Of a stretch of 64,000 nucleotides of DNA, positions 1 to 64,000 are shown piece by piece; within the stretch, counting starts at the first letter, position 1, and the number at the start of each line of letters is the position of its first letter. The position numbers were made by a program, and so were the translations under genes. The DNA comes from Phenylobacterium sp. (GTDB lineage: Bacteria > Pseudomonadota > Alphaproteobacteria > Caulobacterales > Caulobacteraceae), in the NCBI GenBank assembly GCA_020402745.1, contig JADBYZ010000004.1, positions 1-64,000 of the forward strand, given 5' to 3'. The notes below the pieces were generated by a model. That model did no database searches. It was not told the DNA's origin and worked only from the letters and a program-made list of their open reading frames with translations.

Positions 1-1
1 C

Positions 2-127
2 GAGACCCTCAGGGCCAGGGGCAAACCGCCCAAGATCGTCACCGTCGCCGTCATGCGTAAGCTCATCGAAGCCGCCAACCTCGTCCTCCAACGAGGCCAG
101 CCCTGGGTCAAAAACATGCCCGCATGA
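2..127 (+). CDS. IS110-family transposase, C-terminal end (partial)
   Basis: An open frame runs in from the window edge and stops at TGA 125-127. Its 41 residues (beginning ETLRARGKPPKI, then VMRKLIEAANLVL) match the conserved tail of IS110/IS116/IS902 transposases, where a basic RARGKP segment precedes a VMRKLL-like helix and a short tail with PW. The catalytic DEDD domain and the serine-containing C-terminal domain would lie upstream of the window, so completeness cannot be judged. IS110 elements lack ordinary terminal inverted repeats, so no clear element end is expected after the stop. Confidence 0.75.
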   Translation, partial: ETLRARGKPPKIVTVAVMRKLIEAANLVLQRGQPWVKNMPA

Positions 128-130
128 AAC

Positions 131-305
131 ATGGTTGCTCAGTCAGCTTCGCTGACAGCTCCCCCTTGGGGGAGCAATTGGCGCTGTAATTCCTCCCCCC
201 AGGGGGAGGTGGCGCGCGCAGCGCGTCGGAGGGGGTCAACGGCCCCTCAGCAGACCCCCTCACCGACCTCCGGTCGGAGCTCCCCCTGGGGGGAGCCATT
301 GGTAC
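131..305. repeat. GC-rich interspersed repeat cluster with hairpin cores
   Basis: Two near-identical 25-bp copies, beginning AGCTCCCCC and ending GGAGCAATTGG or GGAGCCATTGG, lie at 157-181 and 278-302. A third core of CCTCCCCCCAGGGGGAGG type lies near 194-211. Each core is a self-complementary C-run/G-run hairpin, and shorter palindromes such as GACCTCCGGTC (264-274) lie between them. No gene is credible here. The architecture resembles intergenic mosaic repeats of high-GC alphaproteobacteria and sits between a transposase end and the stop of the SDR gene. Confidence 0.65.
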
Positions 306-318
306 GGGTTGATCGCCG

Positions 319-1101
319 CTAGCGCCGCCGCACCACCGGGTGGGAGGAGGACAGGCCGCCGTCCACCGCGATGGCCTGGCCGTTCACGTAGGAGGCGTCG
401 TCCGAGGCCAGGAAGAGGCCGGCGTGGGCGATTTCGGAGGGCACGCCATAGCGGGTCATGGGGTTGAGCTGGCCGATCTTGGCCTCGTTGCCCCGGGCGC
501 GGGCGCCGTCGAAGATGGGCTTGGTCATGCCGGTCTCGATCAGGCCGGGGCAGATGGCGTTCACGCGCACGCCCGTCCCGTAGAGGTCGTTGGCCGCCGT
601 CTGGGCCAGGTTGATCACACCGGCCTTGGAGGCCGAATAGGGCATGCCGCCGGCGCCCGAGCGGATGCCGGCCACCGAGGCGGTCATGACGATGGAGCCC
701 TGGCCCCGCGGAACCATGACCCGGCTGGCGTGCTTCACCGCCAGGAAGGGTCCGATCAGGTTGACCCGCAGGACCTCGGCCCAATGGTCGGAGTCCTGCT
801 CTTCCCGCGGCGTGGCGCCGCCAGAGATGCCGGCGTTGGCCCAGATGGCGTCCAGGGCGCCGTACTCGGCGACGGCCCGGTCAATCAGGCCCGAGACGAA
901 GGCTTCCTCGCCGGCGTCCCCGACCAGGGCGACCACGGTCCCGCCGGCCTCGCGCACCTGCCGGGCGGTCTCTTCGGCGGTGTCGAACTTGTCGGCGATG
1001 ACCAGCTTCGCGCCCTCTGCGGCGAACAGCAGGGAGGCGGCGCGGCCAATGCCGGAGCCAGCGCCGGTGATGATGACGGATTTTCCGGAAAGACGTCCCA
1101 T
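319..1101 (-). CDS. SDR family NAD(P)-dependent oxidoreductase
   Basis: A 260-residue classical short-chain dehydrogenase/reductase, the usual length for the family. The Rossmann glycine motif TGAGSGIG is at residues 12-19, the NAG motif at 89-91, the catalytic serine near 142 and the YSASK motif at 155-159. The C-terminal half carries the usual PG motif in AICPGLIETGMT. The ATG at 1101 has an AAGGAG ribosome site 7 bases upstream. It is the last gene of a tight minus-strand run (quinone reductase, hydrolase, SDR), suggesting a small catabolic operon. An acidic residue after the second strand (IADKFD) suggests NAD rather than NADP preference. The substrate cannot be assigned; 3-oxoacyl-ACP reductase-like annotation would be generic. 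Confidence 0.88.
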   Translation of the reverse strand: MGRLSGKSVIITGAGSGIGRAASLLFAAEGAKLVIADKFDTAEETARQVREAGGTVVALVGDAGEEAFVSGLIDRAVAEYGALDAIWANAGISGGATPREEQDSDHWAEVLRVNLIGPFLAVKHASRVMVPRGQGSIVMTASVAGIRSGAGGMPYSASKAGVINLAQTAANDLYGTGVRVNAICPGLIETGMTKPIFDGARARGNEAKIGQLNPMTRYGVPSEIAHAGLFLASDDASYVNGQAIAVDGGLSSSHPVVRRR

Positions 1102-1121
1102 GATGAGGCTCCTTGAAGGGG

Positions 1122-1958
1122 TCAGCCGGCGCGGGCGGCGGCGGCGAGGATGGCATCGGCGACGAGGCCGAACAGGGCGGGGGGCAGGTCGTGGCCCATG
1201 CCCTCAATGATCCGGAGCTCGGCCCCGGGGATCTTGGCGGCGGTGTCCCGCCCGCCTTCGGCCGGCAGGAGGGGGTCGTCCGCCCCGTGCAGGACAACGG
1301 TGGGGACGGTGATCCGGGCCAGGCGCGCAGAGCGGTCGCCGGTGGCGCCGACGGCGCGCATCTGTCGTCCGGAGCCGGTGGGGTTCCAGGCCCGAGAGGC
1401 CTCGGCCCGCGCCCGCTCGGCCAGGGCGCCGTCGGGCCAGGGGTAGGAGGGGCTGCCGATGACCCGGGCGTTCTCCACCGCCGCGGCGATATGGGCCTCC
1501 GGGTCGGTGCGGAAGTCCGGCGTCGGCTGGGTCAGGACCGCCATGGCCCGGGGCGTCGCCTGAGGCAGGCCCGACGCCGAGGAGGTGGACATGATGGAGG
1601 TCAGGGACAGGGTGCGGTGCGCGTGGTCCGCGGCGATGACCTGGCTGATCATGCCGCCCATGGACACCCCGGTCACATGGGCGGCCTCCACCCCGGCGGC
1701 GTCCAGCACGGCCATGGCGTCGGCGGCCATGTCCTCCAGGGTGTAGGCCTCGCCCTCGCCGAACCCGGTCGACAGGCCGGCATCGCGGTTGTCGAACCGA
1801 ATGGCCCGGTAGCCCCGAGCCACCAGGAGGGCGCAGAAGCCCTCCGGCCAGCGGGTCATCTGCGAGCCCAGGCCGTTGACCAGCAGGATGGCCGGAGCGC
1901 CGGGATCGCCGAAGCTCTCCCAGCAGAGGCGCACATCGCCGTTCGTCGCAAAGGGCAT
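1122..1958 (-). CDS. alpha/beta-fold hydrolase
   Basis: About 278 residues of a soluble alpha/beta hydrolase. The nucleophile elbow GVSMGG lies at residues 97-102 with Ser99 as the likely nucleophile. An acidic residue in HGADDPLLP and a histidine in GMGHDLP complete a plausible triad. The frame extends upstream to a TTG at 1988, but the ATG at 1958 has a GAGG ribosome site 6 bases before it, matches the usual family N-terminus (GDVRLCWESFG) and avoids most of the overlap with the preceding gene, so it is preferred. It lies between the quinone reductase and SDR genes of the same strand. Such proteins hydrolyse esters, lactones or C-C bonds; nothing here fixes the substrate. Confidence 0.85.
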   Translation of the reverse strand: MPFATNGDVRLCWESFGDPGAPAILLVNGLGSQMTRWPEGFCALLVARGYRAIRFDNRDAGLSTGFGEGEAYTLEDMAADAMAVLDAAGVEAAHVTGVSMGGMISQVIAADHAHRTLSLTSIMSTSSASGLPQATPRAMAVLTQPTPDFRTDPEAHIAAAVENARVIGSPSYPWPDGALAERARAEASRAWNPTGSGRQMRAVGATGDRSARLARITVPTVVLHGADDPLLPAEGGRDTAAKIPGAELRIIEGMGHDLPPALFGLVADAILAAAARAG

Positions 1959-1971
1959 GGCCAGCCTCGGC

Positions 1972-2937
1972 TCAGGGAACCAGGACAACCCGGCCGACGG
2001 CGGCGCGGCTTTCGATGTAGGCGTGGGCGGCGGCGGCCTCGGCCAGGGGGAAGGTCCGGTCGATCACTACCTCCAGCTCGCCCCGGGCGGCGTCGTCGAT
2101 CAGGCCCTGGATCATGTCGTGGACCCGGTCGGTCATGATCTCGGCGCCCAGGAAGACGCCGGAGAGGCCGCGGTTGCCGCCCATCATGGAGCCCACATCC
2201 ACCACCATGGGCTCGCGCCCGGCGGCGCCGACCATGGAGACCCGGCCGCGATAGGCGAGGCTGTTGATCGAGCCCTGCAGGGTCGAGCCGCCCACGGAAT
2301 CCACCACAACGTCGGCGCCGTGGTTGTCGGTCAGGCGGCGGACCTCCCGGGGCACCTCGTTCACCCGGTAGTTGATCCCGGCGGTCATCCCCAGGGGCTT
2401 GAGGCGCTCGAGCCGCTCGTCCGAGGAGGCGGTGGCCAGGATCATCTTCGCCCCCGCCCGGCGCGCCAGCTGGATGGCGGCGACGCCGACGCCCGATGCC
2501 CCGGCCTGGACCAGGACGATCTCGCCCGCCTTCATCCGTCCGTACTCGAACAGGCAGTCGTGGGCGGTGCCGAAGGTCACCGGGATCGCCGAGGCCTTGG
2601 CGATGTCGTAGCCCTCGGGCACGGTCCAGCAGTTGCGGGCCGGCACGCTGCGCAGGGCGGCGTGGCTGCCGAAATTGTTCACCGTGGCGACCCTCTGGCC
2701 GACCTTCAGGTGGGTGACCTCGGCGCCGACCTCGATGATCTCGCCGGCGGCCTGGTAGCCGACGATGTGGGGCTTGGTGACCAGGGGCCCGCCGAAGCGG
2801 TTCAGGGTGTCGCCGCCCTCGATGGCGATGGCCTCGACACGGATGATCACGCCCTTGGGATGGCAGGCCGGATCGGGGACGTCCTCGTAGCGCAGGACCT
2901 CGGGTCCGCCGTTCTCGTAATAGACCGCCGCCTTCAT
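1972..2937 (-). CDS. zinc-independent MDR-family quinone oxidoreductase-like protein
   Basis: A 321-residue medium-chain dehydrogenase/reductase of the NADPH:quinone reductase (QOR) type. The N-terminal GroES-like domain (MKAAVYYENGGPEVL) lacks structural zinc cysteines. It is followed by the nucleotide-binding domain with ASGVGVAAIQLARRAG, a form of the AxxGxG motif, around residues 145-160, then DVVVDSVGG. The family reduces quinones or activated alkenes with NADPH. The ATG has an AGGAG site upstream. It is the first gene of a minus-strand run leading into the hydrolase and SDR genes, so a shared degradative role is likely. Its promoter must lie in the roughly 100 bp between it and the divergent truncated VOC gene. 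Confidence 0.87.
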   Translation of the reverse strand: MKAAVYYENGGPEVLRYEDVPDPACHPKGVIIRVEAIAIEGGDTLNRFGGPLVTKPHIVGYQAAGEIIEVGAEVTHLKVGQRVATVNNFGSHAALRSVPARNCWTVPEGYDIAKASAIPVTFGTAHDCLFEYGRMKAGEIVLVQAGASGVGVAAIQLARRAGAKMILATASSDERLERLKPLGMTAGINYRVNEVPREVRRLTDNHGADVVVDSVGGSTLQGSINSLAYRGRVSMVGAAGREPMVVDVGSMMGGNRGLSGVFLGAEIMTDRVHDMIQGLIDDAARGELEVVIDRTFPLAEAAAAHAYIESRAAVGRVVLVP

Positions 2938-3036
2938 GGGCCTGGCTCCTGTTTGTCGTCTCCCTAGGCTTCCGACTTGTCATGGGGACGGATCGCGGGC
3001 AAGCCCGCAAGGACGGAACGACAGGGGGAGGCGAAG

Positions 3037-3195
3037 TTGGAACTGGCCAAGCCGCGCGTGGACATCGGCATGTCCACCAACCACCTCGAGGCCGTCCTGG
3101 CCTTCTGGCAGGGCGAGGCGGGGGTCCCCTTCGATCACCTCCTGCCCATCAGTCGGAGCCCTGTGAGAGCCTCAACGCAAGCCGGGGTCGGCTAG
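3037..3195 (+). pseudogene. truncated VOC (glyoxalase-like) family gene, N-terminal remnant
   Basis: A TTG at 3037 is preceded by a strong GGGGGAGG ribosome site and opens a frame reading LELAKPRVDIGMSTNHLEAV and then LAFWQGEAGVPFDHLLPI. I recognise this as the N-terminus of a vicinal-oxygen-chelate (glyoxalase/bleomycin-resistance) protein. After about 38 residues the similarity ends; the frame runs through an unrelated tail and stops at TAG 3193-3195, overlapping the stop of the facing aminotransferase gene. Such proteins are usually well over 100 residues, so the rest has been lost, probably by deletion or by the rearrangement that brought in the downstream gene. The intact translation start suggests a recent event. 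Confidence 0.6.
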
Positions 3196-4349
3196 GCTCG
3201 GAAAAAGCTCCGCACCGCCGCGATCACCTGGTCCTGCACGTCGGGCGCCAGGTAGGGGTGCATGGGCAGGCTCAGCACCTGGCCGGACAGGGCGTCGGTC
3301 ACGGGCAGGCCCCCCGGGGCGGGATAGCCGGAATAGACTCCCTGCCGGTGGATCGGGATGGGGTAGTAGACGGCGGTCGGGACCTCGGCGGCCTTCAGGT
3401 GGGCGGCCAGGCCGTCGCGGTCCGCGCATTTCACCGTGTACTGGGCCCAGGTGCTGCGGCCGCCAGGGATGACCACAGGGGTCTCCACCACGCCCGCAAG
3501 CCCTGCGGCATAGCGGTCGGCCACCCGGTTCCGGGCCTCGATCTCGTCGGCGAATATGGTCAGCTTCTGCAGGAGAATAGCGGCCTGGAGGGTGTCCATC
3601 CGGCTGTTCATGCCCACCCGCATGTTCAGGTACTTGGGGTCGTGCTCGAAGGTCCGGCCCTCGATGTCGGACTTCACCGCCTGGCCGTGGACGCGCAGGC
3701 TGACCAGCAGGTCGTGCAGGCGCGCGTCCTTGCTCAACACCGCTCCGCCGTCGCCATAGGCGCCCAGGGGCTTGGCCGGGAAGAAGGAGGTGGTGGCCAC
3801 GTCCGCCCAGTGGATGGGGTGATGACCACCCAGGGTGCAGCCGAAGCCCTGGGCCGAGTCGGCGATGAGCTTCAGGCCGTGCCGGCGGGCGATGTCGGCC
3901 AGGGCCGGATAGTCCGCGGGCTGGCCGAACAGGCAGACCGCCATGATCGCGCGGGGGGTCAGGACGCCCTCGGCCTTCACGGCCTGGATGGCCGCCTCCA
4001 GGCGTTCCGGGTCCAGGGTGAAGGTGTCGGGGCGGACGTCCACGAAGACCGGCGAGGCGCCGACCAGGGGCATGACCTCGGCCGTCGCGGCGAAGCTGAA
4101 GGAGGGGCAGAAGACCGCGTCGCCGGGACCGATCCCCCAGGCCATCAGGGGCAGCTGCAGGGCCTCGGTGCCCGATCCGCAGGACAGGACGAAGGGCGCC
4201 TCGCCAAACTCGCCAAGGGCCTTTTCCAGCTCGGCGATCTCAGGACCCATGATCCAGGCGCCCGAGCGGACGACCTTGAGGATGGCGTCCTCGAGGGGCT
4301 GGCCGAGGCGCTGGCGTTGGGCCTGGAGGTCGATGAAGGGAATCGGCAT
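3192..4349 (-). CDS. DegT/DnrJ/EryC1/StrS-family sugar aminotransferase
   Basis: About 385 residues of a fold-type I PLP enzyme that aminates keto-sugar nucleotides. The start MPIPFIDLQAQ at 4349 is chosen because the family begins this way; the longer frame to 4403 runs through the upstream terminator. Visible features are the SCGSGTEALQL phosphate-binding segment, SFSFAATAEVM, the DSAQGFGC segment that contacts the cofactor, and the Schiff-base lysine in FFPAKPLGAYGDGGA. The N-terminus resembles WbpE/WlbC-type UDP-sugar aminotransferases more than PseC. It stands alone: the nearest sugar genes, PseI-like and PseF-like, are about 37 kb away. A role in surface polysaccharide or glycan synthesis is inferred. 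Confidence 0.88.
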   Translation of the reverse strand: MPIPFIDLQAQRQRLGQPLEDAILKVVRSGAWIMGPEIAELEKALGEFGEAPFVLSCGSGTEALQLPLMAWGIGPGDAVFCPSFSFAATAEVMPLVGASPVFVDVRPDTFTLDPERLEAAIQAVKAEGVLTPRAIMAVCLFGQPADYPALADIARRHGLKLIADSAQGFGCTLGGHHPIHWADVATTSFFPAKPLGAYGDGGAVLSKDARLHDLLVSLRVHGQAVKSDIEGRTFEHDPKYLNMRVGMNSRMDTLQAAILLQKLTIFADEIEARNRVADRYAAGLAGVVETPVVIPGGRSTWAQYTVKCADRDGLAAHLKAAEVPTAVYYPIPIHRQGVYSGYPAPGGLPVTDALSGQVLSLPMHPYLAPDVQDQVIAAVRSFFRA

Positions 4350-4365
4350 GACGCACCCCGAACGG

Positions 4366-4398
4366 GAAAAAGGCGGGCGCTTCTTAAGGGCGCCCGCC
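4366..4398 (-). terminator. Rho-independent terminator of the acyl-CoA ligase gene
   Basis: A perfect 9-bp stem (GGCGGGCGC at 4372-4380 with GCGCCCGCC at 4390-4398) encloses an 8-base loop. Read on the minus strand it is followed by five T residues. It lies about 60 bp after the acyl-CoA ligase stop and just before the aminotransferase start, so it separates these two co-directional genes into different transcripts. Confidence 0.85.
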
Positions 4399-4457
4399 CG
4401 CAATCGCCAGACACGCTTGTTTTCGCATCGTTTCGCCGCCCGATGGCCGAGCCGCGG

Positions 4458-6041
4458 TCAGATCTGCTTGGCGCGGCCTTCCCAGTAGGGCGCCCGGACC
4501 TTGTTGCGCTGGATCTTGCCGGCCGCCGACCGGGGCAGGTCGGTGACGAAGTCCAGGCTGCGGGGAACCTTGAATGACGGCAGGGTGCGCCGGCCGAAGT
4601 CGAGGATCTCCTGGGCCAGGGCGTCCGAGGGCGTGTAGCCGGGCTTGAGCAGGATCACGGCCTTGACCTGCTCACCCCACTCGTCGTGGGGCACGCCCAC
4701 CGTGGCGGAGTCGGCGACGGCGTCGTGCTTGATCAGTTCGTTGTCGACCTCCTGGGGGTAGATGTTCACCCCGCCGGAGATGATGGTCTCGGCGCTGCGG
4801 CCCGTCAGGAAGAGGTAGTCGTCCTCATCGAAATAGCCGACGTCGCCCATGGTGAAGAAGCCATCCACCCGGCTGGCGTTGGTTTTGGCCTCGTCCTTGT
4901 AATAGGTGAAGCCGCCGCCCGGAGGCAGCTGGTGGTAGATGCCGCCGGCCTGGCCGTTGGGCAGGTCCTTGCCGTTCTCGTCCAGGATCCGGACCTGCAG
5001 GAGGGCGGGCCGCTTGCCGACGCTGCCGGGCTTTCTGAGCCATTCGTGGGAGTCGATCGCGAAGCCGGCGCCCCCCTCCGATCCGGCGTAGTACTCGGAC
5101 AGGATGGGCCCGAACCACTCGATCATGGCGTGCTTGACCTCGGGCGGGCAGGGCGCGGCGCCGTGGACGATGTACTGCACATGGTCGACCGGATAGCGCG
5201 CCTTGACCTCGGCGGGCAGGGCCAGCAGCCGCTGGAACATGATCGGCACCAGGTGAAGGTGGGTCACCTTGCGCTCATGGATGGTCTTCAGGACGTGCTC
5301 GGAGTCCCACTTGTCGATGAAGACCAGCGGCGCGCCGGCGCCCATGGCGGCCCGGACGTCGAAGGCCAGGGGCGCGGCGTGGTAGGCCGGACCGGCGCAG
5401 AGCTGGACGGAGCTCTGGCTGTCATAGCCGCGCATCAGGTACATGGCCGGGGGGGTCACGACGGGAACGGGGCGGTGCACGCCCTTGGGCCGGCCGGTGG
5501 TGCCGGAGGTGTACATCATGGCGTTGCCGAGGACGGGGTCCTCGATATCGCTTCCGTCGAAGGCGTCCAGGGCGGACTGGTAGTCGTCGAAGCCGTCGAT
5601 CTGTCCGGCGACGGCCAGCTTGACCAGGAGGTCCGGGCATTCGGCCGAAGCTGGACCGACGGCGGCGACCCGGGCGTCGCCCACCAGGGCCTTGGCCTCG
5701 CAGTCGCGGATGATGTAGGCGATCTCATCCGCGGTCAGGTGCCAGTTGACGGGGGTGATCCGGATGCCCGTCCGCAGGGTGGCGGCCAGGGCCTCAACGA
5801 ACTCGGCGCGGTTCGAGCAGACCAGGGCGAGGGAGTCGCCCGCCTTGAGCCCCCGGGCGCGGAGCAGCCGGGCCAGCTTGTTGGCGTTGGCGTTGACCTT
5901 GGCGAAGGTGTGGGGCGTTCCGTCGGGATCGTAGACCGCGACCTTGCCAGGGTGACGGGCCGCCCAGCAGGCGGTGGTCATCCCCACCTGACCGGCCGCC
6001 TCCAGGTGCGCCATGAACCCGGGATCCAGAAGATCGTTCAT
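4458..6041 (-). CDS. acyl-CoA synthetase (AMP-forming ligase)
   Basis: A 527-residue ANL-superfamily enzyme that adenylates a carboxylic acid and transfers it to CoA. The P-loop-like motif MYTSGTTGRPKGV lies near residue 180, the YYAGSEGG (A5) motif in the middle, and FFTMGDVGYFDEDDYLFLTG (A7/A8) near residue 400. The C-terminal catalytic lysine region reads LPRSAAGKIQRNKVR. A GGAGGGA ribosome site precedes the ATG. Length and motifs fit a medium- or long-chain fatty-acid or aromatic-acid CoA ligase. No partner gene overlaps it and it ends at its own terminator, so it is probably monocistronic. With the thiolase, P450 and SDR genes nearby it suits a lipid- or terpenoid-degrading lifestyle, but its substrate is not determined. 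Confidence 0.9.
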   Translation of the reverse strand: MNDLLDPGFMAHLEAAGQVGMTTACWAARHPGKVAVYDPDGTPHTFAKVNANANKLARLLRARGLKAGDSLALVCSNRAEFVEALAATLRTGIRITPVNWHLTADEIAYIIRDCEAKALVGDARVAAVGPASAECPDLLVKLAVAGQIDGFDDYQSALDAFDGSDIEDPVLGNAMMYTSGTTGRPKGVHRPVPVVTPPAMYLMRGYDSQSSVQLCAGPAYHAAPLAFDVRAAMGAGAPLVFIDKWDSEHVLKTIHERKVTHLHLVPIMFQRLLALPAEVKARYPVDHVQYIVHGAAPCPPEVKHAMIEWFGPILSEYYAGSEGGAGFAIDSHEWLRKPGSVGKRPALLQVRILDENGKDLPNGQAGGIYHQLPPGGGFTYYKDEAKTNASRVDGFFTMGDVGYFDEDDYLFLTGRSAETIISGGVNIYPQEVDNELIKHDAVADSATVGVPHDEWGEQVKAVILLKPGYTPSDALAQEILDFGRRTLPSFKVPRSLDFVTDLPRSAAGKIQRNKVRAPYWEGRAKQI

Positions 6042-6218
6042 TCAAATTCCTCCCTGGAGCCCCACATTCTGCGGTGGTCGCTCCAAACTCAAATCTCAAT
6101 ATCGCCGTCGCCGCTCAGGCGACCGGGGCCGGAACAGACCCCGGACCGGGCGCGCCCGGCCTGCCGTCTGCACATTAGACAGCCGCCGACGTCGCCGACA
6201 ACCGGCGCCCGACCGCCG

Positions 6219-6632
6219 TCAGCCCTCCCGGGGGGGCGACCGGCTCCAGGCCAGGGCGCCGGCGGCCGAGGATGTGGCGGAAGCGAAGGTTCCCCAGGCG
6301 ATGTCGATCACGCTCACATGCACCGGCCAGCCCGCCAGCGTCGCCAGGTTGGTCAAGTCGTAGGTCGCATAGGCGAAGGCCCCCAGGCTGGCGCCTCGCA
6401 GCGCTGCGGCCCGGACCCCGCCCCCCGCCAGGACGGTCGGGCGAACCGCCAGGAGGACGAGGCCGGTCACGTACATCAGGTAGAAGGCGACCGCCGCATC
6501 CAGCCTCAGGCCCGGCGCCATCAGCGGCCCCAGGGCGGGCTTGTAAAGGCGCTCGAACATCTGCGTCAGCCAAAGCGCATCCAGGATCCCGAACGCACCG
6601 CCGACGCCCAACCAGGTCAGAACCCATCGCAT
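6219..6632 (-). CDS. DUF2177 family membrane protein
   Basis: A 137-residue protein with about four hydrophobic segments, beginning MRWVLTWLGVGGAFGILDAL and containing the family-typical FYLMYVTGLVLLAV and FAYATYDLTNLATL. The ATG at 6632 has a GGAGG site 6 bases upstream; longer frames to 7034 are antisense to the next gene. DUF2177 proteins have no firmly assigned reaction. The gene is divergent from the FAD-oxidoreductase/DUF1365 pair, a neighbourhood that recurs in alphaproteobacteria, where homologues of these families belong to singlet-oxygen or envelope-lipid stress regulons. A role in membrane-lipid modification is therefore inferred. The divergent promoters would lie in 6633-6782; I saw no clear sigma-factor consensus there. 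Confidence 0.85.
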   Translation of the reverse strand: MRWVLTWLGVGGAFGILDALWLTQMFERLYKPALGPLMAPGLRLDAAVAFYLMYVTGLVLLAVRPTVLAGGGVRAAALRGASLGAFAYATYDLTNLATLAGWPVHVSVIDIAWGTFASATSSAAGALAWSRSPPREG

Positions 6633-6782
6633 GGTGAAACCTCCGGAAGTTGAGAGCGACACGCTGCACCAGACCGGAGGCGACGACCAGTCCCCTCTTG
6701 GCGGCCCGCCCCTTGCATCCCCCCGGCCTCTGGGGTCAATGGGGCCGCCGGAATCGCCCGACCGGCCATCAGGAGATCTCCC

Positions 6783-8117
6783 TTGCCCGACGTCACGCCT
6801 GACGCCCCGCCCGCCCGCCGGATTGTCGTGATCGGAGCCGGCGTCGCCGGACTGTCCGCCGCCTGGCGCCTTGGCGAGGTGGCGGACGTCACGGTCCTGG
6901 AGACGGAGGGCCGGCTCGGCGGCCACGCCAACACCCTCGACGCGCCGGGGCCGGGCGGCGACACGCCCGTGGACACCGGCTTCATCGTCTACAACGAGGA
7001 CAACTACCCGAACTTCACCGCCCTGCTCGACCATCTCGGAGTGGCCAGCCAGCCGGCGGACATGGGCCTGTCAGTCTCCCTGGACGGGGGTGACCTGGAG
7101 TATTCCTCCAACGCCCTCATCGCCCAGAAGCGCAACCTGCTCCGCCCGCGCTTCTGGCGCATGATCGCCGACATCCTGCGTTTCTACAGGCGGGCGCCGG
7201 ATGACCTTCGGCGGCTGGAGGGCTCGGGGACCTCCCTCGACGCCTATCTTGAGCATGGACGCTTTGGCCCCGCCTTCCGGGACGACCACCTCCTGCCCAT
7301 GGCGGCGGCCATCTGGTCGACCCCCCTGGACCGCATCGGCGACTATCCCGCCGCCTCCCTGATCCGCTTCTTCCTCAACCACGGGATGATGAGCGTCTCC
7401 GGCCGGGGACTCTGGCGGACGGTGACGGGCGGCAGCCGGTCCTATGTCCGCAAGCTGTTGGAGGCCGCCCGAGCCGACTTCCGCACCGGTGTCCGTGTGG
7501 CGGGCCTGTCCCGAACGGAGACCGGCGTTCGGGTCCGGCTGGCGGATGGCGCGACCCTGGACTTCGACGAAGCGGTTCTGGCCGTGCACGGGGATACGGC
7601 CCTGGCCCTGCTCGAGGACCCGACGCCGGAGGAGTCCGCCCTGCTCGGCGCGTTCCGGTACGCGAAGAACCGGGTGATGCTGCACCGCGATCCCGCCCTG
7701 ATGCCCCGCCGGCGGTCGGCCTGGACCGCCTGGAACCACATTGGCCGCCGTGACAGCCCCGGTGAGGGCCCGGTGACCTACTGGATGACCTACCTGCAGA
7801 GCCTCAAGGGTGCGGGTGACCTCTTTGTGACCCTCAATCCTCCGGAGGACTTCCGGCCCGAGACCCTGATCGCCGAGATCCCCTACGAGCATCCCCTCTA
7901 CGACGCCGCCGCCATCGAGGCGCAGCGGCGCCTCTGGTCTCTGCAGGGCGTGCGGCGGACCTGGTTCTGCGGCTCCTACTTCGGACACGGCTTCCACGAG
8001 GATGCGCTGCAGTCGGGCCTGGCCGCAGCCGAAGCGATGGGGGCCCCGCGCCGGCCATGGACCGTGGCCGACGAGTCTGGCCGAATCCATCTGCCCGTCT
8101 CGGCGGCGGGAGCCTGA
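6783..8117 (+). CDS. FAD-dependent oxidoreductase (amine oxidase-like), DUF1365-associated
   Basis: A 444-residue flavoprotein. After a short proline-rich start, the dinucleotide fold RIVVIGAGVAGLSAAWRLGE near residues 14-33 is followed by the acidic strand end VTVLE and the GGHANT segment seen in amine-oxidase/phytoene-desaturase-type proteins. The C-terminus has FCGSYFGHGFHEDALQSGL, a flavin-contact region typical of this subgroup. The TTG start at 6783 has an AGGAG site 8 bases upstream. The next gene is DUF1365, five bases on. Homologues in Rhodobacter are paired with DUF1365 and linked to unusual (methylated or furan) fatty acids and singlet-oxygen response. I infer action on membrane acyl chains. 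No cyclopropane-type methyltransferase lies in this window. Confidence 0.85.
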   Translation: MPDVTPDAPPARRIVVIGAGVAGLSAAWRLGEVADVTVLETEGRLGGHANTLDAPGPGGDTPVDTGFIVYNEDNYPNFTALLDHLGVASQPADMGLSVSLDGGDLEYSSNALIAQKRNLLRPRFWRMIADILRFYRRAPDDLRRLEGSGTSLDAYLEHGRFGPAFRDDHLLPMAAAIWSTPLDRIGDYPAASLIRFFLNHGMMSVSGRGLWRTVTGGSRSYVRKLLEAARADFRTGVRVAGLSRTETGVRVRLADGATLDFDEAVLAVHGDTALALLEDPTPEESALLGAFRYAKNRVMLHRDPALMPRRRSAWTAWNHIGRRDSPGEGPVTYWMTYLQSLKGAGDLFVTLNPPEDFRPETLIAEIPYEHPLYDAAAIEAQRRLWSLQGVRRTWFCGSYFGHGFHEDALQSGLAAAEAMGAPRRPWTVADESGRIHLPVSAAGA

Positions 8118-8122
8118 ACGCC

Positions 8123-8917
8123 GTGACCGCCTCAGGCATCTACGCCGGGGTCGTCACCCACGCCCGGCTGCGGCCGCGGCCGCACAGGCTGCGGTATCGC
8201 ATCTTCATGCTGCTGCTGGACCTGGACGAGCTGGAGAGCCTCGACGCCCGGCTGAAGCGTTTCGCCGTCGGCCGTTTCGCCCTGACCGGCTTTTCGCCCA
8301 GGGACCATCTGGACCCTACCGGCCGCGACCTTCGGGCCCAGGCGGAGGCGATACTCGCGGACGCCGGCTTAGAGGGCGGAGGCCCCATCCGCCTGCTGGC
8401 CATGCCGAGGATCCTGGGCGGGGTCTTCAATCCCCTCACCGTCTGGTTCCTGCACCGGCGGGACGGTGCGCTCTCGGCGGTCCTTTACGAGGTCCGCAAC
8501 ACCTTCGGCGAAAGCCACAGCTACCTCATCCCCGCCGCGCCGCAGGGCGGGAACGTCCTGACCCAATCCATCGACAAGGGCTTCTATGTCTCGCCCTTCA
8601 TGGACATGGACCTGACCTACGCCTTCCGGATTCAGCCGCCCGGCGAACGGGTCGCAGTGTCCATCGACGTGTCCGACGCCGAGGGGCGCATCCTCACCGC
8701 CGCCTTCGCCGGAGAGCGGCGCGAGATGACCGACGCCAACCTGCTGGCGGTCTGGCTCGAGCGCCCGATGACCAGCCTTGGCGTCCTGGCCGCCATCCAT
8801 TGGGAGGCCCTCTGGATGTGGCTGAAGGGCGAACCGATCCGCCAGCGCCCGCCGCCGCCGCAGGCGCCCGTGACCCTGGCGCCCACCGCTGTCCGTGAGT
8901 TCCCCGGGCCGCATTGA
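8123..8917 (+). CDS. DUF1365 family protein
   Basis: About 264 residues starting at GTG 8123, which gives the family N-terminus SGIYAGVVTHARLRPRPHRL. Further family features are YRIFMLLLDLDEL, the ILGGVFNPLTVWF segment, and KGFYVSPFMDMDLTYAFRI. A longer frame from 8057 is antifamily sequence inside the preceding gene. DUF1365 proteins occur with FAD-dependent oxidoreductases and cyclopropane-fatty-acid-synthase-like methyltransferases and are thought to act on membrane fatty acids. The gene follows the flavoprotein by five bases and overlaps the possible longer start of DedA, so transcriptional coupling is likely. It appears soluble or peripheral, with no signal peptide. Confidence 0.88.
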   Translation: MTASGIYAGVVTHARLRPRPHRLRYRIFMLLLDLDELESLDARLKRFAVGRFALTGFSPRDHLDPTGRDLRAQAEAILADAGLEGGGPIRLLAMPRILGGVFNPLTVWFLHRRDGALSAVLYEVRNTFGESHSYLIPAAPQGGNVLTQSIDKGFYVSPFMDMDLTYAFRIQPPGERVAVSIDVSDAEGRILTAAFAGERREMTDANLLAVWLERPMTSLGVLAAIHWEALWMWLKGEPIRQRPPPPQAPVTLAPTAVREFPGPH

Positions 8918-8963
8918 CTCCCTGCGGGCGCCCCCCACCTGTGGTCTTGATCCGGAGGCGATA

Positions 8964-9572
8964 TTGGCTGAGCTCATTCTGACGATCATCGCCGCCGGCG
9001 GTCTCCTGGGCGTGGCCGCCCTTATGTTCGCCGAGAACCTGTTCCCTCCCATTCCGTCCGAGGTGATCCTGCCCCTGGCGGGCTACGCCGCCGCCCGGGG
9101 CGACCTGCCCCTGGCCGGGGTCATCCTCGCCGCCACCCTGGGCGCCGTGGCGGGCGCGGCCTTCTGGAAGGGTGTCGGCCGGATGATCCCGGAGGCGGGA
9201 CTCAGACGGTGGGTCGACCGTCATGGGCGATGGCTGGCTCTCGAGGTCAGCGACCTGGACCGCGCGCAGGCCTTCTTCCGGCGCTGGGGCGGGCTGGCGG
9301 TCTTCCTGGGTCGCCTGGCGCCGGGCATCCGGACCCTGATCTCCCTGCCGGCGGGCGTCCTGCGCATGCCCTGGGGAGTCTTTCTGGCCTGGACGACCGC
9401 CGGGACCTTCCTCTGGACCCTGGCCCTGACCCTGGCGGGGGTTCTCCTGGCCTCCCGTCACGAGCAGGTCGCGGCCTGGCTGGACCCGGTGACGGAGATC
9501 CTTCTCGGCCTCCTCCTGGCCGCCTATCTCTGGCGCGTCTGGCGTCGCAGTCGCAGAGACCGGGCCGCCTGA
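8964..9572 (+). CDS. DedA/VTT family membrane protein
   Basis: About 202 residues with the DedA signature: the re-entrant segment FAENLFPPIPSEVILPLAGY near residues 26-45, an F-x-G-R-like pair in VFLGRLAPGIRTLISLPAG, and several transmembrane helices ending in a basic tail. The TTG at 8964 follows a GGAGG site by five bases and gives the usual N-terminus; the open frame back to 8895 overlaps DUF1365 and is not needed. DedA/VTT proteins act in the cytoplasmic membrane as lipid flippases, including recycling of polyprenyl-phosphate carriers, and maintain proton gradient and envelope integrity. Its place beside DUF1365 and DUF2177 strengthens the membrane-lipid theme. Confidence 0.88.
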   Translation: MAELILTIIAAGGLLGVAALMFAENLFPPIPSEVILPLAGYAAARGDLPLAGVILAATLGAVAGAAFWKGVGRMIPEAGLRRWVDRHGRWLALEVSDLDRAQAFFRRWGGLAVFLGRLAPGIRTLISLPAGVLRMPWGVFLAWTTAGTFLWTLALTLAGVLLASRHEQVAAWLDPVTEILLGLLLAAYLWRVWRRSRRDRAA

Positions 9573-9615
9573 CTCCCGCTTGCCAGTCCCGGGCCAAGGC
9601 CCGAGACTTGGAGGC

Positions 9616-11283
9616 ATGCTGAACCCCCTCCGACTGGTCCCGCCCCTCTTCGCCGCCCTGCTGGCGGCGTCCCCCGCCGCCTCTGCTGACCGCACCGATC
9701 CGGCGCGTCTGTCGGCCATCACCCGGGAGCTTGCCTCCGACGCCTATGGCGGCCGTGCGCCGGGGACCCCGGGCGAGGCCCTGACCGTCGCCTATCTGGA
9801 GCGCGCCTTCCGCGACCTGGGCCTTGAGCCCGCGGGAGAGGCGGGAACCTTCTTCCAGCCCGTCCCGATGATCCGGACCCAGCTGGGAGCCGACGGCCGC
9901 TACGCGGTCACTGGGCCGAAGGGCGAGACCGTGCTGGCGCCGGGCCGGGACATATCGGTGATCTCCCTCCTTCCCGTGGACCGCGTGACGATCGAGTCCG
10001 CCCCCATGGTGTTTGTCGGATATGGCGTGAACGCCCCGGAACGCGGCTGGGACGACTTCAAGGGTGTCGACCTGAAGGGAAAGGTCGCCGTCTTCCTGAT
10101 CAACGACCCGGACTTTGAGGCCGCCGCCGCCGATCCCATCGCCGGCCGGTTCGGCGGCCGTGCAGCGACCTATTATGCCCGCTGGACCTATAAGTTCGAG
10201 GAGGCGGTCCGACGCGGCGCCGTGGCCGCCCTGATCGTCCACCAGACCGAGGGCGCCGGTTATGGATGGTCGACCGTCCTGGCCTCGGGAGGCGAGGGCT
10301 ATGACCTTGCGCGGGCGAAGCCGTCAGCTGAGCGCCTGCCCCTGCAGGGGTGGCTCACGGCCGAAGCCTCGACCCGGTTGTTCGCCGCCGCCGGCCTCGA
10401 CCTGGAGGCCCTGCGCCGCCAGGCCCGCTCGTCCGACTTCCGTCCCGTACCGATGAAGGACCTGGCCTTCTCGGCCTCGGTGGAGGTGAGCTTCAGTCGG
10501 TTCGAGAGCCGCAATGTGATCGCCCGGCTCCCGGGCCGGAAGCGACCGGACGAAAGCGTCATGATCGCCGCCCACTGGGACGGCTATGGCGAGGGACCGG
10601 CCGACGCCCAGGGGCGGCGCATCCGGCCCGGCGCCGTCGACGACGCCCTCGGTGTGGCCGGGGTGCTGGAGGCGGCGCGCCTGCTCAAGGCCGGACGACG
10701 TCTGGAGCGGTCGGTGCTCTTCGCTCTCTGGACGGCCGAGGAGCGCGGCCTCCTGGGCTCGGAAACCTTTGGCGTACGTCCGACCATGCCGCTGGACAGG
10801 ATGGCGGCCAACCTGACCCTGGACATCCTGCAGACCGCCGGACCCTCGCGCGATGTTGTGCTTGTCGGCGCCGGACAGTCCGAGCTGGATGACTTCCTGG
10901 CCGAAGCCGCACGCCGTCAGAAGCGGACGGTGACCCCGGACGCCAAGCCTGAGCGGGCCCTGTTCTTCCGGGCAGACCACTTCAGCCTCGCCCGCCGCGG
11001 GGTGCCTGCGCTCCTGCTGATGGGGTTGGGCGGCGGCGCCGACCTTGTGGAGGGCGGTCGGGCCGCCGGCGACGCCTGGGTCACCCGCTACACGGACGAT
11101 TGCTATCACAAGACCTGCGACGCCTGGAGCCCGGACTGGGACCTGCGGGGCGCAGCCGCCGATGTCGACCTCGTGGTGGACATGACGCGGCGCCTGGCCC
11201 GCGTCGGCGTCTGGCCGGACTGGCGCCCGGGTTCGGAGTTCACCCGGATCCGGGACGAGACCGCCGCCTCACGAAGGCCCTGA
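9616..11283 (+). CDS. M28-family zinc metallopeptidase, secreted
   Basis: About 555 residues with an N-terminal signal peptide (MLNPLRLVPPLFAALLAASP then ASA). The ATG at 9616 follows a GGAGG site; the TTG at 9580 is too early. A PA-domain-like insert precedes the peptidase core. The dinuclear zinc ligands can be followed as AAHWDGYG (His), VDDALGVAGVLE (bridging Asp), and TAEERGLLGS (Glu-Glu), then a late histidine in FFRADHFSLARRG. This is the M28 aminopeptidase order. The enzyme is probably periplasmic or extracytoplasmic and releases N-terminal residues or hydrolyses peptides. It is separated from the LemA gene by about 110 bp and is not obviously co-transcribed with DedA. Confidence 0.9.
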   Translation: MLNPLRLVPPLFAALLAASPAASADRTDPARLSAITRELASDAYGGRAPGTPGEALTVAYLERAFRDLGLEPAGEAGTFFQPVPMIRTQLGADGRYAVTGPKGETVLAPGRDISVISLLPVDRVTIESAPMVFVGYGVNAPERGWDDFKGVDLKGKVAVFLINDPDFEAAAADPIAGRFGGRAATYYARWTYKFEEAVRRGAVAALIVHQTEGAGYGWSTVLASGGEGYDLARAKPSAERLPLQGWLTAEASTRLFAAAGLDLEALRRQARSSDFRPVPMKDLAFSASVEVSFSRFESRNVIARLPGRKRPDESVMIAAHWDGYGEGPADAQGRRIRPGAVDDALGVAGVLEAARLLKAGRRLERSVLFALWTAEERGLLGSETFGVRPTMPLDRMAANLTLDILQTAGPSRDVVLVGAGQSELDDFLAEAARRQKRTVTPDAKPERALFFRADHFSLARRGVPALLLMGLGGGADLVEGGRAAGDAWVTRYTDDCYHKTCDAWSPDWDLRGAAADVDLVVDMTRRLARVGVWPDWRPGSEFTRIRDETAASRRP

Positions 11284-11391
11284 GCCGGGGCGGCCGCCTC
11301 CGGTCGTGACCGGACGTTGCGGAAACTGCGGATCGGGACCATCTTCCGGCCCTGGCCGCGACGGCGCGGCGACCGGACCGGAGCTTCCGAC

Positions 11392-12036
11392 GTGACCTTC
11401 TCCCGCAAGATCCTCTCGCGACTTCTCCTCGTGGCCGCGGCGCCCCTCTTTCTCGCCGCCTGCGGCGTCAACGCCATTCCCACCAAGGAGGAGACGGCCA
11501 AGGCCCAGTGGGCGGAGGTACAGAACCAGTACCAGCGCCGCGCGGACCTGGTCCCCAACCTTGTCGAGACGGTGAAGGGCTTCGCCGCCCAGGAACGGAA
11601 TGTGCTCACCGAGGTGACGGAGGCGCGCGCCTCGGCCACCCAGGTCAAGATCGATGCGGAGACCCTGACCGACCCGGCCAAGTTCCAGCAGTTCGCCGCC
11701 GCCCAGGACCGGCTGTCCGGGGTGCTTGGGCGGCTGATGATGATCCAGGAGCGCTATCCCGACCTGAAGTCCAACCAGAACTTCCTGGCCCTGCAGTCGC
11801 AGCTCGAGGGCACGGAGAACCGCATCGCCATCGCCCGCCGCGACTACAACGAGGCCGTTCGGACCTACAATCTCGAGTTCAAGACCTTCCCGAACTCCTT
11901 CTGGACGGTGGTGCACCGCAACTCCAAGCCGATGCAGCTGTTCGCTGCGAACGAGGCGGCCCAGGCGGCGCCCACGGTGAGCTTCGCCCCGGCCGAACCG
12001 GCGCCTCAGGCGCCCGCGGCCACGCCCGCCCCATGA
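11392..12036 (+). CDS. lemA: LemA family lipoprotein
   Basis: About 214 residues. The GTG at 11392 gives a basic N-terminus and a hydrophobic stretch ending in the lipobox LAAC, predicting lipidation. The LemA body follows: VQNQYQRRADLVPNLVETVK, then helices with ERNVLTEVTEARA, and the conserved tail DYNEAVRTYNLEFKTFPNSF. The C-terminus is an Ala/Pro-rich extension. LemA proteins are helical envelope proteins of poorly defined role. The gene overlaps the following TPM gene by ATGA, and a second TPM gene follows one base later. LemA-TPM pairs are widespread, so a shared membrane-surface complex is likely. The longer frame from 11317 would place the lipobox too far in and is rejected. Confidence 0.9.
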   Translation: MTFSRKILSRLLLVAAAPLFLAACGVNAIPTKEETAKAQWAEVQNQYQRRADLVPNLVETVKGFAAQERNVLTEVTEARASATQVKIDAETLTDPAKFQQFAAAQDRLSGVLGRLMMIQERYPDLKSNQNFLALQSQLEGTENRIAIARRDYNEAVRTYNLEFKTFPNSFWTVVHRNSKPMQLFAANEAAQAAPTVSFAPAEPAPQAPAATPAP

Positions 12037-12824
12037 TCCTGCGCCAGGGTCCAGGACCGCTCTTCGTCGCGATCCTGGCCCTCGTCGCCGTCGCCGGCGC
12101 GGCCCTGGCTGCGCCAACCTTCCCGCGCCTGACCGGACGGGTGGTGGACGAGGCCAATCTTCTGTCGCCGCAAGCGGAGCAGGCGCTGACGGACCGTCTC
12201 AAGGCTTTGGAGGACTCCACGGGTCGGCAGATGGTGGTCGCCACCATCCCGGACCTCCAGGGCTATCCCATCGAGGATTACGGCTACCAGCTGGGGCGCA
12301 CCTGGGGGATCGGCGACGCCAAGCGCGACGACGGTGTGCTGCTGATCGTCGCCCCCAATGACCGCCGGGTCCGGGTGGAGGTCGGCTACGGGCTTGAGCC
12401 TGTGCTCACCGACAGCCTCAGCTCCGTCATCATCCAGACCCAGATCGTGCCCGCCTTTCGCCGGGGCGACATGGAGGGCGGCGTCCTTGCGGGCGCTGCG
12501 GCCCTCGCCGACCAGCTGGCCCTGCCGGAGGGCGAGGCGCGGGCGAACGTCAAGAACGCCGAGACGGCCGCCCAGAAGGGCGGCGGCTCTCCCCTCGTCA
12601 CGCTGATTGTCCTGGTCCTCATCTTATGGGTCCTGGTGACCGTCATGCGTGGCGGCGGCCGGTCAGCCCGGGCCTTCCGGCGCGCCGGGCTGGGCGGTCC
12701 GGTTATCCTGCCGCCGCTGGGCGGATGGGGTCGCGGCGGCGGTTTTGGCGGCGGCGGTTTCGGCGGGGGTTTTGGCGGCGGCGGCGGGGGCTTTGGCGGC
12801 GGCGGATCTTCGGGGGGCTGGTGA
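12033..12824 (+). CDS. TPM-domain (YgcG-like) membrane protein with glycine-rich tail
   Basis: A 263-residue protein: signal peptide (ILALVAVAGAALAA), then a TPM domain with LTGRVVDEANLLSP, EDSTGRQMVVATIPDLQGY, YGYQLGRTWGIGD and the DDGVLLIVAPNDRRVRVEVG core. A transmembrane helix lies near residues 190-210, and a basic segment then leads into a tail made almost only of Gly, Phe and Trp (residues about 232-263). The tail is encoded by a GGCGGC-rich, near-repetitive tract at 12730-12820. TPM domains were once called phosphatase-like; homologues also act as acid phosphatases or photosystem II assembly factors. ATGA overlap with lemA implies translational coupling. The Gly-rich tail is common in this family and is probably exposed and flexible. 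Confidence 0.9.
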   Translation: MILRQGPGPLFVAILALVAVAGAALAAPTFPRLTGRVVDEANLLSPQAEQALTDRLKALEDSTGRQMVVATIPDLQGYPIEDYGYQLGRTWGIGDAKRDDGVLLIVAPNDRRVRVEVGYGLEPVLTDSLSSVIIQTQIVPAFRRGDMEGGVLAGAAALADQLALPEGEARANVKNAETAAQKGGGSPLVTLIVLVLILWVLVTVMRGGGRSARAFRRAGLGGPVILPPLGGWGRGGGFGGGGFGGGFGGGGGGFGGGGSSGGW

Positions 12825-12825
12825 C

Positions 12826-13518
12826 ATGCTGACGGACGTCGAATGCGAGCGCGTTGAGGCCGCCGTGGCCCGGGCCGAGGCGGCCACCCGTGGAGAGATC
12901 TACTGCATCGTCGCACCGGACTGCGGCGAATACCGGGAGACGCCCCTCGCCGTGGCGGCCTTTGCGGCCCTGGCGGCGCCCATCCTGCTCCTGGCAGGGG
13001 GCATCCATGTCACTGTGCCCGGCCTGATCCAGGGCGGCTGGACCGCAGCAGCGGTGGGGGCCGCCGCCGGCGTCGCGGCCCGGGAGGCGGTGCTGGGCGT
13101 GATCCTGCTGCAGGTCTTCCTGTTCCTCCTGGTCCTGATGCTGGCGTGGCTGCCGCCGGTGCGCAGGGTCCTCACGCCCGCGAGCCTCAAGCGAGACCGG
13201 GTCCGCCGGCGGGCATACGAGCAGTTCCTGTCCAAGAACCTCCAGGCGACCCGTGAGCGGACAGGGGTGTTGATCTTCGTCTCCGAGTGGGAGCGCATGG
13301 CCGAGCTCATTGCCGACGAGGGCATCGCCTCTCGGGTCGATCCCGAAATCTGGAATGAGGCCATGTCGCGGCTGATCGCGGGCGTGAAGGCGGGGAAGGC
13401 TGTCGAGGGGTTTGAGGCCGCCGTCGAGATCTGCGGCGGCGTGCTCTCTGAGCATTTCCCGCCGCGTGATGGCGACAATCCCAATGAACTGCCCGACCAC
13501 GTCGTCGTAATTCGATAA
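12826..13518 (+). CDS. second TPM-domain membrane protein
   Basis: A 230-residue protein starting one base after the upstream stop. The N-terminal AAVARAEAATRGEIYCIVAP is the start of a TPM-like fold. Two or three hydrophobic segments follow (AAFAALAAPILLLAGG; WTAAAVGAAAGVAA; LLQVFLFLLVLMLAWL), then a second TPM part with QFLSKNLQATRERTGVLIFV and WERMAELIADEGI. This is the shape of the second TPM protein commonly placed after LemA and YgcG-like genes, where membrane helices interrupt the domain. Three proteins from one operon probably form a single inner-membrane assembly. No catalytic role is assigned. Confidence 0.85.
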   Translation: MLTDVECERVEAAVARAEAATRGEIYCIVAPDCGEYRETPLAVAAFAALAAPILLLAGGIHVTVPGLIQGGWTAAAVGAAAGVAAREAVLGVILLQVFLFLLVLMLAWLPPVRRVLTPASLKRDRVRRRAYEQFLSKNLQATRERTGVLIFVSEWERMAELIADEGIASRVDPEIWNEAMSRLIAGVKAGKAVEGFEAAVEICGGVLSEHFPPRDGDNPNELPDHVVVIR

Positions 13519-13584
13519 CCGGGCGTCTGGCGCCTGTCGCCCGCGCAGACTACATCCGTGGGAGGGAGAACAGGGAGCGCGGGC

Positions 13585-14052
13585 ATGGCCTACACACTCA
13601 GCGTCAACGGTCGGACACGTCGGGTCGACGTCGAACCCGACACACCCCTGCTCTGGGTTCTTCGGGACACCCTCGGCATCCTCGGCCCCAAGTTCGGCTG
13701 CGGGATCGCCCAGTGCGGGGCGTGTACGGTTCATATCGATGGCGCTCCCGTCCGCGCCTGCGCCCTTCCCATCGAGGCGGTCGGCAAAGGTCGGGTGACG
13801 ACCATTGAGGCGATCGGCGACAGCGAGGTCGGCGCCCGGGTCCAGAAGGCCTGGTCCGAACTGGACGTCGCCCAGTGCGGCTACTGCCAGCCCGGCCAGA
13901 TCATGTCCGCCACGGCCCTGCTGGCCGCCAACCCCCGGCCCAACGCTGACGAGATCGATGCGGCCATGGCGGGGAATATCTGCCGCTGCGCCACCTACAA
14001 CCGGATCCGCGCCGCTGTGCGCCGGGCCTCCGGCCAGCCCGAGGAGGCCTGA
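13585..14052 (+). CDS. molybdenum hydroxylase [2Fe-2S] subunit (IorA/CoxS-like)
   Basis: A 155-residue electron-transfer subunit. The plant-ferredoxin-like cluster ligands are in [13 protein letters not shown] with a later Cys in VRACALP. The second cluster has [10 protein letters not shown] and [11 protein letters not shown]. Start [13 protein letters not shown] at 13585 has a GGGAGC site; the longer frame from 13558 is not family-like. It passes electrons from the molybdopterin subunit encoded two bases downstream. There is no FAD subunit gene, as in isoquinoline-1-oxidoreductase-type aldehyde dehydrogenases, which use an external or cytochrome acceptor. Confidence 0.93.
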
Positions 14053-14054
14053 CC

Positions 14055-16247
14055 ATGGCGGACGGCGCACAAACCGGCGCTTCACGGCGCGAGGCGATAC
14101 TCCTTGCCGCCGGCGGCGGCGGTCTTGTTCTCGGCTTTTCCCTGGCTGGAAAGGGCGAGGCCGCACAGGCGGCTCCTGCCCGTCTCAACACCTATGTCAC
14201 CGTCAAGCCGGACGGCTGGGTCGAGGTGGTCAGCAAGAACCCCGAGGTGGGGCAGGGGGTGAAGACCTCCATGCCCATGATCATCGCCGAGGAGATGGAC
14301 GCGGACTGGAACAAGGTCCGCACCCTGCAGGCGGTTTCCGATCCGGCGCTTTTTGGTCGGCAGTTCGCGGGCGGATCCCTTTCGATTCCCCTGCACTGGG
14401 ATGAGTTGCGCAGGGTCGGGGCGACAGCCCGGGCCCTGCTGGTCGCCGCCGCCGCCAAGTCCTGGGGCGTGGAGGCCTCGGCCTGCACCACCGAGCCGGG
14501 CCGGGTGGTCCACAAGGCTTCGGGCCGGTCCGCGGATTACGGTTCCCTCGCATCCGCCGCGGCGGCCCTGCCTGCGCCGGACCCCCAGACGCTGAAGCTG
14601 AAGGCGCCCGCAGACTACCGCATCGTCGGTCGGTTCACCCCGCAGGTGGATACCCCCGCCATCGTCACGGGTAAGCCCCTGTTTGGCATCGACGTTGTCC
14701 TGCCCGGCATGTTGTTCGCCACCTTTGAGAAGGCCCCGGTCTTCGGAGCGGGCGTGGAAGCAGCGGACCTGGACGCCGCCCGGGCGATGAAGGGCGTGCG
14801 CAAGGCCTTTGTGGTCGAGGGCTCCGGCGGTCTGGAAGCGCTGGCCCCCGGCGTCGCCGTTGTGGCGGACAGCTGGTGGCGGGCCCTCAAGGGGCGCGAG
14901 AAGCTGAACACCCGCTGGAAGGCCGCCGAGGCGAGCCAGATGTCCAGCCGCCGGTTCGAGGAGATGGCGACAGCTTCGGCACGACTTCCCGCCGACAAGG
15001 TGGTCCGGCATGACGGCGATGTCGACGCCGCCCTGAAGTCGGCCGCAAAGACGATCGAGGCCGAGTACGCCTATCCCTACATCTCGCACGCCAACCTGGA
15101 GCCCCAGAACTGCACCGCGCGGTTTCAGAACGGGAAGATGGAAATCTGGGCACCCACGCAGAATCCGGAGCCGGGCCGCCAGCTGGTCGCCAAGACGCTG
15201 GGCCTGAAGCCCGAAGACATCACCGTCCACATCATCCGCGCCGGAGGCGGCTTCGGACGTCGGTTGTCCAACGAGTATATGGTCGAGGCGGCCTGGATCG
15301 CCCGCGAGGCCGGGGCGCCGGTCAAGCTGATCTGGACCCGCGAAGACGACATGCGCCATGGCTTCTACCGCCCGGCGGGCTGGCATCGCTTCAAGGGCGG
15401 CCTCGACGCCCAGGGGCGCATTGTCGCCTGGGAGGACCACTTCATCACCCCCGGATCCCGGGATGGTCAGCCCGGCAGGTCGGCGGGCATGGCGGCGACG
15501 GAGTTCCCCGCCCGATTCACGCCCAACTTCCGGTACAACCTCTCCGTCCTGCCCATTTCGGTTCCGACGGGACCGCTCAGGGCGCCCGGCTCCAACGCCA
15601 TCTCGTTTGCGGTGCAGGGCTTCATCGACGAACTGGCTCACGCCGCAGGCGCCGATCCGGTGGACTTCCGCCTGAAGCTCCTGGGCGACTTCGGCCTGGT
15701 CGGGACCCCTGGACGCGATGGTTACGATGCGGCGCGCATGCGCGGCGTCCTGAAGAAGGTGGCCGAGGTTTCCGGCTGGGGGCGGACCAAGATGGCGCCG
15801 CGCCAGGGTCAGGGCGTCGCCTTCCACTTCAGCCACATGGGGTACTTCGCCCAGGTGGTGCAGGTGCGCGTGGCCGACGATGGCCAGATCAAGGTCGAGA
15901 AGGTGTGGGTGGCGGGCGATGTCGGCCGCCAGATCGTCAATCCCTCCGGCGCGATCCAGCAGGTCCAGGGTTCTGTCCTCGATGGCCTGTCCGGCGCCCT
16001 CACCCAGGAGATCACCCTTGAGAACGGCGCGGTCGTCCAGGGCAACTTCGACAGCTATCGCCTGATGCGCATCAACGAGGCCCCGCCGGTGGAGGTCCAC
16101 TTCGTCCTCTCGGACAACCCGCCGACAGGGCTGGGTGAGCCGGCTCTCCCGCCCGCTCCGCCGGCCCTCTGCAACGCCATCTTCGCGGCGACCGGCAAGA
16201 GGGTGCGCCGCCTGCCTGTGGACCCGGCCCTGCTCGCTGCGGGCTGA
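14055..16247 (+). CDS. molybdopterin-binding aldehyde oxidoreductase large subunit (IorB-like)
   Basis: A 730-residue molybdenum-cofactor subunit. The N-terminus has [10 protein letters not shown] and a hydrophobic stretch, a plausible Tat signal. Two Ald_Xan_dh_C2-type halves follow, with motifs such as [40 protein letters not shown] and [15 protein letters not shown]. The conserved active-site glutamate is in GLGEPALPP near the C-terminus. Together with the 2Fe-2S subunit it should hydroxylate an aldehyde or N-heterocycle, probably in the periplasm. It ends eight bases from the stop of the facing CoxE-like gene; those genes encode probable maturation factors. The substrate is unknown. Confidence 0.92.
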
Positions 16248-16255
16248 CCTCCCGC

Positions 16256-17620
16256 TCAGCGCGGGATGTAGGTCCGCAGGACGTCCTCGATGATGCGTTC
16301 GAGCTGCTCGAGCGTATTGCAGGTCTTGGCCACGTGGCAGAACCGCTCATAGCGGTTCATCACGCTGTCGCCCTGGCTCCAGTAGCTGTCGGGCTCCGGG
16401 TTCAGCCAGATCACGGCGCGTGAGCGCTGCTGGATCGTCGCGAGGATGTCGAGGCGGGGGTTGGCGTAGTTCGTCCGCGCATCGCCCAGGATGATCACCG
16501 TGGTGTGCCGGTCGATCCGGTCCAGGTGCTTTTCGGCGAAGTCCTCCAGGGCCCGTCCGTAGTCGGTCTGCTGGAAGCCGATCTGCTTCAGCACCTCGAA
16601 GATGGCGGTTTCCACGGGGTGGTCGTCGAGGACCCGGTTCACGCTGATCAGCCGCCCCGAGAAGGCGAAGGCGTCCAGGCGGTCGACCACCTCGTTGAGG
16701 GAGTAGAGGAAGGTCAGCAGGAACTGGGCCGCGGCGGCCACCGACTTGGAGACGTCGCAGATGGCGACGATGGACGGCTTGTCGACCTTCTTGGTCTTGA
16801 AGACGATATCGAAGGGCATGCCGCCATAGCCCATGGACTTGCGCAGGGTGCGCCGGACGTCCAGGTGGCCGGTCCAGGCGACGTTCCGCCGGCGGGAGTA
16901 GCGGTCGGCCAGACGCTTGGCCATGCGCTTGACCAGGGCCTGCATCATGGCCAGGTCGACAGGATCAATCCCGCCCTCGGCGTTCAGCGCCTTGCGGGCC
17001 AGCATCTCCTCGCGGAGCATCTTGCCGCTGCCGGCGGCGTAGAGCTCGTGCTGGCGCTCCACATAGGCCGCGGCCTGGGCCGCCAGGGCCTTGCGGGCGG
17101 CTTCGAGGCGGTCGGCGGCGGCTTCGCCCGGGCCGCCCAGCCGCCGCGCCGCCGCCAGGATCCGTTCGATCTCGGACAGGCCCATCTCCTCCAGCAGGCG
17201 ACGGGTCAGGCGGGCCCTCTGGGTCGACAGGCGGATCTTCGAGACCTCCGCGCGTTCGGCGGCGGCCTCCATGGCCTGGGCCAGGGCCGCGCCGTCGCCG
17301 TCGAGAAGCATCCGGGCGAGGTCGGAGTCCTGCGCCTCCGGGGGCAGGCCCTCCAGGAGGTCGCTTCCGGCGCCGGCGGGGGGCGGGGAGGGGGCGACGG
17401 CGTCGCTCCGGCGGTCGAAGAAGGTGTCGAACACGCTCTCGAACCGGGTCACCTCATCGCCAGACTTGGCCAGGGTGGCGCACAGGGCGTCGCGGAAGAG
17501 CTCGCGATCGGCAAATCCCACGACCTCCACCGTCCGATGGGCGTCGATCGCCTCGGCCGGGGAGACCCGCACGTCCGCGGCCCGAAGGGCGCGGAAGAAG
17601 TCTTCGAGCGCCGACTGCAC
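16256..17620 (-). CDS. CoxE-like VWA domain protein
   Basis: A 454-residue protein with a C-terminal von Willebrand A domain. The MIDAS motif is in IVAICDVSKSVAAAAQFLLT (DxSxS-like DVSKS), with a later TVIILGDART strand. The N-terminal half is helical with RLTRRLLEEMGLSEIERIL. CoxE family proteins work with MoxR AAA+ ATPases (CoxD) to insert sulfur or cofactor into molybdenum hydroxylases. The GTG start lies seven bases after the MoxR-like gene on the same strand, so the two form an operon. They face the molybdenum hydroxylase genes, and I infer that they mature that enzyme and perhaps the second one at 29405-32163. Confidence 0.87.
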   Translation of the reverse strand: MQSALEDFFRALRAADVRVSPAEAIDAHRTVEVVGFADRELFRDALCATLAKSGDEVTRFESVFDTFFDRRSDAVAPSPPPAGAGSDLLEGLPPEAQDSDLARMLLDGDGAALAQAMEAAAERAEVSKIRLSTQRARLTRRLLEEMGLSEIERILAAARRLGGPGEAAADRLEAARKALAAQAAAYVERQHELYAAGSGKMLREEMLARKALNAEGGIDPVDLAMMQALVKRMAKRLADRYSRRRNVAWTGHLDVRRTLRKSMGYGGMPFDIVFKTKKVDKPSIVAICDVSKSVAAAAQFLLTFLYSLNEVVDRLDAFAFSGRLISVNRVLDDHPVETAIFEVLKQIGFQQTDYGRALEDFAEKHLDRIDRHTTVIILGDARTNYANPRLDILATIQQRSRAVIWLNPEPDSYWSQGDSVMNRYERFCHVAKTCNTLEQLERIIEDVLRTYIPR

Positions 17621-17627
17621 GGGGTCT

Positions 17628-18590
17628 TCAGCCCGCCGCCTGGCGGACGAGCTCGGCGATCTGCGGCTCCACCGCGGCGATGTCTTGCTCGAACTTCAGG
17701 AGCACGTTCAGGGTGTCGCGGACCACCTCGCCCTCCAGGGCGCCGGCGTTGAGCAGGATGAGGGCCCGGGCCCAGTCCACCGTCTCGGAGATGGAGGGCG
17801 ACTTGCGCAGGTCCAGGCCCCGGAGGGACTGGACGAAGCTGACCAGCTGGTGGTTGAGGCGGGCCTCGATCCCCGGCACCCGGCTGGCCACGATCCTCTG
17901 CTCGAGGGCCGCGTCCGGCAGGGGAATGTGCAGGTGCAGGCAGCGCCGCTTCAGCGCATCGCCCAGGTCGCGGACATTGTTCGAGGTCAGGAAGACGATG
18001 GGCGGGGTCTCGGCCTTGAGGACGCCAATCTCGGGGATGGAGACCTGGTAGGCGGACAAGACCTCCAGCAGGAAGGCCTCGAAGGCCTCATCCGACTTGT
18101 CGATCTCGTCGATCAGGAGCACGCACCCGGTGCGTTCCTGCAGCGCCTTCATCAGGGGGCGCGGCTCGAGGAAGGGCTCGGAGAAGAACAGGTCCCCCAT
18201 CCCGTGCAGACGGTCCATGGCGGCGTCCATATCGGGGGCGTCGGACAGGGCTTCGCCCATCCGGTCCTTCAGGATCTGGGTGTAGAGGAGCTGCTTGCCG
18301 TACTTCCACTCATAAAGCGCCTTGGACTCGTCCAGGCCCTCGTAGCACTGCATCCGGATCAGGGGCAGGCCGAGCAGGGCGGCGGTGGACAGGGCCAGCT
18401 CGGTCTTGCCGACGCCCGCCGTGCCTTCAACCAGGATGGGCTTCTGCAGCTTCACGGCCATGTAGAGGGCGGTGGCGATCCGGCGGGAGGCGATGTAGCC
18501 GACACCGGCCAGACCGGGGACCAGGGACTCGACGGAGGCGAGGTGGGGTGACTGGGCGGCGTCGAAGGCCACATCCGGGGACGAAGTCAA
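17628..18590 (-). CDS. MoxR/CoxD-like AAA+ ATPase
   Basis: A 320-residue AAA+ ATPase. The Walker A region reads LVEGTAGVGKTELALSTA near residues 53-70 and Walker B reads CVLLIDEIDKSDEAFEAFL. Sensor 1 is in IVFLTSNNVRDLG, and the arginine in DALKRRCLHLHIP follows. These are MoxR/CoxD hallmarks. The start is TTG at 18590. It is first in a two-gene operon with the VWA gene, a pairing known for chaperones that activate metal or cofactor enzymes. Its nearest client candidate is the molybdenum hydroxylase on the opposite strand. Confidence 0.9.
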   Translation of the reverse strand: MTSSPDVAFDAAQSPHLASVESLVPGLAGVGYIASRRIATALYMAVKLQKPILVEGTAGVGKTELALSTAALLGLPLIRMQCYEGLDESKALYEWKYGKQLLYTQILKDRMGEALSDAPDMDAAMDRLHGMGDLFFSEPFLEPRPLMKALQERTGCVLLIDEIDKSDEAFEAFLLEVLSAYQVSIPEIGVLKAETPPIVFLTSNNVRDLGDALKRRCLHLHIPLPDAALEQRIVASRVPGIEARLNHQLVSFVQSLRGLDLRKSPSISETVDWARALILLNAGALEGEVVRDTLNVLLKFEQDIAAVEPQIAELVRQAAG

Positions 18591-18692
18591 AGCATCAAAC
18601 TCTCAGTCTCGATGGCGAATATCCGCCAGCGGGGGAAGCAAAGTCGGCAGCTTGCCCGGGCCGCGGGGGCGGGGGCAAGCGCCGAATGGGGT

Positions 18693-19778
18693 TCAGCCAA
18701 GGCCATAGGGCCGGTAGGGGCCGAAGATCAGCTGCTCAAAGACGCCCATGCCCCGGATCGGGGCCTCGCCGGGCAGGGTAAGGGTCACGTGCGAGAGGGC
18801 CTGGATGTGCAGGTTCTCGGGGCTCATATAGTTCACGCCGGAGAGGTCGATGTTCTCGCGTTCCACGACCAGCTCGCCCTTGTAGCCGCCGTGCCGCCAC
18901 TGCGGATGGCCATAGCCGATCCCGCGCATGAGGAAGGTCAGGAAGGGCTGGAAGCTGACCTTTGCCGACCCCTGGGCGAGGGGGATGGAAAGAGTCGCGC
19001 TGGCGATGTGCTTGGTCCCCGGGATGATCAGCACATCCTCCATGGCCGCCTCAGACGTGTGGCGTCCCGCGCCCGGGCCGGCCCCATCCGGCAGAATGAC
19101 AGCCCGGGTGTTCCAGGGCTCACCCTCAGAGTCGGCGTTGACATGAAAGAAGACGCTGCGGTCGGCGAAGTTGAGGGGCGTCCACTGCCAGAAGAAGCTG
19201 GGGATCTGGTTCGGGACGACAGGCTGCGAATCCGGGGCGCCGACCGGCCGGACGCCCCAGGATCGGTCCCGGGTGCCGACAGAGCCGGGCGCCAGTTCAC
19301 GGCGGACGCCGTCGACCTCGATCCAGCCCGTGACCCGCACGTTCACGGTCAGGCGGGTGTAGTCCATGAAGGCGCGGGGTCCGTTCCGGTAGATGAACCG
19401 GGGTTCCTCGATCGGGAACGACCGGCCTTCGAAGGTCAACTCGGCGGCGATTCCGTGGCTCGCCTCCACAATGACCCGCAGGACCTTCAGGGGCTCGACA
19501 ACCTCGATGCGAATCGGGCCCGCCGAGATGTCCATGCGCTCCATGTTCAGGACCCGCGAGGCGTGCAGGCAGTGCTCGATCCCGTCCCGGACGACCGCGA
19601 AGTGGGCGTCGGCGATGTTCAGGTGCGGATAGACGCCGAAGGCGACGGCGAAGAACTCGGTCCCGTCCGGCTGATAGCCGTTGAAGAAGTACCGGTCGTA
19701 GAAGTTGCGGTCAGTTCCCGAAAAAGCGATGGGCTCGGGGGTCTGGTGGATCGGAAAATCGTCGCCTTTGGTCAGCAT
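18693..19778 (-). CDS. AttH/CrtC-like (DUF7064-type) protein of unknown function
   Basis: About 361 residues, starting at ATG 19778 (GGGAGGG site); the longer frame to 19892 runs toward the divergent P450 leader. The sequence is rich in beta-strand-like segments and has the signature GTRDRSWGVRPVG near the middle, which I associate with AttH/hydroxyneurosporene-synthase-like lipocalin folds (DUF7064/7065). No signal peptide is visible. Such genes often sit beside P450, SDR and acyl-CoA metabolism genes of steroid or terpenoid degradation, as here. It is divergent from the CYP108-like P450, with about 140 bp between the starts for shared regulation. A hydratase-like role is possible but not shown. 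Confidence 0.6.
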   Translation of the reverse strand: MLTKGDDFPIHQTPEPIAFSGTDRNFYDRYFFNGYQPDGTEFFAVAFGVYPHLNIADAHFAVVRDGIEHCLHASRVLNMERMDISAGPIRIEVVEPLKVLRVIVEASHGIAAELTFEGRSFPIEEPRFIYRNGPRAFMDYTRLTVNVRVTGWIEVDGVRRELAPGSVGTRDRSWGVRPVGAPDSQPVVPNQIPSFFWQWTPLNFADRSVFFHVNADSEGEPWNTRAVILPDGAGPGAGRHTSEAAMEDVLIIPGTKHIASATLSIPLAQGSAKVSFQPFLTFLMRGIGYGHPQWRHGGYKGELVVERENIDLSGVNYMSPENLHIQALSHVTLTLPGEAPIRGMGVFEQLIFGPYRPYGLG

Positions 19779-19921
19779 GGGCCCTCCCTGACGGGCCCTT
19801 GCCCGTCTATCTCTCGCGCAGGAAGCGCCGCTTGCGGGCACCTTCCGACAGGCAGTATCAGTTGAAGTGGAACAAGGCGACACCCGGCGCATGCCCGCCG
19901 CCGGGGCCTTTGGAGGAAACC

Positions 19922-21226
19922 ATGGCCCGTGAAGACCTGAGGATACCGGACGAGTACGCCCTGACCCTCGTTGACCCTGTCGCCTATGCGGACGGAAAGG
20001 TTTTCAGGACCTATGACTGGCTGCGGGCCAACCAGCCCCTTGGCCGCGCCGACGTGGCGGGGGTGGATCCCTTCTGGGTGGTCACCCGTCATGCGGACAT
20101 CCTGGAGATCAGTCGGCAGAACGACCTGTTCCTCAATGGAGACAAGTCCCCGACCCTGGTCAGCCAGGAGGCCGACGCGCGGATCCGCGAGATGATGGGC
20201 GGCAGCCCTCACCTGCTGCGCACCCTCATCCACATGGATGCGCCCGACCATCCCAAGTACCGCGCCCTGACCCAGGCCTGGTTCATGCCGCAGAACCTGC
20301 GCAGCCTGGAGGGGCGTATCCGCGAGATTGCCCGGGCCTCGGTGGAGAAGATGGCCGCCACAGGCGGACGCTGCGACTTTGTCCGCGAGGTGGCCCTGCA
20401 CTATCCCCTGCACGTGGTCATGGAGATCCTCGGCGTGCCCGAGGCCGATGAGCCGCGCATGCTGACCCTGACCCAGGAGCTCTTCGGCGCTGCTGACCCC
20501 GAGCTTGGGCGCGCCTCCAGCGAGGGGAGCGAGTCCATCCCGGCCGGGGCAGGTGCGCAAGACCGCCGCATGGACCTCGGCGTCATCACAGATTTCTTCA
20601 ACTATTTCAACACTCTGTCGGCGGACCGCCGGGCGACGCCGCGCAACGACCTAGCCAGTGTGATCGCCAACGCCCAGATCGACGGCCGTCCGATCTCCGA
20701 GCTGGAGGCGATGAGCTACTACATCATCGTCGCCACCGCCGGCCACGACACCACGTCTTCGTCCACCGCCGGCGCCTTCTGGGCCCTTGCGGAGCGGCCG
20801 GGGGAACTGGCCAAGCTGAAGGCGGACCCCTCGCTGATCTCCGGCCTGGTGGACGAGTCCATCCGCTGGACCACGCCGGTGAAGACCTTCATGCGCACAG
20901 TCGCCGCCGACACCGAGATCGGCGGTCGGGCCATGTCCAAGGGCGACTGGCTGATGCTTTGCTACGCCTCCGGAAACCGTGACGAGTCGGTCTTCCCTGA
21001 TCCGCACGAGTTCCGCGTCGATCGTTCGCCCAACAAGCACCTGGCCTTCGGCTACGGCGCCCACCTGTGCCTGGGCCAGCACCTGGCGAAGATGGAGATG
21101 CGAATCCTCTGGGAAGAGCTGATCCCGCGCCTGAAGTCTCTGGAACTGGACGGGACTCCGGCCATGAGCCAGGCGGTCTTTGTGAACGGCCCCAAGACCC
21201 TGCCTGTCCGCTTCGAGCTGGCCTGA
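19922..21226 (+). CDS. cytochrome P450, CYP108-like
   Basis: A 434-residue soluble P450. The I-helix AGHDTTSS is at residues 273-280, the ExxR pair at 312-315 (ESIR), and the heme loop FGYGAHLCLG at 376-385 with Cys383 as the iron ligand. The C-terminal third (WTTPVKTFMRT, GQHLAKMEMRILWEELIPRL, NGPKTLPVRF) closely follows my memory of P450terp (CYP108A1), which oxidises alpha-terpineol. The ATG at 19922 has a GGAGGAA site; the frame back to 19799 is rejected. It needs an external ferredoxin and reductase, and no obvious 2Fe-2S ferredoxin gene adjoins it. Stop and the next GTG are four bases apart, indicating an operon with the kinase-like gene. Confidence 0.93.
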   Translation: MAREDLRIPDEYALTLVDPVAYADGKVFRTYDWLRANQPLGRADVAGVDPFWVVTRHADILEISRQNDLFLNGDKSPTLVSQEADARIREMMGGSPHLLRTLIHMDAPDHPKYRALTQAWFMPQNLRSLEGRIREIARASVEKMAATGGRCDFVREVALHYPLHVVMEILGVPEADEPRMLTLTQELFGAADPELGRASSEGSESIPAGAGAQDRRMDLGVITDFFNYFNTLSADRRATPRNDLASVIANAQIDGRPISELEAMSYYIIVATAGHDTTSSSTAGAFWALAERPGELAKLKADPSLISGLVDESIRWTTPVKTFMRTVAADTEIGGRAMSKGDWLMLCYASGNRDESVFPDPHEFRVDRSPNKHLAFGYGAHLCLGQHLAKMEMRILWEELIPRLKSLELDGTPAMSQAVFVNGPKTLPVRFELA

Positions 21227-21230
21227 GGCG

Positions 21231-22259
21231 GTGACTTCGGCGGACCTCGCGTCCCGCCTGGCGGCCTACGCCGCCAGCCGCATGCCGGGGGCCGTCGGCG
21301 TGGAGGTCCGGGACCTGTCCCGGATCTCCGGCGGCGCCTCGCGCCAGACCTACCGCTTCCGCCTGGCCTGGACCGAGGGCGGCGCGCGGCGTGAGCGCCG
21401 CCTGATCCTGCGTCGGGACCCTCCGGCCAGCCTGATCGACACCGAACGCCGGGTGGAGTTCGCGGCCTACAGCGCTTTCCACGGCTCCGAGGTCCCGGTG
21501 CCGGAGATGATCTGGCTGGAGGAAGGGACAAAGGCCCTCGACCAGCCCTTCTCGGTGGCCGAGGAGATCACCGGATTCGAGGCGGCGCCCGCCCTCTTGT
21601 GGGCCGAGCCCTACCTCTCCGCCCATGCGACCCTGGCGCGAAACAAGTGGACCCTCCTGGGTCATATCAGCCGGGCCGATCCCTTCGCCCTGGGCCTGGA
21701 CAGGGTCATGCCCCCACCCTCCCCGGAGGCCTGCTGGGTGCGGGAGCTGGACATGTGGGAAAAGGTCCTCGACGAGGACGAGGTCGAGCCCCTGCCCATC
21801 ACCCGGGCGGCGATCCGCTGGCTGAGGGCCCATCCGCCGCCGCCTGCTCAGAAAATCTCCGTCGTCCACGGCGACTTCCGGACCGGCAATTTTCTCTATG
21901 ACCGCCAGGGTGGAATCCATGGCGTCCTGGACTGGGAGATGGCCCACCTGGGCGACCCCCTCGAGGACCTGGGCTGGAGCTTGAACCCGGTCTGGAACTT
22001 CAAGCGGGATCTCGCCGGAGGCCTGGTTCCCGACGTCGTCGCCATCGCGCACTGGGAGGCTTCCAGCGGGCTGAGAGCCGACCCGTCGGCCTTGCACTGG
22101 TGGACCCTCTTCAACTGCGTCAAGGGTCAGGCGATCTGGATCTCCTCGGCCCGGGCCTGGATTGATGGCGGCAATCGTGAACCGATCATGGTCCTGCCCG
22201 CCTGGGGACTTCAGAACGCCCAGGACCGGGCCATTCTCAAGGTCATGGGTCGACTGTGA
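21231..22259 (+). CDS. APH-type phosphotransferase family protein
   Basis: A 342-residue aminoglycoside phosphotransferase/choline-kinase fold protein. The catalytic loop reads VVHGDFRTGNFLYD and the metal-binding loop VLDWEMAHLGDPLEDLGW, with both aspartates present. The N-terminal lobe has SGGASRQTYRFRL as a nucleotide-loop equivalent. In mammals and actinobacteria, similar domains (ACAD10/11-like) phosphorylate 4-hydroxy acyl-CoAs before dehydration. Coupling to a P450 gene makes a hydroxylated small-molecule or acyl-CoA substrate more likely than an antibiotic. Starts at GTG 21231 and overlaps the next gene by GTGA. Confidence 0.88.
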   Translation: MTSADLASRLAAYAASRMPGAVGVEVRDLSRISGGASRQTYRFRLAWTEGGARRERRLILRRDPPASLIDTERRVEFAAYSAFHGSEVPVPEMIWLEEGTKALDQPFSVAEEITGFEAAPALLWAEPYLSAHATLARNKWTLLGHISRADPFALGLDRVMPPPSPEACWVRELDMWEKVLDEDEVEPLPITRAAIRWLRAHPPPPAQKISVVHGDFRTGNFLYDRQGGIHGVLDWEMAHLGDPLEDLGWSLNPVWNFKRDLAGGLVPDVVAIAHWEASSGLRADPSALHWWTLFNCVKGQAIWISSARAWIDGGNREPIMVLPAWGLQNAQDRAILKVMGRL

Positions 22260-22684
22260 AGCCTGACATCCCCGCCGTCCTCGCCGAGATCGCCGGCCTT
22301 GCCGCCCGCAACGCCGCCCCTGACGTGGACCCGGCCGAGCGCGCCGGCGCCCTGGGGCTTTCCGCCGCCCTGCTGGGCATGGCCGCCGAGGCCTGGGACG
22401 GCGCGGCCCAGCGCCTGGTGGAGGAAAATCAGGCGGTGCGCGCGCTTCTTGCCGATGCGGGTGAGCGGGCCGGCGAAAACGCCTCGCTGGCGTCAGGCGC
22501 AGACAACGACCTCCGGATCTCCACCCTGTCCGCCAACAATGCGCGGCTCCGGGCCGCCCTGATCGCGCTGCATGTGGCCGTCGAGGGCGATGAGGCCCCC
22601 GAGGCCCGCGCTCTGGAATCCCGGATCTGGGACGAGCTGAGGCTTTCGACCGAGCGCCACCGCCTGTCGGGCGCCCTGGCCTAG
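22256..22684 (+). CDS. hypothetical protein coupled to the APH-type kinase
   Basis: A 142-residue protein starting at GTG 22256, inside the stop of the kinase gene. It is predicted almost wholly alpha-helical and Ala/Leu/Glu-rich, with LGLSAALLGMAAEAWDGAAQ in the middle and NNARLRAALIALHVAVEG near the end. No signal peptide, membrane helix or catalytic motif is seen. I do not recognise a named family. Tight coupling to the APH-type gene suggests a partner or regulatory subunit. Codon use matches its neighbours, and the frame is supported by strong third-position GC. Confidence 0.7.
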   Translation: MKPDIPAVLAEIAGLAARNAAPDVDPAERAGALGLSAALLGMAAEAWDGAAQRLVEENQAVRALLADAGERAGENASLASGADNDLRISTLSANNARLRAALIALHVAVEGDEAPEARALESRIWDELRLSTERHRLSGALA

Positions 22685-22832
22685 TCCCTCCGCCGTCACG
22701 CGCTATCGACAACCCGTGCCAGCTGGGCTTTGTTGAGCACCCCGCCATTTCGCGGGGGTCCGCCCCGGCGCGGATACATCACGTCAATAATGGCCGCCAA
22801 TCCTGGCCCAAAATCGAGGGGACGATTTCCCG

Positions 22833-23237
22833 ATGGCCCGCATCCTGCCCGAGCCCACGCCGGAGACCCGGCATTTCTGGGACGGCTGCCGCGAGGGCGA
22901 ACTCCGCCTTCAGCGCTGCACCGAATGCAAGACCACCTACTTTCCGCCCCGGGCCTTCTGCCCAGCTTGCGCCTCTCGGAGCGTCGAGGTCTACGCCGCC
23001 AGTGGCCGCGGGGTGCTCTGGTCCTATGTGATCAATCACCGACCCCGCCAGGACATGGGTACCGAGCCCTACGCCATCGCTGTGGTGAAGCTCGAGGAAG
23101 GCCCGACCATGATGACCAACATTGTCGGCTGCCCGCAGACCCCCGAGGCCCTCGTCCTCGACATGCCCGTTAAGGTCCGCTTCGAGAAGCAGACCGATGA
23201 CATCTCCCTGCCGCTCTTCGAGCCGGCGAAGTCCTGA
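22833..23237 (+). CDS. Zn-ribbon/OB-fold (DUF35) protein, thiolase or hydratase partner
   Basis: A 134-residue DUF35 protein. A rubredoxin-like zinc ribbon is formed by CTECKTTYFPPRAFCPAC (four cysteines, residues about 29-47), followed by the OB-fold with GRGVLWSYVINHRP and EPYAIAVVKLEEGPTMMTNI. Such proteins bind acyl-CoA and form complexes with SCP2-type thiolases or MaoC-like hydratases, for example ChsH2 in cholesterol side-chain degradation. The ATG follows a short GA-rich leader. The thiolase gene begins 14 bases later, consistent with a two-subunit enzyme. Confidence 0.9.
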   Translation: MARILPEPTPETRHFWDGCREGELRLQRCTECKTTYFPPRAFCPACASRSVEVYAASGRGVLWSYVINHRPRQDMGTEPYAIAVVKLEEGPTMMTNIVGCPQTPEALVLDMPVKVRFEKQTDDISLPLFEPAKS

Positions 23238-23251
23238 GGCGGACCACGACC

Positions 23252-24391
23252 ATGAAGCAGAATTCTGTTGCCGTCGTCGGCGCCGCCGAGACCACCAGGA
23301 TGGGCAAGATCCCGGATGTGTCCGTGATCGGCCTGCACGCCGATGCGGCGCTCAACGCCATGGCCGACGCCGGCCTGAAGCCCTCGGACATCGACGGCGT
23401 CGCCACCGCCGGGATCTCCCCGGTAGAGCTGGCCCATTACCTGGGCATCAAGCCGACCTATGCCGACGGCACCAGCGTCGGCGGCTGTTCCTTCATGCTG
23501 CATGTCCGGCACGCGGCGGCGGCCATCAACGCCGGCCTCGCCAAGACCATACTGATCACCCACGGCGAATCCGGCCGCAGCCGGGTGGGCGCCGGCGGCT
23601 TCGGCCGCGCGCCCTCCAGCCTGATGGGCCAGTTCGAGATGCCCTACGGCGTCACCAGCCCGCCCACCATGTTCACCGTCCCGGTCCTCCGCTACATGAA
23701 GACCTACGACGTGACCGAGGCGGACCTGGCCTACGTGTCGGTGGTTCAGAGGGAGTGGGCGGCCCTGAACCCCCGGGCCAGCTTCAAGGACCCGATCACC
23801 GTCGATGACGTCCTGAACTCGCCGATGATCGCCTGGCCCTTCCGCATGCAGATGTGCTGCCTGGTCACCGATGGCGGCGGCGCCCTCATCCTGACCAGCG
23901 CCGACCGGGCCAAGGACTTCCCGCAGAAGCCCGTCTACATCCTGGGCACGGGAGAAAGCGTCGAGACCCCCATGGTCTCGCAGATGTACGACTTCACCTC
24001 GTCCACCGCCTTCAGGATCTCCGGCAAGAAGGCCTTTGACGAGGCGGGCATCACCCATGCCGACGTCGATCACCTGATGATCTACGACGCCTTCGCCCAC
24101 CTGCCGCTCTATGGGCTGGAGGACCTTGGGTTCTGCAAGCCTGGCGAAGCCAAGGACTTCATCCGCGAGCGCAACACCGCCATCGGCGGCAAGCTGCCCC
24201 TGAACACCAACGGCGGGGGCCTGTCCTACATGCATTCGGGCATGTACGGCATGTACGCCCTGCAGGAGAGCGTGCGGCAGATGCGTGGCACGGCGGCGGC
24301 CCAGGTCAAGGACGCGAAGATCAGCATCGCCCACGGGGTCGGCGGCATGTTCGCCGCCTCAGGGACCATCATCTTCACGAATGAAAGATAG
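23252..24391 (+). CDS. thiolase-family (SCP2-type) acetyl-CoA acetyltransferase-like protein
   Basis: A 379-residue thiolase-fold protein of the lipid-transfer/SCP2 class. Features are the N-terminal VAVVGAAETTRMGKI, a cysteine in SVGGCSFMLHVRHAAAAI near residue 86 (nucleophile position), and the C-terminal NTNGGGLSYMHSGMYGMYAL with a later histidine in IAHGVGGMFA. Together with the DUF35 protein it should bind acyl-CoA and catalyse retro-Claisen or aldol cleavage of branched or cyclic side chains. The operon position downstream of P450 and kinase genes suggests the final steps of a terpenoid or sterol-like catabolic route. Substrate specificity is not visible in the sequence. Confidence 0.88.
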   Translation: MKQNSVAVVGAAETTRMGKIPDVSVIGLHADAALNAMADAGLKPSDIDGVATAGISPVELAHYLGIKPTYADGTSVGGCSFMLHVRHAAAAINAGLAKTILITHGESGRSRVGAGGFGRAPSSLMGQFEMPYGVTSPPTMFTVPVLRYMKTYDVTEADLAYVSVVQREWAALNPRASFKDPITVDDVLNSPMIAWPFRMQMCCLVTDGGGALILTSADRAKDFPQKPVYILGTGESVETPMVSQMYDFTSSTAFRISGKKAFDEAGITHADVDHLMIYDAFAHLPLYGLEDLGFCKPGEAKDFIRERNTAIGGKLPLNTNGGGLSYMHSGMYGMYALQESVRQMRGTAAAQVKDAKISIAHGVGGMFAASGTIIFTNER

Positions 24392-24638
24392 GTGTTTCGG
24401 GTTGCGACCGAGGTTCATCCTCAGTCCGAAACTGGGGTGAAGGTGGTCAACGACCAGTTGTCGCAGGTCCTTGTCTCGGGGCGCCTGTTGCCCGGAGGGC
24501 GCGCGCGTCCTTCGCCGTTCTATCGCGCTTCAGGGTTGAGTCTCCGATGATTTCATTAGAGAAGCGTCAACTGGTCCTTAATTTGCCTGCGCAATAGCTG
24601 TGCTGGGCGGCAGGCTTGGAAGCGCGGTCGGAGCAGCT

Positions 24639-25175
24639 ATGGGATTCTCGGCGGACTCGCGAGCGAGGTTCAATCTCGCGCAGGTCTCCGTGCTGGTGCT
24701 CGAGGAGACGCCGCTCGGCATGTCTATCCTCGTCCAGATTCTTGGCGGGTTTGGCGCCCGCAAGGTTTATCGCTGCGACACGGTCGAGAAGGCCGAAAGG
24801 GTCGTCAGGGAGGCCGAGGTCGACCTTCTGATCATTGACGCAATGGGCCGGTCAGGCGCCGGCTTTGACTTTGTCCGCTGGCTTCGGCGATCCGGGATTC
24901 GCCCGAACTGCTACGTCCCGGTCATCCTTACAGCAGCCCATACCCCCGCCATGGCGATCGCCCGGGCCAGGGATTGCGGCGCCCATATCGTGATGGCCAA
25001 GCCGCTGACGCCGAGGGCGATGCTTGACCGCATCATCTGGGTGGCGCGGGCTGGCCGGCGCTTTGTGGAGTGCGACGGCTATGTGGGCCCCGACAGGCGC
25101 TTCAGGGACGCGGGTCTGCCTCGAGGTCTCGAGTTCGGGCGTCGTCGGGAAGATGGGCTTATGCTTCCGGGTTAG
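24639..25175 (+). CDS. response-regulator receiver-domain protein, degenerate
   Basis: About 178 residues. The CheY-like fold is followed as VSVLVLEETPLG (first strand; the usual acidic pair appears as EE), LLIIDAMGRSGAGFDFVRWL (phosphoacceptor Asp in IIDAMG), VPVILTAAH (Thr) and MAKPLTPRAML (Lys). The C-terminal 45 residues are basic and hold CDGYVGPDRRFR, a DRR-type tail seen in alphaproteobacterial receiver proteins. Start ATG 24639 is chosen for its GGAG site; a GTG at 24600 is possible. There is no output domain. It precedes a small helical protein by about 60 bp, suggesting a signalling pair. Confidence 0.75.
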   Translation: MGFSADSRARFNLAQVSVLVLEETPLGMSILVQILGGFGARKVYRCDTVEKAERVVREAEVDLLIIDAMGRSGAGFDFVRWLRRSGIRPNCYVPVILTAAHTPAMAIARARDCGAHIVMAKPLTPRAMLDRIIWVARAGRRFVECDGYVGPDRRFRDAGLPRGLEFGRRREDGLMLPG

Positions 25176-25235
25176 GCTTTGACATCGATCACCGGAAGCC
25201 TTCTCAATCTTCCGAACAGCAATGGACCTCTTTCA

Positions 25236-25709
25236 ATGAGTGAACCCGCACGAATTCACACCCCGGACATTCCGCTGGGCCGTCTGATCCGCATGCCCGG
25301 CGGCAAGAACGTGGGGCAGGCTGTCAGTGACGCCGAGAAGGGTCTTGAAACCCTCCACGGCGAGAGCATGAAGGAGCTCCAGCGGGTTCTCGAGAAGGCC
25401 GAGGATTACTACAACCGCGCAAACAAGAAGTTTGATGGGCTGCTCGTTAACGCCTTCTACGACCTCATTAACGGCGCCATCGGCCTGCCGACCGTGGGTA
25501 AGGACCGGGCGATCGACAGCATGCTCGTGAGCCTCGCCGATCTGCTCGACTATTACCGGATTTCCGGGGAGTGGAGCGATAAGTCCGTGCAGGTTCACCT
25601 GAACACCTTCCAGCTCCTGCTGCGCACCGAAGGGGCGAGGGACCCCGAGGGGACCGAGGCCATCCTCTCGGGCCTCCAGAAGGTCAGCCGCAAGGCCGCC
25701 CGGGGCTGA
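25236..25709 (+). CDS. helical protein next to receiver gene, CheE-like at best
   Basis: A 157-residue soluble protein starting MSEPARIHTPDIPLGRLIRM. It is hydrophilic and helical with a middle segment (EDYYNRANKKFDGLLVNAFY, then DLINGAIGLPTVG) and a C-terminal helical part ending in basic residues. I think the N-terminal H-T-P...LGRLIRMPGGK and the helical body resemble Caulobacter-type CheE or similar chemotaxis-linked proteins, but this is a weak memory, not a motif match. It lies about 60 bp after the receiver gene, so joint function is inferred. The extended frame from 25179 has no better support. Confidence 0.55.
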   Translation: MSEPARIHTPDIPLGRLIRMPGGKNVGQAVSDAEKGLETLHGESMKELQRVLEKAEDYYNRANKKFDGLLVNAFYDLINGAIGLPTVGKDRAIDSMLVSLADLLDYYRISGEWSDKSVQVHLNTFQLLLRTEGARDPEGTEAILSGLQKVSRKAARG

Positions 25710-25781
25710 CCGGTTCCGGCGGCCGGGTGGACCGCTGCGGGCGGCGCTGACAAGGTGGCGGCATCCCACCGGAGGAGCTTG

Positions 25782-26891
25782 ATGAAGACCCGCGCCGCCG
25801 TCGCCTTTGAGGCCAAACGTCCCCTCGAGATCGTCGAGGTCGACCTTGACGGCCCGCGCGCCGGAGAGGTGCTGGTGGAGATCAAGGCCACCGGCGTCTG
25901 CCATACTGACGCCTACACCCTGGACGGGTTGGATTCAGAGGGGGTGTTTCCCTCCATCCTCGGCCATGAGGGCGCCGGGGTGGTGCTGGAGGTGGGCCCG
26001 GGGGTCACCAGCGTGCGTCCGGGGGACCACGTCATTCCGCTTTACACGCCGGAATGTCGCCAGTGCAAAAGCTGCCTGTCGCGCAAGACCAACCTCTGTA
26101 CCGCCATCCGCGCCACCCAGGGCAAGGGCCTTATGCCCGACGGCACAAACCGGTTCTCCTACCGGGGCCAGGCCATCGCCCACTATATGGGCTGCTCCAC
26201 CTTCGCCAATCACACGGTCCTGCCGGAGATCGCGGTCGCGAAGATCCGGCCCGACGCCCCGTTCGACAAGGCCTGCTACATCGGGTGCGGCGTGACCACC
26301 GGGGTCGGCGCTGTGGTCAACACGGCGGGAGTGGAGCCGGGCGCAAATGTCATCGTCTTCGGCCTGGGCGGGATCGGTCTCAACGTCATCCAGGGTGCGC
26401 GCCTGGTGGGCGCCGGAAGGATCATCGGGGTCGACATCAACCCCGCCCGCGAGGCCTGGGGTCGCCGCTTCGGCATGACCGACTTCGTCAATCCCCGCGA
26501 GGTAGAGGGCGACCTCGTCCAGCACCTGGTGGCCCTGACCGACGGCGGCGCGGACTATACCTTCGACTGCACCGGCAATACCGACGTCATGCGCCAGGCG
26601 CTGGAGGCCTGCCATCGCGGCTGGGGCGAAAGCATCATCATCGGCGTCGCCGAGGCGGGCCGGGAGATCGCCACCCGACCCTTCCAGCTGGTCACCGGGC
26701 GGGTCTGGAAGGGTACGGCCTTCGGCGGCGCCCGGGGCCGGACCGATGTGCCGAAGATCGTGGACTGGTACATGGAGGGGAAGATCCAGATCGACCCCAT
26801 GATCACCCACGTTCTGCCGCTCGAGCGCATCAACGAGGCCTTCGACCTCATGCACGCCGGCGAAAGCATCCGCAGCGTCGTCGTTTTCTGA
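25782..26891 (+). CDS. frmA: S-(hydroxymethyl)glutathione dehydrogenase / class III alcohol dehydrogenase
   Basis: A 369-residue zinc alcohol dehydrogenase, the standard FrmA length. Catalytic zinc ligands are Cys in [12 protein letters not shown], His in LGHEGAGVV and a later Cys in [11 protein letters not shown]. The structural zinc loop is [15 protein letters not shown]. The NAD fold has [19 protein letters not shown] with an acidic residue in IIGVDINP. It oxidises S-hydroxymethylglutathione, so it detoxifies formaldehyde, and may reduce S-nitrosoglutathione. The start at ATG 25782 has a GGAGGA site. No S-formylglutathione hydrolase or FrmR gene adjoins it, so regulation is not evident here. 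Confidence 0.93.
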
Positions 26892-26943
26892 CGACGGCCA
26901 CAATCAAGTTTGGGAGGACCAGGGTCCTCCGGGGGAAACGCTC

Positions 26944-27894
26944 ATGATCAAGACCCGCATCACCGACATGCTCGGCATCCGCTATCCCATCATCCAGGCG
27001 CCCATGGGATGGATCGCCCGCTCGGCCCTGGCCTCGGCCGTGTCCAACGCCGGCGGCATGGGGATCATCGAGACCTCGTCCGGCGACCTGCCCGTCGTCC
27101 GCGAGGAAATCCAGAAGATGAAGGGGCTCACCGACAAGCCCTTCGGCGTCAACATCGCCCAGGCCTATGTCCGCGACCCGGACATCGTCTCCTTCGTGGT
27201 CGATCAGGGCGTGAAGTTCGTCACCACCTCGGCGGGGGATCCCAACCGCTATTGCGCCGCCCTCAAGGCGGCGGGCCTGACCGTCTTCCACGTGGTCCCG
27301 TCCCTGGCGGCGGCGATCAAGGCCATCGAGGCCGGGGTGGATGGCCTGGTGGTCGAGGGCGGCGAAGGCGGCGGGTTCAAGAGCTCGCGGGAGGTCTCGA
27401 CCATGGTCCTCCTGCCCCTGGTCTGCTCAAAGCTGGACGTGCCCATCATTGCCGCCGGAGGCATTTCCGATGGTCGCGGCATGGCCGCCGCCTTCGCCCT
27501 GGGCGCCGAGGGGGTCCAGATGGGCACCCGCATGGTGTCCGCCGCCGAAAGCCCGGTGCACCCGAACTGGAAGTCCGCCATCGTCTCGGCCAAGGAGACC
27601 GACACGGTCTTCCTGAACCGTTTCGGTCCGGGACCCGCCTGTCGGGCCCTGCGGACCGAGAAGACCACCCTCCTGGAGAAGGAGCCCGGCGAGAACGGCG
27701 TCGCGCCTGAGTTCCGGCGCTCGCAGGAGCTCTACTTCGGCGGCGATATGGAGGCCTCCATCGCCCTGTCAGGCCAGGTGGCGGGCCGCATCGAGTCGGT
27801 GAAGCCGGTCGCCGAGATCATCTCGGAAATGGTCGGGGAGTTCGAGGCCATCATGGACGGCCTTTCGGCGCGCTACGCCCGCGCCCGGGCCTGA
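26944..27894 (+). CDS. nitronate monooxygenase / 2-nitropropane dioxygenase-like FMN protein
   Basis: A 316-residue TIM-barrel flavoprotein starting MIKTRITDMLGIRYPIIQAP. The FMN-binding motifs GMGIIETSS, VEGGEGGGFKSS and PIIAAGGISDGRGMAAAFAL, followed by GAEGVQMGTRM, are those of nitronate monooxygenases and FabK-type enoyl reductases. In Caulobacterales such genes occur in acyl-CoA metabolism regions, so the true substrate may not be a nitronate. It follows frmA by 53 bp with a clear upstream AGGA-containing leader, possibly co-transcribed. The stop lies inside a palindrome shared with the facing gene. Confidence 0.85.
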   Translation: MIKTRITDMLGIRYPIIQAPMGWIARSALASAVSNAGGMGIIETSSGDLPVVREEIQKMKGLTDKPFGVNIAQAYVRDPDIVSFVVDQGVKFVTTSAGDPNRYCAALKAAGLTVFHVVPSLAAAIKAIEAGVDGLVVEGGEGGGFKSSREVSTMVLLPLVCSKLDVPIIAAGGISDGRGMAAAFALGAEGVQMGTRMVSAAESPVHPNWKSAIVSAKETDTVFLNRFGPGPACRALRTEKTTLLEKEPGENGVAPEFRRSQELYFGGDMEASIALSGQVAGRIESVKPVAEIISEMVGEFEAIMDGLSARYARARA

Positions 27895-27908
27895 GCCGGG
27901 GCTCAGGC
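27889..27908. terminator. palindrome spanning both stop codons of convergent genes
   Basis: GCCTGAGCC (27889-27897) and GGCTCAGGC (27900-27908) form a perfect 9-bp stem with a two-base loop. The TGA of the plus gene and the complementary stop of the minus gene both lie in the stem. It may terminate both transcripts, but no T-run follows, and a loop that short is not ideal. Confidence 0.5.
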
Positions 27909-28292
27909 GGCCAGGGCGGCCAGGGGCGGCCGGGGATCAGCATAGCTGGCCTCGTCCCACAGGGCGTCCCATTCGGCCCAGCGGGCGGAGGCCTCCCTCA
28001 GCCGGGCGTCGTCGCGGACCAGGACGACCTCGCCCTGGGCCTCATCCCAGACGACGGTCAGGTCGCAGAGGCGCAGGTCGGGCGAATCCAGCCGGCCCTG
28101 GCGCACCAGGTCCTGAGCCATGGCTTCCGACAGCCTGAGCCGGAGGCGACCGCCAGCGAGGCGCTCGGCCCGGTCGGCGTGGCGGATCACCGCCTCGATC
28201 ATCTCGGGGGTGGCGGGGCGAAGCGGCCGTCGGGCATCGAAGCGAAGGAGGGCGTCGGGACGGGCGGGGCGGATCGACTGGACATTCTGCAT
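27903..28292 (-). CDS. hypothetical protein, divergent from WYL regulator
   Basis: A 129-residue protein of unrecognised family. Its N-terminus MQNVQSIRPARPDALLRFDA is basic; the body is Leu/Arg/Asp-rich with RHADRAERLAGGRLRLRLSE and VVWDEAQGEVVLVRDDARLR. It may be a small mixed alpha/beta protein; no signal peptide or membrane segment is present. It diverges from the WYL-domain regulator with about 110 bp between starts, so that regulator may control it. Coding is supported by strong GC at third positions and the AAGG site before the ATG. Confidence 0.65.
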   Translation of the reverse strand: MQNVQSIRPARPDALLRFDARRPLRPATPEMIEAVIRHADRAERLAGGRLRLRLSEAMAQDLVRQGRLDSPDLRLCDLTVVWDEAQGEVVLVRDDARLREASARWAEWDALWDEASYADPRPPLAALAA

Positions 28293-28401
28293 CGTGAGGA
28301 CCTTTCCTGGGGCTCGCGCCTTGCGATGAGGTCAGATTGCGCTGGCGCTGCGCCAGAAACGGTCGTAGGTTTTTGATCTGTTCTCATTTTCGGGGCTGGA
28401 G

Positions 28402-29394
28402 ATGCGACACGAGAAGGCGGCGAGGCTGCTTGAACTCGCCCGGAGGCTGGCCGCCTCCGCCGAGGGGCTGACCCTCGACGAGATGGCGGCGGCCATGCAG
28501 GTCTCGCGCCGGACGGTCGAGCGCATGCGCGACGCCGTCCGCGAGGCTTTTCCCCAGATGGAGGAGATCCCCGATCCGCCCACCGTACGGTTCCGCATCC
28601 CCTCCGGGCTCGACGGCATCTTTCAGGCCCCGACCGCCGAGGAGTTCGCCGCCCTCAGGGCGGCGGCGGATCACTTCCGCCAGTCCGGGGCCACGGCCCG
28701 CGCCGGCGCCCTGGGCGCCCTGGAGTCCAAGGTGCTTTCAGCCATCCGGTCGGGGGTGCGCCGGCGCCTGGCGCCCGACATGGAGGCGCTCCTCGAGGCT
28801 GAGACCATGGCGGTGCACCCCGGCCCCCGACCCTTCGAGGACGAGGCGGTGCTGGGCGCCGTGCGGGAGGCCATCGTCTCCCTGCAGAGGCTGAGATTCC
28901 TCTACGACGGCGGCTCGACCCCGGGACGGGAGCGCGAGGTGACCCCCTACGGCCTCCTGTTCGGGCGCTCCAACTACCTCGTCGCCGCCGAGACCGGCTC
29001 GGGTGAGCCGCGCAATTGGCGCCTGGACCGGGTGCGGGACATCCGGGTGGTTCCCCTGCCGGGCGGACGGCCGGCCGATTTCTCCCTGGCCGCCTACGCC
29101 GCGCGAAGCTTCGGCATCTATCAGGACGCCATCGAGGACGTGGTCCTGCACATCCTGCCGCATGGGGCGGAGGAGGCCCTGGGCTGGCGTTTCCACGCCA
29201 CCCAGACCCTGGAGCGGCAGGCCGACGGCTCGGTCATCGCCCGGTTTCGGGTGGCCGGCATGCGCGAGCTGGCCTGGCACCTCTTCAGCTGGGGCGACAA
29301 GGTCCGGATCCTCGCCCCGGAGCGGCTGCGCGCCCAGATGGCCGAGGAGCTGGCCGCCGCCGTCCGGGCGCACGGGGCGCACGGGGCGTCCTGA
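28402..29394 (+). CDS. WYL-domain transcriptional regulator (DeoR-type HTH)
   Basis: A 330-residue regulator. An N-terminal HTH has LTLDEMAAAMQVSRRTVERM near residues 25-45. A helical linker follows, then the WYL domain with LRFLYDGGSTPGREREVTPY, YGLLFGRSNYLVAAE and NWRLDRVRDIRVVP; the final part is a WCX-like extension with WHLFSWGDKVRILAP. WYL regulators bind nucleotides or DNA and often respond to DNA damage or stress. No defence genes adjoin it, so it probably controls a metabolic or local target such as the divergent 129-residue gene. The start is ATG 28402. Confidence 0.88.
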   Translation: MRHEKAARLLELARRLAASAEGLTLDEMAAAMQVSRRTVERMRDAVREAFPQMEEIPDPPTVRFRIPSGLDGIFQAPTAEEFAALRAAADHFRQSGATARAGALGALESKVLSAIRSGVRRRLAPDMEALLEAETMAVHPGPRPFEDEAVLGAVREAIVSLQRLRFLYDGGSTPGREREVTPYGLLFGRSNYLVAAETGSGEPRNWRLDRVRDIRVVPLPGGRPADFSLAAYAARSFGIYQDAIEDVVLHILPHGAEEALGWRFHATQTLERQADGSVIARFRVAGMRELAWHLFSWGDKVRILAPERLRAQMAEELAAAVRAHGAHGAS

Positions 29395-29404
29395 CGGCGT
29401 GCCA

Positions 29405-31675
29405 TCAGCGTGTCTTCAGCGCCGCCAGGACCGCCTCCGGGCGGATCGGCAGGCGTCGCACCCGCGCGCCCACGGCGTTGAAGATGGCGTTGCCAAGGGC
29501 GGGCGCCACCACGGTGGTGGCCGGCTCTCCCAGGCCCACCGGGGCGTGGTCGCTGTCGACGAACTCGATGGCGAGGTCGGGAACATCGCTCATCCGCAGC
29601 GGGGTGTAGGCGCCTAGATTGGTCTCCTGGATCTGGCCATCCTTGAAAGTCGCCCCCTCGTGAAGAGCGAGGCTGAGCCCCCAGAGAGCGGCGCCCTCCA
29701 TCTGGGCCAGGGCCCCATCGGGATGGATGATGGCGCCGGCGTCCACGACCAGGTGCAGCTTCTCGACCTTGACCGCGCCTGTCTTGCCATCGACCCGGAC
29801 CCGGGCGGCGCAGGCGGTCCAGGTGGGCATGTCCCGCTCCTGGCCGAAGGTGGTGGCGAGGCCCAGGCCGACGCCGGCGGGCAGCTTGCCGCCCCAGCCC
29901 GCCGCCTTGGCGACCCGCGACAGGACGGCGGCCTGGCGCTTGGCTCCACCCACCGCACTCGGCGCCGAGCCGGCGTTCCGGCCCGCCCCGTCCAGCATCT
30001 TGAGGCGGAAGGCGAGGGGGTCCTGGCCCGTGGCGTGGGCGGCCTCGTCCATGGCGCTCTCGACCGCCCAGTTGGTCCAGCCCGGACCCACCGAGCGCAG
30101 CCAGCCCGGCCGGAAGGCCCGGTTGGCCAGATCGTTGGACAGGGCCCGGACCCGGTGAGCGCCGACGTTGTACCAGTGGTTGGCCCCGTTGATCGCAAAG
30201 GGATCGAAGGGCCGGTCGTTGGCGCCCTTGGGCATGAAGAAGGGCGCCATCACCTCCGTCGGCCAGCCGGCGGCGGCGGCGTGGTCCATGGCGGTCACGC
30301 GACCGCCCTCGCCGAACGCCATGCGCACCCTCTGCACGGAGGGCGAGCGGAAGCTGTCGAAAAGGGTGTCGTCCTCACGGGTGAAGACCAGCTTGACCGG
30401 CTTGCCCAGAGCCTTGGCCGCAAGGGCCGCAGGCACGGCGTAGTCTCCGTTCAGGCGTCGTCCGAACCCGCCTCCGAGCAGGTAGGTCTTCAGCACGATG
30501 CTGGCCTCGGGACGTCCCAGGGCCTTGGCCAGGGTGGGCAGGATCAGGGACTGCCACTGGTTGCCGGTATGGATCTCGAAGACGCCGTTGCGTTCGAAGG
30601 CCAGGGCGTTCAGCGGCTCCATCTGGAAGTGCAGGGCGGCGTCCGTCGCATACTCCGCCTCGAGCTTCGACTTCGCCGCGGCGAAGGCCGCCTCCACGCC
30701 CGGGTCCGCGACCACCAGCGAGCCTGCGGACTCGTCCGCGATCAGGGCCCGGGCCCGCGCCTCGAGGTCGGCGTCGGAGACCTTGGCCGTCGGCCCGTTC
30801 TCCCAGCTGACCTTGAGGGCCCGGACGGCCCGGTCCGCGGCGATGAAGCTGTCGCCGAGGGCCAGGACCCAGCCCGGCACGGTGCCGGACGGGTCGTCCA
30901 GCACCAGGTGGCCGCGATAGCCGGGGATCGCCTTTGCGGCGGACTCATCCACCGAGGTCACCTTCGACTCGTTCCGCGTCGGCGGCAGGACCGGCCGGGC
31001 ATAGACCATGCCCGCGATCTTGGCGTCGATACCGAACACCGCTGAGCCGTCAGTCTTGGCGGGGATGTCCCGGGCCTGGAATTCGCCGCCGATCAGACGC
31101 CGCTCCGAGGCCGGCTTGATGGGCAGGGCGGCCAGCTCCTTGTCGGTGAATCCCGTGCGCAGGCCGCCCTTCGCCACGATGTCGCCAAAGCTCACCGAGC
31201 GCCTTCCGGCGAACACCTTGCCCTTTCGGGCGATGCAGGAGGATGCCGGCGCGCCCAGCATCTTCGCCCCGGCCTCGATCAGGGCGATGCGTCCCGCCGC
31301 GCCGGCCTGGCTGAGGAAGGGATAGCTCTGCCAGACCGACCAGGACCCGCCGGTGACCATCAGGCCCCACTTGGGGTCGGTGTCCACGTGGACGATGCGG
31401 ACCTTGTCCCAGTCGGCCTCGAGCTCGTCGGCGACAATGCGGGCCAGGGCTGTGCCGACGTGCTGGCCCATCTCGGCGCGGACGACGTTCACGGTGACAA
31501 TCCCCTGGGCGTCGATGGCGTACCAGAGGCTGGGCTCGAAGGCGGGTGCGCCCGAATAGGGGCCCATGGAGACGGCGGCCTCGGCCGTCGCGGCGAAGCC
31601 GAAGGCCGCGCCCGCTGCGCCGGCGGCGATCAGGAAGCGTCGGCGGCTGGGATCCGGGATCATGGGACGGTTCAT
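29405..31675 (-). CDS. molybdopterin-binding aldehyde oxidoreductase large subunit (second copy, IorB-like)
   Basis: A 756-residue subunit starting [20 protein letters not shown], with the SRRRFL twin-arginine motif and a hydrophobic stretch that predict Tat export. Motifs include [40 protein letters not shown] and the active-site [18 protein letters not shown]. The start is fixed by the ATGA overlap with the 2Fe-2S gene and a GGAGG site, even though the open frame runs to 32038. This is a paralogue of the enzyme at 14055-16247, with a different N-terminus and gene order (small subunit first in both). Substrate unknown; periplasmic aldehyde or N-heterocycle oxidation is likely. Confidence 0.92.
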
Positions 31676-32163
31676 GAGCGCACCTCCGCCTTGCGGGCCG
31701 CGCTGCGTCCGGCGCCCTTTCGGGCGGCCAGCTTCACCGCCTTGCGAATGCGCACATAGGCCATGCAGCGACAGAGATTGCCGTCCATGGCCGCCGCGAT
31801 CTCGGCGTCCGAGGGGTTGGGATTGGCGGCCAGGAGGGCGGCGGCCTGCATGATCTGGCCGGACTGGCAGTAGCCGCACTGGGGCGCCTGAGCTTCGACC
31901 CAGGCCGCCTGCACGGGGTGGACCCCGCCGGCCCCCAGGCCCTCGATCGTGGTCACCGACATGCCGTCGACGGCGCTCACCGGCGTGAGGCAGGACCGAA
32001 CCGCCTGGCCATCCACGTGCACGGTGCAGGCGCCGCACTGGCCGACGCCGCAGCCGAACTTGGTTCCGGTTAGCCCCAGCTCATCCCGAAGCACCCACAG
32101 GAGGGGAGCGTCATCGGGCCCGGAGGCCTCCATCTGTCGGCCATTGACCTTGAATGTCGCCAT
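31672..32163 (-). CDS. molybdenum hydroxylase [2Fe-2S] subunit (second copy)
   Basis: A 163-residue ferredoxin-like subunit. Ligands of the first cluster are in [16 protein letters not shown] with Cys in VRSCLTP; the second cluster has [11 protein letters not shown] and [13 protein letters not shown]. It lies just upstream of the large subunit on the minus strand and overlaps it by ATGA. The C-terminal tail is unusually basic ([14 protein letters not shown]). It transfers electrons from the molybdenum centre to an unknown acceptor; no FAD subunit or cytochrome gene accompanies it. Confidence 0.93.
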
Positions 32164-32246
32164 GGCGAAAGCCCCTTCCTGAAGGTTTCTTCCCTTACGT
32201 TAACCTGCTCCGGAGACGGGCGTCTGTCCAGCCCCCGAACGGGCGA

Positions 32247-33284
32247 TCAGGCGCGGAACAGGCCAACCAGATCTCCGACCCAGGCCTTGAGCGCGTCCTT
32301 CTTGTCCGTCGATGTCCGACCGTGGCGCACCGCCACCAGGTCGAGGTCCGGGGCCAGAACAGTGAACTGGCCTTCGTGTCCGTTGGCCGAGAAGGATCCC
32401 GGGCCGCCCAGGTCCAGCCACCAGTGTGCGCCGTAACGGCCATCGGTGACGCCGGCCTGCTGGAAGGTCGGGGTCCGGGCGTAGTCCACCCAGCCCTCGG
32501 GCAGCAGGCGCTTGCCGTCCCAGACCCCGTCGCGCAGGTAGAGGAGGCCAAAGCGGGCGAAGTCCCGCGCGCTGGTGAAGCAGAAGGACGAGCCGATGAA
32601 GGTCCCCGCGGGGTCGAACTTGGGGATCGGCGTCCTCATGCCGAGGGGCTCAAAGAGCCTCTCGCGCATGAAGTCGGCGAAATCGGCGCCCCGTCGCCCG
32701 AGGGCGTCCGAGAGGATCCGGCAAAGGATGTTGGTCGTACCCGACGAGTAGCTGAAGAAGGTCCCCGGAGGATGCGCCAGGGGCTGGCTGGCGGCGTAGT
32801 GGGCCACGTCCGCCTTCCCCGATCCCCACATCATCTCGATGGTGTCTGAGGCCTTCCCGGACTCGTAGACCTCGTCAAACTTTAGCCCGCTGGACATGCG
32901 CAGGAGCTGGTCGGGGGTAATGGCGCTCCGGGGATCGCCCGGCGTCCGCCATTCTGGAACCGGCGCCGGCGCCTGGATGTCCAGGAGGCCGTCGCCCACG
33001 GCGATCCCGAACAGGGCATGGGTGAGGCTCTTGGCCATGGACCAGGAGAGGCACGTCGCATCCGGGCCATGCTGGGGGCCGTAGCGCTCGAGAAGCAGCT
33101 GGCCGCCCTGGACCACGACCACCGCATGGGTCTCGTCGAAGTCCCGAAATCCCTGGATCAGGTGAGACTCCAGCCGATCCCGGTCCACCTCGCCGGGCAG
33201 GTCGCCTGTCGGGAAGTCTGAGGTCGGCCAGGGGGTCCCCGCCGGCTGAGTAGGGAGCGGCGGGAGTGCGGCCAGGGTGCTCAT
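32247..33284 (-). CDS. beta-lactamase-fold serine hydrolase
   Basis: A 345-residue class C-type serine hydrolase. The SxxK motif is SMAK in CLSWSMAKSLTHALFG, a Y-S-S-like motif occurs in FFSYSSGTTN, and the third box is near WWLDLGGPGSFSANGHEGQF (HxG). No signal peptide is obvious at the N-terminus, so it is probably cytoplasmic. Family members include esterases and beta-lactamase-like peptidases; the substrate is not assignable. Its ATG overlaps the stop of the aldo/keto reductase, so they are co-transcribed. Confidence 0.87.
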   Translation of the reverse strand: MSTLAALPPLPTQPAGTPWPTSDFPTGDLPGEVDRDRLESHLIQGFRDFDETHAVVVVQGGQLLLERYGPQHGPDATCLSWSMAKSLTHALFGIAVGDGLLDIQAPAPVPEWRTPGDPRSAITPDQLLRMSSGLKFDEVYESGKASDTIEMMWGSGKADVAHYAASQPLAHPPGTFFSYSSGTTNILCRILSDALGRRGADFADFMRERLFEPLGMRTPIPKFDPAGTFIGSSFCFTSARDFARFGLLYLRDGVWDGKRLLPEGWVDYARTPTFQQAGVTDGRYGAHWWLDLGGPGSFSANGHEGQFTVLAPDLDLVAVRHGRTSTDKKDALKAWVGDLVGLFRA

Positions 33285-34216
33285 GCGACCAGGGCCCGGA
33301 CGTCCTCAACCTCCTCGGAGGTGAGGATCCACTCCACGCACCGGGCGTTGGCCTGCACCTGCTCGGGGCTGGTGGCGCCGGCGATCACCGAACTGACCAC
33401 CCCGTGGCCCAGCAGCCAGGCGAAGGCCAGGTCCAGGATCCGACGGCCCCGCTGCCCGGCCCACTTTTCCAGCGCCTCCAGACGGTCGAAGTTGCGGTCG
33501 TTCAGGGCTGCGGCGCCGCGCTTGCCCCAGGCGGCCAGGCGGGTGCCCTGTTGCGGCGGCTCGCCGCGCTGGTACTTGCCGGTCAGGAGGCCGCTGGCCA
33601 GGGGGAAGTAGGGCAGGAGGCCCAGGCCGAACCGCTCGCAGGCGGGCAGAACCTCCCGCTCCACGCCCCGCTCCAGCAGGCTGAAATTGTTCTGGGCCGA
33701 GACGAAGCGCTCCAGCCCGCCGGTCCGCGAGGTCCAGTCGGCGTCAGCGATCTGCCAGCCGGTGAAGTTGGAGTTTCCGATGTAGAGAACCTTGCCGGCG
33801 CGGACGAGGTCGTCGAGGGCCCGGAGGGTCTCCTCGATGGGCGTCTCCGGGTCGGGCACGTGCATCTGGTAGAGGTCGATGTGGTCGGTTTGCAGGCGCC
33901 TGAGACTGTCCTCCACCGCCTTGACGATGTACCGGCGGGCGCCGCCCCGCAGATAGGCGCCCTCGCCCATGGGGTTGGCGAACTTGGTGGCCAGCACCGC
34001 CTTTTCGCGACGGCCCTTCAACGCCTCTCCGAGGAAGACCTCGGACTTGGAGCCCCCGTAGATGTCGGCGGTGTCGAAGAAGTTGATCCCGGCGTCCAGG
34101 GCGGCGTCCACAACCATCCGCGTCTGGGCCTGGTCGATGCGCATGCCGAAATTGTTACAGCCCAGGCCGATAACGCTGACCTTAAGGCCGCTGCTTCCCA
34201 GTCGTCTCAGCTGCAT
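33281..34216 (-). CDS. aldo/keto reductase
   Basis: A 311-residue NADPH-dependent (beta/alpha)8 barrel. The catalytic Asp-Tyr pair is in FFDTADIYGGSKSEVFLGEA, the lysine in VLATKFANPMG, and the region QTDHIDLYQMHVPDPETPI carries the active-site histidine. The C-terminal cofactor part reads VVSSVIAGATSPEQVQAN. It resembles YghZ/general-stress AKRs. Its partner gene encodes a serine hydrolase overlapping by ATGA, so the pair may convert one substrate (an ester and a carbonyl). Confidence 0.92.
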   Translation of the reverse strand: MQLRRLGSSGLKVSVIGLGCNNFGMRIDQAQTRMVVDAALDAGINFFDTADIYGGSKSEVFLGEALKGRREKAVLATKFANPMGEGAYLRGGARRYIVKAVEDSLRRLQTDHIDLYQMHVPDPETPIEETLRALDDLVRAGKVLYIGNSNFTGWQIADADWTSRTGGLERFVSAQNNFSLLERGVEREVLPACERFGLGLLPYFPLASGLLTGKYQRGEPPQQGTRLAAWGKRGAAALNDRNFDRLEALEKWAGQRGRRILDLAFAWLLGHGVVSSVIAGATSPEQVQANARCVEWILTSEEVEDVRALVA

Positions 34217-34298
34217 GGCGTCCTCCCCGAACCGCGCGAAGGGCCAAGCCTAGGTCAGACCAGGAGCATTCACCAGTGGGGCCGGGGACTGAGGCGGC

Positions 34299-34457
34299 TC
34301 AGATCGCCCGGATCAGCCTGAGGGTTTCAGCGTTCTCCACGGCTGCCCGCCTCAGGTTCACCGCTTCGAAGTCGATCGCGGGCTCACGCTCAAACTCGCC
34401 AAACGCGGCGGACTCTTCCTCGGTCTCGAGGGGAGCAAACCAGGGACGATAGTTCAT
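34299..34457 (-). CDS. small hypothetical acidic protein
   Basis: A 52-residue protein starting MNYRPWFAPLETEEESAAFG. The ATG at 34457 has a perfect GGGAGG site five bases upstream, the main reason for calling it. It is acidic, helical in its second half (EAVNLRRAAVENAETLRLIR) and lacks hydrophobic segments. I do not recognise a family. It lies between the aldo/keto reductase start and the KorAB-like operon, in the opposite direction to the latter. Longer in-frame starts are weaker. Confidence 0.55.
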   Translation of the reverse strand: MNYRPWFAPLETEEESAAFGEFEREPAIDFEAVNLRRAAVENAETLRLIRAI

Positions 34458-34724
34458 CACGACCTCCCAATCTGGGTGTGGGCGCACAGTTAAGGGTCGT
34501 TAACCTCTTCCCGCCAAGGGGCCGCCGGGGACTCTCACGGACTCTTGAAATCGGGGACTCCCGTCGATCTTCCCGGAATTTCAGGGCGCCGCAGCATGAC
34601 GTCTGGCCTTGACCGTCATCCGACCGTAAGAATGTTTCAAGCGCCCGAAGCGGGGCGGTGATGGACCGGGATCCGCGCGAGACTCCGGCCCCGTCCCGCA
34701 GGGCGACCTGGGAGGAAACGGGTC

Positions 34725-36515
34725 TTGCAGCCAACGCGTACCGAAGGTCCTGACTACTATCACAAGGTGGTCGATTGCCAGTGGGCCTGTCCGGCCCACA
34801 CGCCTGTGCCGGAATACATCCGCCTGATCGCCGATGGCCGGTACGACGACGCCTACATGATCAACTGGAAGTCGAACGTCTTTCCGGGCGTTCTGGGCCG
34901 CACCTGCGACCGCCCCTGTGAGCCCGCCTGCCGGCGCGGCCGGGTGGAGGAGGAGCCGGTGGCCATCTGCCGGCTGAAGCGCGTGGCCGCGGACAACAAG
35001 TCCGATGTCGGCCCCCTCATGCCGCCGGTCGCGGCGAAGCGGAATGGCAAGCGGGTGGCCCTGGTCGGCGCCGGCCCCGCCTCCCTGACCGTCGCCCGCG
35101 ACCTGGCGCCCCTGGGTTACGAGCTGGTGCTCTTCGATGGCGAGCCCCGGTCGGGCGGCATGATCCGCAGCCAGATCCCGCGCTTCCGCCTGCCTGAAGA
35201 AGTGATCGACGAGGAGGTCGGCTACGTCACCCGCCTGGGCGGCGTGGAGCTTCGCCTCGGCCAGCGCATCGAGAGCCTCAAGGGCCTGTTGTCCGAAGGC
35301 TTCGACGCGGTCTTCGTCGGGTCCGGGGCGCCCCGGGGCCGGGACCTCGACATCCCCGGCCGCAAGGAGGCCGCCGCCAACGTCCACGTCGGGATCGACT
35401 GGCTCTCCAGCGTCTCCTTTGGCCACATCGAGAAGATCGGCCGGCGGGTCATCGTCCTGGGTGGCGGCAACACCGCCATGGACTGCTGCCGCACCTCGCG
35501 CCGCCTCGGCGGCGAGGAGGTCAAGGTGGTGGTCCGCTCGGGCTTCGAGGAGATGAAGGCCAGCCCCTGGGAGAAGGAGGATGCGATCCACGAGGATATC
35601 CCGATCCTCAACTATCGCGTTCCCAAGGCCTTCACTCACGAGAACGGCCGCCTGACCGGCGTGACCTTCGAGATTGTCCGCGCCGAGTACGACGACAAAG
35701 GCCGCCGTAACCTCGTGCCCTCCGGGGAACCCGACGAGCACCATGAATGCGACGATGTCCTGGTCGCCGTCGGCCAGGAGAACGCCTTCCCCTGGATCGA
35801 GCGCGACATCGGCCTGGAGTTTGACCGATGGGATATGCCGGAAGTGAACCCGGTGACCTTCGAGTCCACCCGCAAGGGGGTCTTCTTCGGTGGTGACGCC
35901 GCCTTCGGGCCGAAGAATATCATCTGGGCCGTGGCGCACGGGCATGATGCGGCGGTCTCGATCCACCGCCACTGCATGGGCGAGGACGTCCATGACCGGC
36001 CGCCCCCGGGCTTCTCCCTGGTTTCCCAGAAGATGGGCATCCATGAGTGGAGCTATGACAACGACATCTCGCTGGATCTCCGGCACCGGGTGCCCATGCT
36101 CGACAAGGCCGAGGCCCTGAAGAATGTGCGGGTCGAGGTCGAGCTCGGCTTTGATTCCCGGCTTGGCTTCGCCGAGGCCCAGCGGTGCCTGAACTGCGAC
36201 GTCCAGACGGTCTTCGCCGACAACCTCTGCATCGAGTGCGACGCCTGCGTCGACATCTGCCCCGTGGACTGCATCACCTTCACCGAGGACGGCGAGGAGG
36301 CGGACCTCCGGTCCCGCCTGAAGGCGCCGGCCCTCAACCTCGACCAGGACCTCCTGGTGTCGGGCGCCCTGGCCACCGGTCGGGTGATGGTCAAGGACGA
36401 GGACGTCTGCCTGCACTGCGGCCTTTGCGCCGAGCGCTGCCCCACCGGGGCCTGGGACATGCAGAGGTTCACCCTTGAGATGACCCATGCCGAGCAGATG
36501 GGAGGCGCCGCATGA
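34725..36515 (+). CDS. GltD-like NAD(P)/FAD oxidoreductase with two C-terminal 4Fe-4S clusters
   Basis: A 596-residue iron-sulfur flavoprotein. The N-terminus has the GltD-type cysteines CQWACPAHT and CDRPCEPACRRGR. FAD and NAD(P) folds follow (VALVGAGPASLTVARDLAPL near residue 110; VIVLGGGNTAMDCCRTSRRL near 245). The C-terminal region holds CIECDACVDICPVDC and CLHCGLCAERCPTG, two ferredoxin-type 4Fe-4S clusters. It resembles electron-bifurcating or ferredoxin-NAD(P) oxidoreductases, so it should pass electrons between ferredoxin-level carriers and NAD(P). The TTG start at 34725 has a GGGAGGAA-like site upstream. It is translationally coupled to the alpha subunit that follows. Confidence 0.9.
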   Translation: MQPTRTEGPDYYHKVVDCQWACPAHTPVPEYIRLIADGRYDDAYMINWKSNVFPGVLGRTCDRPCEPACRRGRVEEEPVAICRLKRVAADNKSDVGPLMPPVAAKRNGKRVALVGAGPASLTVARDLAPLGYELVLFDGEPRSGGMIRSQIPRFRLPEEVIDEEVGYVTRLGGVELRLGQRIESLKGLLSEGFDAVFVGSGAPRGRDLDIPGRKEAAANVHVGIDWLSSVSFGHIEKIGRRVIVLGGGNTAMDCCRTSRRLGGEEVKVVVRSGFEEMKASPWEKEDAIHEDIPILNYRVPKAFTHENGRLTGVTFEIVRAEYDDKGRRNLVPSGEPDEHHECDDVLVAVGQENAFPWIERDIGLEFDRWDMPEVNPVTFESTRKGVFFGGDAAFGPKNIIWAVAHGHDAAVSIHRHCMGEDVHDRPPPGFSLVSQKMGIHEWSYDNDISLDLRHRVPMLDKAEALKNVRVEVELGFDSRLGFAEAQRCLNCDVQTVFADNLCIECDACVDICPVDCITFTEDGEEADLRSRLKAPALNLDQDLLVSGALATGRVMVKDEDVCLHCGLCAERCPTGAWDMQRFTLEMTHAEQMGGAA

Positions 36516-38359
36516 CCGCCCCCCTCGCCGCCATCAACGACTTCGTCGTCAAGTTCGCCAACGTCAACGGCTCCGGCTCGGCCAGCGCCAACTCCATGTT
36601 CGCCAAGGCGGTCCTGCGGATGGGCGTGCCGGTCGCGGTCCGGAACATCTTCCCGTCAAACATCCAGGGCCTGCCCACCTGGTTCGAGGTGCGCGTCACC
36701 GGCGAGGGTCACCTTGGCCGTCGCGGCGGCGTGGACATGATGGTGGCGATGAACCCCCAGACCTGGGACCGGGACGTCGCCGAGATCGAGCCGGGCGGCT
36801 ACCTGTTCTACGACTCGACCAAGCCGATGCCGCCGTCGAAGTTCCGCCCGGACATCAACGTCATCGGCGTGCCGCTGACCGCCATCTGCAACGCCGCCTA
36901 CACGGTCGCGCGCGAGCGCCAGCTGTTCAAGAACATCATCTATGTCGGCGCCCTCGCCGCCCTGCTGGGCATCGAGATCGAGGTCATCGAGCAGCTCCTC
37001 GCCGAGCAGTTCGAAGGACGCGAGCGCCTGATCAAGGCCAACTACGACGCCCTGCACATGGGCCGGGACTGGGTGAAGGACAACATGGCCCCCCTGGGCC
37101 TGCAGGTCCGCCGGGCGGACGCCGTCGGCGACCGGATCTTCATCGAAGGCAACCAGGCCGCCGGCCTTGGCGCGGTGTACGGGGGCGCCACGGTCTGCGC
37201 CTGGTACCCGATCACCCCCTCCACCTCCCTGGCGGAGGCCTTCACCAGCTATTGCCAGGAGCTGCGGGTTGATCCCGAGAGCGGCAAGGCGAACTTCGCC
37301 ATCGTCCAGGCCGAGGATGAGATCGCCTCCATCGGCATGGTCATCGGCGCCGGCTGGAACGGCGCCCGGGCCTTTACGGCCACCTCCGGACCCGGCGTCT
37401 CGCTGATGACCGAGTTCATCGGCCTGTCCTACTTCGCCGAGATCCCCGCGGTGATCTTCGATGTCCAGCGGGGCGGACCGTCCACCGGCATGCCGACCCG
37501 CACCCAACAGGCGGACCTCATCGGCGCCGCCTACGCCAGCCATGGCGACACCAAGCACCCCATGCTCCTGCCCATGGACCCGGGCGAGTGCTTCACCTTC
37601 GCGGCCCAGGCCTTTGATCTGGCGGACCGGTTGCAGACCACCGTCTTCGTCATGCTCGACCTCGACATGGGCATGAACGAATGGCTGACCGAGCCCTTCA
37701 AGTGGGACGACAGCCGCCGGATGGACCGCGGCAAGGTCATGACCCACGACGAGCTCGAGGCGGGCCGTGACTTCGGCCGCTATCTCGACGTGGATGGTGA
37801 CGGCATCCCCTACCGGACCTATCCCGGCGTCCACCCGACCCGGGGCGGCTATTTCACCCGCGGCACCTCTCGCAACCCCTACGCCCGGTATTCGGAGGAA
37901 GGCTCGGTCTATGTCGACAACGTGCAGCGCCTGCTGCGCAAGTTCGAGACCGCCAAGTCGTTTGTTCCCGCGCCGGAGCTGCGTCCGGCCAGCGCGCCGA
38001 CCCGGGAGGGTGTGATCTACTATGGCTCAACGGGACCGGCCATGCATGAGGCGCTCGGCCTCTTCGAACGGCAGGGACGCCGCCTGGACGCTCTTCGCAT
38101 CCGGGCCTTTCCCTTCTCGTCCGAGGTGGATGACTTCCTCGCCTCTCATGACCGGATCTTCGTGGTCGAACAGAACCGCGACGCCCAGCTGCGCACCCTG
38201 CTGATGGCCGAGAATGGCGGCGACCCGGACCGGCTGGTCCCGATCCTGCACTTTGACGGCACGCCCATCACCGCCCGCTTCATCGTCTCCTCCATCTCCA
38301 GCCTGATGGACGCAACCCAGCCGCCGGGCTCGCGCCCGCTCCGGGAGGCCGCCGAATGA
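36512..38359 (+). CDS. 2-oxoacid:ferredoxin oxidoreductase, fused gamma-alpha subunit (KorA-like)
   Basis: A 615-residue subunit. Residues 1-190 are the gamma domain (NGSGSASANSMFAKAVLRMG, then VTGEGHLGRRGGVDMMVAMN). The alpha pyrimidine-binding domain follows with GNQAAGLGAVYGGATVCAWY, the PITPST motif, and ATSGPGVSLMTEFIGLSYFA. The final part is the transketolase C-like domain. It oxidatively decarboxylates a 2-oxoacid (2-oxoglutarate, pyruvate or branched-chain) with CoA and ferredoxin. ATGA overlaps join it to genes on both sides. Oxygen-tolerant KOR homologues exist in aerobes, so this need not indicate anaerobic growth. Confidence 0.92.
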   Translation: MTAPLAAINDFVVKFANVNGSGSASANSMFAKAVLRMGVPVAVRNIFPSNIQGLPTWFEVRVTGEGHLGRRGGVDMMVAMNPQTWDRDVAEIEPGGYLFYDSTKPMPPSKFRPDINVIGVPLTAICNAAYTVARERQLFKNIIYVGALAALLGIEIEVIEQLLAEQFEGRERLIKANYDALHMGRDWVKDNMAPLGLQVRRADAVGDRIFIEGNQAAGLGAVYGGATVCAWYPITPSTSLAEAFTSYCQELRVDPESGKANFAIVQAEDEIASIGMVIGAGWNGARAFTATSGPGVSLMTEFIGLSYFAEIPAVIFDVQRGGPSTGMPTRTQQADLIGAAYASHGDTKHPMLLPMDPGECFTFAAQAFDLADRLQTTVFVMLDLDMGMNEWLTEPFKWDDSRRMDRGKVMTHDELEAGRDFGRYLDVDGDGIPYRTYPGVHPTRGGYFTRGTSRNPYARYSEEGSVYVDNVQRLLRKFETAKSFVPAPELRPASAPTREGVIYYGSTGPAMHEALGLFERQGRRLDALRIRAFPFSSEVDDFLASHDRIFVVEQNRDAQLRTLLMAENGGDPDRLVPILHFDGTPITARFIVSSISSLMDATQPPGSRPLREAAE

Positions 38360-39411
38360 CCTACATCGCCAAGCCCAAGCTGCATCATCCGGCCCTGACC
38401 CCCAACGCCCTGGGCTATCTTCGCCGGGACTACGAGGGATCAGTCTCAACCCTCTGCGCCGGATGCGGGCACGACTCCATCTCCGCCGCCATCATCCAGG
38501 CGGCCTACGAGCTGGACCTGCCGCCGCACCGGGTGGCCAAGCTGTCCGGCATCGGCTGCTCGTCGAAGACGCCGGACTACTTCCTCGGGAACTCGCACGG
38601 CTTCAACACCGTGCACGGCCGGATGCCGTCGGTGCTGACGGGCGCCAACCTGGCCAATCACGAGCTGATCTACCTGGGCGTCTCCGGCGACGGCGACTCC
38701 GCTTCGATCGGCCTCGGCCAGTTCGCCCACGCCATCCGGCGCGGGGTGAACATGACCTACATTGTCGAGAACAACGGCGTGTATGGCCTGACCAAGGGCC
38801 AGTTCTCGGCCACCTCAGACCGCGGCTCCAAGTCCAAGAAGGGCGTGGTCAACCATGACGCCGCCATCGACATGGTCAGCCTCGCCCTCCAGCTGGGCGC
38901 CACCTTCGTGGCCCGCTCCTTCTCTGGCGACAAGGCCCAGCTGGTGCCCCTGATCAAGGCGGCGATCCGTCATCCCGGACCGGCCTTCATCGACACGCTG
39001 AGCCCGTGCGTCCAGTTCAACAACCACGCCGGGTCCTCCAAGAGCTACGACTATGTCCGCGAGCACAATGAGGCCGTGAACCGCCTCGACGTGATCGCCG
39101 ACCGCAAGCCCATCGAGGTCGACTACGAGCCCGGCACGACCATTTCCGTGACCCAGCACGACGGTTCGGTCCTGTCCCTGCACAAGCTGGCCGAACACTA
39201 CGACGCCACCGACCGGATCGCCGCCATGGCCTACCTGGCCGAACGGCAGGCCGAGGGCGAGATCGTGACGGGGCTGCTGTACGTCAACCCGGACCCGGGC
39301 GACCTGCACGGCGCCTTGGGCACCACGGGCCGTCCGCTGAACAGCCTCTCCGACGCCGAGCTGGTGCCCGGCCAGGCGGCGCTCGACCGGATCAACGCGG
39401 GCCTGCGCTAG
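38356..39411 (+). CDS. 2-oxoacid:ferredoxin oxidoreductase beta subunit (KorB-like, TPP-binding)
   Basis: A 351-residue catalytic subunit. TPP and cluster binding are suggested by TLCAGCGHDSISAAIIQAAY, GIGCSSKTPDYF, and GDGDSASIGLGQFAHAIRR (the GDG motif) with the later NNGVYGLTKGQFSAT. The C-terminal half (SPCVQFNNHAGSSKSYDYVR) fits KorB proteins. Three genes in strict overlap suggest fixed stoichiometry: flavoprotein, gamma-alpha, beta. The next gene (MBL hydrolase) follows after 26 bp and may share the transcript. Confidence 0.93.
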   Translation: MTYIAKPKLHHPALTPNALGYLRRDYEGSVSTLCAGCGHDSISAAIIQAAYELDLPPHRVAKLSGIGCSSKTPDYFLGNSHGFNTVHGRMPSVLTGANLANHELIYLGVSGDGDSASIGLGQFAHAIRRGVNMTYIVENNGVYGLTKGQFSATSDRGSKSKKGVVNHDAAIDMVSLALQLGATFVARSFSGDKAQLVPLIKAAIRHPGPAFIDTLSPCVQFNNHAGSSKSYDYVREHNEAVNRLDVIADRKPIEVDYEPGTTISVTQHDGSVLSLHKLAEHYDATDRIAAMAYLAERQAEGEIVTGLLYVNPDPGDLHGALGTTGRPLNSLSDAELVPGQAALDRINAGLR

Positions 39412-39437
39412 TCGGGGTCAAAGAGGGGGGGGCGGAC

Positions 39438-40319
39438 ATGCTCAGCTGGCGGATCGGCGAGGTGACGGTCACCCGGGTGGTCGAGATGGAGATGCCGGTG
39501 GCGTACAACCCCCGGCGGGCCTTTCTCGCCGAGGCGACGCCGGAGGCCCTGCGCGAAATCCCCTGGCTCTATCCGCACTATGTGACCCCGGAAGGCCACC
39601 TGCGCCTGTCCATCCACGCCCTGCTCGTCGAGGCGCCCGGCCTGCGACTGGTGGTCGACACCTGCATCGGGAATGACCGGCCGCGCAGCCTGGTCGGCGG
39701 CCAATCCCTGTCCACGGATTTCATGGGCTCCTTTGAGGCGACCGGCTGGACCCGCGAGAGCGTCAACGCCGTCGTCTGCACCCACCTGCACGTCGACCAT
39801 GTCGGCTGGAATACGATGCTCGAGGGCGGTCGTTGGGTCCCGACCTTCCCCAAGGCCCGCTACCTGATCGGTCGCCGGGAATACGATCACTGGAGCTCCG
39901 ATAACGACGAAGAGCGGCAGGTCATGCTTTCGGACTCCATCCGCCCGGTCTTCGAGGCCGGCCTGGTGGACCTGGTGGAGATGGACCACGTCATCTCGCC
40001 GGAGGTCCGGCTGGTCCCGACCCCCGGCCACACGCCGGGCCATGTCAGCGTCCGGATCGAGTCCGCCGGTGAGGTGGGGCTGATCACCGGGGACATGGTC
40101 CACCATCCCTGCCAGCTGGCCCACCCGGAGTGGTCCCCACCCTTCGACAGCGATCCGGCGGCCTCGGCCGTGATGCGGCGGGAGGTCTTCGAGGGCGCAG
40201 CTGACCAGCCCATCCTCGTGATCGGCACCCACTTCGCCGCCCCGACCGCCGGCCATGTGCGCCGGGACGGGGCCGCCTTTCGCTTTGACGGGGCGACTTC
40301 CGAATCGCCAGAGGGCTGA
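39438..40319 (+). CDS. MBL-fold metallo-hydrolase
   Basis: A 293-residue metallo-beta-lactamase-fold protein. Zinc motifs are THLHVDHVGW (HxHxDH), HTPGHVSVRI (His), a later Asp in LITGDMVHHP and His in IGTHFAAPTAGH. Family members hydrolyse lactones, thioesters or phosphate esters; the layout is like N-acyl homoserine lactonases and related aryl or lactone hydrolases. The ATG at 39438 follows a GGGGGGCGG site. Lactonase or thioesterase function next to a KorAB operon is not explained. Confidence 0.88.
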   Translation: MLSWRIGEVTVTRVVEMEMPVAYNPRRAFLAEATPEALREIPWLYPHYVTPEGHLRLSIHALLVEAPGLRLVVDTCIGNDRPRSLVGGQSLSTDFMGSFEATGWTRESVNAVVCTHLHVDHVGWNTMLEGGRWVPTFPKARYLIGRREYDHWSSDNDEERQVMLSDSIRPVFEAGLVDLVEMDHVISPEVRLVPTPGHTPGHVSVRIESAGEVGLITGDMVHHPCQLAHPEWSPPFDSDPAASAVMRREVFEGAADQPILVIGTHFAAPTAGHVRRDGAAFRFDGATSESPEG

Positions 40320-40391
40320 GCGTCTGGCCCCCGGGCGCGGCTGGTCCCATATTCGGCAGGCGAATCGCGCTCAGGACGCGGGAGTCCCCCC

Positions 40392-41459
40392 ATGAGCCAG
40401 GCCCTGGCCCACATCGACGGCAGGCCCATCGGGCCCGGACATCCGCCCTATGTGGTGGCGGAGATGTCGGGCAATCACAATGGCGAGCTGGGGCGCGCCC
40501 TTGACCTGATTTCGGCGGCGGCGGAGGCCGGGGCGGACGCGGTCAAGATCCAGACCTACACCGCCGACACCATCACCCTCGACCACGACGGCCCCGGGTT
40601 CCGGCTCGAGGGCGGCCTCTGGGACGGCCGTCGCCTGCATGAGCTCTATGCCGAGGCCCATACCCCCTGGGACTGGCACGGCCCGATGTTCGAGCATGCC
40701 CGGAAGGCGGGGGTGACCCTGTTCTCCTCGCCCTTCGACTTCACTGCCGTGGACCTTCTGGAGGGCCTGGGCGCCCCCGCCTACAAGATCGCGTCCTTCG
40801 AGCTGGTGGACCTGCCCCTCATTAGGCGCTGCGCGGCGACGGGCTGGCCCCTGGTCATGTCCACGGGAATGGCCTCGCCGGGGGAGATCGCCGAGGCGGT
40901 GGCGGCGGCGCGGGGGGCCGGGGCGAGGGACCTGATCGTCCTGCACTGCACCAGCGCCTACCCGGCGCCCATGTCTTCCATGAACCTCGCCACCCTGCCG
41001 GATATGGCCGCGCGGTTCGGGGTTATGACGGGTCTGTCCGACCACACCCTGGGCACCGCCGCCTCCGTGGCCGCCGTGGCCCTCGGGGCGGTGTTCATCG
41101 AGAAGCACTTCACCCTGAGCCGGGCCGAGGGCGGCGTGGACTCCGCCTTCTCCCTGGAGCCGGCCGAGCTCGCCGAACTGGTCGCCAGCTGCCGCGGCGC
41201 CTGGGAGGCCCTGGGCGGGGTGGCCTACGGCCCAGGGGAGGCTGAGGCGGGCAATGCCGGCATGCGGCGCTCGCTCTACATCAGCGCAGATGTCCGGCAG
41301 GGGGAGCCCTTCACTGCGGCCAACCTGCGCTCCGTCCGGCCCGGCCATGGCCTGCCGCCCAAGCATCTTGACGGTGTGCTCGGCCGACGCGCCACCCGGG
41401 ACATCCCCTTCGGTGAGCCCCTCGACTGGTCGATGGTCGAGGGCGGTGGGCCGGCTTGA
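40392..41459 (+). CDS. pseI: PseI-like pseudaminic acid synthase / NeuB-family sialic acid synthase
   Basis: A 355-residue NeuB-family enzyme that condenses a hexosamine with phosphoenolpyruvate. The N-terminal barrel shows VVAEMSGNHNGELGRALDLI, DAVKIQTYTADTITLDHDGP and the PseI-like LWDGRRLHELYAEAHTPWDW. The C-terminal SAF-like antifreeze domain begins near MRRSLYISADVRQGE. It should make pseudaminic acid (a nonulosonate) for surface or flagellin glycans, but the other Pse genes (PseB, PseC, PseG, PseH) are not in this window. It converges with the PseF-like cytidylyltransferase, a six-base gap separating their stops. Confidence 0.88.
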   Translation: MSQALAHIDGRPIGPGHPPYVVAEMSGNHNGELGRALDLISAAAEAGADAVKIQTYTADTITLDHDGPGFRLEGGLWDGRRLHELYAEAHTPWDWHGPMFEHARKAGVTLFSSPFDFTAVDLLEGLGAPAYKIASFELVDLPLIRRCAATGWPLVMSTGMASPGEIAEAVAAARGAGARDLIVLHCTSAYPAPMSSMNLATLPDMAARFGVMTGLSDHTLGTAASVAAVALGAVFIEKHFTLSRAEGGVDSAFSLEPAELAELVASCRGAWEALGGVAYGPGEAEAGNAGMRRSLYISADVRQGEPFTAANLRSVRPGHGLPPKHLDGVLGRRATRDIPFGEPLDWSMVEGGGPA

Positions 41460-41465
41460 GACGCC

Positions 41466-42161
41466 TCAGACGTCGGACTCCCGGCGGGCGAAGGGCAGGG
41501 CGAGGATGTCCGCCGAGGTGAAGACCGGATTCCCCGGATAGAGGGCGGCGTAGACCCGTTCCACGAAGGCGAAGTCGCCGGGCAGGTCCACCGTCCAGCG
41601 GAATTCGCTGCGGTCCGGGGCCTGCACGAGGTCGCCCCGCCGGAACGGCGCTTCCGTCCGGTAGAGCCAGGGCGTGACGTGTTCCCGGTCGTAGTCGGAG
41701 GTCGCCTCGGCCGCAGCCCGGCGCAGGGCCTCCACCGTGAAGACCTCGACGTCCAGCCCGCGGGGGTAGGTCCGGACCTGGCCATTGGAGGCGTAGTCCA
41801 GGTCGCCCTCGCGCCTGAAAGCAATGCAGGCGTCAATGACGTCCGGGTCGGCGAGGGGGCAGTCGGCGGTCAGGCGGACCATATCCCCGGTGAGGTCCAG
41901 GACCTCGATGACCTTCAGGAACCGCCCAAGAACATCGTCCAGAGGACCGCGCGCGACCTCAACCCCCGCTTCGGAGAGGGTCTTGGCCAGGATGTCGTCC
42001 GATGGCGCCGCGCTGGTGGCCACCACGATCCGCTCAAGCCGGCGGCATCGGCGCAGGCGCTCGATCTGCCGCAGGATCATCGGCTGCCCCAGCAGGGGCT
42101 TCAGGACCTTGCCGGGCAGGCGGCTGGAGCTCATCCGCGCCTGAAGAACCGCCGTGGCCAT
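41466..42161 (-). CDS. cytidylyltransferase-domain protein, PseF/SpsF-like
   Basis: A 231-residue nucleotidyltransferase. The N-terminal nucleotide motif is TAVLQARMSSSRLPGKVLKP, followed by LLGQPMILRQIERLRRC and the metal-binding LTADCPLADPDVIDA. CMP-nonulosonate synthetases (PseF) and SpsF proteins share this pattern. Facing the PseI-like gene, it could activate pseudaminic acid with CTP. In Caulobacter relatives this step supports flagellin glycosylation. SpsF-like proteins are also known, so the PseF label is an inference from context. Confidence 0.82.
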   Translation of the reverse strand: MATAVLQARMSSSRLPGKVLKPLLGQPMILRQIERLRRCRRLERIVVATSAAPSDDILAKTLSEAGVEVARGPLDDVLGRFLKVIEVLDLTGDMVRLTADCPLADPDVIDACIAFRREGDLDYASNGQVRTYPRGLDVEVFTVEALRRAAAEATSDYDREHVTPWLYRTEAPFRRGDLVQAPDRSEFRWTVDLPGDFAFVERVYAALYPGNPVFTSADILALPFARRESDV

Positions 42162-42286
42162 TCCGGCCTCCCCTGAACATCGCCTGTCTTCAATAGACCG
42201 GCCGCGGCGGGGCGCAAGCCGCAGCCCCGCGACCCGTCGGGCGACTCGGGTCTAGACTGTCCCGGCGAGGGAAGGGGATGGGACCC

Positions 42287-42952
42287 ATGCTGGTGCTTCT
42301 GGGCGTGCTGCTGGTGGTGGCGGGCTTCGCCGTCGGCCTGAACCCCCTGCTGGTCGTTCTGGCTTCCGCCCTGGCCACGGGCCTGGCGGCCGGTCTTTCG
42401 CCGGTGGAGGTGCTTGCGGCCTTCGGCAAGGCCTTCAACGAGAACCGCTATGTCAGCGCCGCCTGGCTGATCCTGCCGGTGATCGGCGTGCTGGAGCGGT
42501 CCGGCCTCCAGGAGGCGGCCCGCGGCCTGATCGCCCGGCTCCGGTCGGTGACCTTTGCGCGGCTGATGCTCGCCTATCTGCTCTTCCGGCAGGTGACCGC
42601 CGCCCTGGGCCTGATCTCCATCGCCGGCCAGACCCAGACCATCCGCCCGATCATCGCCCCCATGGCCGAAGCCGCCCGGGCCTCCGAGGCGGGGGTCGAG
42701 GCCCTGGACTCAAGTGAGGCCCAGAAGGTGCGGGCCTTCGCCGCCGGCACCGACAATATCGGCCTCTTCTTCGGCGAGGACATCTTCCTGGCCATTGGCT
42801 CGATCCTCCTGATGGTCGGCTTCCTGGAGCAGAACGGGATCACGGTGGAGCCCCTGCATCTGTCGGTCTGGGCCATTCCCACCGCCATCGCCGCCTTTCT
42901 GGTGCACGGCGTCCGCATCCTGATGTTCGGCCGAAGGAGGCCGGGGTCATGA
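42287..42952 (+). CDS. DUF969 family membrane protein
   Basis: About 221 residues with five to six transmembrane stretches, beginning MLVLLGVLLVVAGFAVGLNP. Typical DUF969 segments are FNENRYVSAAWLILPVIGVL, LAYLLFRQVTAALGLISIAG and FAAGTDNIGLFFGEDIFLAI. The ATG at 42287 matches the family start and has AGGGG nine bases upstream; 42278 is a possible alternative. DUF969 proteins occur next to DUF979, and the pair is thought to form a two-component transporter. Overlap with the next gene by ATGA fixes coupling. Confidence 0.9.
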   Translation: MLVLLGVLLVVAGFAVGLNPLLVVLASALATGLAAGLSPVEVLAAFGKAFNENRYVSAAWLILPVIGVLERSGLQEAARGLIARLRSVTFARLMLAYLLFRQVTAALGLISIAGQTQTIRPIIAPMAEAARASEAGVEALDSSEAQKVRAFAAGTDNIGLFFGEDIFLAIGSILLMVGFLEQNGITVEPLHLSVWAIPTAIAAFLVHGVRILMFGRRRPGS

Positions 42953-43908
42953 TCGGCCTGACCCAGGTCTACGCCCTCGCGGGCCTCGTCTTCGCCGGCT
43001 TCGCTGTCCTCAGCCTGAGGGATACGGCCAATCCCCGCCGGCTTCGCAACGCCCTGTTCTGGGGCCTCTTCGCCCTCACCTTCCTGGCGGGAGACCGCCT
43101 GGGCGACCTGGGCAACGGCGTCCTCGTGCTGGTCATGGCCCTGACCGCCGCCCTGGGCCTCGGGCGCAGCGGGTCCGGGGCGGCGGACGCCGAGGCCCGC
43201 GCCGCCTCGGCCCGGACCCATGGCCTGAGGCTCTTCTGGCCCGCCCTGCTGATCCCGGTCCTGGTCCTCGCGGGAAGCCTCGGCGTGCGCCATGGCGGGC
43301 CGGCCCTGGCCGCCCTGGTGGACCCGAAACAGGCGACCCTGGTCTCGCTGAGTTTCGCCGCTGTGGTCGTCGCGGCCCTGTCGGTCCGCCTGTTCCGCCA
43401 GCCGGTCCTGTCGCCCCTGACAGAGGGCCTTCGCCTGGCCGACACGGTGGGCTGGATGGCCCTCCTGCCCCAGATGCTGGCGGCCCTGGGCGCCGTCTTC
43501 GCCCTGGCCGGGGTGGGCGCCGTGGTGGGCGAGACCGTCACCCGGGTCTTTTCCATGGACACGCGCCTGGCCGCGGTGGCGGTCTACTGCCTGGGCATGG
43601 CGGGCTTCACCGTCCTGATGGGCAACGCCTTCGCCGCCTTCCCCGTCATGACCGCCGGGGTGGCCCTGCCCATCCTGGTCAAGGTCTACGGGGGGGATCC
43701 GGCGGCCATCTGCGCCATCGGCATGCTGTCGGGTTTCTGCGGCACCCTGCTGACGCCCCTGGCCGCCAACTTCAACCTTGCCCCCGCGGCCCTCCTTGAC
43801 CTGGACGACCGTTACGCCGTTATCCGGGCCCAGGCGCCCACGGCGCTCGTCCTCCTCGCCGTCAACACGGTCCTGATGCATGTCCTCGCCTTCCCGGCTC
43901 ACCCCTGA
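42949..43908 (+). CDS. DUF979 family membrane protein
   Basis: A 319-residue polytopic protein with about ten hydrophobic segments, starting MIGLTQVYALAGLVFAGFAV. Conserved DUF979 features are LTFLAGDRLGDLGNGVLVLV, MALLPQMLAALGAVFALAGV and IGMLSGFCGTLLTPLAANFN. The pair DUF969/DUF979 probably forms a carrier for a small metabolite; 5-oxoproline and amino-acid-derived compounds have been proposed from gene context, not from this sequence. It overlaps the following DUF2891-Sua5 gene by 29 bases, so expression is tightly linked. Confidence 0.9.
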   Translation: MIGLTQVYALAGLVFAGFAVLSLRDTANPRRLRNALFWGLFALTFLAGDRLGDLGNGVLVLVMALTAALGLGRSGSGAADAEARAASARTHGLRLFWPALLIPVLVLAGSLGVRHGGPALAALVDPKQATLVSLSFAAVVVAALSVRLFRQPVLSPLTEGLRLADTVGWMALLPQMLAALGAVFALAGVGAVVGETVTRVFSMDTRLAAVAVYCLGMAGFTVLMGNAFAAFPVMTAGVALPILVKVYGGDPAAICAIGMLSGFCGTLLTPLAANFNLAPAALLDLDDRYAVIRAQAPTALVLLAVNTVLMHVLAFPAHP

Positions 43909-45811
43909 GATCGCCGCCGGCTTCGCCCGGATCGCCCTGGGGCATGTCACCCGGCCCTGGCCCTACAAGCTGGACCAGGTGCTGACCTCAGAGGCGGACC
44001 TGGCGGAACCCCGCCGCCTCCATCCCATCTTCTTCGGCAGCTTCGACTGGCATTCCTGCGTGCATGGCTACTGGCTGCTGGCCGCTGTCCGCCGCCGCTT
44101 CCCGGACCATCCCGTCGCTGAGGAGATCGACGCACGCTTTGCCGAGGCCTTCACAGAGGCGAACGTGGAGGGCGAGCGGGCCTTCCTGCGGCGGCCCCTG
44201 TCGCGGGGCTTCGAGCGGCCCTACGGCTGGGGCTGGCTCCTGAAGTTGCAGGCCGAGCTGAGGGGTGTCCCCGGCCCCTGGGCGGAGCGGCTGGCACCCC
44301 TGGCCGCCGACTTCGCCGACCGGTTCCGCGCCCACCTGCCGCTGGCGGCCTATCCGGTGCGCACCGGCGTGCATTCCTCCACCGCCTTCGCTCTCGCCCT
44401 GGCCCTCGACTACGCCCGGGTCGCCGGGGACCCGGACCTGGAGGACCTCCTGAAGTCCAAGGCCCTGTCCTGGTATGGCCAGGACCGGGACTGCCAGGCC
44501 TGGGAGCCCTCAGGCGAGGACTTCCTCTCGCCGGCCCTGATGGAGGCCGAGTGCCTGCGCCGGGTCCTGCCGCCCTCGGACTTCCGCGCCTGGTTCGCCG
44601 GCTTCCTGCCCCGCGCCGCCGCAGGCGAGCCCGCCAGCCTCTTCACCCCCGCCAGCGTCAGCGACCGCAGCGATGGCAAGATCGCCCACCTCGATGGCCT
44701 CAACCTCAGCCGAGCCTGGTGCTGGCGCAACCTCGCCGGCGCCCTCGACCCCGCCGACCCCGCCGCCGGGGCGGCCCTCGCCGCCGCCGAGCTCCATCTG
44801 GAGGCCAGCCTGCCGCATGTGGCGGGCGACTATATGGGCGAGCACTGGCTGGCCAGCTTCGCCCTCCTGGCCCTCACGGCGGGGGAGGAAGCGCAGGGCC
44901 CCGTGACCGCGGCAACTTCGGCCCTGCGGGAGGGACGGCTGGTCCTTCTGCCGACCGAGACGGTCTACGGACTGGCGGCGGACGCTGGGAACCCGCGCGC
45001 CGTGGCGGCCGTCTACGCCGCCAAGGGCCGCCCGGCCTTCAACCCCCTGATCGCCCACGTCGCCAGCGTGGAGGCCGCACGGGAGATCGCGGTCCTCAGC
45101 CCCGAGGCTGAGATCCTGGCCGCCGCCTTCTGGCCGGGTCCCCTGACCCTGGTCCTGCCGGTCCAGCCCGGCGGGCGGGTCTGCGACCTGGCCCGGGCGG
45201 GGCTGGACACGGTCGCCGTGCGGGTTCCCGCCCATCCCCTGGCGCGCGCCGTCCTTGAGGCCTTCGGCGGGCCGGTGGCGGCCCCTTCGGCCAACCGGTC
45301 CGGTCGGCCCAGCCCCACCAACTTCGCCGCAGCGATGGCGGAGACGGGAGAGGAGGCGGCCGTGGCCCTGGATGGCGGCCCCTGTGAGGTCGGGCTGGAG
45401 TCCACCGTGGTGTCCCTGCTGGACCAGCCCCGCCTGCTGCGTCCTGGCCGGGTGACGCGGGAGGAGGTTGAGGCCCTGGTCGGGCCCCTGGCCGAGGCCG
45501 AGGCCGATGCACGCCGCTCGCCGGGCCGGCTGACCCGCCATTACGCTCCGGAAGCGCCCGTCCGTCTGGAGGCTGAAGGGGCCCGGCCCGGCGAGATCTT
45601 CCTGGCCTTCGGGCCGGCTCCGGAGGGCGCAGAGGTGCTGAACCTCAGCCCCGCGGGCGACCTTGTCGAGGCGGCGGCCAACCTCTTCAGCTTCCTGCGG
45701 GAGGCCGACGGGCGCAGGCCTGCGGGAATCGCCGTCGCGCCCATCCCCGAGACGGGCCTGGGCGAGGCGATCAACGACCGCCTTCGCCGGGCGGCGGGCG
45801 CCATCGGCTGA
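43880..45811 (+). CDS. DUF2891 domain fused to Sua5/TsaC threonylcarbamoyl-AMP synthase
   Basis: A single 643-codon frame. Residues 1 to about 335 are DUF2891, a helical-toroid-like protein (PIFFGSFDWHSCVHGYWLLA, YGWGWLLKLQAEL, HSSTAFALALALDYARVAGD, AGDYMGEHWLASFALLALTA). Residues about 342-643 are Sua5/TsaC: GRLVLLPTETVYGLAADAGN, KGRPAFNPLIAH, GPLTLVLPVQPG, AAPSANRSGRPSPTNFAAAM and the Sua5 tail SPGRLTRHYAPEAPV. Sua5 makes threonylcarbamoyl-AMP for the t6A37 modification of ANN-decoding tRNAs. These are separate proteins elsewhere. An internal GTG at 44903, with a GGGGGAGG tract from 44881 and a TGA in the neighbouring frame at 44904-44906, suggests an ancestral two-gene junction. Confidence 0.85.
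   Translation: MSSPSRLTPEIAAGFARIALGHVTRPWPYKLDQVLTSEADLAEPRRLHPIFFGSFDWHSCVHGYWLLAAVRRRFPDHPVAEEIDARFAEAFTEANVEGERAFLRRPLSRGFERPYGWGWLLKLQAELRGVPGPWAERLAPLAADFADRFRAHLPLAAYPVRTGVHSSTAFALALALDYARVAGDPDLEDLLKSKALSWYGQDRDCQAWEPSGEDFLSPALMEAECLRRVLPPSDFRAWFAGFLPRAAAGEPASLFTPASVSDRSDGKIAHLDGLNLSRAWCWRNLAGALDPADPAAGAALAAAELHLEASLPHVAGDYMGEHWLASFALLALTAGEEAQGPVTAATSALREGRLVLLPTETVYGLAADAGNPRAVAAVYAAKGRPAFNPLIAHVASVEAAREIAVLSPEAEILAAAFWPGPLTLVLPVQPGGRVCDLARAGLDTVAVRVPAHPLARAVLEAFGGPVAAPSANRSGRPSPTNFAAAMAETGEEAAVALDGGPCEVGLESTVVSLLDQPRLLRPGRVTREEVEALVGPLAEAEADARRSPGRLTRHYAPEAPVRLEAEGARPGEIFLAFGPAPEGAEVLNLSPAGDLVEAAANLFSFLREADGRRPAGIAVAPIPETGLGEAINDRLRRAAGAIG
44881..44906 (+). other. domain junction with internal ribosome site and GTGA
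   Basis: GGGGGAGGAAG at 44881-44891 is a strong purine tract, 11 bases or more before GTG 44903, which would start a 302-residue Sua5 alone (VTAATSALREGRL). The overlapping TGA at 44904-44906 is one frame off the DUF2891 reading frame. Removing one base upstream, for example from the G or C runs, would end DUF2891 exactly there in a GTGA overlap, a junction type used elsewhere in this genome (22256). Confidence 0.5.
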
Positions 45812-45858
45812 GCGCCACACTCTGGCTTCCGGGTCGCCGAACGCCTAACTTCTCCCGC

Positions 45859-47268
45859 ATGATCCGCCCTCCCTCCGACGACCTGGTGAACCGCCTGAAG
45901 GCCCTCGTCGGGCCTGAGGGCTGGACGGACGACCCGGACATCCTTGCGCCCCGTCTCGTGGAGTGGCGAGACCGCTGGAGCGGGCGTACGCCCCTGATGC
46001 TATCCCCGGCCTCCACCGAGGAAACGGCCGCCATTGTGGGCCTCTGCGCGGCGGCGGGCGCCCCCCTGACCGTCCAGGGCGGCAATACGGGCCTTGTCGG
46101 CGGCCAGATCCCACAGGGCGAGATCCTGCTGTCCACCCGGCGGATGCGGGCCATCCGGGACGTGGACCCGGTGGACGACGTCCTTGTGGCAGAGGCGGGC
46201 GTGACCCTGGCCGAGGTCCAGGCCGCCGCGGCGGTGGCGGGGCGACGGTTCCCCCTGAGCCTGGCCTCAGAGGGGACGGCGACCCTGGGCGGCGTGGTCT
46301 CCACCAATGCCGGCGGCGTGGCGGTTCTCCGCTTCGGGACGGCCCGCGACCTGGTGCTTGGCCTGGAGGCCGTGCTGCCGAACGGGGAGATCTGGCGCGG
46401 GCTTCGGCGGCTGCGAAAGGACAACACCGGCTACGACCTCAGGGGCCTGCTGTCCGGGGCCGAGGGCACCCTGGGGGTGATCACGGCGGCCAGCGTCAAG
46501 CTCTTCCCCCAGCCCGCCGGCCGGGCCGTCGCCATGGTCGGCCTGGAGAGCCCCCAGGCGGCGCTCGACCTGCTCACCCGCGCCCGCCGCGCCGTCGATG
46601 CGGGCCTGGAGGCCTTCGAGCTCATGGCCCGCCAGGGCGTCGTCTTCGCCCTCAGGAACATTCCCGGCCAGAGGGATCCCCTGACGACAGACCCGCCCTG
46701 GCGGGTCCTCCTGGAAATCGCCTCTCCCGACCTGGACGGGGCTGGCCGGCGGATGGAGTCCCTGCTGGCCGAGGCCTGCGAGCAGGGCCTCGCCGGCGAG
46801 GCGGTGATCGCCGCGAGCGAGGCCCAGGCCGCCGCCTTCTGGTCCCTGCGCGAGAACCAGTCCGCCGCCCAGAAGCCCGAGGGCGCGACCTGGAAGCACG
46901 ACATTTCGGTGCCGGTCAGCCAGGTCCCCCGCTTCATCCATGAAGCCTCCGAAGCCATGGCGGCCTTTTCGCCGGGCTGCCGGATCAGCGCCTTCGGCCA
47001 TGTGGGCGACGGCAACATCCACTTCGACGTCCTGCGCCCCGAGGGTGGGGACGACGCGCCCCACCTGGTCCAACGCGCCGAGGGACAGGCCCGCGTCCAC
47101 GACATCGCCATCGCCCTGGGCGGATCGGTTTCGGCCGAGCACGGCCTGGGCGTCATGAAGGCGGAGGAGGCCCGGCGCCAGAAGGATCCGGCCGAGGTCG
47201 CCCTCCTGACCACAATCCGCGCCGCCCTCGATCCGGGCCGCATCCTGAATCCACGCGTGCTATTCTGA
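45859..47268 (+). CDS. FAD-binding oxidase, GlcD/D-lactate or D-2-hydroxyglutarate dehydrogenase type
   Basis: A 469-residue flavoprotein. The FAD-binding PCMH fold has LTVQGGNTGLVGGQIPQGEI, the substrate-side loop SEGTATLGGVVSTNAGGVAV and GLRRLRKDNTGYDLRGLLSG. The C-terminal domain shows GHVGDGNIHFDVLRPEG and SVSAEHGLGVMK, the metal-binding histidines of 2-hydroxyacid dehydrogenases. It should oxidise a D-2-hydroxyacid, passing electrons to quinone or ETF. Start ATG 45859 has only a weak ribosome site and lies about 47 bp after the Sua5 stop, so it may be co-transcribed. Confidence 0.9.
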   Translation: MIRPPSDDLVNRLKALVGPEGWTDDPDILAPRLVEWRDRWSGRTPLMLSPASTEETAAIVGLCAAAGAPLTVQGGNTGLVGGQIPQGEILLSTRRMRAIRDVDPVDDVLVAEAGVTLAEVQAAAAVAGRRFPLSLASEGTATLGGVVSTNAGGVAVLRFGTARDLVLGLEAVLPNGEIWRGLRRLRKDNTGYDLRGLLSGAEGTLGVITAASVKLFPQPAGRAVAMVGLESPQAALDLLTRARRAVDAGLEAFELMARQGVVFALRNIPGQRDPLTTDPPWRVLLEIASPDLDGAGRRMESLLAEACEQGLAGEAVIAASEAQAAAFWSLRENQSAAQKPEGATWKHDISVPVSQVPRFIHEASEAMAAFSPGCRISAFGHVGDGNIHFDVLRPEGGDDAPHLVQRAEGQARVHDIAIALGGSVSAEHGLGVMKAEEARRQKDPAEVALLTTIRAALDPGRILNPRVLF

Positions 47269-47278
47269 GAGTCGCACC

Positions 47279-48070
47279 ATGCTGATCCTGCTTTCTCCCG
47301 CCAAGGCGATGGACTTCACGCCGCCCCCCGTCCCGGCGCCCATGACCCGCCCGGTCCTGGAGGCCGAGACCGCCCGACTGGCGGAATCCACGCGCCGTCT
47401 CTCCGTGGCCCAGCTCCGGGCCCTGATGGACCTGTCCGAGAAGCTGGCCGTGCTGAACCGCGAGCGCTTCCAGGCCTTCGACCCCCACGCCGACGGGGCC
47501 CTTCAAGCGGCCTTCGCCTTCAACGGCGATGTCTATGCTGGCTTGAAGGCCCGCGAACTGGACCCGGAGGCCCTGGCCTGGGCCCAGGACCATGTCCGCA
47601 TCCTCTCGGGCCTCTACGGCGTGCTGAAGCCCCTCGACGGCATCCAGCCCTACCGTCTGGAGATGGGTTCGCCCCTGCAGACCCGTCGCGGCAAGTCTCT
47701 CTACGCCTTCTGGGGCGACCGGCTTGGCCGGGCCCTGGCGGCGGAGCTTGAAGGCCGCGCTGACCCCGTCGTCGTCAACGCCGCCTCGCAGGAATACGCC
47801 TCGGCGGTCGACCGCAAGGCCCTCCGGGCCCGCGTGGTGGAGGTCCGGTTTCTGGAAGAAAAGGACGGCCGCGCGAAGATCATCAGCTTCTTCGCCAAGC
47901 GCGCCCGGGGCGCCCTGGCCCGCTTCGCCATCGACAACCGCATCGAGCGGGCCGACGACCTGAGGGCCTTCGATCGCGATGGCTACCGTTTCCAGGCCGG
48001 GGACTCCTCGGCCGATCTCTGGGTCTTTTCGCGGCCCCAACCCGCGCCCGCCGGCGCCGACAAGGAGTAG
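47279..48070 (+). CDS. yaaA: YaaA family peroxide-stress protein
   Basis: A 263-residue DUF328/YaaA protein, the usual length. Hallmarks are LILLSPAKAMDFTPPPVPAP at the N-terminus, FNGDVYAGLKARELD, ILSGLYGVLKPLDGIQPYRL and the C-terminal IISFFAKRARGALARFAIDN. In E. coli YaaA lowers free iron under peroxide stress and binds DNA. It is cytoplasmic. It follows the FAD oxidase by ten bases and precedes the hydroxybutyrate dehydrogenase by four, forming an operon-like set; a functional link between them is not obvious. Confidence 0.93.
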   Translation: MLILLSPAKAMDFTPPPVPAPMTRPVLEAETARLAESTRRLSVAQLRALMDLSEKLAVLNRERFQAFDPHADGALQAAFAFNGDVYAGLKARELDPEALAWAQDHVRILSGLYGVLKPLDGIQPYRLEMGSPLQTRRGKSLYAFWGDRLGRALAAELEGRADPVVVNAASQEYASAVDRKALRARVVEVRFLEEKDGRAKIISFFAKRARGALARFAIDNRIERADDLRAFDRDGYRFQAGDSSADLWVFSRPQPAPAGADKE

Positions 48071-48074
48071 GCCC

Positions 48075-48872
48075 ATGGCCGTCGACTACAAGCTTGAAGG
48101 CCACGTGGCGGTCATCACGGGCTCCACCAGCGGCATCGGCCAGGCGCTCGCGGCCGCCCTCGCCGAGCAGGGGGTCAATGTCGTCCTCAACGGCCTGGGA
48201 GACCCCGCCAAGATCGAGGCCGACCGCCAGGCCCTGCAGGCCCGCACCAACGCCGCAGTCCGCTACCATCCAGCCGACATGACCCGGCCGGAAGAGATCA
48301 AGGACCTCATCGCCTATGCCGTGCGCGAGTTCGGGCGGCTGGACATCCTGGTCAACAACGCCGGCATCCAGCACGTGGCGGCGGTGGACGAGTTCCCGGA
48401 GGAGAAGTGGGACGCCCTGATCGCGGTGATCCTGACCTCCACCTTCCACGCTAGCCGGGCGGCCATTCCCATCATGAAGGCCCAGGGCCGGGGGCGGATC
48501 ATCAACATCGCCTCGGCCCATGGCCTCGTGGCCTCGCCCTTCAAGGCGCCCTATGTGGCGGCCAAGTTCGGGGTGGTGGGCTTCACCAAGGGTCTCGCCG
48601 TAGAGCTGGCCCGGACCGGCATCACCGCCAACGCCATCTGCCCCGGCTATGTGAAGACCCCCCTGATCGAGGCCCAGATCGTCGACCAGGCCAAGACCCG
48701 CGGCATTCCCGAGGACCGGGTGATGGAGGATGTCATCCTGGCCGCCCAGCCCACCAAGAAGTTCGTCGAGTACGAGCATCTGGCGGGCATGTTGCTGTAC
48801 CTGGCCTCGGACGTCGGCGCCTCCGCCACCGGGGCGGCCCTGTCCGTGGACGGCGGCTGGACCGCAACCTGA
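48075..48872 (+). CDS. bdhA: D-3-hydroxybutyrate dehydrogenase
   Basis: A 265-residue SDR that closely follows bacterial BdhA. The cofactor motif TGSTSGIG is at residues 15-22, NNAGIQHVAAVDEFP in the middle, the catalytic YVAAK later, and the signature AICPGYVKTPLIEAQI and QPTKKFVEYEHLAGMLLYLA. It interconverts D-3-hydroxybutyrate and acetoacetate with NAD, in polyhydroxybutyrate turnover or ketone use. ATG 48075 is chosen over the 47979 start, which lies within yaaA. The hairpin just past its stop may serve as its terminator. Confidence 0.92.
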   Translation: MAVDYKLEGHVAVITGSTSGIGQALAAALAEQGVNVVLNGLGDPAKIEADRQALQARTNAAVRYHPADMTRPEEIKDLIAYAVREFGRLDILVNNAGIQHVAAVDEFPEEKWDALIAVILTSTFHASRAAIPIMKAQGRGRIINIASAHGLVASPFKAPYVAAKFGVVGFTKGLAVELARTGITANAICPGYVKTPLIEAQIVDQAKTRGIPEDRVMEDVILAAQPTKKFVEYEHLAGMLLYLASDVGASATGAALSVDGGWTAT

Positions 48873-48875
48873 CGA

Positions 48876-48908
48876 TGCAAGGTACCTTTTCGAAAAAGGT
48901 ACCTTGCA
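48876..48908. promoter_or_regulatory. 15-bp-arm palindrome: candidate PadR operator and bdhA terminator
   Basis: TGCAAGGTACCTTTT (48876-48890) and AAAAGGTACCTTGCA (48894-48908) are perfect inverted repeats three bases apart, beginning four bases after the bdhA stop. The two AAGGTACCTT cores are themselves palindromic. Its position 50 bp ahead of the padR start, and the related elements that follow, suggest a regulator site; a T-run within the stem also allows a terminator role. Confidence 0.65.
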
Positions 48909-48916
48909 ATGACAGA

Positions 48917-48935
48917 TACCTTGCGATAGGTACCT
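48917..48935. promoter_or_regulatory. second candidate PadR operator
   Basis: TACCT (48917-48921) and AGGTA (48928-48932) are inverted around a six-base spacer. An AGGTACCT core (48928-48935) repeats the cores of the larger palindrome and ends about 25 bp before the PadR start. Three copies of the core at 48880, 48898 and 48928 favour cooperative binding by a dimeric regulator such as PadR. Confidence 0.5.
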
Positions 48936-48959
48936 CTTCATCAGAAGGAGGCATCTGTC

Positions 48960-49286
48960 TTGCCCGAAGCCGTACAGGTTCAGCTGAAGAGGGGGGTCCT
49001 GGAGCTTTGCGTCCTCGCCCTGCTCTCCCGCGCCGACGCCTACGCCTATGATATCGCCGCCCGCCTCGCGGTCGCGATCGACATGGGCGAAGGCACGATC
49101 TATCCGCTCATGCGCCGGATGCAGTCCGATGGACTGGTCGACACCTACCTGGTGGAGAGCTCTTCCGGCCCCCCCCGCAAATACTACAGACTGACCCCTG
49201 CGGGTCGGACCAGCCTCGCCGCCCAAAAGGCCGAGTGGCTGTCCTTCTCCGCTTCCGTCGGCGAAATCCTTGGAGACGACCAATGA
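48960..49286 (+). CDS. PadR family transcriptional regulator
   Basis: A 108-residue PadR-type winged-helix regulator. The N-terminus QLKRGVLELCVLALLSRADA, the helix DIAARLAVAIDMGEGTIYPL and the wing DTYLVESSSGPPRKYYRLTP are typical. PadR proteins repress their own operon and are relieved by small ligands. TTG 48960 has a perfect AAGGAGG site. It overlaps the HAAS gene by ATGA, and the repeated AGGTACCT elements just upstream are its likely operators. Confidence 0.92.
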   Translation: MPEAVQVQLKRGVLELCVLALLSRADAYAYDIAARLAVAIDMGEGTIYPLMRRMQSDGLVDTYLVESSSGPPRKYYRLTPAGRTSLAAQKAEWLSFSASVGEILGDDQ

Positions 49287-49858
49287 GCCGTGAGCTCTTT
49301 CTCAGCCGGTTAAGGACCGGTCTGTCCGGCTTGCCGCCGGAAACCATTGACGACTATGTGGCGGATTACGCCGCTCACTTCGACGAGGGCGTCGCCGCCG
49401 GGCGCAGCGAGGCCGACGTCGCCGCCGGCCTCGGGGATCCTGCAAGGCTCGCCCGCGAGCTCAAGGCCGAAGCCGGCCTGAAGCGCTGGGAGGCGGAGCG
49501 CAATCCGTCCACTGCGGCGACGGCCATCTTCGGTCTCCTGGGCCTGGGCGTGATCGACGTCATGATCCTCCTGCCCATCCTCCTGCCGGTCCTGGGCGTC
49601 CTGCTCGGGTTCGCCATCACCTCCGTGGTGGGCTTCGGCGCCGGGGCCTTCGTCTTTGTCCTCGGCCCGCTCGCGGGCGCCGCCCGGGACATCGGGGCCG
49701 CCATGCTGGCCGGACTTGGCGTCATGGCCGGATCCGTCTCGGTCGGGGCGATCACCGCCCTGGTCACCGTCGGCCTCGTCAACGCCCTGGTCTGGTATGG
49801 CCGCCTTCACCTGAAGCTTCTGAAGCCCGCACTTGAGGCCCAGGAGGTCCGCTCATGA
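49283..49858 (+). CDS. HAAS-domain (DUF1700) membrane protein
   Basis: A 191-residue protein. The N-terminal HAAS domain reads MSRELFLSRLRTGLSGLPPE, DYVADYAAHFDEGVAAGRSE, AAGLGDPARLARELKAEAGL. Then three or four hydrophobic segments lie at about residues 80-175 (LLGLGVIDVMILLPILLPVL, FGAGAFVFVLGPLAG). PadR-HAAS-GIN operons are a known bacterial envelope-stress arrangement, in which HAAS proteins are thought to link membrane signals to PadR. ATGA overlaps join all three genes. Confidence 0.9.
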   Translation: MSRELFLSRLRTGLSGLPPETIDDYVADYAAHFDEGVAAGRSEADVAAGLGDPARLARELKAEAGLKRWEAERNPSTAATAIFGLLGLGVIDVMILLPILLPVLGVLLGFAITSVVGFGAGAFVFVLGPLAGAARDIGAAMLAGLGVMAGSVSVGAITALVTVGLVNALVWYGRLHLKLLKPALEAQEVRS

Positions 49859-50601
49859 TCCGCACCCTCGCCATTATCGCCGCCGCAGGGTTCATCCTGT
49901 GCATCGGCTCCCTCGCGGGCGCCCTCGGCCTGGCCGGAGGCGCATCCGGGCTAAAGTCCAAGGTCACCCAGTTCGCCAAGGAGGCCGAGATCCACATCGA
50001 CTCCGGCGATGACGAGATCATCATCGGCGACCCCGGCCCCCGGGCCACCCGCCAGATGGCCTGGACCGGCACGGACACCCTGGAGATCGACGCCTTCGCT
50101 GACGTCACCTACATCCAGGGTCCGGCCAACCGCATCAGCCTGGAGGGCCCTGCGGCTGTCCTCGACAAGGTGTCGGTCCGGAATGGCAAGATCGAGTTTG
50201 ATGGCCATCGTTGGAAGGGCGGCGCCCTCAAGGTGACCGTGGAAGCGCCCGCAGTGAGGCGTTTTGAACTCGACGGTGTCCAGGACCTCAAGATCAGCGG
50301 CTACGATCAGGACACCCTCGAGATCGATCTCAGCGGGGCCGGGCGGGTCACCATCGCTGGAAAGGCGAGACGGGCGGTCCTCGATATCTCCGGTACAGGG
50401 TCCGCCAATCTGTCGGCGCTCGAGCTTGACGAGGCTGAAATCGACCTGTCCGGGGCCGGTAAGGCCACCCTCGGGCCGAAGTCATCCGCCAAGGTCGATG
50501 TCTCCGGCATCGGCGAGATCGAACTGACCCGCAGGCCGGCCCGGCTGGAGCAGAACATCTCTGGCGCAGGCCGGGTGAGCCAGCCGGGTCTTCCCGGCTA
50601 G
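49855..50601 (+). CDS. GIN-domain (DUF2807) putative auto-transporter adhesin-like protein
   Basis: A 248-residue protein with a signal peptide or anchor (MIRTLAIIAAAGFILCIGSL). After a linker it has repeating beta-strand motifs typical of the GIN/DUF2807 right-handed helix: FELDGVQDLKISGYDQDTLE, IDLSGAGRVTIAGKARRAVL, DISGTGSANLSALELDEAEI, DLSGAGKATLG. The ISG/LSG repeats recur roughly every 20 residues. It probably sits in the periplasm or outer surface. It is third in the PadR-HAAS operon. Confidence 0.87.
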   Translation: MIRTLAIIAAAGFILCIGSLAGALGLAGGASGLKSKVTQFAKEAEIHIDSGDDEIIIGDPGPRATRQMAWTGTDTLEIDAFADVTYIQGPANRISLEGPAAVLDKVSVRNGKIEFDGHRWKGGALKVTVEAPAVRRFELDGVQDLKISGYDQDTLEIDLSGAGRVTIAGKARRAVLDISGTGSANLSALELDEAEIDLSGAGKATLGPKSSAKVDVSGIGEIELTRRPARLEQNISGAGRVSQPGLPG

Positions 50602-50618
50602 CGCCTGAGACTCGACTG

Positions 50619-50655
50619 GGGGCGGAAGGGGGACCTGCATGACCCCTTCCGCCCC
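50619..50655 (+). terminator. Rho-independent-like terminator of the PadR operon
   Basis: A perfect 13-bp stem, GGGGCGGAAGGGG (50619-50631) with CCCCTTCCGCCCC (50643-50655) and an 11-base loop, begins 17 bp after the GIN stop. Downstream is TCTGTTCG, a short imperfect T-rich tail, so termination efficiency is uncertain. Confidence 0.7.
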
Positions 50656-50845
50656 TCTGTTCGTCGGCTCCCTGGCGGCCCTCCCGGCGCCGCCGCGCTA
50701 CTCCGCTGAAGCCACGGATCAGCCGCGAGCCCCCGGCAATGACGTCATCCCTCTAGAATTTCCCGCGGTTGACCGTTGATCCGGCTTGACGCCCGCCGCC
50801 GCCTTGCGGTCCTTCATTCCGGACACAACAACGGGAGGATGACCC

Positions 50846-51631
50846 ATGGCCTATCGGCCTTTTGATCTGACGGGAAAGGTGGCCCTGGTCACCGGCGGCA
50901 ATGGCGGGATTGGCTTCGGTATGGTGGAGGCCCTGGCCCAGTCTGGCGCCGACGTGGTCATCTGGGGCTCGAACGGCATGAAGAACGCCGCCGCCGCTGA
51001 GGCGCTCAAGGGCGCCGGCGTCCGGGTGCTGACCCAGGTGGTGGACGTGGCCGACGAGAACGCCGTGCGCGAAGGCATGGCCGAGGCGGTCCGCCAGATT
51101 GGCCGGATCGACACCGTGGTGGCCAACGCCGGCATCGGCGGCGGCGCCTCCTCCTTCTCGGAATTTCCCACCGAAACCTACCGCCGCGTGCTCGCGGTCA
51201 ACCTGGACGGCGTCTTCTTCACCTTCCGCGAGGCCTGCAAGCACATGGTCGAGCGGGCTGAGGGCGGCGACAAGGCGGGCGGGTCCCTGGTGGTGATCTC
51301 CTCGCTATCCGCCTATGACGGCGCCCCGCGCAATGAGGCCTACGCCGCCACCAAGGGGGCGGTGATCTCCATGATCCGCGCGATCGCCGTGGAGCACGCC
51401 CGCTACGGCGTCCGCGCCAACGCCGTCCTGCCCGGCTGGATCGCCACCGACATGACCGCCGGCGCCCAGGGCAATGACAAGTTCAACGACGCGGTGATCC
51501 GCCGGGTGCCCGTGCGCCGCTGGGGCCAGCCCGCGGACTTCGGCGGCATCGCCGTCTACCTGGCCTCGGACGCCTCGGCCTTCCACACCGGCGACAGCTT
51601 CCTGATCGACGGCGGCTACGGGATCTTCTGA
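50846..51631 (+). CDS. SDR family oxidoreductase
   Basis: A 261-residue classical SDR. TGGNGGIG is at residues 16-23, NAGIGGGASSFSEFP in the middle, YAATKG the catalytic tyrosine/lysine segment, and VLPGWIATDMTA the C-terminal loop. The ATG at 50846 follows GGGAGG. It resembles glucose/ribitol-type or 3-oxoacyl-ACP reductases. It stands alone, with an upstream gap of about 190 bp after the operon terminator and a stop in a palindrome shared with the facing metZ. The substrate is unknown. Confidence 0.87.
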   Translation: MAYRPFDLTGKVALVTGGNGGIGFGMVEALAQSGADVVIWGSNGMKNAAAAEALKGAGVRVLTQVVDVADENAVREGMAEAVRQIGRIDTVVANAGIGGGASSFSEFPTETYRRVLAVNLDGVFFTFREACKHMVERAEGGDKAGGSLVVISSLSAYDGAPRNEAYAATKGAVISMIRAIAVEHARYGVRANAVLPGWIATDMTAGAQGNDKFNDAVIRRVPVRRWGQPADFGGIAVYLASDASAFHTGDSFLIDGGYGIF

Positions 51632-51647
51632 CCCGTCGGCGGTCAGA
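51627..51647. terminator. palindrome spanning convergent stop codons
   Basis: TCTGACC (51627-51633) and GGTCAGA (51641-51647) form a 7-bp stem with a seven-base loop; each arm contains one of the facing genes' stop codons. No T-tract follows. It may stabilise or separate the convergent transcripts. Confidence 0.4.
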
Positions 51648-52827
51648 CCTTGTCGAGGGCCTGGAGGACGTCCTCCGCCAGGTCCTCGGCGTCTTCCAGG
51701 CCGACGCTCATCCGCACCCAGCCCTCGGTGAGGCCGATCTCCAGCCGCTCGGATTCCGACATCGAGCGGTGGGTCGTGGTGCTGGGATGGGTGGCCATGG
51801 ACTTGGCGTCGCCCAGGTTGTTCGAGATGTCGACAATCCCCAGGGCGTCCAGGAAGGCCCAGGCGCGCTCGCGGGTCCCAAGGTCAAAGGCCACGACATT
51901 GCCCGGGCCGGACATCTGGGCGGCGATCAGGTTGGCCTGGGGATGGTCAGGCCGCCCCGGGAAGACCACCCGGCGAACGGCGGTGTGACTGCCCAACGCC
52001 CCGGTCACCCGCACCGCATTGTCCGCCTGCCGCCGCACGCGCAGGTCGAGGGTCTCCAGCCCCTTCAGCAGCACCCAGGAATTGAAGGGCGAAAGGGCCG
52101 GGCCCGTATGCCGCAGAATGTCGCGGTAGGCCTCGGCCATCAGCTCCGCCCCGCCCAGGATGGCGCCGCCCAGCACCCGGCCCTGGCCGTCGATGTGCTT
52201 GGTGGCCGAGTAGACGACGATGTCCGCCCCCAGCTCGAGGGGCTTCTGGAAGACTGGAGTGGCGAAGACATTGTCCACCACCAGCCGGGCGCCAGCTTGG
52301 CGCGCGAGGGCGGCCACCTCGGCGATAGGGGTCACTTCCAGCAGGGGATTGGCCGGGCTCTCCACCAGGAAGGCGCGGGTATTGGGCCGGATGGCGTCGG
52401 CCCAGGCGGCGGGGTCCGTGGCATCGACGAAAGTTACCTCGACCCCGAAACGAGGCATCCACTGGGAGAGGATCCAGCGGCAGGAGCCGAACAGGGCGCG
52501 GCCCGCGACCACATGGTCGCCGGCCCGGACGAGCCCCTGCAGGGCGACATGCACCGCCGACATGCCCGAGGCCGTCGCCCGGCACACCTCCGCCCCCTCC
52601 AGGAGGGCGAGGCGGTCCTCGAACATCTGCGTCGTCGGGTTTCCGAAGCGCTGATAGATGAAGCCAGGGTCCTCGCCGGAGAAGCGCCGGTCGGCCGCAG
52701 CGGCGTTGTCGTAGGCGAAGCTCTGGGTCAGGTAGAGGGCCTCGGAAATCTCGCCATAGGGCGAGCGCGCCATGCCGCCGCGCACCAGACGGGTCTGGGG
52801 GCGCCAGTCCTTGGGGCTTTGGGTCAT
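51643..52827 (-). CDS. metZ: O-succinylhomoserine sulfhydrylase (Cys/Met metabolism PLP enzyme)
   Basis: A 394-residue trans-sulfuration enzyme. The N-terminus TRLVRGGMARSPYGEISEAL, YQRFGNPTTQMFEDRLALLE, the cofactor lysine in VYSATKHIDGQGRVLGGAIL, and ESPANPLLEVTPI match MetZ proteins of Caulobacterales and rhizobia. It forms homocysteine from O-succinylhomoserine and sulfide, in methionine synthesis. A GGAG site precedes the ATG. It diverges from dcd with about 105 bp between the starts. I saw no riboswitch-like structure there. Confidence 0.92.
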   Translation of the reverse strand: MTQSPKDWRPQTRLVRGGMARSPYGEISEALYLTQSFAYDNAAAADRRFSGEDPGFIYQRFGNPTTQMFEDRLALLEGAEVCRATASGMSAVHVALQGLVRAGDHVVAGRALFGSCRWILSQWMPRFGVEVTFVDATDPAAWADAIRPNTRAFLVESPANPLLEVTPIAEVAALARQAGARLVVDNVFATPVFQKPLELGADIVVYSATKHIDGQGRVLGGAILGGAELMAEAYRDILRHTGPALSPFNSWVLLKGLETLDLRVRRQADNAVRVTGALGSHTAVRRVVFPGRPDHPQANLIAAQMSGPGNVVAFDLGTRERAWAFLDALGIVDISNNLGDAKSMATHPSTTTHRSMSESERLEIGLTEGWVRMSVGLEDAEDLAEDVLQALDKV

Positions 52828-52934
52828 GGTCGGTCTCCGAGTCAGGAGCTCGCTTCAACCCCGCCGGGGGACGCAGGTCAAGCGGTGCGCCGGTTGGCCT
52901 TGCCATTCCCCGGCCGGGCGGCGAGTGTCCCCCC

Positions 52935-53957
52935 ATGTCCGAGACGTCCGGCGCGGGGATTCTGCCCTGCCAATCTCTTGAAGCCCTGATCGCCAGCGAG
53001 GCCATCGCCGCCGACCGGCCCTTCGATTCTGACCAGGTCCAACCGGCCAGCCTGGACCTGCGCCTGGGCGTCCGGGCCTGGCGGGTGCGCGCCTCCTTCC
53101 TGCCGCGCCCTGGCCGGACCGTGGCCGACCGGCTGGCGGACGTGATGATGCATGAGATCGACCTGTCGGCCGGCGCCGTGCTGGAGCGGGGCTGCGTCTA
53201 CATCGCCGAACTTCAGGAGCGCCTCGCCCTGCCCAAGGGCGTCTCGGCCCGCGCCAACCCCAAGAGCTCCACGGGCCGGGTCGACGTCTTCGTTCGTCTG
53301 CTCACCGACCACCAGCCGGCCTTTGACGACGTGACCGATGGGTATCGGGGCCCGGCCTTCGTCGAGATCGCCCCCCAGACCTTCCCGGTCCTGGTGCGCA
53401 CCGGAACCCGCCTCAACCAGCTGCGCCTGAAGCGCGGGGACCCGCCGCGCCTCGCCACGATCAGCGTGGGCGTGGACCTGGAGAGCGAGGCCGTCGCCGG
53501 CTTCCGCGCCCGCCGCCATGCCGGCGTTGTCGACATGGACCGGGTCGGCGGCCATGACCCGAGGGACTTCTGGGAGCCTCTCACGCCGCGGCGTGGAGAG
53601 CTGCTGCTTGATCCCGGCGAGTTCTACATCCTGGCGTCCCGCGAGGCGGTGGAGATCCCCGTCCTGCAGGCGGCGGAAATGACCCCCATCGACCCCTCGG
53701 TGGGGGAGTTCCGGGTGCACTATGCGGGCTTCTTCGATCCGGGCTTCGGCGCCGCAGAGGCCGGCGCTGCGGGCTCCCGCGGCGTGCTGGAGGTGCGCAG
53801 TCACGAGACGCCCTTCCTGCTGGAGCACGGCCAGACCGTCGCCCGCCTCGTCTTCGAGCCCCTGACCGAACGACCCACTCGCCTTTATGGCGAGGGCGGG
53901 AGCCACTACCAGAGGCAGGGCCTCAAGCTCTCCAAGCATTTCCGGCCCTGGAGCTAG
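52935..53957 (+). CDS. dcd: 2'-deoxycytidine 5'-triphosphate deaminase, long form
   Basis: A 340-residue protein built from two dUTPase-like halves, the alphaproteobacterial long form. The first half has QPASLDLRLGVRAWRVRASF and GVSARANPKSSTGRVDVFVR; the second has LDPGEFYILASREAVEIPVL, VHYAGFFDPGFG, and SHETPFLLEHGQTVARLVFE. The enzyme deaminates dCTP to dUTP for thymidylate supply. It is cytoplasmic, and the ATG follows a C-rich leader with no clear Shine-Dalgarno motif. Confidence 0.93.
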   Translation: MSETSGAGILPCQSLEALIASEAIAADRPFDSDQVQPASLDLRLGVRAWRVRASFLPRPGRTVADRLADVMMHEIDLSAGAVLERGCVYIAELQERLALPKGVSARANPKSSTGRVDVFVRLLTDHQPAFDDVTDGYRGPAFVEIAPQTFPVLVRTGTRLNQLRLKRGDPPRLATISVGVDLESEAVAGFRARRHAGVVDMDRVGGHDPRDFWEPLTPRRGELLLDPGEFYILASREAVEIPVLQAAEMTPIDPSVGEFRVHYAGFFDPGFGAAEAGAAGSRGVLEVRSHETPFLLEHGQTVARLVFEPLTERPTRLYGEGGSHYQRQGLKLSKHFRPWS

Positions 53958-53974
53958 GCTCCAGGTCGAGAGAC

Positions 53975-54838
53975 TCAGAGCCGCTCGCGCACGGGCAGGT
54001 TCATGGTCGAGAACCGGTCGTCCAGGTGCTCGATCTCCAGGAATCCCGATGAGGCGCCGAAGGGCTTGTAGATCGAGAAGGTCTTGGCGATCCCGAGGGT
54101 GGCGGCGCTCTCCAGGGGCGAGACGAAGCTGCAGTCGCGGTCCAGCCAGTGGGGCTGGCTCATCCAGTAGGACAGCTGGTCCCGGGTCAGGGCGTAGAAG
54201 CCCGAGTGCGGGTTGCGCGCCCGCTGGAAGACGCCCGTCCGGCCAAAGGGCGAGCCGTAGAGCGTGTCCTCGTCCGTGACATGGGACTTCATCCGGTCGG
54301 AGACGGCGGGGGCGAGGTCCCCGTCGATGTAGGTCTTCGGGGCGTGGCCCGCAGGGTTCAGCTCCACCCGGTTGGGCATGAGCACCCGGCGGGGGCCGAA
54401 GGTGCGGTTGAACCAGACCAGTTTGTCGATGAGGGCCGGGTCGTTGATCTTCAGGTCGTCCTCGCTGAAGACGAACAGGTCGTAGAGGTTGCGCCAGGTG
54501 GCGAACAGGCCCTGGGCGGTGAAGCCCAGCATGCGCGGCTGGTCGAGGGTGTGCTTGGCCACCCGCACGCCCATGGCCGTGCAGAACTCCGACGTCATGA
54601 GGTGTTTTTCGTTCGCCGTCGTGACGACGATGTCCACCGTGTCCTCGGACCGGGGCCCCATGTGGAAGGACCGCGAGCCCACGTCCAGCATGGCGCTGGG
54701 GCCGAAGTGCGCCCGCCAGCTGCGGATCGCCGCTTCAACCGCGGCCTTGCGGTCGGCCTCGCGGCTCCCGTCGGTGGAGGCGTGCCGGGGCTTGGCCTCG
54801 GCGGCGAAGTAGTGAGCCAGGATGACCAGGATGCGCAT
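53975..54838 (-). CDS. glycosyltransferase-like protein of unknown specificity
   Basis: A 287-residue soluble protein starting MRILVILAHYFAAEAKPRHA. VDIVVTTANEKHLM and LYDLFVFSEDDLKINDPALI resemble the strand-loop pattern of GT-A enzymes, with EDD as a possible DxD-type metal site, followed by HSGFYALTRDQLSYWM as an acceptor-side loop. It lacks membrane helices. I infer a glycosyltransferase-like fold from this pattern only. It converges on dcd and is divergent from the tRNA gene. Confidence 0.6.
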   Translation of the reverse strand: MRILVILAHYFAAEAKPRHASTDGSREADRKAAVEAAIRSWRAHFGPSAMLDVGSRSFHMGPRSEDTVDIVVTTANEKHLMTSEFCTAMGVRVAKHTLDQPRMLGFTAQGLFATWRNLYDLFVFSEDDLKINDPALIDKLVWFNRTFGPRRVLMPNRVELNPAGHAPKTYIDGDLAPAVSDRMKSHVTDEDTLYGSPFGRTGVFQRARNPHSGFYALTRDQLSYWMSQPHWLDRDCSFVSPLESAATLGIAKTFSIYKPFGASSGFLEIEHLDDRFSTMNLPVRERL

Positions 54839-54941
54839 GGGACCCGCCGTAAAGTGTCCCCTGCTACCTACAGGCCCCCGCGCCCGGGGGAAAGTCGCGG
54901 CCTTGAGCCCCGCCCTCCCGGGCTGTAAGGAGGGAAGGCGC

Positions 54942-55016
54942 GCGGGCGTAGTTCAGAGGTAGAACGCAAGCTTCCCAAGCTTGATGTCGGGGGTTCGATT
55001 CCCCCCGCCCGCTCCA
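54942..55016 (+). tRNA. tRNA-Gly (anticodon CCC), CCA encoded
   Basis: The 75-nt sequence folds into a full cloverleaf. The acceptor stem is GCGGGCG with CGCCCGC, and the D-stem GTTC with GAAC. The anticodon stem CAAGC/GCTTG encloses loop TTCCCAA with CCC at 54974-54976. The T-stem GGGGG/CCCCC encloses TTCGATT, and CCA is encoded at 55014-55016. Confidence 0.97.
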
Positions 55017-55317
55017 AACCCTTCCCGAGCCAGTGCGGCCAGAACCTTTAGCCCAAGCGGGCTTTGTCGCTATCCGGCCCTCGGCCCAGGGGTGACGCCT
55101 CAAGGCGGACGAACAAGGACCAAGTGCGCGCGCGGCGCAATCGAACGGCAACCTTAAAGGGATATTGTGCCTGTCTAGATCATGTTCCGATAAGTGGGAA
55201 CCGGTTATCGGAACATGACTAACATATTGAAATGATAGTCTATTTTGTCCTCTCAGACTTTCCGTCTGAAAGGAACGGGCTCTAGGACGGGTCAATCAGG
55301 CACAAGGTTGCTCCAGG
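55017..55317. other. intergenic region, locally AT-richer than surroundings
   Basis: No convincing gene is seen. From about 55145 to 55265 the base composition falls well below the window average, with a long palindrome at 55180-55218, an AT-rich stretch (ATATTGAAATGATAG) and a small inverted pair CAGAC/GTCTG near 55255-55269. Promoters for the two-component operon that begins at 55318 probably lie here. Confidence 0.6.
55180..55218. repeat. long palindrome of alphaproteobacterial interspersed-repeat type
   Basis: TCATGTTCCGATAA (55180-55193) and TTATCGGAACATGA (55205-55218) are perfect 14-bp arms with an 11-base loop, GTGGGAACCGG. The form (ATGATC-like arms with a central GTGGGAACCGG) recalls palindromic elements repeated in many alphaproteobacterial genomes. 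It may be a REP-like element or a terminator for the tRNA transcript, although no T-run follows. Confidence 0.6.
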
Positions 55318-56004
55318 ATGGAAAGTGAACTGGATGGGGTTCGGGTCCTGATCGTGGAGGACGAACCGGCCATCGCCGATATCGTTGATGTCTTTCTCGG
55401 GCGCGAGAAAGCCCTGCGGCTGATCGCCAGGGACGGCGATGACGCGCTCTCGGCGGCGGCCTATTGGCGACCCCACCTGATCGTGCTCGACCTGAAGCTG
55501 CCAAAGCGCGATGGCTATGCGGTCCTGGCGGAGCTGCGTGCGCGCGGAGGGCCGCCGGTGATCATTCTCAGCGCCCTGGGAGAGGATGTCGACAAGCTCA
55601 CGGGCTTCCGGCTGGGTTGTGACGACTACCTGGTCAAGCCCTTCAACCCGCTGGAGCTGATCGCGCGCGCCAAGGCGGTGCTGCGACGCAAGAACCTGCT
55701 GGAGCAGTCAAGGATTGTCGCCCTGGGCGAGTTGCAGGTCGATCTTGACCGCCACGTCGCCTCGGTGGGCGAAACCCTGCTGGACCTGACGCCCACCGAG
55801 TTTCGGATCCTGAAGGTGCTGGCAGAGCGCGCCGGTCGCCTGGTGTCCCGAGGTCAACTGGTGGACTCCGCTATGGATGGCGAGGCCTTCGACAAGTCGG
55901 TGAATCCGCACATCAGCCGGCTTCGCCAGAAGCTTGAGGCGCTGGGGAACCTGCGCCTGGTCAGCGTACGCAGCGAGGGCTACCGGCTCGAGGTGTTTCA
56001 ATGA
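55318..56004 (+). CDS. OmpR/PhoB-family response regulator
   Basis: A 228-residue regulator. Receiver domain: acidic VEDEP, phosphoacceptor Asp in IVLDLKLPKRDG, Ser in IILSALGED and Lys in LVKPFNP. C-terminal winged helix: VALGELQVDLDRHVASVGET, LTPTEFRILKVLAERAGRLV, and NPHISRLRQKLEALG for DNA contact. It overlaps the histidine kinase gene by ATGA. Its most plausible target is the leader of the receptor gene after the operon, which carries four repeats at an 11-bp period. Confidence 0.95.
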   Translation: MESELDGVRVLIVEDEPAIADIVDVFLGREKALRLIARDGDDALSAAAYWRPHLIVLDLKLPKRDGYAVLAELRARGGPPVIILSALGEDVDKLTGFRLGCDDYLVKPFNPLELIARAKAVLRRKNLLEQSRIVALGELQVDLDRHVASVGETLLDLTPTEFRILKVLAERAGRLVSRGQLVDSAMDGEAFDKSVNPHISRLRQKLEALGNLRLVSVRSEGYRLEVFQ

Positions 56005-57140
56005 AGACCTTGTCGCTGAAGTTCCAGATCGCCTCAGTCACCATCTTCAGCGCTATCGTCGGGGCGGTTGCAGCCCAGATGCTCCCCGGTGCGATTTTCT
56101 CCATCAGGGACTTCCTGTTCGAAGCGAGCCTTTCGCCGCGGGAGAGGCTGGCGCTGGATCGACTCGAGCATATTGCGGGGCGGTGTTCCGCGGCGTTTAT
56201 GGACTTCCGAGACTCTCTGGGCTTCCATACTTGGCGACTGAGCTACGATCTTGTGGTCCTGTTCGTGGTGCTCGGGGCCGCCATCGTCATGGGACTGGTC
56301 GCCTGGGGTCTCGCCGGTCGTCTGACCCGCCCCCTCGAGATTCTGGCTGAGGCGGTGCGCCTGGTCGCGAATGGCGATCGTAGGCCGCCCAAGCTCTCGT
56401 TGGCCGCGACGTCGGAGGTCGCCGCGCTCAATGCGGACTTTGTGGCGATGACCGCCGCCCTGCGTTCGGCGGACGATGACCTGCGACTTCGAAGCGCGGC
56501 GCTCGCGCACGACATCCGCACGCCCCTAACGATCCTGCGAGGCCGGCTGGCGGGCCTCAAGGAAGGCCTCTTCACGGCGGATGACGCCTTCTGCGACGGA
56601 CTGGTCGAACAGATCGGCTGGATCGATCATCTGGTCGCGGACGTGAACGCCCTGGCGGATGCGCGTCAGGCCGGTGCGGGCAAGCGGGACAGGGTAGACC
56701 TCTGTGCGCTGGCGAAGGACAGTGTGGACTCCCTGCGCCCGGAGTTGGAGGCCAGCGACGTTTCATTGGCCCTGGTCTCAGGAGAGAGCGTCTTTGTCGA
56801 GGCCGACCCCGGACGTCTGCGTCGCGCCCTGCTGAACATCCTGCGGAACTTGATCCGCTATGCTCCGGGGGCGCCGGCGACCATCGAGGTGTTTGCCGAT
56901 GGAGCCGATGCGGTTCTCAGGTGCACCGATCATGGCCCGGGCTGGCCGCCGGGCGATCCCCACGCCCTTGCTGAGCCCTTCGCCCGGGGAGATGAGTCCC
57001 GGTCCAGGCAAACGGGAGGTTCGGGTCTGGGCCTCTCGATCGTCCAGGCGACGGTTGCGGCCTATGGCGGAGCCTTGAATCTCAGGCGGGGCGCTGAGGG
57101 CGGAGCGATCGTCGAGATCCGGTTGCCCGTCATCCGCTGA
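56001..57140 (+). CDS. sensor histidine kinase, HAMP-HisKA-HATPase
   Basis: A 379-residue kinase. Transmembrane segments lie near residues 7-27 and 78-98, with a short periplasmic loop between them. HAMP follows (RLTRPLEILAEAVRLVANGD). The H-box is ALAHDIRTPLTILRGR (note HDIRTP rather than HELRTP), the N-box RRALLNILRNLIRYAP, and the G-boxes RCTDHGPGWP and GGSGLGLSI. The periplasmic loop of about 50 residues is too short for a large binding domain. It pairs with the overlapping regulator. The downstream outer-membrane gene may be the regulated output. Confidence 0.93.
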   Translation: MKTLSLKFQIASVTIFSAIVGAVAAQMLPGAIFSIRDFLFEASLSPRERLALDRLEHIAGRCSAAFMDFRDSLGFHTWRLSYDLVVLFVVLGAAIVMGLVAWGLAGRLTRPLEILAEAVRLVANGDRRPPKLSLAATSEVAALNADFVAMTAALRSADDDLRLRSAALAHDIRTPLTILRGRLAGLKEGLFTADDAFCDGLVEQIGWIDHLVADVNALADARQAGAGKRDRVDLCALAKDSVDSLRPELEASDVSLALVSGESVFVEADPGRLRRALLNILRNLIRYAPGAPATIEVFADGADAVLRCTDHGPGWPPGDPHALAEPFARGDESRSRQTGGSGLGLSIVQATVAAYGGALNLRRGAEGGAIVEIRLPVIR

Positions 57141-57180
57141 CGCAATCATTGCGCAATCGTCGCGCAACCCGCTCGAACCC
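57141..57180 (+). promoter_or_regulatory. direct repeats at 11-bp period, candidate response-regulator site
   Basis: CGCAATC at 57141, CGCAATC at 57152, CGCAACC at 57163 and CGAACCC at 57174 share an 11-base period. OmpR/PhoB proteins bind head-to-tail half-sites spaced 10-11 bp. The region lies right after the kinase stop and about 190 bp before the receptor start, so autoregulation or target control by the neighbouring regulator is likely. Confidence 0.55.
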
Positions 57181-57333
57181 GTTCGCGCGCATCTGGTCTT
57201 CATCCCTTCCGTCGGCTGCGACGGACCTGGGAGGAGTTTCCAGATCAAGGTTCGGACAGGTCACGATGACAACAGCAGTTTCCGGTTTCGCAGGGCGAGT
57301 TCCGTTCGCCAGTCTGTTTGCTGGCGCTCGCTC

Positions 57334-59382
57334 ATGAGGTTGTGCGCTGGCATCCCCCTGGCTGTCGCGGCGATGGCCCTAGTTTCAGCGACTCCCACAC
57401 TGGCTCGGGCATCCGAGCCGATGCAGGTGAAGAGCTACTCCCGGGAGTTCTTTACGGACTTCGCCCCGAGTACAGCGCTCGACATGGTCGGAAGGGTCCC
57501 TGGCTTCACCCTCAATGAGGGGGAGGCCCGCCGAGGCTTCGGGGACACGGGGGGCAATGTCCTGATCAATGGCGCGCGCCCCGGCTCAAAGGCGGGCGGG
57601 CCACGCGAGGCGCTGTCGCGAATCCCGGCCTCGGCCGTCGTGAGGATCGATCTTGTCACCAACCCCACCACCAGCGAGGCGTCCGGACAGAGCGTCATTG
57701 TTGACCTGATCCTGCAGGAAACCCCGGTCTCGGGCTCCTGGAGTCTGTCCCTCACCCGCACTCGGGACGAGGTGTTGCGTCCGAAGGTGGAGGCCAGCCT
57801 TTCCGGACCAATCGCGGACTGGCGCGCATCCGGGAGTGTTCTGTTTCGACCCTGGAGCGATCCCTCAGATGGAACGCGCAGGCGGACCGGGCCGGTTGGT
57901 GAATTGCGGCTCTTCGAACAGATGACTGGCGATGTGAACGGCGTGCAGATTAGGCTTTCTGGAGATGCGCGGCGCGAAGCGCTCGGCGGCGAACTCGTGG
58001 TGAATGGCCGGCTGGACGGGTATGACGTCGACGTGCTTTTCGTCCGGAGCGGCTTCATTGGACGCCTGCCGGCGGGGTCGGTCGATCAGCTTCAGGGAGT
58101 CTCATTCGACGACCGGAGCCTTAGCGCCGAGCTTGGCGCAGAGTGGTCCAGGAAGTTGTCGAACGCAGCGACCTTCAAGGTGCTGAGTCTTGTCAGTTGG
58201 AGCCAGGACGACTCCGACAGTGGAAGTCGGATCGAGAGGCCTCTTGGAACCCGGATTTCCGAGACCCTCTCAATCTCCCAGCGGAACAAGATCGAGTGGG
58301 TCGGTCGCGCAACGATGTCGGCGGGCGAAGGTCGACTGCGCCCCGAATTCGGGGGTGAGGCGGCCTTCAACAGGTTGGACTCATCGCTGTCCTTCACCAC
58401 CCGTGACTCCGCAGGGACGTTGACCCCGATATCCCTTCCGGCCGCCAATGTCGTCGTGGATGAGTACCGCGCGGAGGTGTTCCTTAACCTCGCTTACGAC
58501 GTCTCGCCGAGCTGGACCCTCGATGCAAGGGCCGCTTCGGAGTGGTCGGAAATCTCGGTCAGCGGCGATGCCCGCAATCGTCAGCGGCTGCAGTTCCTGA
58601 AGCCTGAGGTGTCCCTCTCCTGGCGCCCGGGACCTGATCTCAGCGTCGTCGCCGGTGTTCGCCGGAGTGTCGGTCAGTTGGATTTCGACTCGTTTGCGGC
58701 TTCCGCCGAGGTCGGGGCCGACCGCACCCGGGGGGGTAATGCTCAACTCCGCCCGCAGACCGAGACGCGCGCCAGCCTGGACCTGGATGTGCGCGGACAG
58801 GGGGGATTGGCGCTGAACGCCGGCGTATTCCACGAGTGGCGTGAAGATGTTCTGGAGCCGATCATCCTGCCCGGCGGCGCCTTCGGCGTTGGGAATGCGA
58901 ACAGCGCCCGGGTCTGGGGCGCCAGGATCGGAGCCTCCACCTCCCTGTCGTGGCTCGCCCGGGGGATGCGTCTAGACGCCAACGGCGAATGGCGGGAGTC
59001 TGTCTTCGACGATCCGCTGACAGGTCGCTCACGAAGGCTGACGGACTTTACGCCGTGGACCTATTCCGTCGAACTCCGCCAGGATCTGCCGGAACAAAAG
59101 CTGTCCTGGAGCGCGAAGGTATCCGGAGAGGACGAGCAGGTCAGCTACTACGTCCCTGAGTCCAGCGCCTTCGGTATGGGTCCAGAAGTGCGCCTGACCG
59201 TGGAAAGCACCTACTGGCAGGACCTCAAAGTGAGTTTGACCGTTCTGAACCCCCTTGGACGCAGATTCACGAGAGACAGAACCTTCTTCGCACCAACCCG
59301 AGCCACAGCCGTCACAGGGCGCGAGGCCGCGCGCTGGGAAGAGGGACCAGACGTGTCCCTGACCGTGAAGCGTACTTTCTGA
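57334..59382 (+). CDS. TonB-dependent receptor-like outer-membrane protein
   Basis: A 682-residue protein with a signal peptide (ending PTLARA, residues about 20-25). The plug-like domain has GGNVLINGARPGSKAGGPRE and SRIPASAVVRIDLVTNPTTS. Long runs of alternating beta-strand patterns follow, and the C-terminal strand ends in VSLTVKRTF with terminal Phe, as in outer-membrane barrels. No clear TonB box was seen. It follows the two-component operon by 193 bp. I infer that the regulator senses and controls uptake of a nutrient by this protein; the ligand is unknown. Confidence 0.83.
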   Translation: MRLCAGIPLAVAAMALVSATPTLARASEPMQVKSYSREFFTDFAPSTALDMVGRVPGFTLNEGEARRGFGDTGGNVLINGARPGSKAGGPREALSRIPASAVVRIDLVTNPTTSEASGQSVIVDLILQETPVSGSWSLSLTRTRDEVLRPKVEASLSGPIADWRASGSVLFRPWSDPSDGTRRRTGPVGELRLFEQMTGDVNGVQIRLSGDARREALGGELVVNGRLDGYDVDVLFVRSGFIGRLPAGSVDQLQGVSFDDRSLSAELGAEWSRKLSNAATFKVLSLVSWSQDDSDSGSRIERPLGTRISETLSISQRNKIEWVGRATMSAGEGRLRPEFGGEAAFNRLDSSLSFTTRDSAGTLTPISLPAANVVVDEYRAEVFLNLAYDVSPSWTLDARAASEWSEISVSGDARNRQRLQFLKPEVSLSWRPGPDLSVVAGVRRSVGQLDFDSFAASAEVGADRTRGGNAQLRPQTETRASLDLDVRGQGGLALNAGVFHEWREDVLEPIILPGGAFGVGNANSARVWGARIGASTSLSWLARGMRLDANGEWRESVFDDPLTGRSRRLTDFTPWTYSVELRQDLPEQKLSWSAKVSGEDEQVSYYVPESSAFGMGPEVRLTVESTYWQDLKVSLTVLNPLGRRFTRDRTFFAPTRATAVTGREAARWEEGPDVSLTVKRTF

Positions 59383-59421
59383 CCTCCCCGCGCCTCGAGG
59401 GAGCCGCCCGCGCACAAAGAG

Positions 59422-60450
59422 TCAGGGTGCGGCGGCTCTGACCGCCTTCAGGATCTCCGCCCAGGACGCCAGCTTGAAGTTCTGGGCATCGGGGGCGTTG
59501 TCGCCGTCCTGGGCCACGAAGAGGCCGTCTGGGTAGGCGCGGCTGAAGCGGCCCAGGGCCAGGGCGATGCCGTCGGTCTCCTCGGTGGAGCCCAGCTCGC
59601 CGCCAGAAATCCGGAAACGTCCTGCGGGCGTGAGCTCGGGTAGGCGATAGAGGGCGTAGGCGTTGTCGCCCTGGCTGGACACCACCAGCCAGCCCCCCGT
59701 GCGGCCTTCCGTCGCCAGGGCCAGGCCCTCGACGTCCGCGACCAGCTGCACCCCGTCGGCGCGGATCGCCAGGCGGCCCTCTGATGGGCCGTCGGGCCGG
59801 GCGTCGAACACCCAGACCCCGGCCTTCTCCTCGCCGACGTAAAGGGTGCGGGTGCGATTATCGACCACGCAGCCCTCCGCCTGGGAAGGAACGCTCAGCT
59901 TCCGGACGAAGGTTCCGGAAGCCTTGTCGCGCACAAGGTCCAGTCGGACCTGAACGATCTGCCCATCCTTGAGCACCGAGAAGGCGTGAACCTGCCGGTC
60001 GATCACGGCCAGGCAGACGCCGTAGGCCTCGCCCGCCCCGCCCTCGGCTTCGCCGACCGGCGCGAGGGCGCCGCTGCGGGTGTTGAGCCGGTAGAGCTTC
60101 AGGAGCGCGCGGGCCGGATCGTTCCGGTCAGAGGCGATCACCAGGACGCCCCGGGCGCCTAGGTCCACCAGATCGACATTGTTGACCCGGCCGGCGGGGG
60201 TGAAGTGAACGCTCTCCCCCGACAGGCGGTAAACGTGCAGGCCAGCCTTCTTGTCGGTGCCGACGATCAGGCTCCGCTCCGGGTTCCGGGGGTCCCGCCA
60301 GATGGCGGGATCATCGGCGGCGTCCTCCGCCACAGTGCCGACCGGTACGGTCTGGCCCCGCGCAGGGACAGTGACGGTCTGTGCTGTCGCCGATACGGCC
60401 AGGACCGACGCCAGAAGGAGACCCAGGCCGGTCGTCTGGATCGCCCGCAT
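59422..60450 (-). CDS. 3-phytase-like beta-propeller protein, secreted
   Basis: A 342-residue protein with a signal peptide (MRAIQTTGLGLLLASVLAVS, ATAQ). It has the BPP phytase core: DAADDPAIWRDPRNPERSLI, GTDKKAGLHVYRLSGE, FVAQDGDNAPDAQNFKLASW, and EGCVVDNRTRTLYVGEEKAG. These enzymes hydrolyse phytate to release phosphate with calcium. The stop of the TonB receptor overlaps its ATG by one base (TGATG), implying co-transcription. An uptake-coupled phosphate supply from inositol phosphates is a sound inference. Confidence 0.92.
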   Translation of the reverse strand: MRAIQTTGLGLLLASVLAVSATAQTVTVPARGQTVPVGTVAEDAADDPAIWRDPRNPERSLIVGTDKKAGLHVYRLSGESVHFTPAGRVNNVDLVDLGARGVLVIASDRNDPARALLKLYRLNTRSGALAPVGEAEGGAGEAYGVCLAVIDRQVHAFSVLKDGQIVQVRLDLVRDKASGTFVRKLSVPSQAEGCVVDNRTRTLYVGEEKAGVWVFDARPDGPSEGRLAIRADGVQLVADVEGLALATEGRTGGWLVVSSQGDNAYALYRLPELTPAGRFRISGGELGSTEETDGIALALGRFSRAYPDGLFVAQDGDNAPDAQNFKLASWAEILKAVRAAAP

Positions 60451-63227
60451 CAGAAGGTCACCCGAATGCCGCCTGCATAGCGCCGACCGAACCGCTCATA
60501 CTCGATGGTGTAGATGTCGGTGAAGCCGGTGGGCACGCCCGTGGCGGTCAGCAGATTGCCGGGCTCGGCGAAGCGCCGGCCGGGGTTGTTCAGGAGGTTG
60601 GTGGCGTCGAAGTAGACCTCGACGTTCTTGTTCACCTCATAGCGGGCTGAGAAGTCGAGTTCATCGTCGGCGTCCCAATAGGTGTCCCCGGCGTCGGCCA
60701 GGTCATCTGCAAAGCCATCCAGCCAGGCGGAGCGCCGCTGGTAGCTGAGCCGCAGGGATAGGCCGTACTTCTCGTAATAGCCGCTGACGTTGTAGATCTC
60801 GTCCGAGGTCCCGGGCAGGCGAAGCTTGCGCACCGGGATCGACCCGATGGCGGGTTTCAGAACCCGGCTGTTGTTGAAGGTGGCGTTGGCGCTGACGCCG
60901 AAGCCGCCCATCCACTCCGGCACGCCCAGGCTGTCGACCCAGGGGTCGAGCTGGAACTGTGCGGCCAGCTCAAGGCCCACAAGGCGCCCGTCGCCGCCAT
61001 TCGTGATCCCCGAGAAGATATAGCCCGAGCGATCGATGCCGTTGCTGTTCAGGGCGTCGGAGCCGAAGGTCCGGGTCTGGCGGTAGAGGACGTCCTCGAC
61101 CCGCTTGAAGAAGACGCCGGCCATTAGGTAACCCTGCGGCTCGACATACCATTCCAGGTAGGCGTCAAAGCCCTGGGCCAGCTCAGGCCGGACCGCCGGG
61201 TTGCCGCCCGAGATGCTCTGGTTGGCGTCGTTCACCGTCACATTGGGACGGAGTTGGTCGTAATCGGCCCGGGCCGCGCCGCTGTTATACGACAGACGCA
61301 GCTTCTTGGTCTCGTCCAGATTCACGTTCACGTGCAGGCTGGGGAAGACGAGGGTGCGGTCAGACTCGGCCGTGATCGGGCCCGTGACGCCTCCGACCGT
61401 CGCCACCGCGGTCCCGCGGTTGTTCAGGTTCTCGACCCGGACGCCGCCGATGGCGGAGCCCCAGTCCCACTTCACCGTGCCCATGGCGTAGCCGGCCAGG
61501 ACCTGCTCGCGGACCTCGAAGTTATTCCCGGTGACGGGGTTGAAGGCGTAGGCCTTGCGCGCCGCGCCAGCGGCGGTGCGCATCTTGTCCGCATCGAAAT
61601 AGCGGAAGGTGTAGTCCATCGGGATCCTGCCGAGGAAGGCCTGGTCCAGCGAGAAGGCGTTGTAGTCGGTGGGAATGCCGATGGCGGTGAACTGGGCGGC
61701 CTGGTTCACGACCAGGTTCTTCTCGTCCGCCACTTTGGTGCGCTGGTCGTACTGCAGTCCGACACGGAAGGTGGCTTCGCCGCCGAGGAAGTCGGCTTCC
61801 TTGGCGATCCAGACCCGGCCAGTGTAGGCCTCGGTGGTGTCCACGGCGTCCAGGATGGTGAGTCCCGTGAGGGGCTTGGTGAAGGTGTCGATGGCCTTTA
61901 TGGGAGTTCCCGCCTGGTACCGCGTGGGGCTCGACAGCTGCAGGGTCGTCGACAGAAGGACGCGCGACCGCTCCGGGTCCGAGAAGTCGTAGGCCACGGT
62001 CGGGCGCAGGGTGCGGGTGCTGGGGCTGTCCCAGGTGGTTTCACCGACCACGGAACGGTCATCCGTAGACTCGGTGTAGTTGGCCAGCCAGTTCAGGGTC
62101 CAACCGCCGTCGAAACCGTGCTGGCCCTCCAGGGTGTTGGTGAAGATCGACTGTTCGAAGGCGCGCAGGGTCGAGCGCTGGCGGATGTCGATCCCGTAGA
62201 CGGTCCCCTTCAGCGGGGTGTTCCCGATGCAGACATCCGCATAGCCGGTGTTGGTCGGGGTCGGGTTGACGGTCGTGGCGCAGGCATCGGTCAGGGGCGC
62301 CAGGTCCGACTGGCGGTCATCGAGATCGAAGCGGTAGTTGTCCCGCATCTCGTCGTCCGTGAAGGTCGTGTAGATCGACCGGAAGGAGATCTGGTTGTCG
62401 CCCTGGCGCCAGTCGCCCCGGCCTGAGACCGACCAGTTCGTGCGGGTCAGCCTGTAGAGCTTGTTCTCGGCCTCGTGCGCCCAGAAGCGGGTCAGGTTCC
62501 CGGGGCGCTGGTCCTGCGAGACGCGTTCGTAGTCGACCTCGAAGTTGTCAGTGATCATGTCCCGCTGGAAGTAGGAGGCGGAGAGGACGAAGCCGACCTC
62601 GCCGTCGCCCAGATCAAACCGGTTGGAGGCGACGCCATAGGCTTCGTACTGCGGCTTGTCGCCCAGCTCGGCGACGCCGTAGCCCGCCTTGGCACCGAGC
62701 TTCAGGCCCGGGTAATCGAAGGCGGAGCGGGTGATGATGTTGACATTGCCCGAGACGGTCTCGCCCGGCATGTCCGGCGTCACCGCCTTGGACACGATGA
62801 TCTGCGAGGCGATGGCTGACGGGACGGAGTCGAACCTGGCGTCGCGCCCCTCGGGGCTGACGACGTTGATCCCGTCAAAGCTGAGGGTGGTCCAGTAGTT
62901 CGGGGCGCCGCGCAGGCTCACATAGCGGGCCTGGCCCTGGTCGCGCTCGACGGCCACGCCGGGCAGGCGGCTGGCGGCCTGGGCGATGTTCTGGTCCGGC
63001 AGGCGGCCGACGCTGTCCGAGGCGGCCACGGCCACCAGGGAGTCCGACGCCTTCTGGGTGCGCAGGGCCGCAGCCTCGGACTCCGCGATCGGCCGGGAGG
63101 CGGTGATCACGAGCTCGCTCACCGCTCCGGATCCCGCTTCCTGGGCCTGGGCCGCCAGAGGCGCCGCCAGGGCGGTGCTGCAGAGGAGGGCGAGGCGGAG
63201 CGCCGCCGAAGGGGTCGGGAGTGTCAT
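60450..63227 (-). CDS. TonB-dependent receptor (TIGR01782-like), phytase-linked
   Basis: About 925 residues with a signal peptide (LALLCSTALAAPLAAQAQEA). The plug domain has GRLPDQNIAQAASRLPGVAV, RYVSLRGAPNYWTTLSFDGI and PGETVSGNVNIITRSAFDYP, the VNIITRS pattern of TIGR01782-type receptors of Caulobacter and Xanthomonas. The C-terminal strand reads YAGGIRVTF. ATG 63227 is preferred because a CAGGA site lies eight bases upstream; ATG 63236 (three codons earlier) abuts that site. It lies directly before the phytase gene on the same strand, so the ligand may be an inositol phosphate or a related compound. Confidence 0.93.
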   Translation of the reverse strand: MTLPTPSAALRLALLCSTALAAPLAAQAQEAGSGAVSELVITASRPIAESEAAALRTQKASDSLVAVAASDSVGRLPDQNIAQAASRLPGVAVERDQGQARYVSLRGAPNYWTTLSFDGINVVSPEGRDARFDSVPSAIASQIIVSKAVTPDMPGETVSGNVNIITRSAFDYPGLKLGAKAGYGVAELGDKPQYEAYGVASNRFDLGDGEVGFVLSASYFQRDMITDNFEVDYERVSQDQRPGNLTRFWAHEAENKLYRLTRTNWSVSGRGDWRQGDNQISFRSIYTTFTDDEMRDNYRFDLDDRQSDLAPLTDACATTVNPTPTNTGYADVCIGNTPLKGTVYGIDIRQRSTLRAFEQSIFTNTLEGQHGFDGGWTLNWLANYTESTDDRSVVGETTWDSPSTRTLRPTVAYDFSDPERSRVLLSTTLQLSSPTRYQAGTPIKAIDTFTKPLTGLTILDAVDTTEAYTGRVWIAKEADFLGGEATFRVGLQYDQRTKVADEKNLVVNQAAQFTAIGIPTDYNAFSLDQAFLGRIPMDYTFRYFDADKMRTAAGAARKAYAFNPVTGNNFEVREQVLAGYAMGTVKWDWGSAIGGVRVENLNNRGTAVATVGGVTGPITAESDRTLVFPSLHVNVNLDETKKLRLSYNSGAARADYDQLRPNVTVNDANQSISGGNPAVRPELAQGFDAYLEWYVEPQGYLMAGVFFKRVEDVLYRQTRTFGSDALNSNGIDRSGYIFSGITNGGDGRLVGLELAAQFQLDPWVDSLGVPEWMGGFGVSANATFNNSRVLKPAIGSIPVRKLRLPGTSDEIYNVSGYYEKYGLSLRLSYQRRSAWLDGFADDLADAGDTYWDADDELDFSARYEVNKNVEVYFDATNLLNNPGRRFAEPGNLLTATGVPTGFTDIYTIEYERFGRRYAGGIRVTF

Positions 63228-63360
63228 GCCAGTCATCCTGCCGGGAGAGAGGCCGCCAGAATGCGACCGAGGGTCCCCATTGCCGAGGATTCATGGCTGT
63301 CGGGAGACAGTTTCGTGACGGTTCGGTTTCAGTGGCGCCAGGGCCACAGGGGCCGAATCC

Positions 63361-63513
63361 TCAGCCCATCGCCGCCTTTGACCCCGCCTCCACCTTCGCG
63401 CGGGGGATCAGGCGGATGGTGGATGTGGCCTTGGCCAGGACCTCGCCGGCGGCGTTGAGGAGACGGCCCTCGGCGGCCTGGGCGGGACGACCTGGCGGCG
63501 GGTAGGCCTTGGT
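63361..63513 (-). pseudogene. C-terminal fragment of a hotdog-fold thioesterase-like gene
   Basis: Read on the minus strand, codons from about 63513 to the stop at 63363-63361 give TKAYPPPGRPAQAAEGRLL then NAAGEVLAKATSTIRLIPRA. The AEGRLL...VLAKATSTIRL pattern resembles the last strands of PaaI-type acyl-CoA thioesterases. There is no recognisable N-terminal part or start, and a TPR gene end follows within about 70 bp. I take it for a remnant left by a rearrangement; the short length makes the identification weak. Confidence 0.35.
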
Positions 63514-63580
63514 CGCGCGGGTTGGAGGCGAGGATGTTCTAGCAGGCCGCGGTGTCGGATTCGCGCGCGCTCTGCGCCGC

Positions 63581-64000
63581 CTAGCGAACCCCTGCCCTAC
63601 GACGAAGCAGCTTGGCCTCGGCGGAACGGCCTTGGGCGTCTAAGTTGGAGCCGAGGTCGTTGTAGCTTTTGGCGGTCAAGGGATGGCGCTCGCCCAGCAC
63701 CACCTGGCGGATCTCCAGCGCTTTACGGTACAGCGGCTCGGCCTCGGCGTATCGGCCCTGGGCGTCCAGGTTGTAGCCGAGGTTGTCGTAGATAGCCGCA
63801 GTCACAGGATTGCGCTCGCCCACCACCACCTGATTGATCTCCAGCGCCTTGCGCAAGAGCGGCTCGGCCTCGGCGTGTCGGCTCTGGACGTCCAGGTTGT
63901 GGCCAAGATTGAGGTAGCTGATGGCGGTCAAGTGATGACGCTCGCCCAGCACCGCCTGGCGGATGTCCAGCGCCTTCCGGAAGAGCGGCTCGGCCTCAGC
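63581..64000 (-). CDS. TPR-repeat protein (kinesin-light-chain type), C-terminal part
   Basis: The frame enters from beyond the window end and stops at TAG 63583-63581. About 140 residues are visible, holding over three 42-residue repeats of the form LGERHPLTAKSYNDLGSNLD, AEAEPLYRKALEIRQVVLGE. This spacing is typical of kinesin-light-chain-like tetratricopeptide (TPR_10/12) repeats, which bind partner proteins. The DNA is a tandem repeat with a 126-bp period. The start and any N-terminal domain are outside the window. Such TPR proteins are sometimes joined to CHAT or NB-ARC domains, but this cannot be judged here. Confidence 0.88.
   Translation of the reverse strand, partial: AEAEPLFRKALDIRQAVLGERHHLTAISYLNLGHNLDVQSRHAEAEPLLRKALEINQVVVGERNPVTAAIYDNLGYNLDAQGRYAEAEPLYRKALEIRQVVLGERHPLTAKSYNDLGSNLDAQGRSAEAKLLRRRAGVR

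Follow-up and report, generated by a model that had tools for sequence, protein, structure and literature searches.

We found that a Phenylobacterium genome carries DUF2891 and the tRNA-modification enzyme Sua5 as one uninterrupted chain, and we consider it probable that this is a real two-part protein, born by the loss of two intervening genes and tolerated as a fusion. Under this reading, loss of a TPR/sulfotransferase-like gene and a TonB receptor gene would have brought the ends of DUF2891 and Sua5 together, and these ends would have met in frame twice (once in the window, meaning here the whole stretch of 64,000 nucleotides that was analysed, and once in the ancestor of three other species) and as a GTGA overlap at least once. 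The window protein would then join an N-terminal DUF2891 from a probable 5-oxoproline uptake operon to a complete C-terminal Sua5 (threonylcarbamoyl-AMP synthase). We expect that the fused chain is made and remains whole, that its halves work independently on a loose linker, and that operon expression now governs the supply of Sua5. The fusion would thus be tolerated, not selected for joint function, and in the window some free Sua5 might be made from an internal GTG. The features of the locus are as follows.

42278..42952, forward strand: DUF969 gene, 224 aa, putative 5-oxoproline transporter subunit (PF06149, 1.1e-81; available text of PMC12795558 and PMC11467057)
42949..43908, forward strand: DUF979 gene, 319 aa, putative partner transporter subunit (PF06166, 4.1e-107)
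43880..43908, forward strand: overlap of the DUF979 3' end and the DUF2891 5' end, 29 bases (ORF list)
43880..45811, forward strand: single-chain DUF2891-Sua5 gene (ORF list, translation, Pfam)
43922..44872, forward strand: DUF2891 domain, residues 15-331, homologue of Campylobacter jejuni CJ0554 (Pfam)
44873..44920, forward strand: linker, residues 332-347 (16 residues), between the Pfam domains
44881..44891, forward strand: Shine-Dalgarno-like purine tract GGGGGAGGAAG (sequence)
44903..44905, forward strand: in-frame GTG, residue 342, possible internal start for free Sua5 (sequence)
44921..45448, forward strand: TsaC-like catalytic domain, residues 348-523, with K382-x-R384 and S470-x-N472 (Pfam)
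45452..45799, forward strand: SUA5 domain match, residues 525-640, with loop P548-G549 and H554-Y555 (Pfam)
45859..47268, forward strand: FAD-linked oxidase gene, downstream of Sua5 (ORF list, Pfam)

Our data confirm that the reading frame is real as assembled. It comprises 643 codons from ATG to TGA with zero internal stops, and the ORF list, the translation and the Pfam domains all bear out the original prediction of a single frame running from DUF2891 into Sua5. The DUF2891 match (PF11199, E 7.9e-129) scores 429.8 bits against a cut-off of 25 and covers profile positions 3-325 of 325; Sua5_yciO_yrdC (PF01300, E 4.5e-55) and Sua5_C (PF03481, E 2.5e-22) match residues 348-523 and 525-640, respectively, each as a complete domain, and the protein also scores above the cut-off of NCBIfam TIGR00057. 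All residues that are at least 97% conserved among 89 DUF2891 homologues are retained in the DUF2891 half, as are those equally conserved among 16 Sua5 homologues in the Sua5 half. The fold of CJ0554 was recovered for DUF2891 by way of the fold of the orthologue in G015, a close relative. When AlphaFold was applied to the entire chain, the Sua5 half was poorly modelled. The window protein shares the TsaC-like and SUA5 domains and the catalytic and loop motifs of L-threonylcarbamoyladenylate synthases such as 6f87, which we take to be the Sua5 of P. abyssi, but differs from them in bearing a whole DUF2891 protein at its N-terminus. Conversely, CJ0554 (PDB 8ieu/8iev) is a free-standing DUF2891 protein. 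When aligned with 6f87, the Sua5 half contains KxR, SxN, the T in PTETVYG, S508 and R521, following the motif list in the available text of PMC10321239. Its interdomain loop carries both PG and HY, with the Met after PG replaced by Arg550.

A full-length, stop-free DUF2891-Sua5 match was present in 4 of 101 genomes of the genus: that of the window (G000) and those of three other species (G007, G085 and G005). The original prediction had proposed a search of related genomes for such single chains, and because three other species carry one, the fusion is more than chance. Among the matches listed for 390 genomes of the family (including the 101), no single chain was found beyond the same four; in samples of 398 genomes of the order and 385 of the class, the window alone spans both parts among the matches listed. 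These family, order and class searches scored up to three candidates per genome, and all four lists, that of the genus included, cover the best-scoring matches, with a spanning match expected at the top. Among the best 80 loci of GTDB 220 contigs (L031-L110), L031 and L032 hold one open frame from DUF2891 into Sua5, with the junctions of G005 and G007, respectively, while L092 stops at the end of DUF2891 and L094 is without DUF2891. Where relatives of the window carry a name, it is mostly Phenylobacterium. Both genes could be read on one contig, among the matches listed, in 14 other genomes of the genus; 13 of these have DUF2891 and Sua5 at a large distance from each other and G001 alone has them within 10 kb, and the fusion therefore looks like the result of local gene loss.

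The locus was fetched from 12 genomes (11 close relatives and the outgroup G001), giving, with the window, 12 close genomes that fall into three states. In five of them (G015, G047, G081, G016 and G088) the TPR/sulfotransferase-like and TonB receptor genes lie between DUF2891 and Sua5. Both intervening genes are absent from the others, in which the DUF2891 stop either overlaps the Sua5 start as GTGA (G045, G092 and G046) or DUF2891 and Sua5 are fused (G000, G007, G085 and G005). Since the outgroup has the order DUF2891, TPR, TonB, approximately 3.9 kb and then Sua5, the state with both genes in between is the older one. By eye, Sua5 in the GTGA genomes begins with codons (GTGAGC) similar to those that open the TPR gene. 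Judged by best E-value matches, orthologues of the TPR and TonB genes were not found among the matches listed for the seven genomes that lack them at the locus, where the best matches reached at most 31% (TPR) and 37% (TonB) identity compared to 83-100% and 89-100% in the five genomes that retain them; several relatives are incomplete assemblies (82-100%) in which a gene missing elsewhere could be unsequenced, and the place of the locus itself is covered. Assemblies of this group are small (2.3-2.9 Mb). Comparison of these loci points to at least three losses of the TPR and TonB genes within the group, three being a minimum and not a count because the locus recombines. As an observation in its own right, the TPR/sulfotransferase-like and TonB-receptor genes at positions 7352-11802 of L114, with their orthologues, are jointly absent from 7 of the 12 close genomes.

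The AU test rejects a joint origin of the four fusions for all five genes tested (p of 6.4e-77 for rpoB, 9.0e-4 for DUF2891, 1.3e-9 for Sua5, 2.1e-59 for DUF979 and 1.4e-12 for the FAD oxidase). Because monophyly of the fused genomes is rejected, our data show that the fusion arose at least twice, in the window and in the ancestor of G007, G085 and G005. In the trees G000 clusters with G047 and G015, both unfused (ultrafast bootstrap of 98 in the DUF2891 tree, where G092 joins them, 98 for Sua5 and 99 for FAD oxidase plus YaaA). A second cluster, supported at 100 for both DUF2891 and rpoB, holds G005, G007 and G085, with G088, which is unfused, next to or within it. G088 was excluded from the Sua5 tree, since its contig includes just 171 bases of that gene. 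In the rpoB tree G000 falls with G047 and G092 (100), and G015 is placed elsewhere with weak support. G092 is itself a mosaic: its DUF2891 (L120, 6602-7606) groups near G047 and its Sua5 (7645-8544) is 98.4% identical to that of G045, which places a recombination break near the junction since the two halves group with different genomes. The GTGA allele may have spread via recombination. Single-gene trees need care here because the locus is mosaic and rpoB sets G015 away from G000, with weak support.

We found that the linkers of G007, G085 and G005 align to the 3' end of TonB plus the 5' region of Sua5 from G081 with scores of 84, 84 and 72, each equalled by none of 300 shuffles. The TonB-derived stretch uses a frame other than that of the receptor, and the linker comprises 29 codons with no indel and no stop. 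These alignments indicate that the linker in this group is derived from the 3' end of the lost TonB gene, in another frame. A single ancient fusion, into which the two genes were afterwards inserted in G047, G015, G081, G016 and G088, would need one fusion event only; it is nonetheless exceedingly improbable, given the AU test, the presence of both genes in between in the outgroup, and the tail of the TonB gene within this linker. A Sua5 start codon at -14 from residue 350 is present in all five genomes that retain the intervening genes and in none of the G007, G085 and G005 group. The upstream GTG remaining in the scanned stretch lies at -18 in G007 and G085, with weak anti-Shine-Dalgarno pairing (-2.5 kcal/mol), and at -28 in G005 (-5.5 kcal/mol); the next in-frame start is at least 44 codons past residue 350. 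Free Sua5 is thus unlikely in this group. Each of the 12 close genomes was found to hold a single PF01300 place, which in the four fused genomes is the fused frame. Because the native start is gone and each genome has one PF01300 place, the fused chain is probably the sole source of Sua5 in G007, G085 and G005.

The window itself differs at the junction. The original prediction held that an internal GTG with an upstream purine tract could yield free Sua5, and both elements are present in the window, 14 bases separating the paired core from the GTG. The GTG is in frame and GGGAGG pairs to the anti-Shine-Dalgarno with -9.8 kcal/mol, which speaks for two products, namely the long chain plus free Sua5 made from the GTG or released by cutting of the linker. 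We regard two products as somewhat doubtful, since the 14-base spacing is long, the free form would start 8 codons before residue 350 (codon -8) compared to 14 in the five genomes with intervening genes, and the G007, G085 and G005 group is without a comparable start.

A warning that one base could separate the two genes proved exact: the +1-frame TGA overlaps the GTG at 44903, so that a shift before this position yields a GTGA pair. The fusion seen in the window might be an artefact or a recent frameshift, in which such a pair was joined by a one-base error or a real change; a single assembly was seen for the window species, and G045, G092 and G046 carry GTGA pairs. Such pairs in relatives had been named as evidence against the fusion. 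They do exist, but they do not refute it, because the single frame of G007, G085 and G005 originated separately, leaves no good Sua5 start and has no GTGA. Moreover, by hand count the shifted frame would extend the DUF2891 tail by 3 residues beyond the six that all eight unfused close relatives have. As a rough indel control, rough because some frames are not genes, 48 open frames were picked from G015, of which 30 matched the window above 70% identity; 27 of these 30 matched in a single frame, and the other three were a gene frame that has an upstream extension in G015 and two frames antisense to genes. No clear indel error was found near the junction in this comparison of G015 open frames with the window. 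From the window alone a one-base error or real one-base change is possible, yet as an account of the finding we hold it to be quite unlikely, and the general finding is independent of an error in the window frame because G007, G085 and G005 share the architecture by a different route. GTGA- or ATGA-coupled gene pairs are the sister state of the fusion in the three GTGA genomes, and differ from it in giving two proteins that are linked by translation only.

We found that both halves are under purifying selection in the G007, G085 and G005 group. The dN/dS of DUF2891 is 0.13-0.15 in the three fused pairs, within the 0.10-0.17 range of four unfused pairs, while that of Sua5 is 0.10-0.17 in the fused pairs, slightly above the 0.06-0.14 of the unfused pairs. 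The linker evolves fast (dN/dS of 0.68, G005 versus G007 and G085), and we see the simplest arrangement as two constrained partners joined by a loose linker. DUF2891 can be missing, because some genus genomes, including 99-100% complete ones (G012, for example), yielded one match only, at a score of the kind that Sua5 typically gives. This would suit a decaying DUF2891 half that merely supplies a start for Sua5, but the constraint on DUF2891 in the fused pairs and the retention of all strongly conserved residues in the window protein make such a passenger very unlikely.

TsaD scores above the cut-off in all four fused genomes and is located elsewhere in the genome. A sole PF01300 copy together with TsaD suggests that the Sua5 half synthesises threonylcarbamoyl-AMP (TC-AMP). 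PDB 8ide is presumably TsaN of Pandoravirus, which has TsaC- and TsaD-like domains in one chain and thus likewise holds a TC-AMP synthase domain within a longer fused chain. The partner in TsaN is the enzyme that acts next in the same chemistry (available text of PMC11077089), whereas the partner in the window is unrelated; a TsaN-type pathway fusion was rejected, the partner being DUF2891 and not TsaD/Kae1. HypF and TobZ also join a TsaC-like domain to another domain (available text of PMC10321239), but with other chemistry and other partners. Depletion of tsaC is lethal in bacteria as summarised in the available text of PMC9654439.

A fusion selected for function, in which t6A synthesis is tied to nitrogen state or to the uptake of 5-oxoproline (glutamate-family), would fit two separate events, one of them kept in three species, with both halves constrained. 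We judge it distinctly unlikely: loss of two genes accounts for both events, approximately one third of random junctions fall in frame, three other genomes ended with GTGA, of the 14 genomes from elsewhere in the genus with both genes read on one contig (matches listed), G001 alone has them within 10 kb, and the linker evolves fast. A joint function of DUF2891 and Sua5 is possible but speculative. Unlikely, too, is a stronger version of events in which convergent loss twice made Sua5 a C-terminal half, its start was erased once, and t6A supply became obligatorily coupled, in its amount, to the nutrient-uptake operon, with this coupling kept by selection.

The gene order in the window is DUF969, DUF979 and DUF2891-Sua5. 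The adjacent DUF969 and DUF979 genes overlap as ATGA, and the predicted overlap of DUF979 with the fused frame was borne out and measures 29 bases. The FAD-linked oxidase holds the same position in 11 of the 12 fetched relatives, these being the 11 whose stretch reaches there. PxpA (PF03746) was found in none of the 12 close genomes and Hydantoinase_B (PF02538) in all 12, the copies of G088 and G085 being split or partial. In several of these the Hydantoinase_B protein sits in a frame of approximately 1,200 codons, which we take to be, perhaps, an OPLAH-type enzyme. In the available text of PMC12795558, a C. jejuni mutant of cj0552-4 (DUF969, DUF979 and DUF2891) lost the use of 5-oxoproline. 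By analogy, 5-oxoproline is a likelier substrate of the DUF969/DUF979 unit than threonine or bicarbonate, and the operon of the window is a probable 5-oxoproline uptake operon. The suggestion that the fusion ties the transporter to threonine and bicarbonate found no support, as the C. jejuni evidence in that text points to 5-oxoproline and DUF2891 and Sua5 are mostly far apart. Upstream in the window, a cytidylyltransferase gene (41466-42161, reverse strand) adjoins a NeuB-like gene and shows 76-85% nucleotide identity to 11 close relatives; because it is more diverged than its neighbours, these data suggest that it was replaced through recombination. Positions 39438-40319 encode a metallo-beta-lactamase-fold protein like quorum-quenching lactonases, scoring far under their curated cut-offs.

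Gene fusions are often taken as a sign of joint function, and DUF2891-Sua5 warns against reading function from fusion alone. Its surroundings can be traced gene by gene: the same two genes would have been lost repeatedly, leaving ends that met as GTGA or in frame, and in one lineage the tail of a lost gene appears to have become the linker in another frame. The fused species offer a natural test of an essential enzyme tolerating a large N-terminal partner. For annotation, Sua5 of the fused species is not a separate gene.
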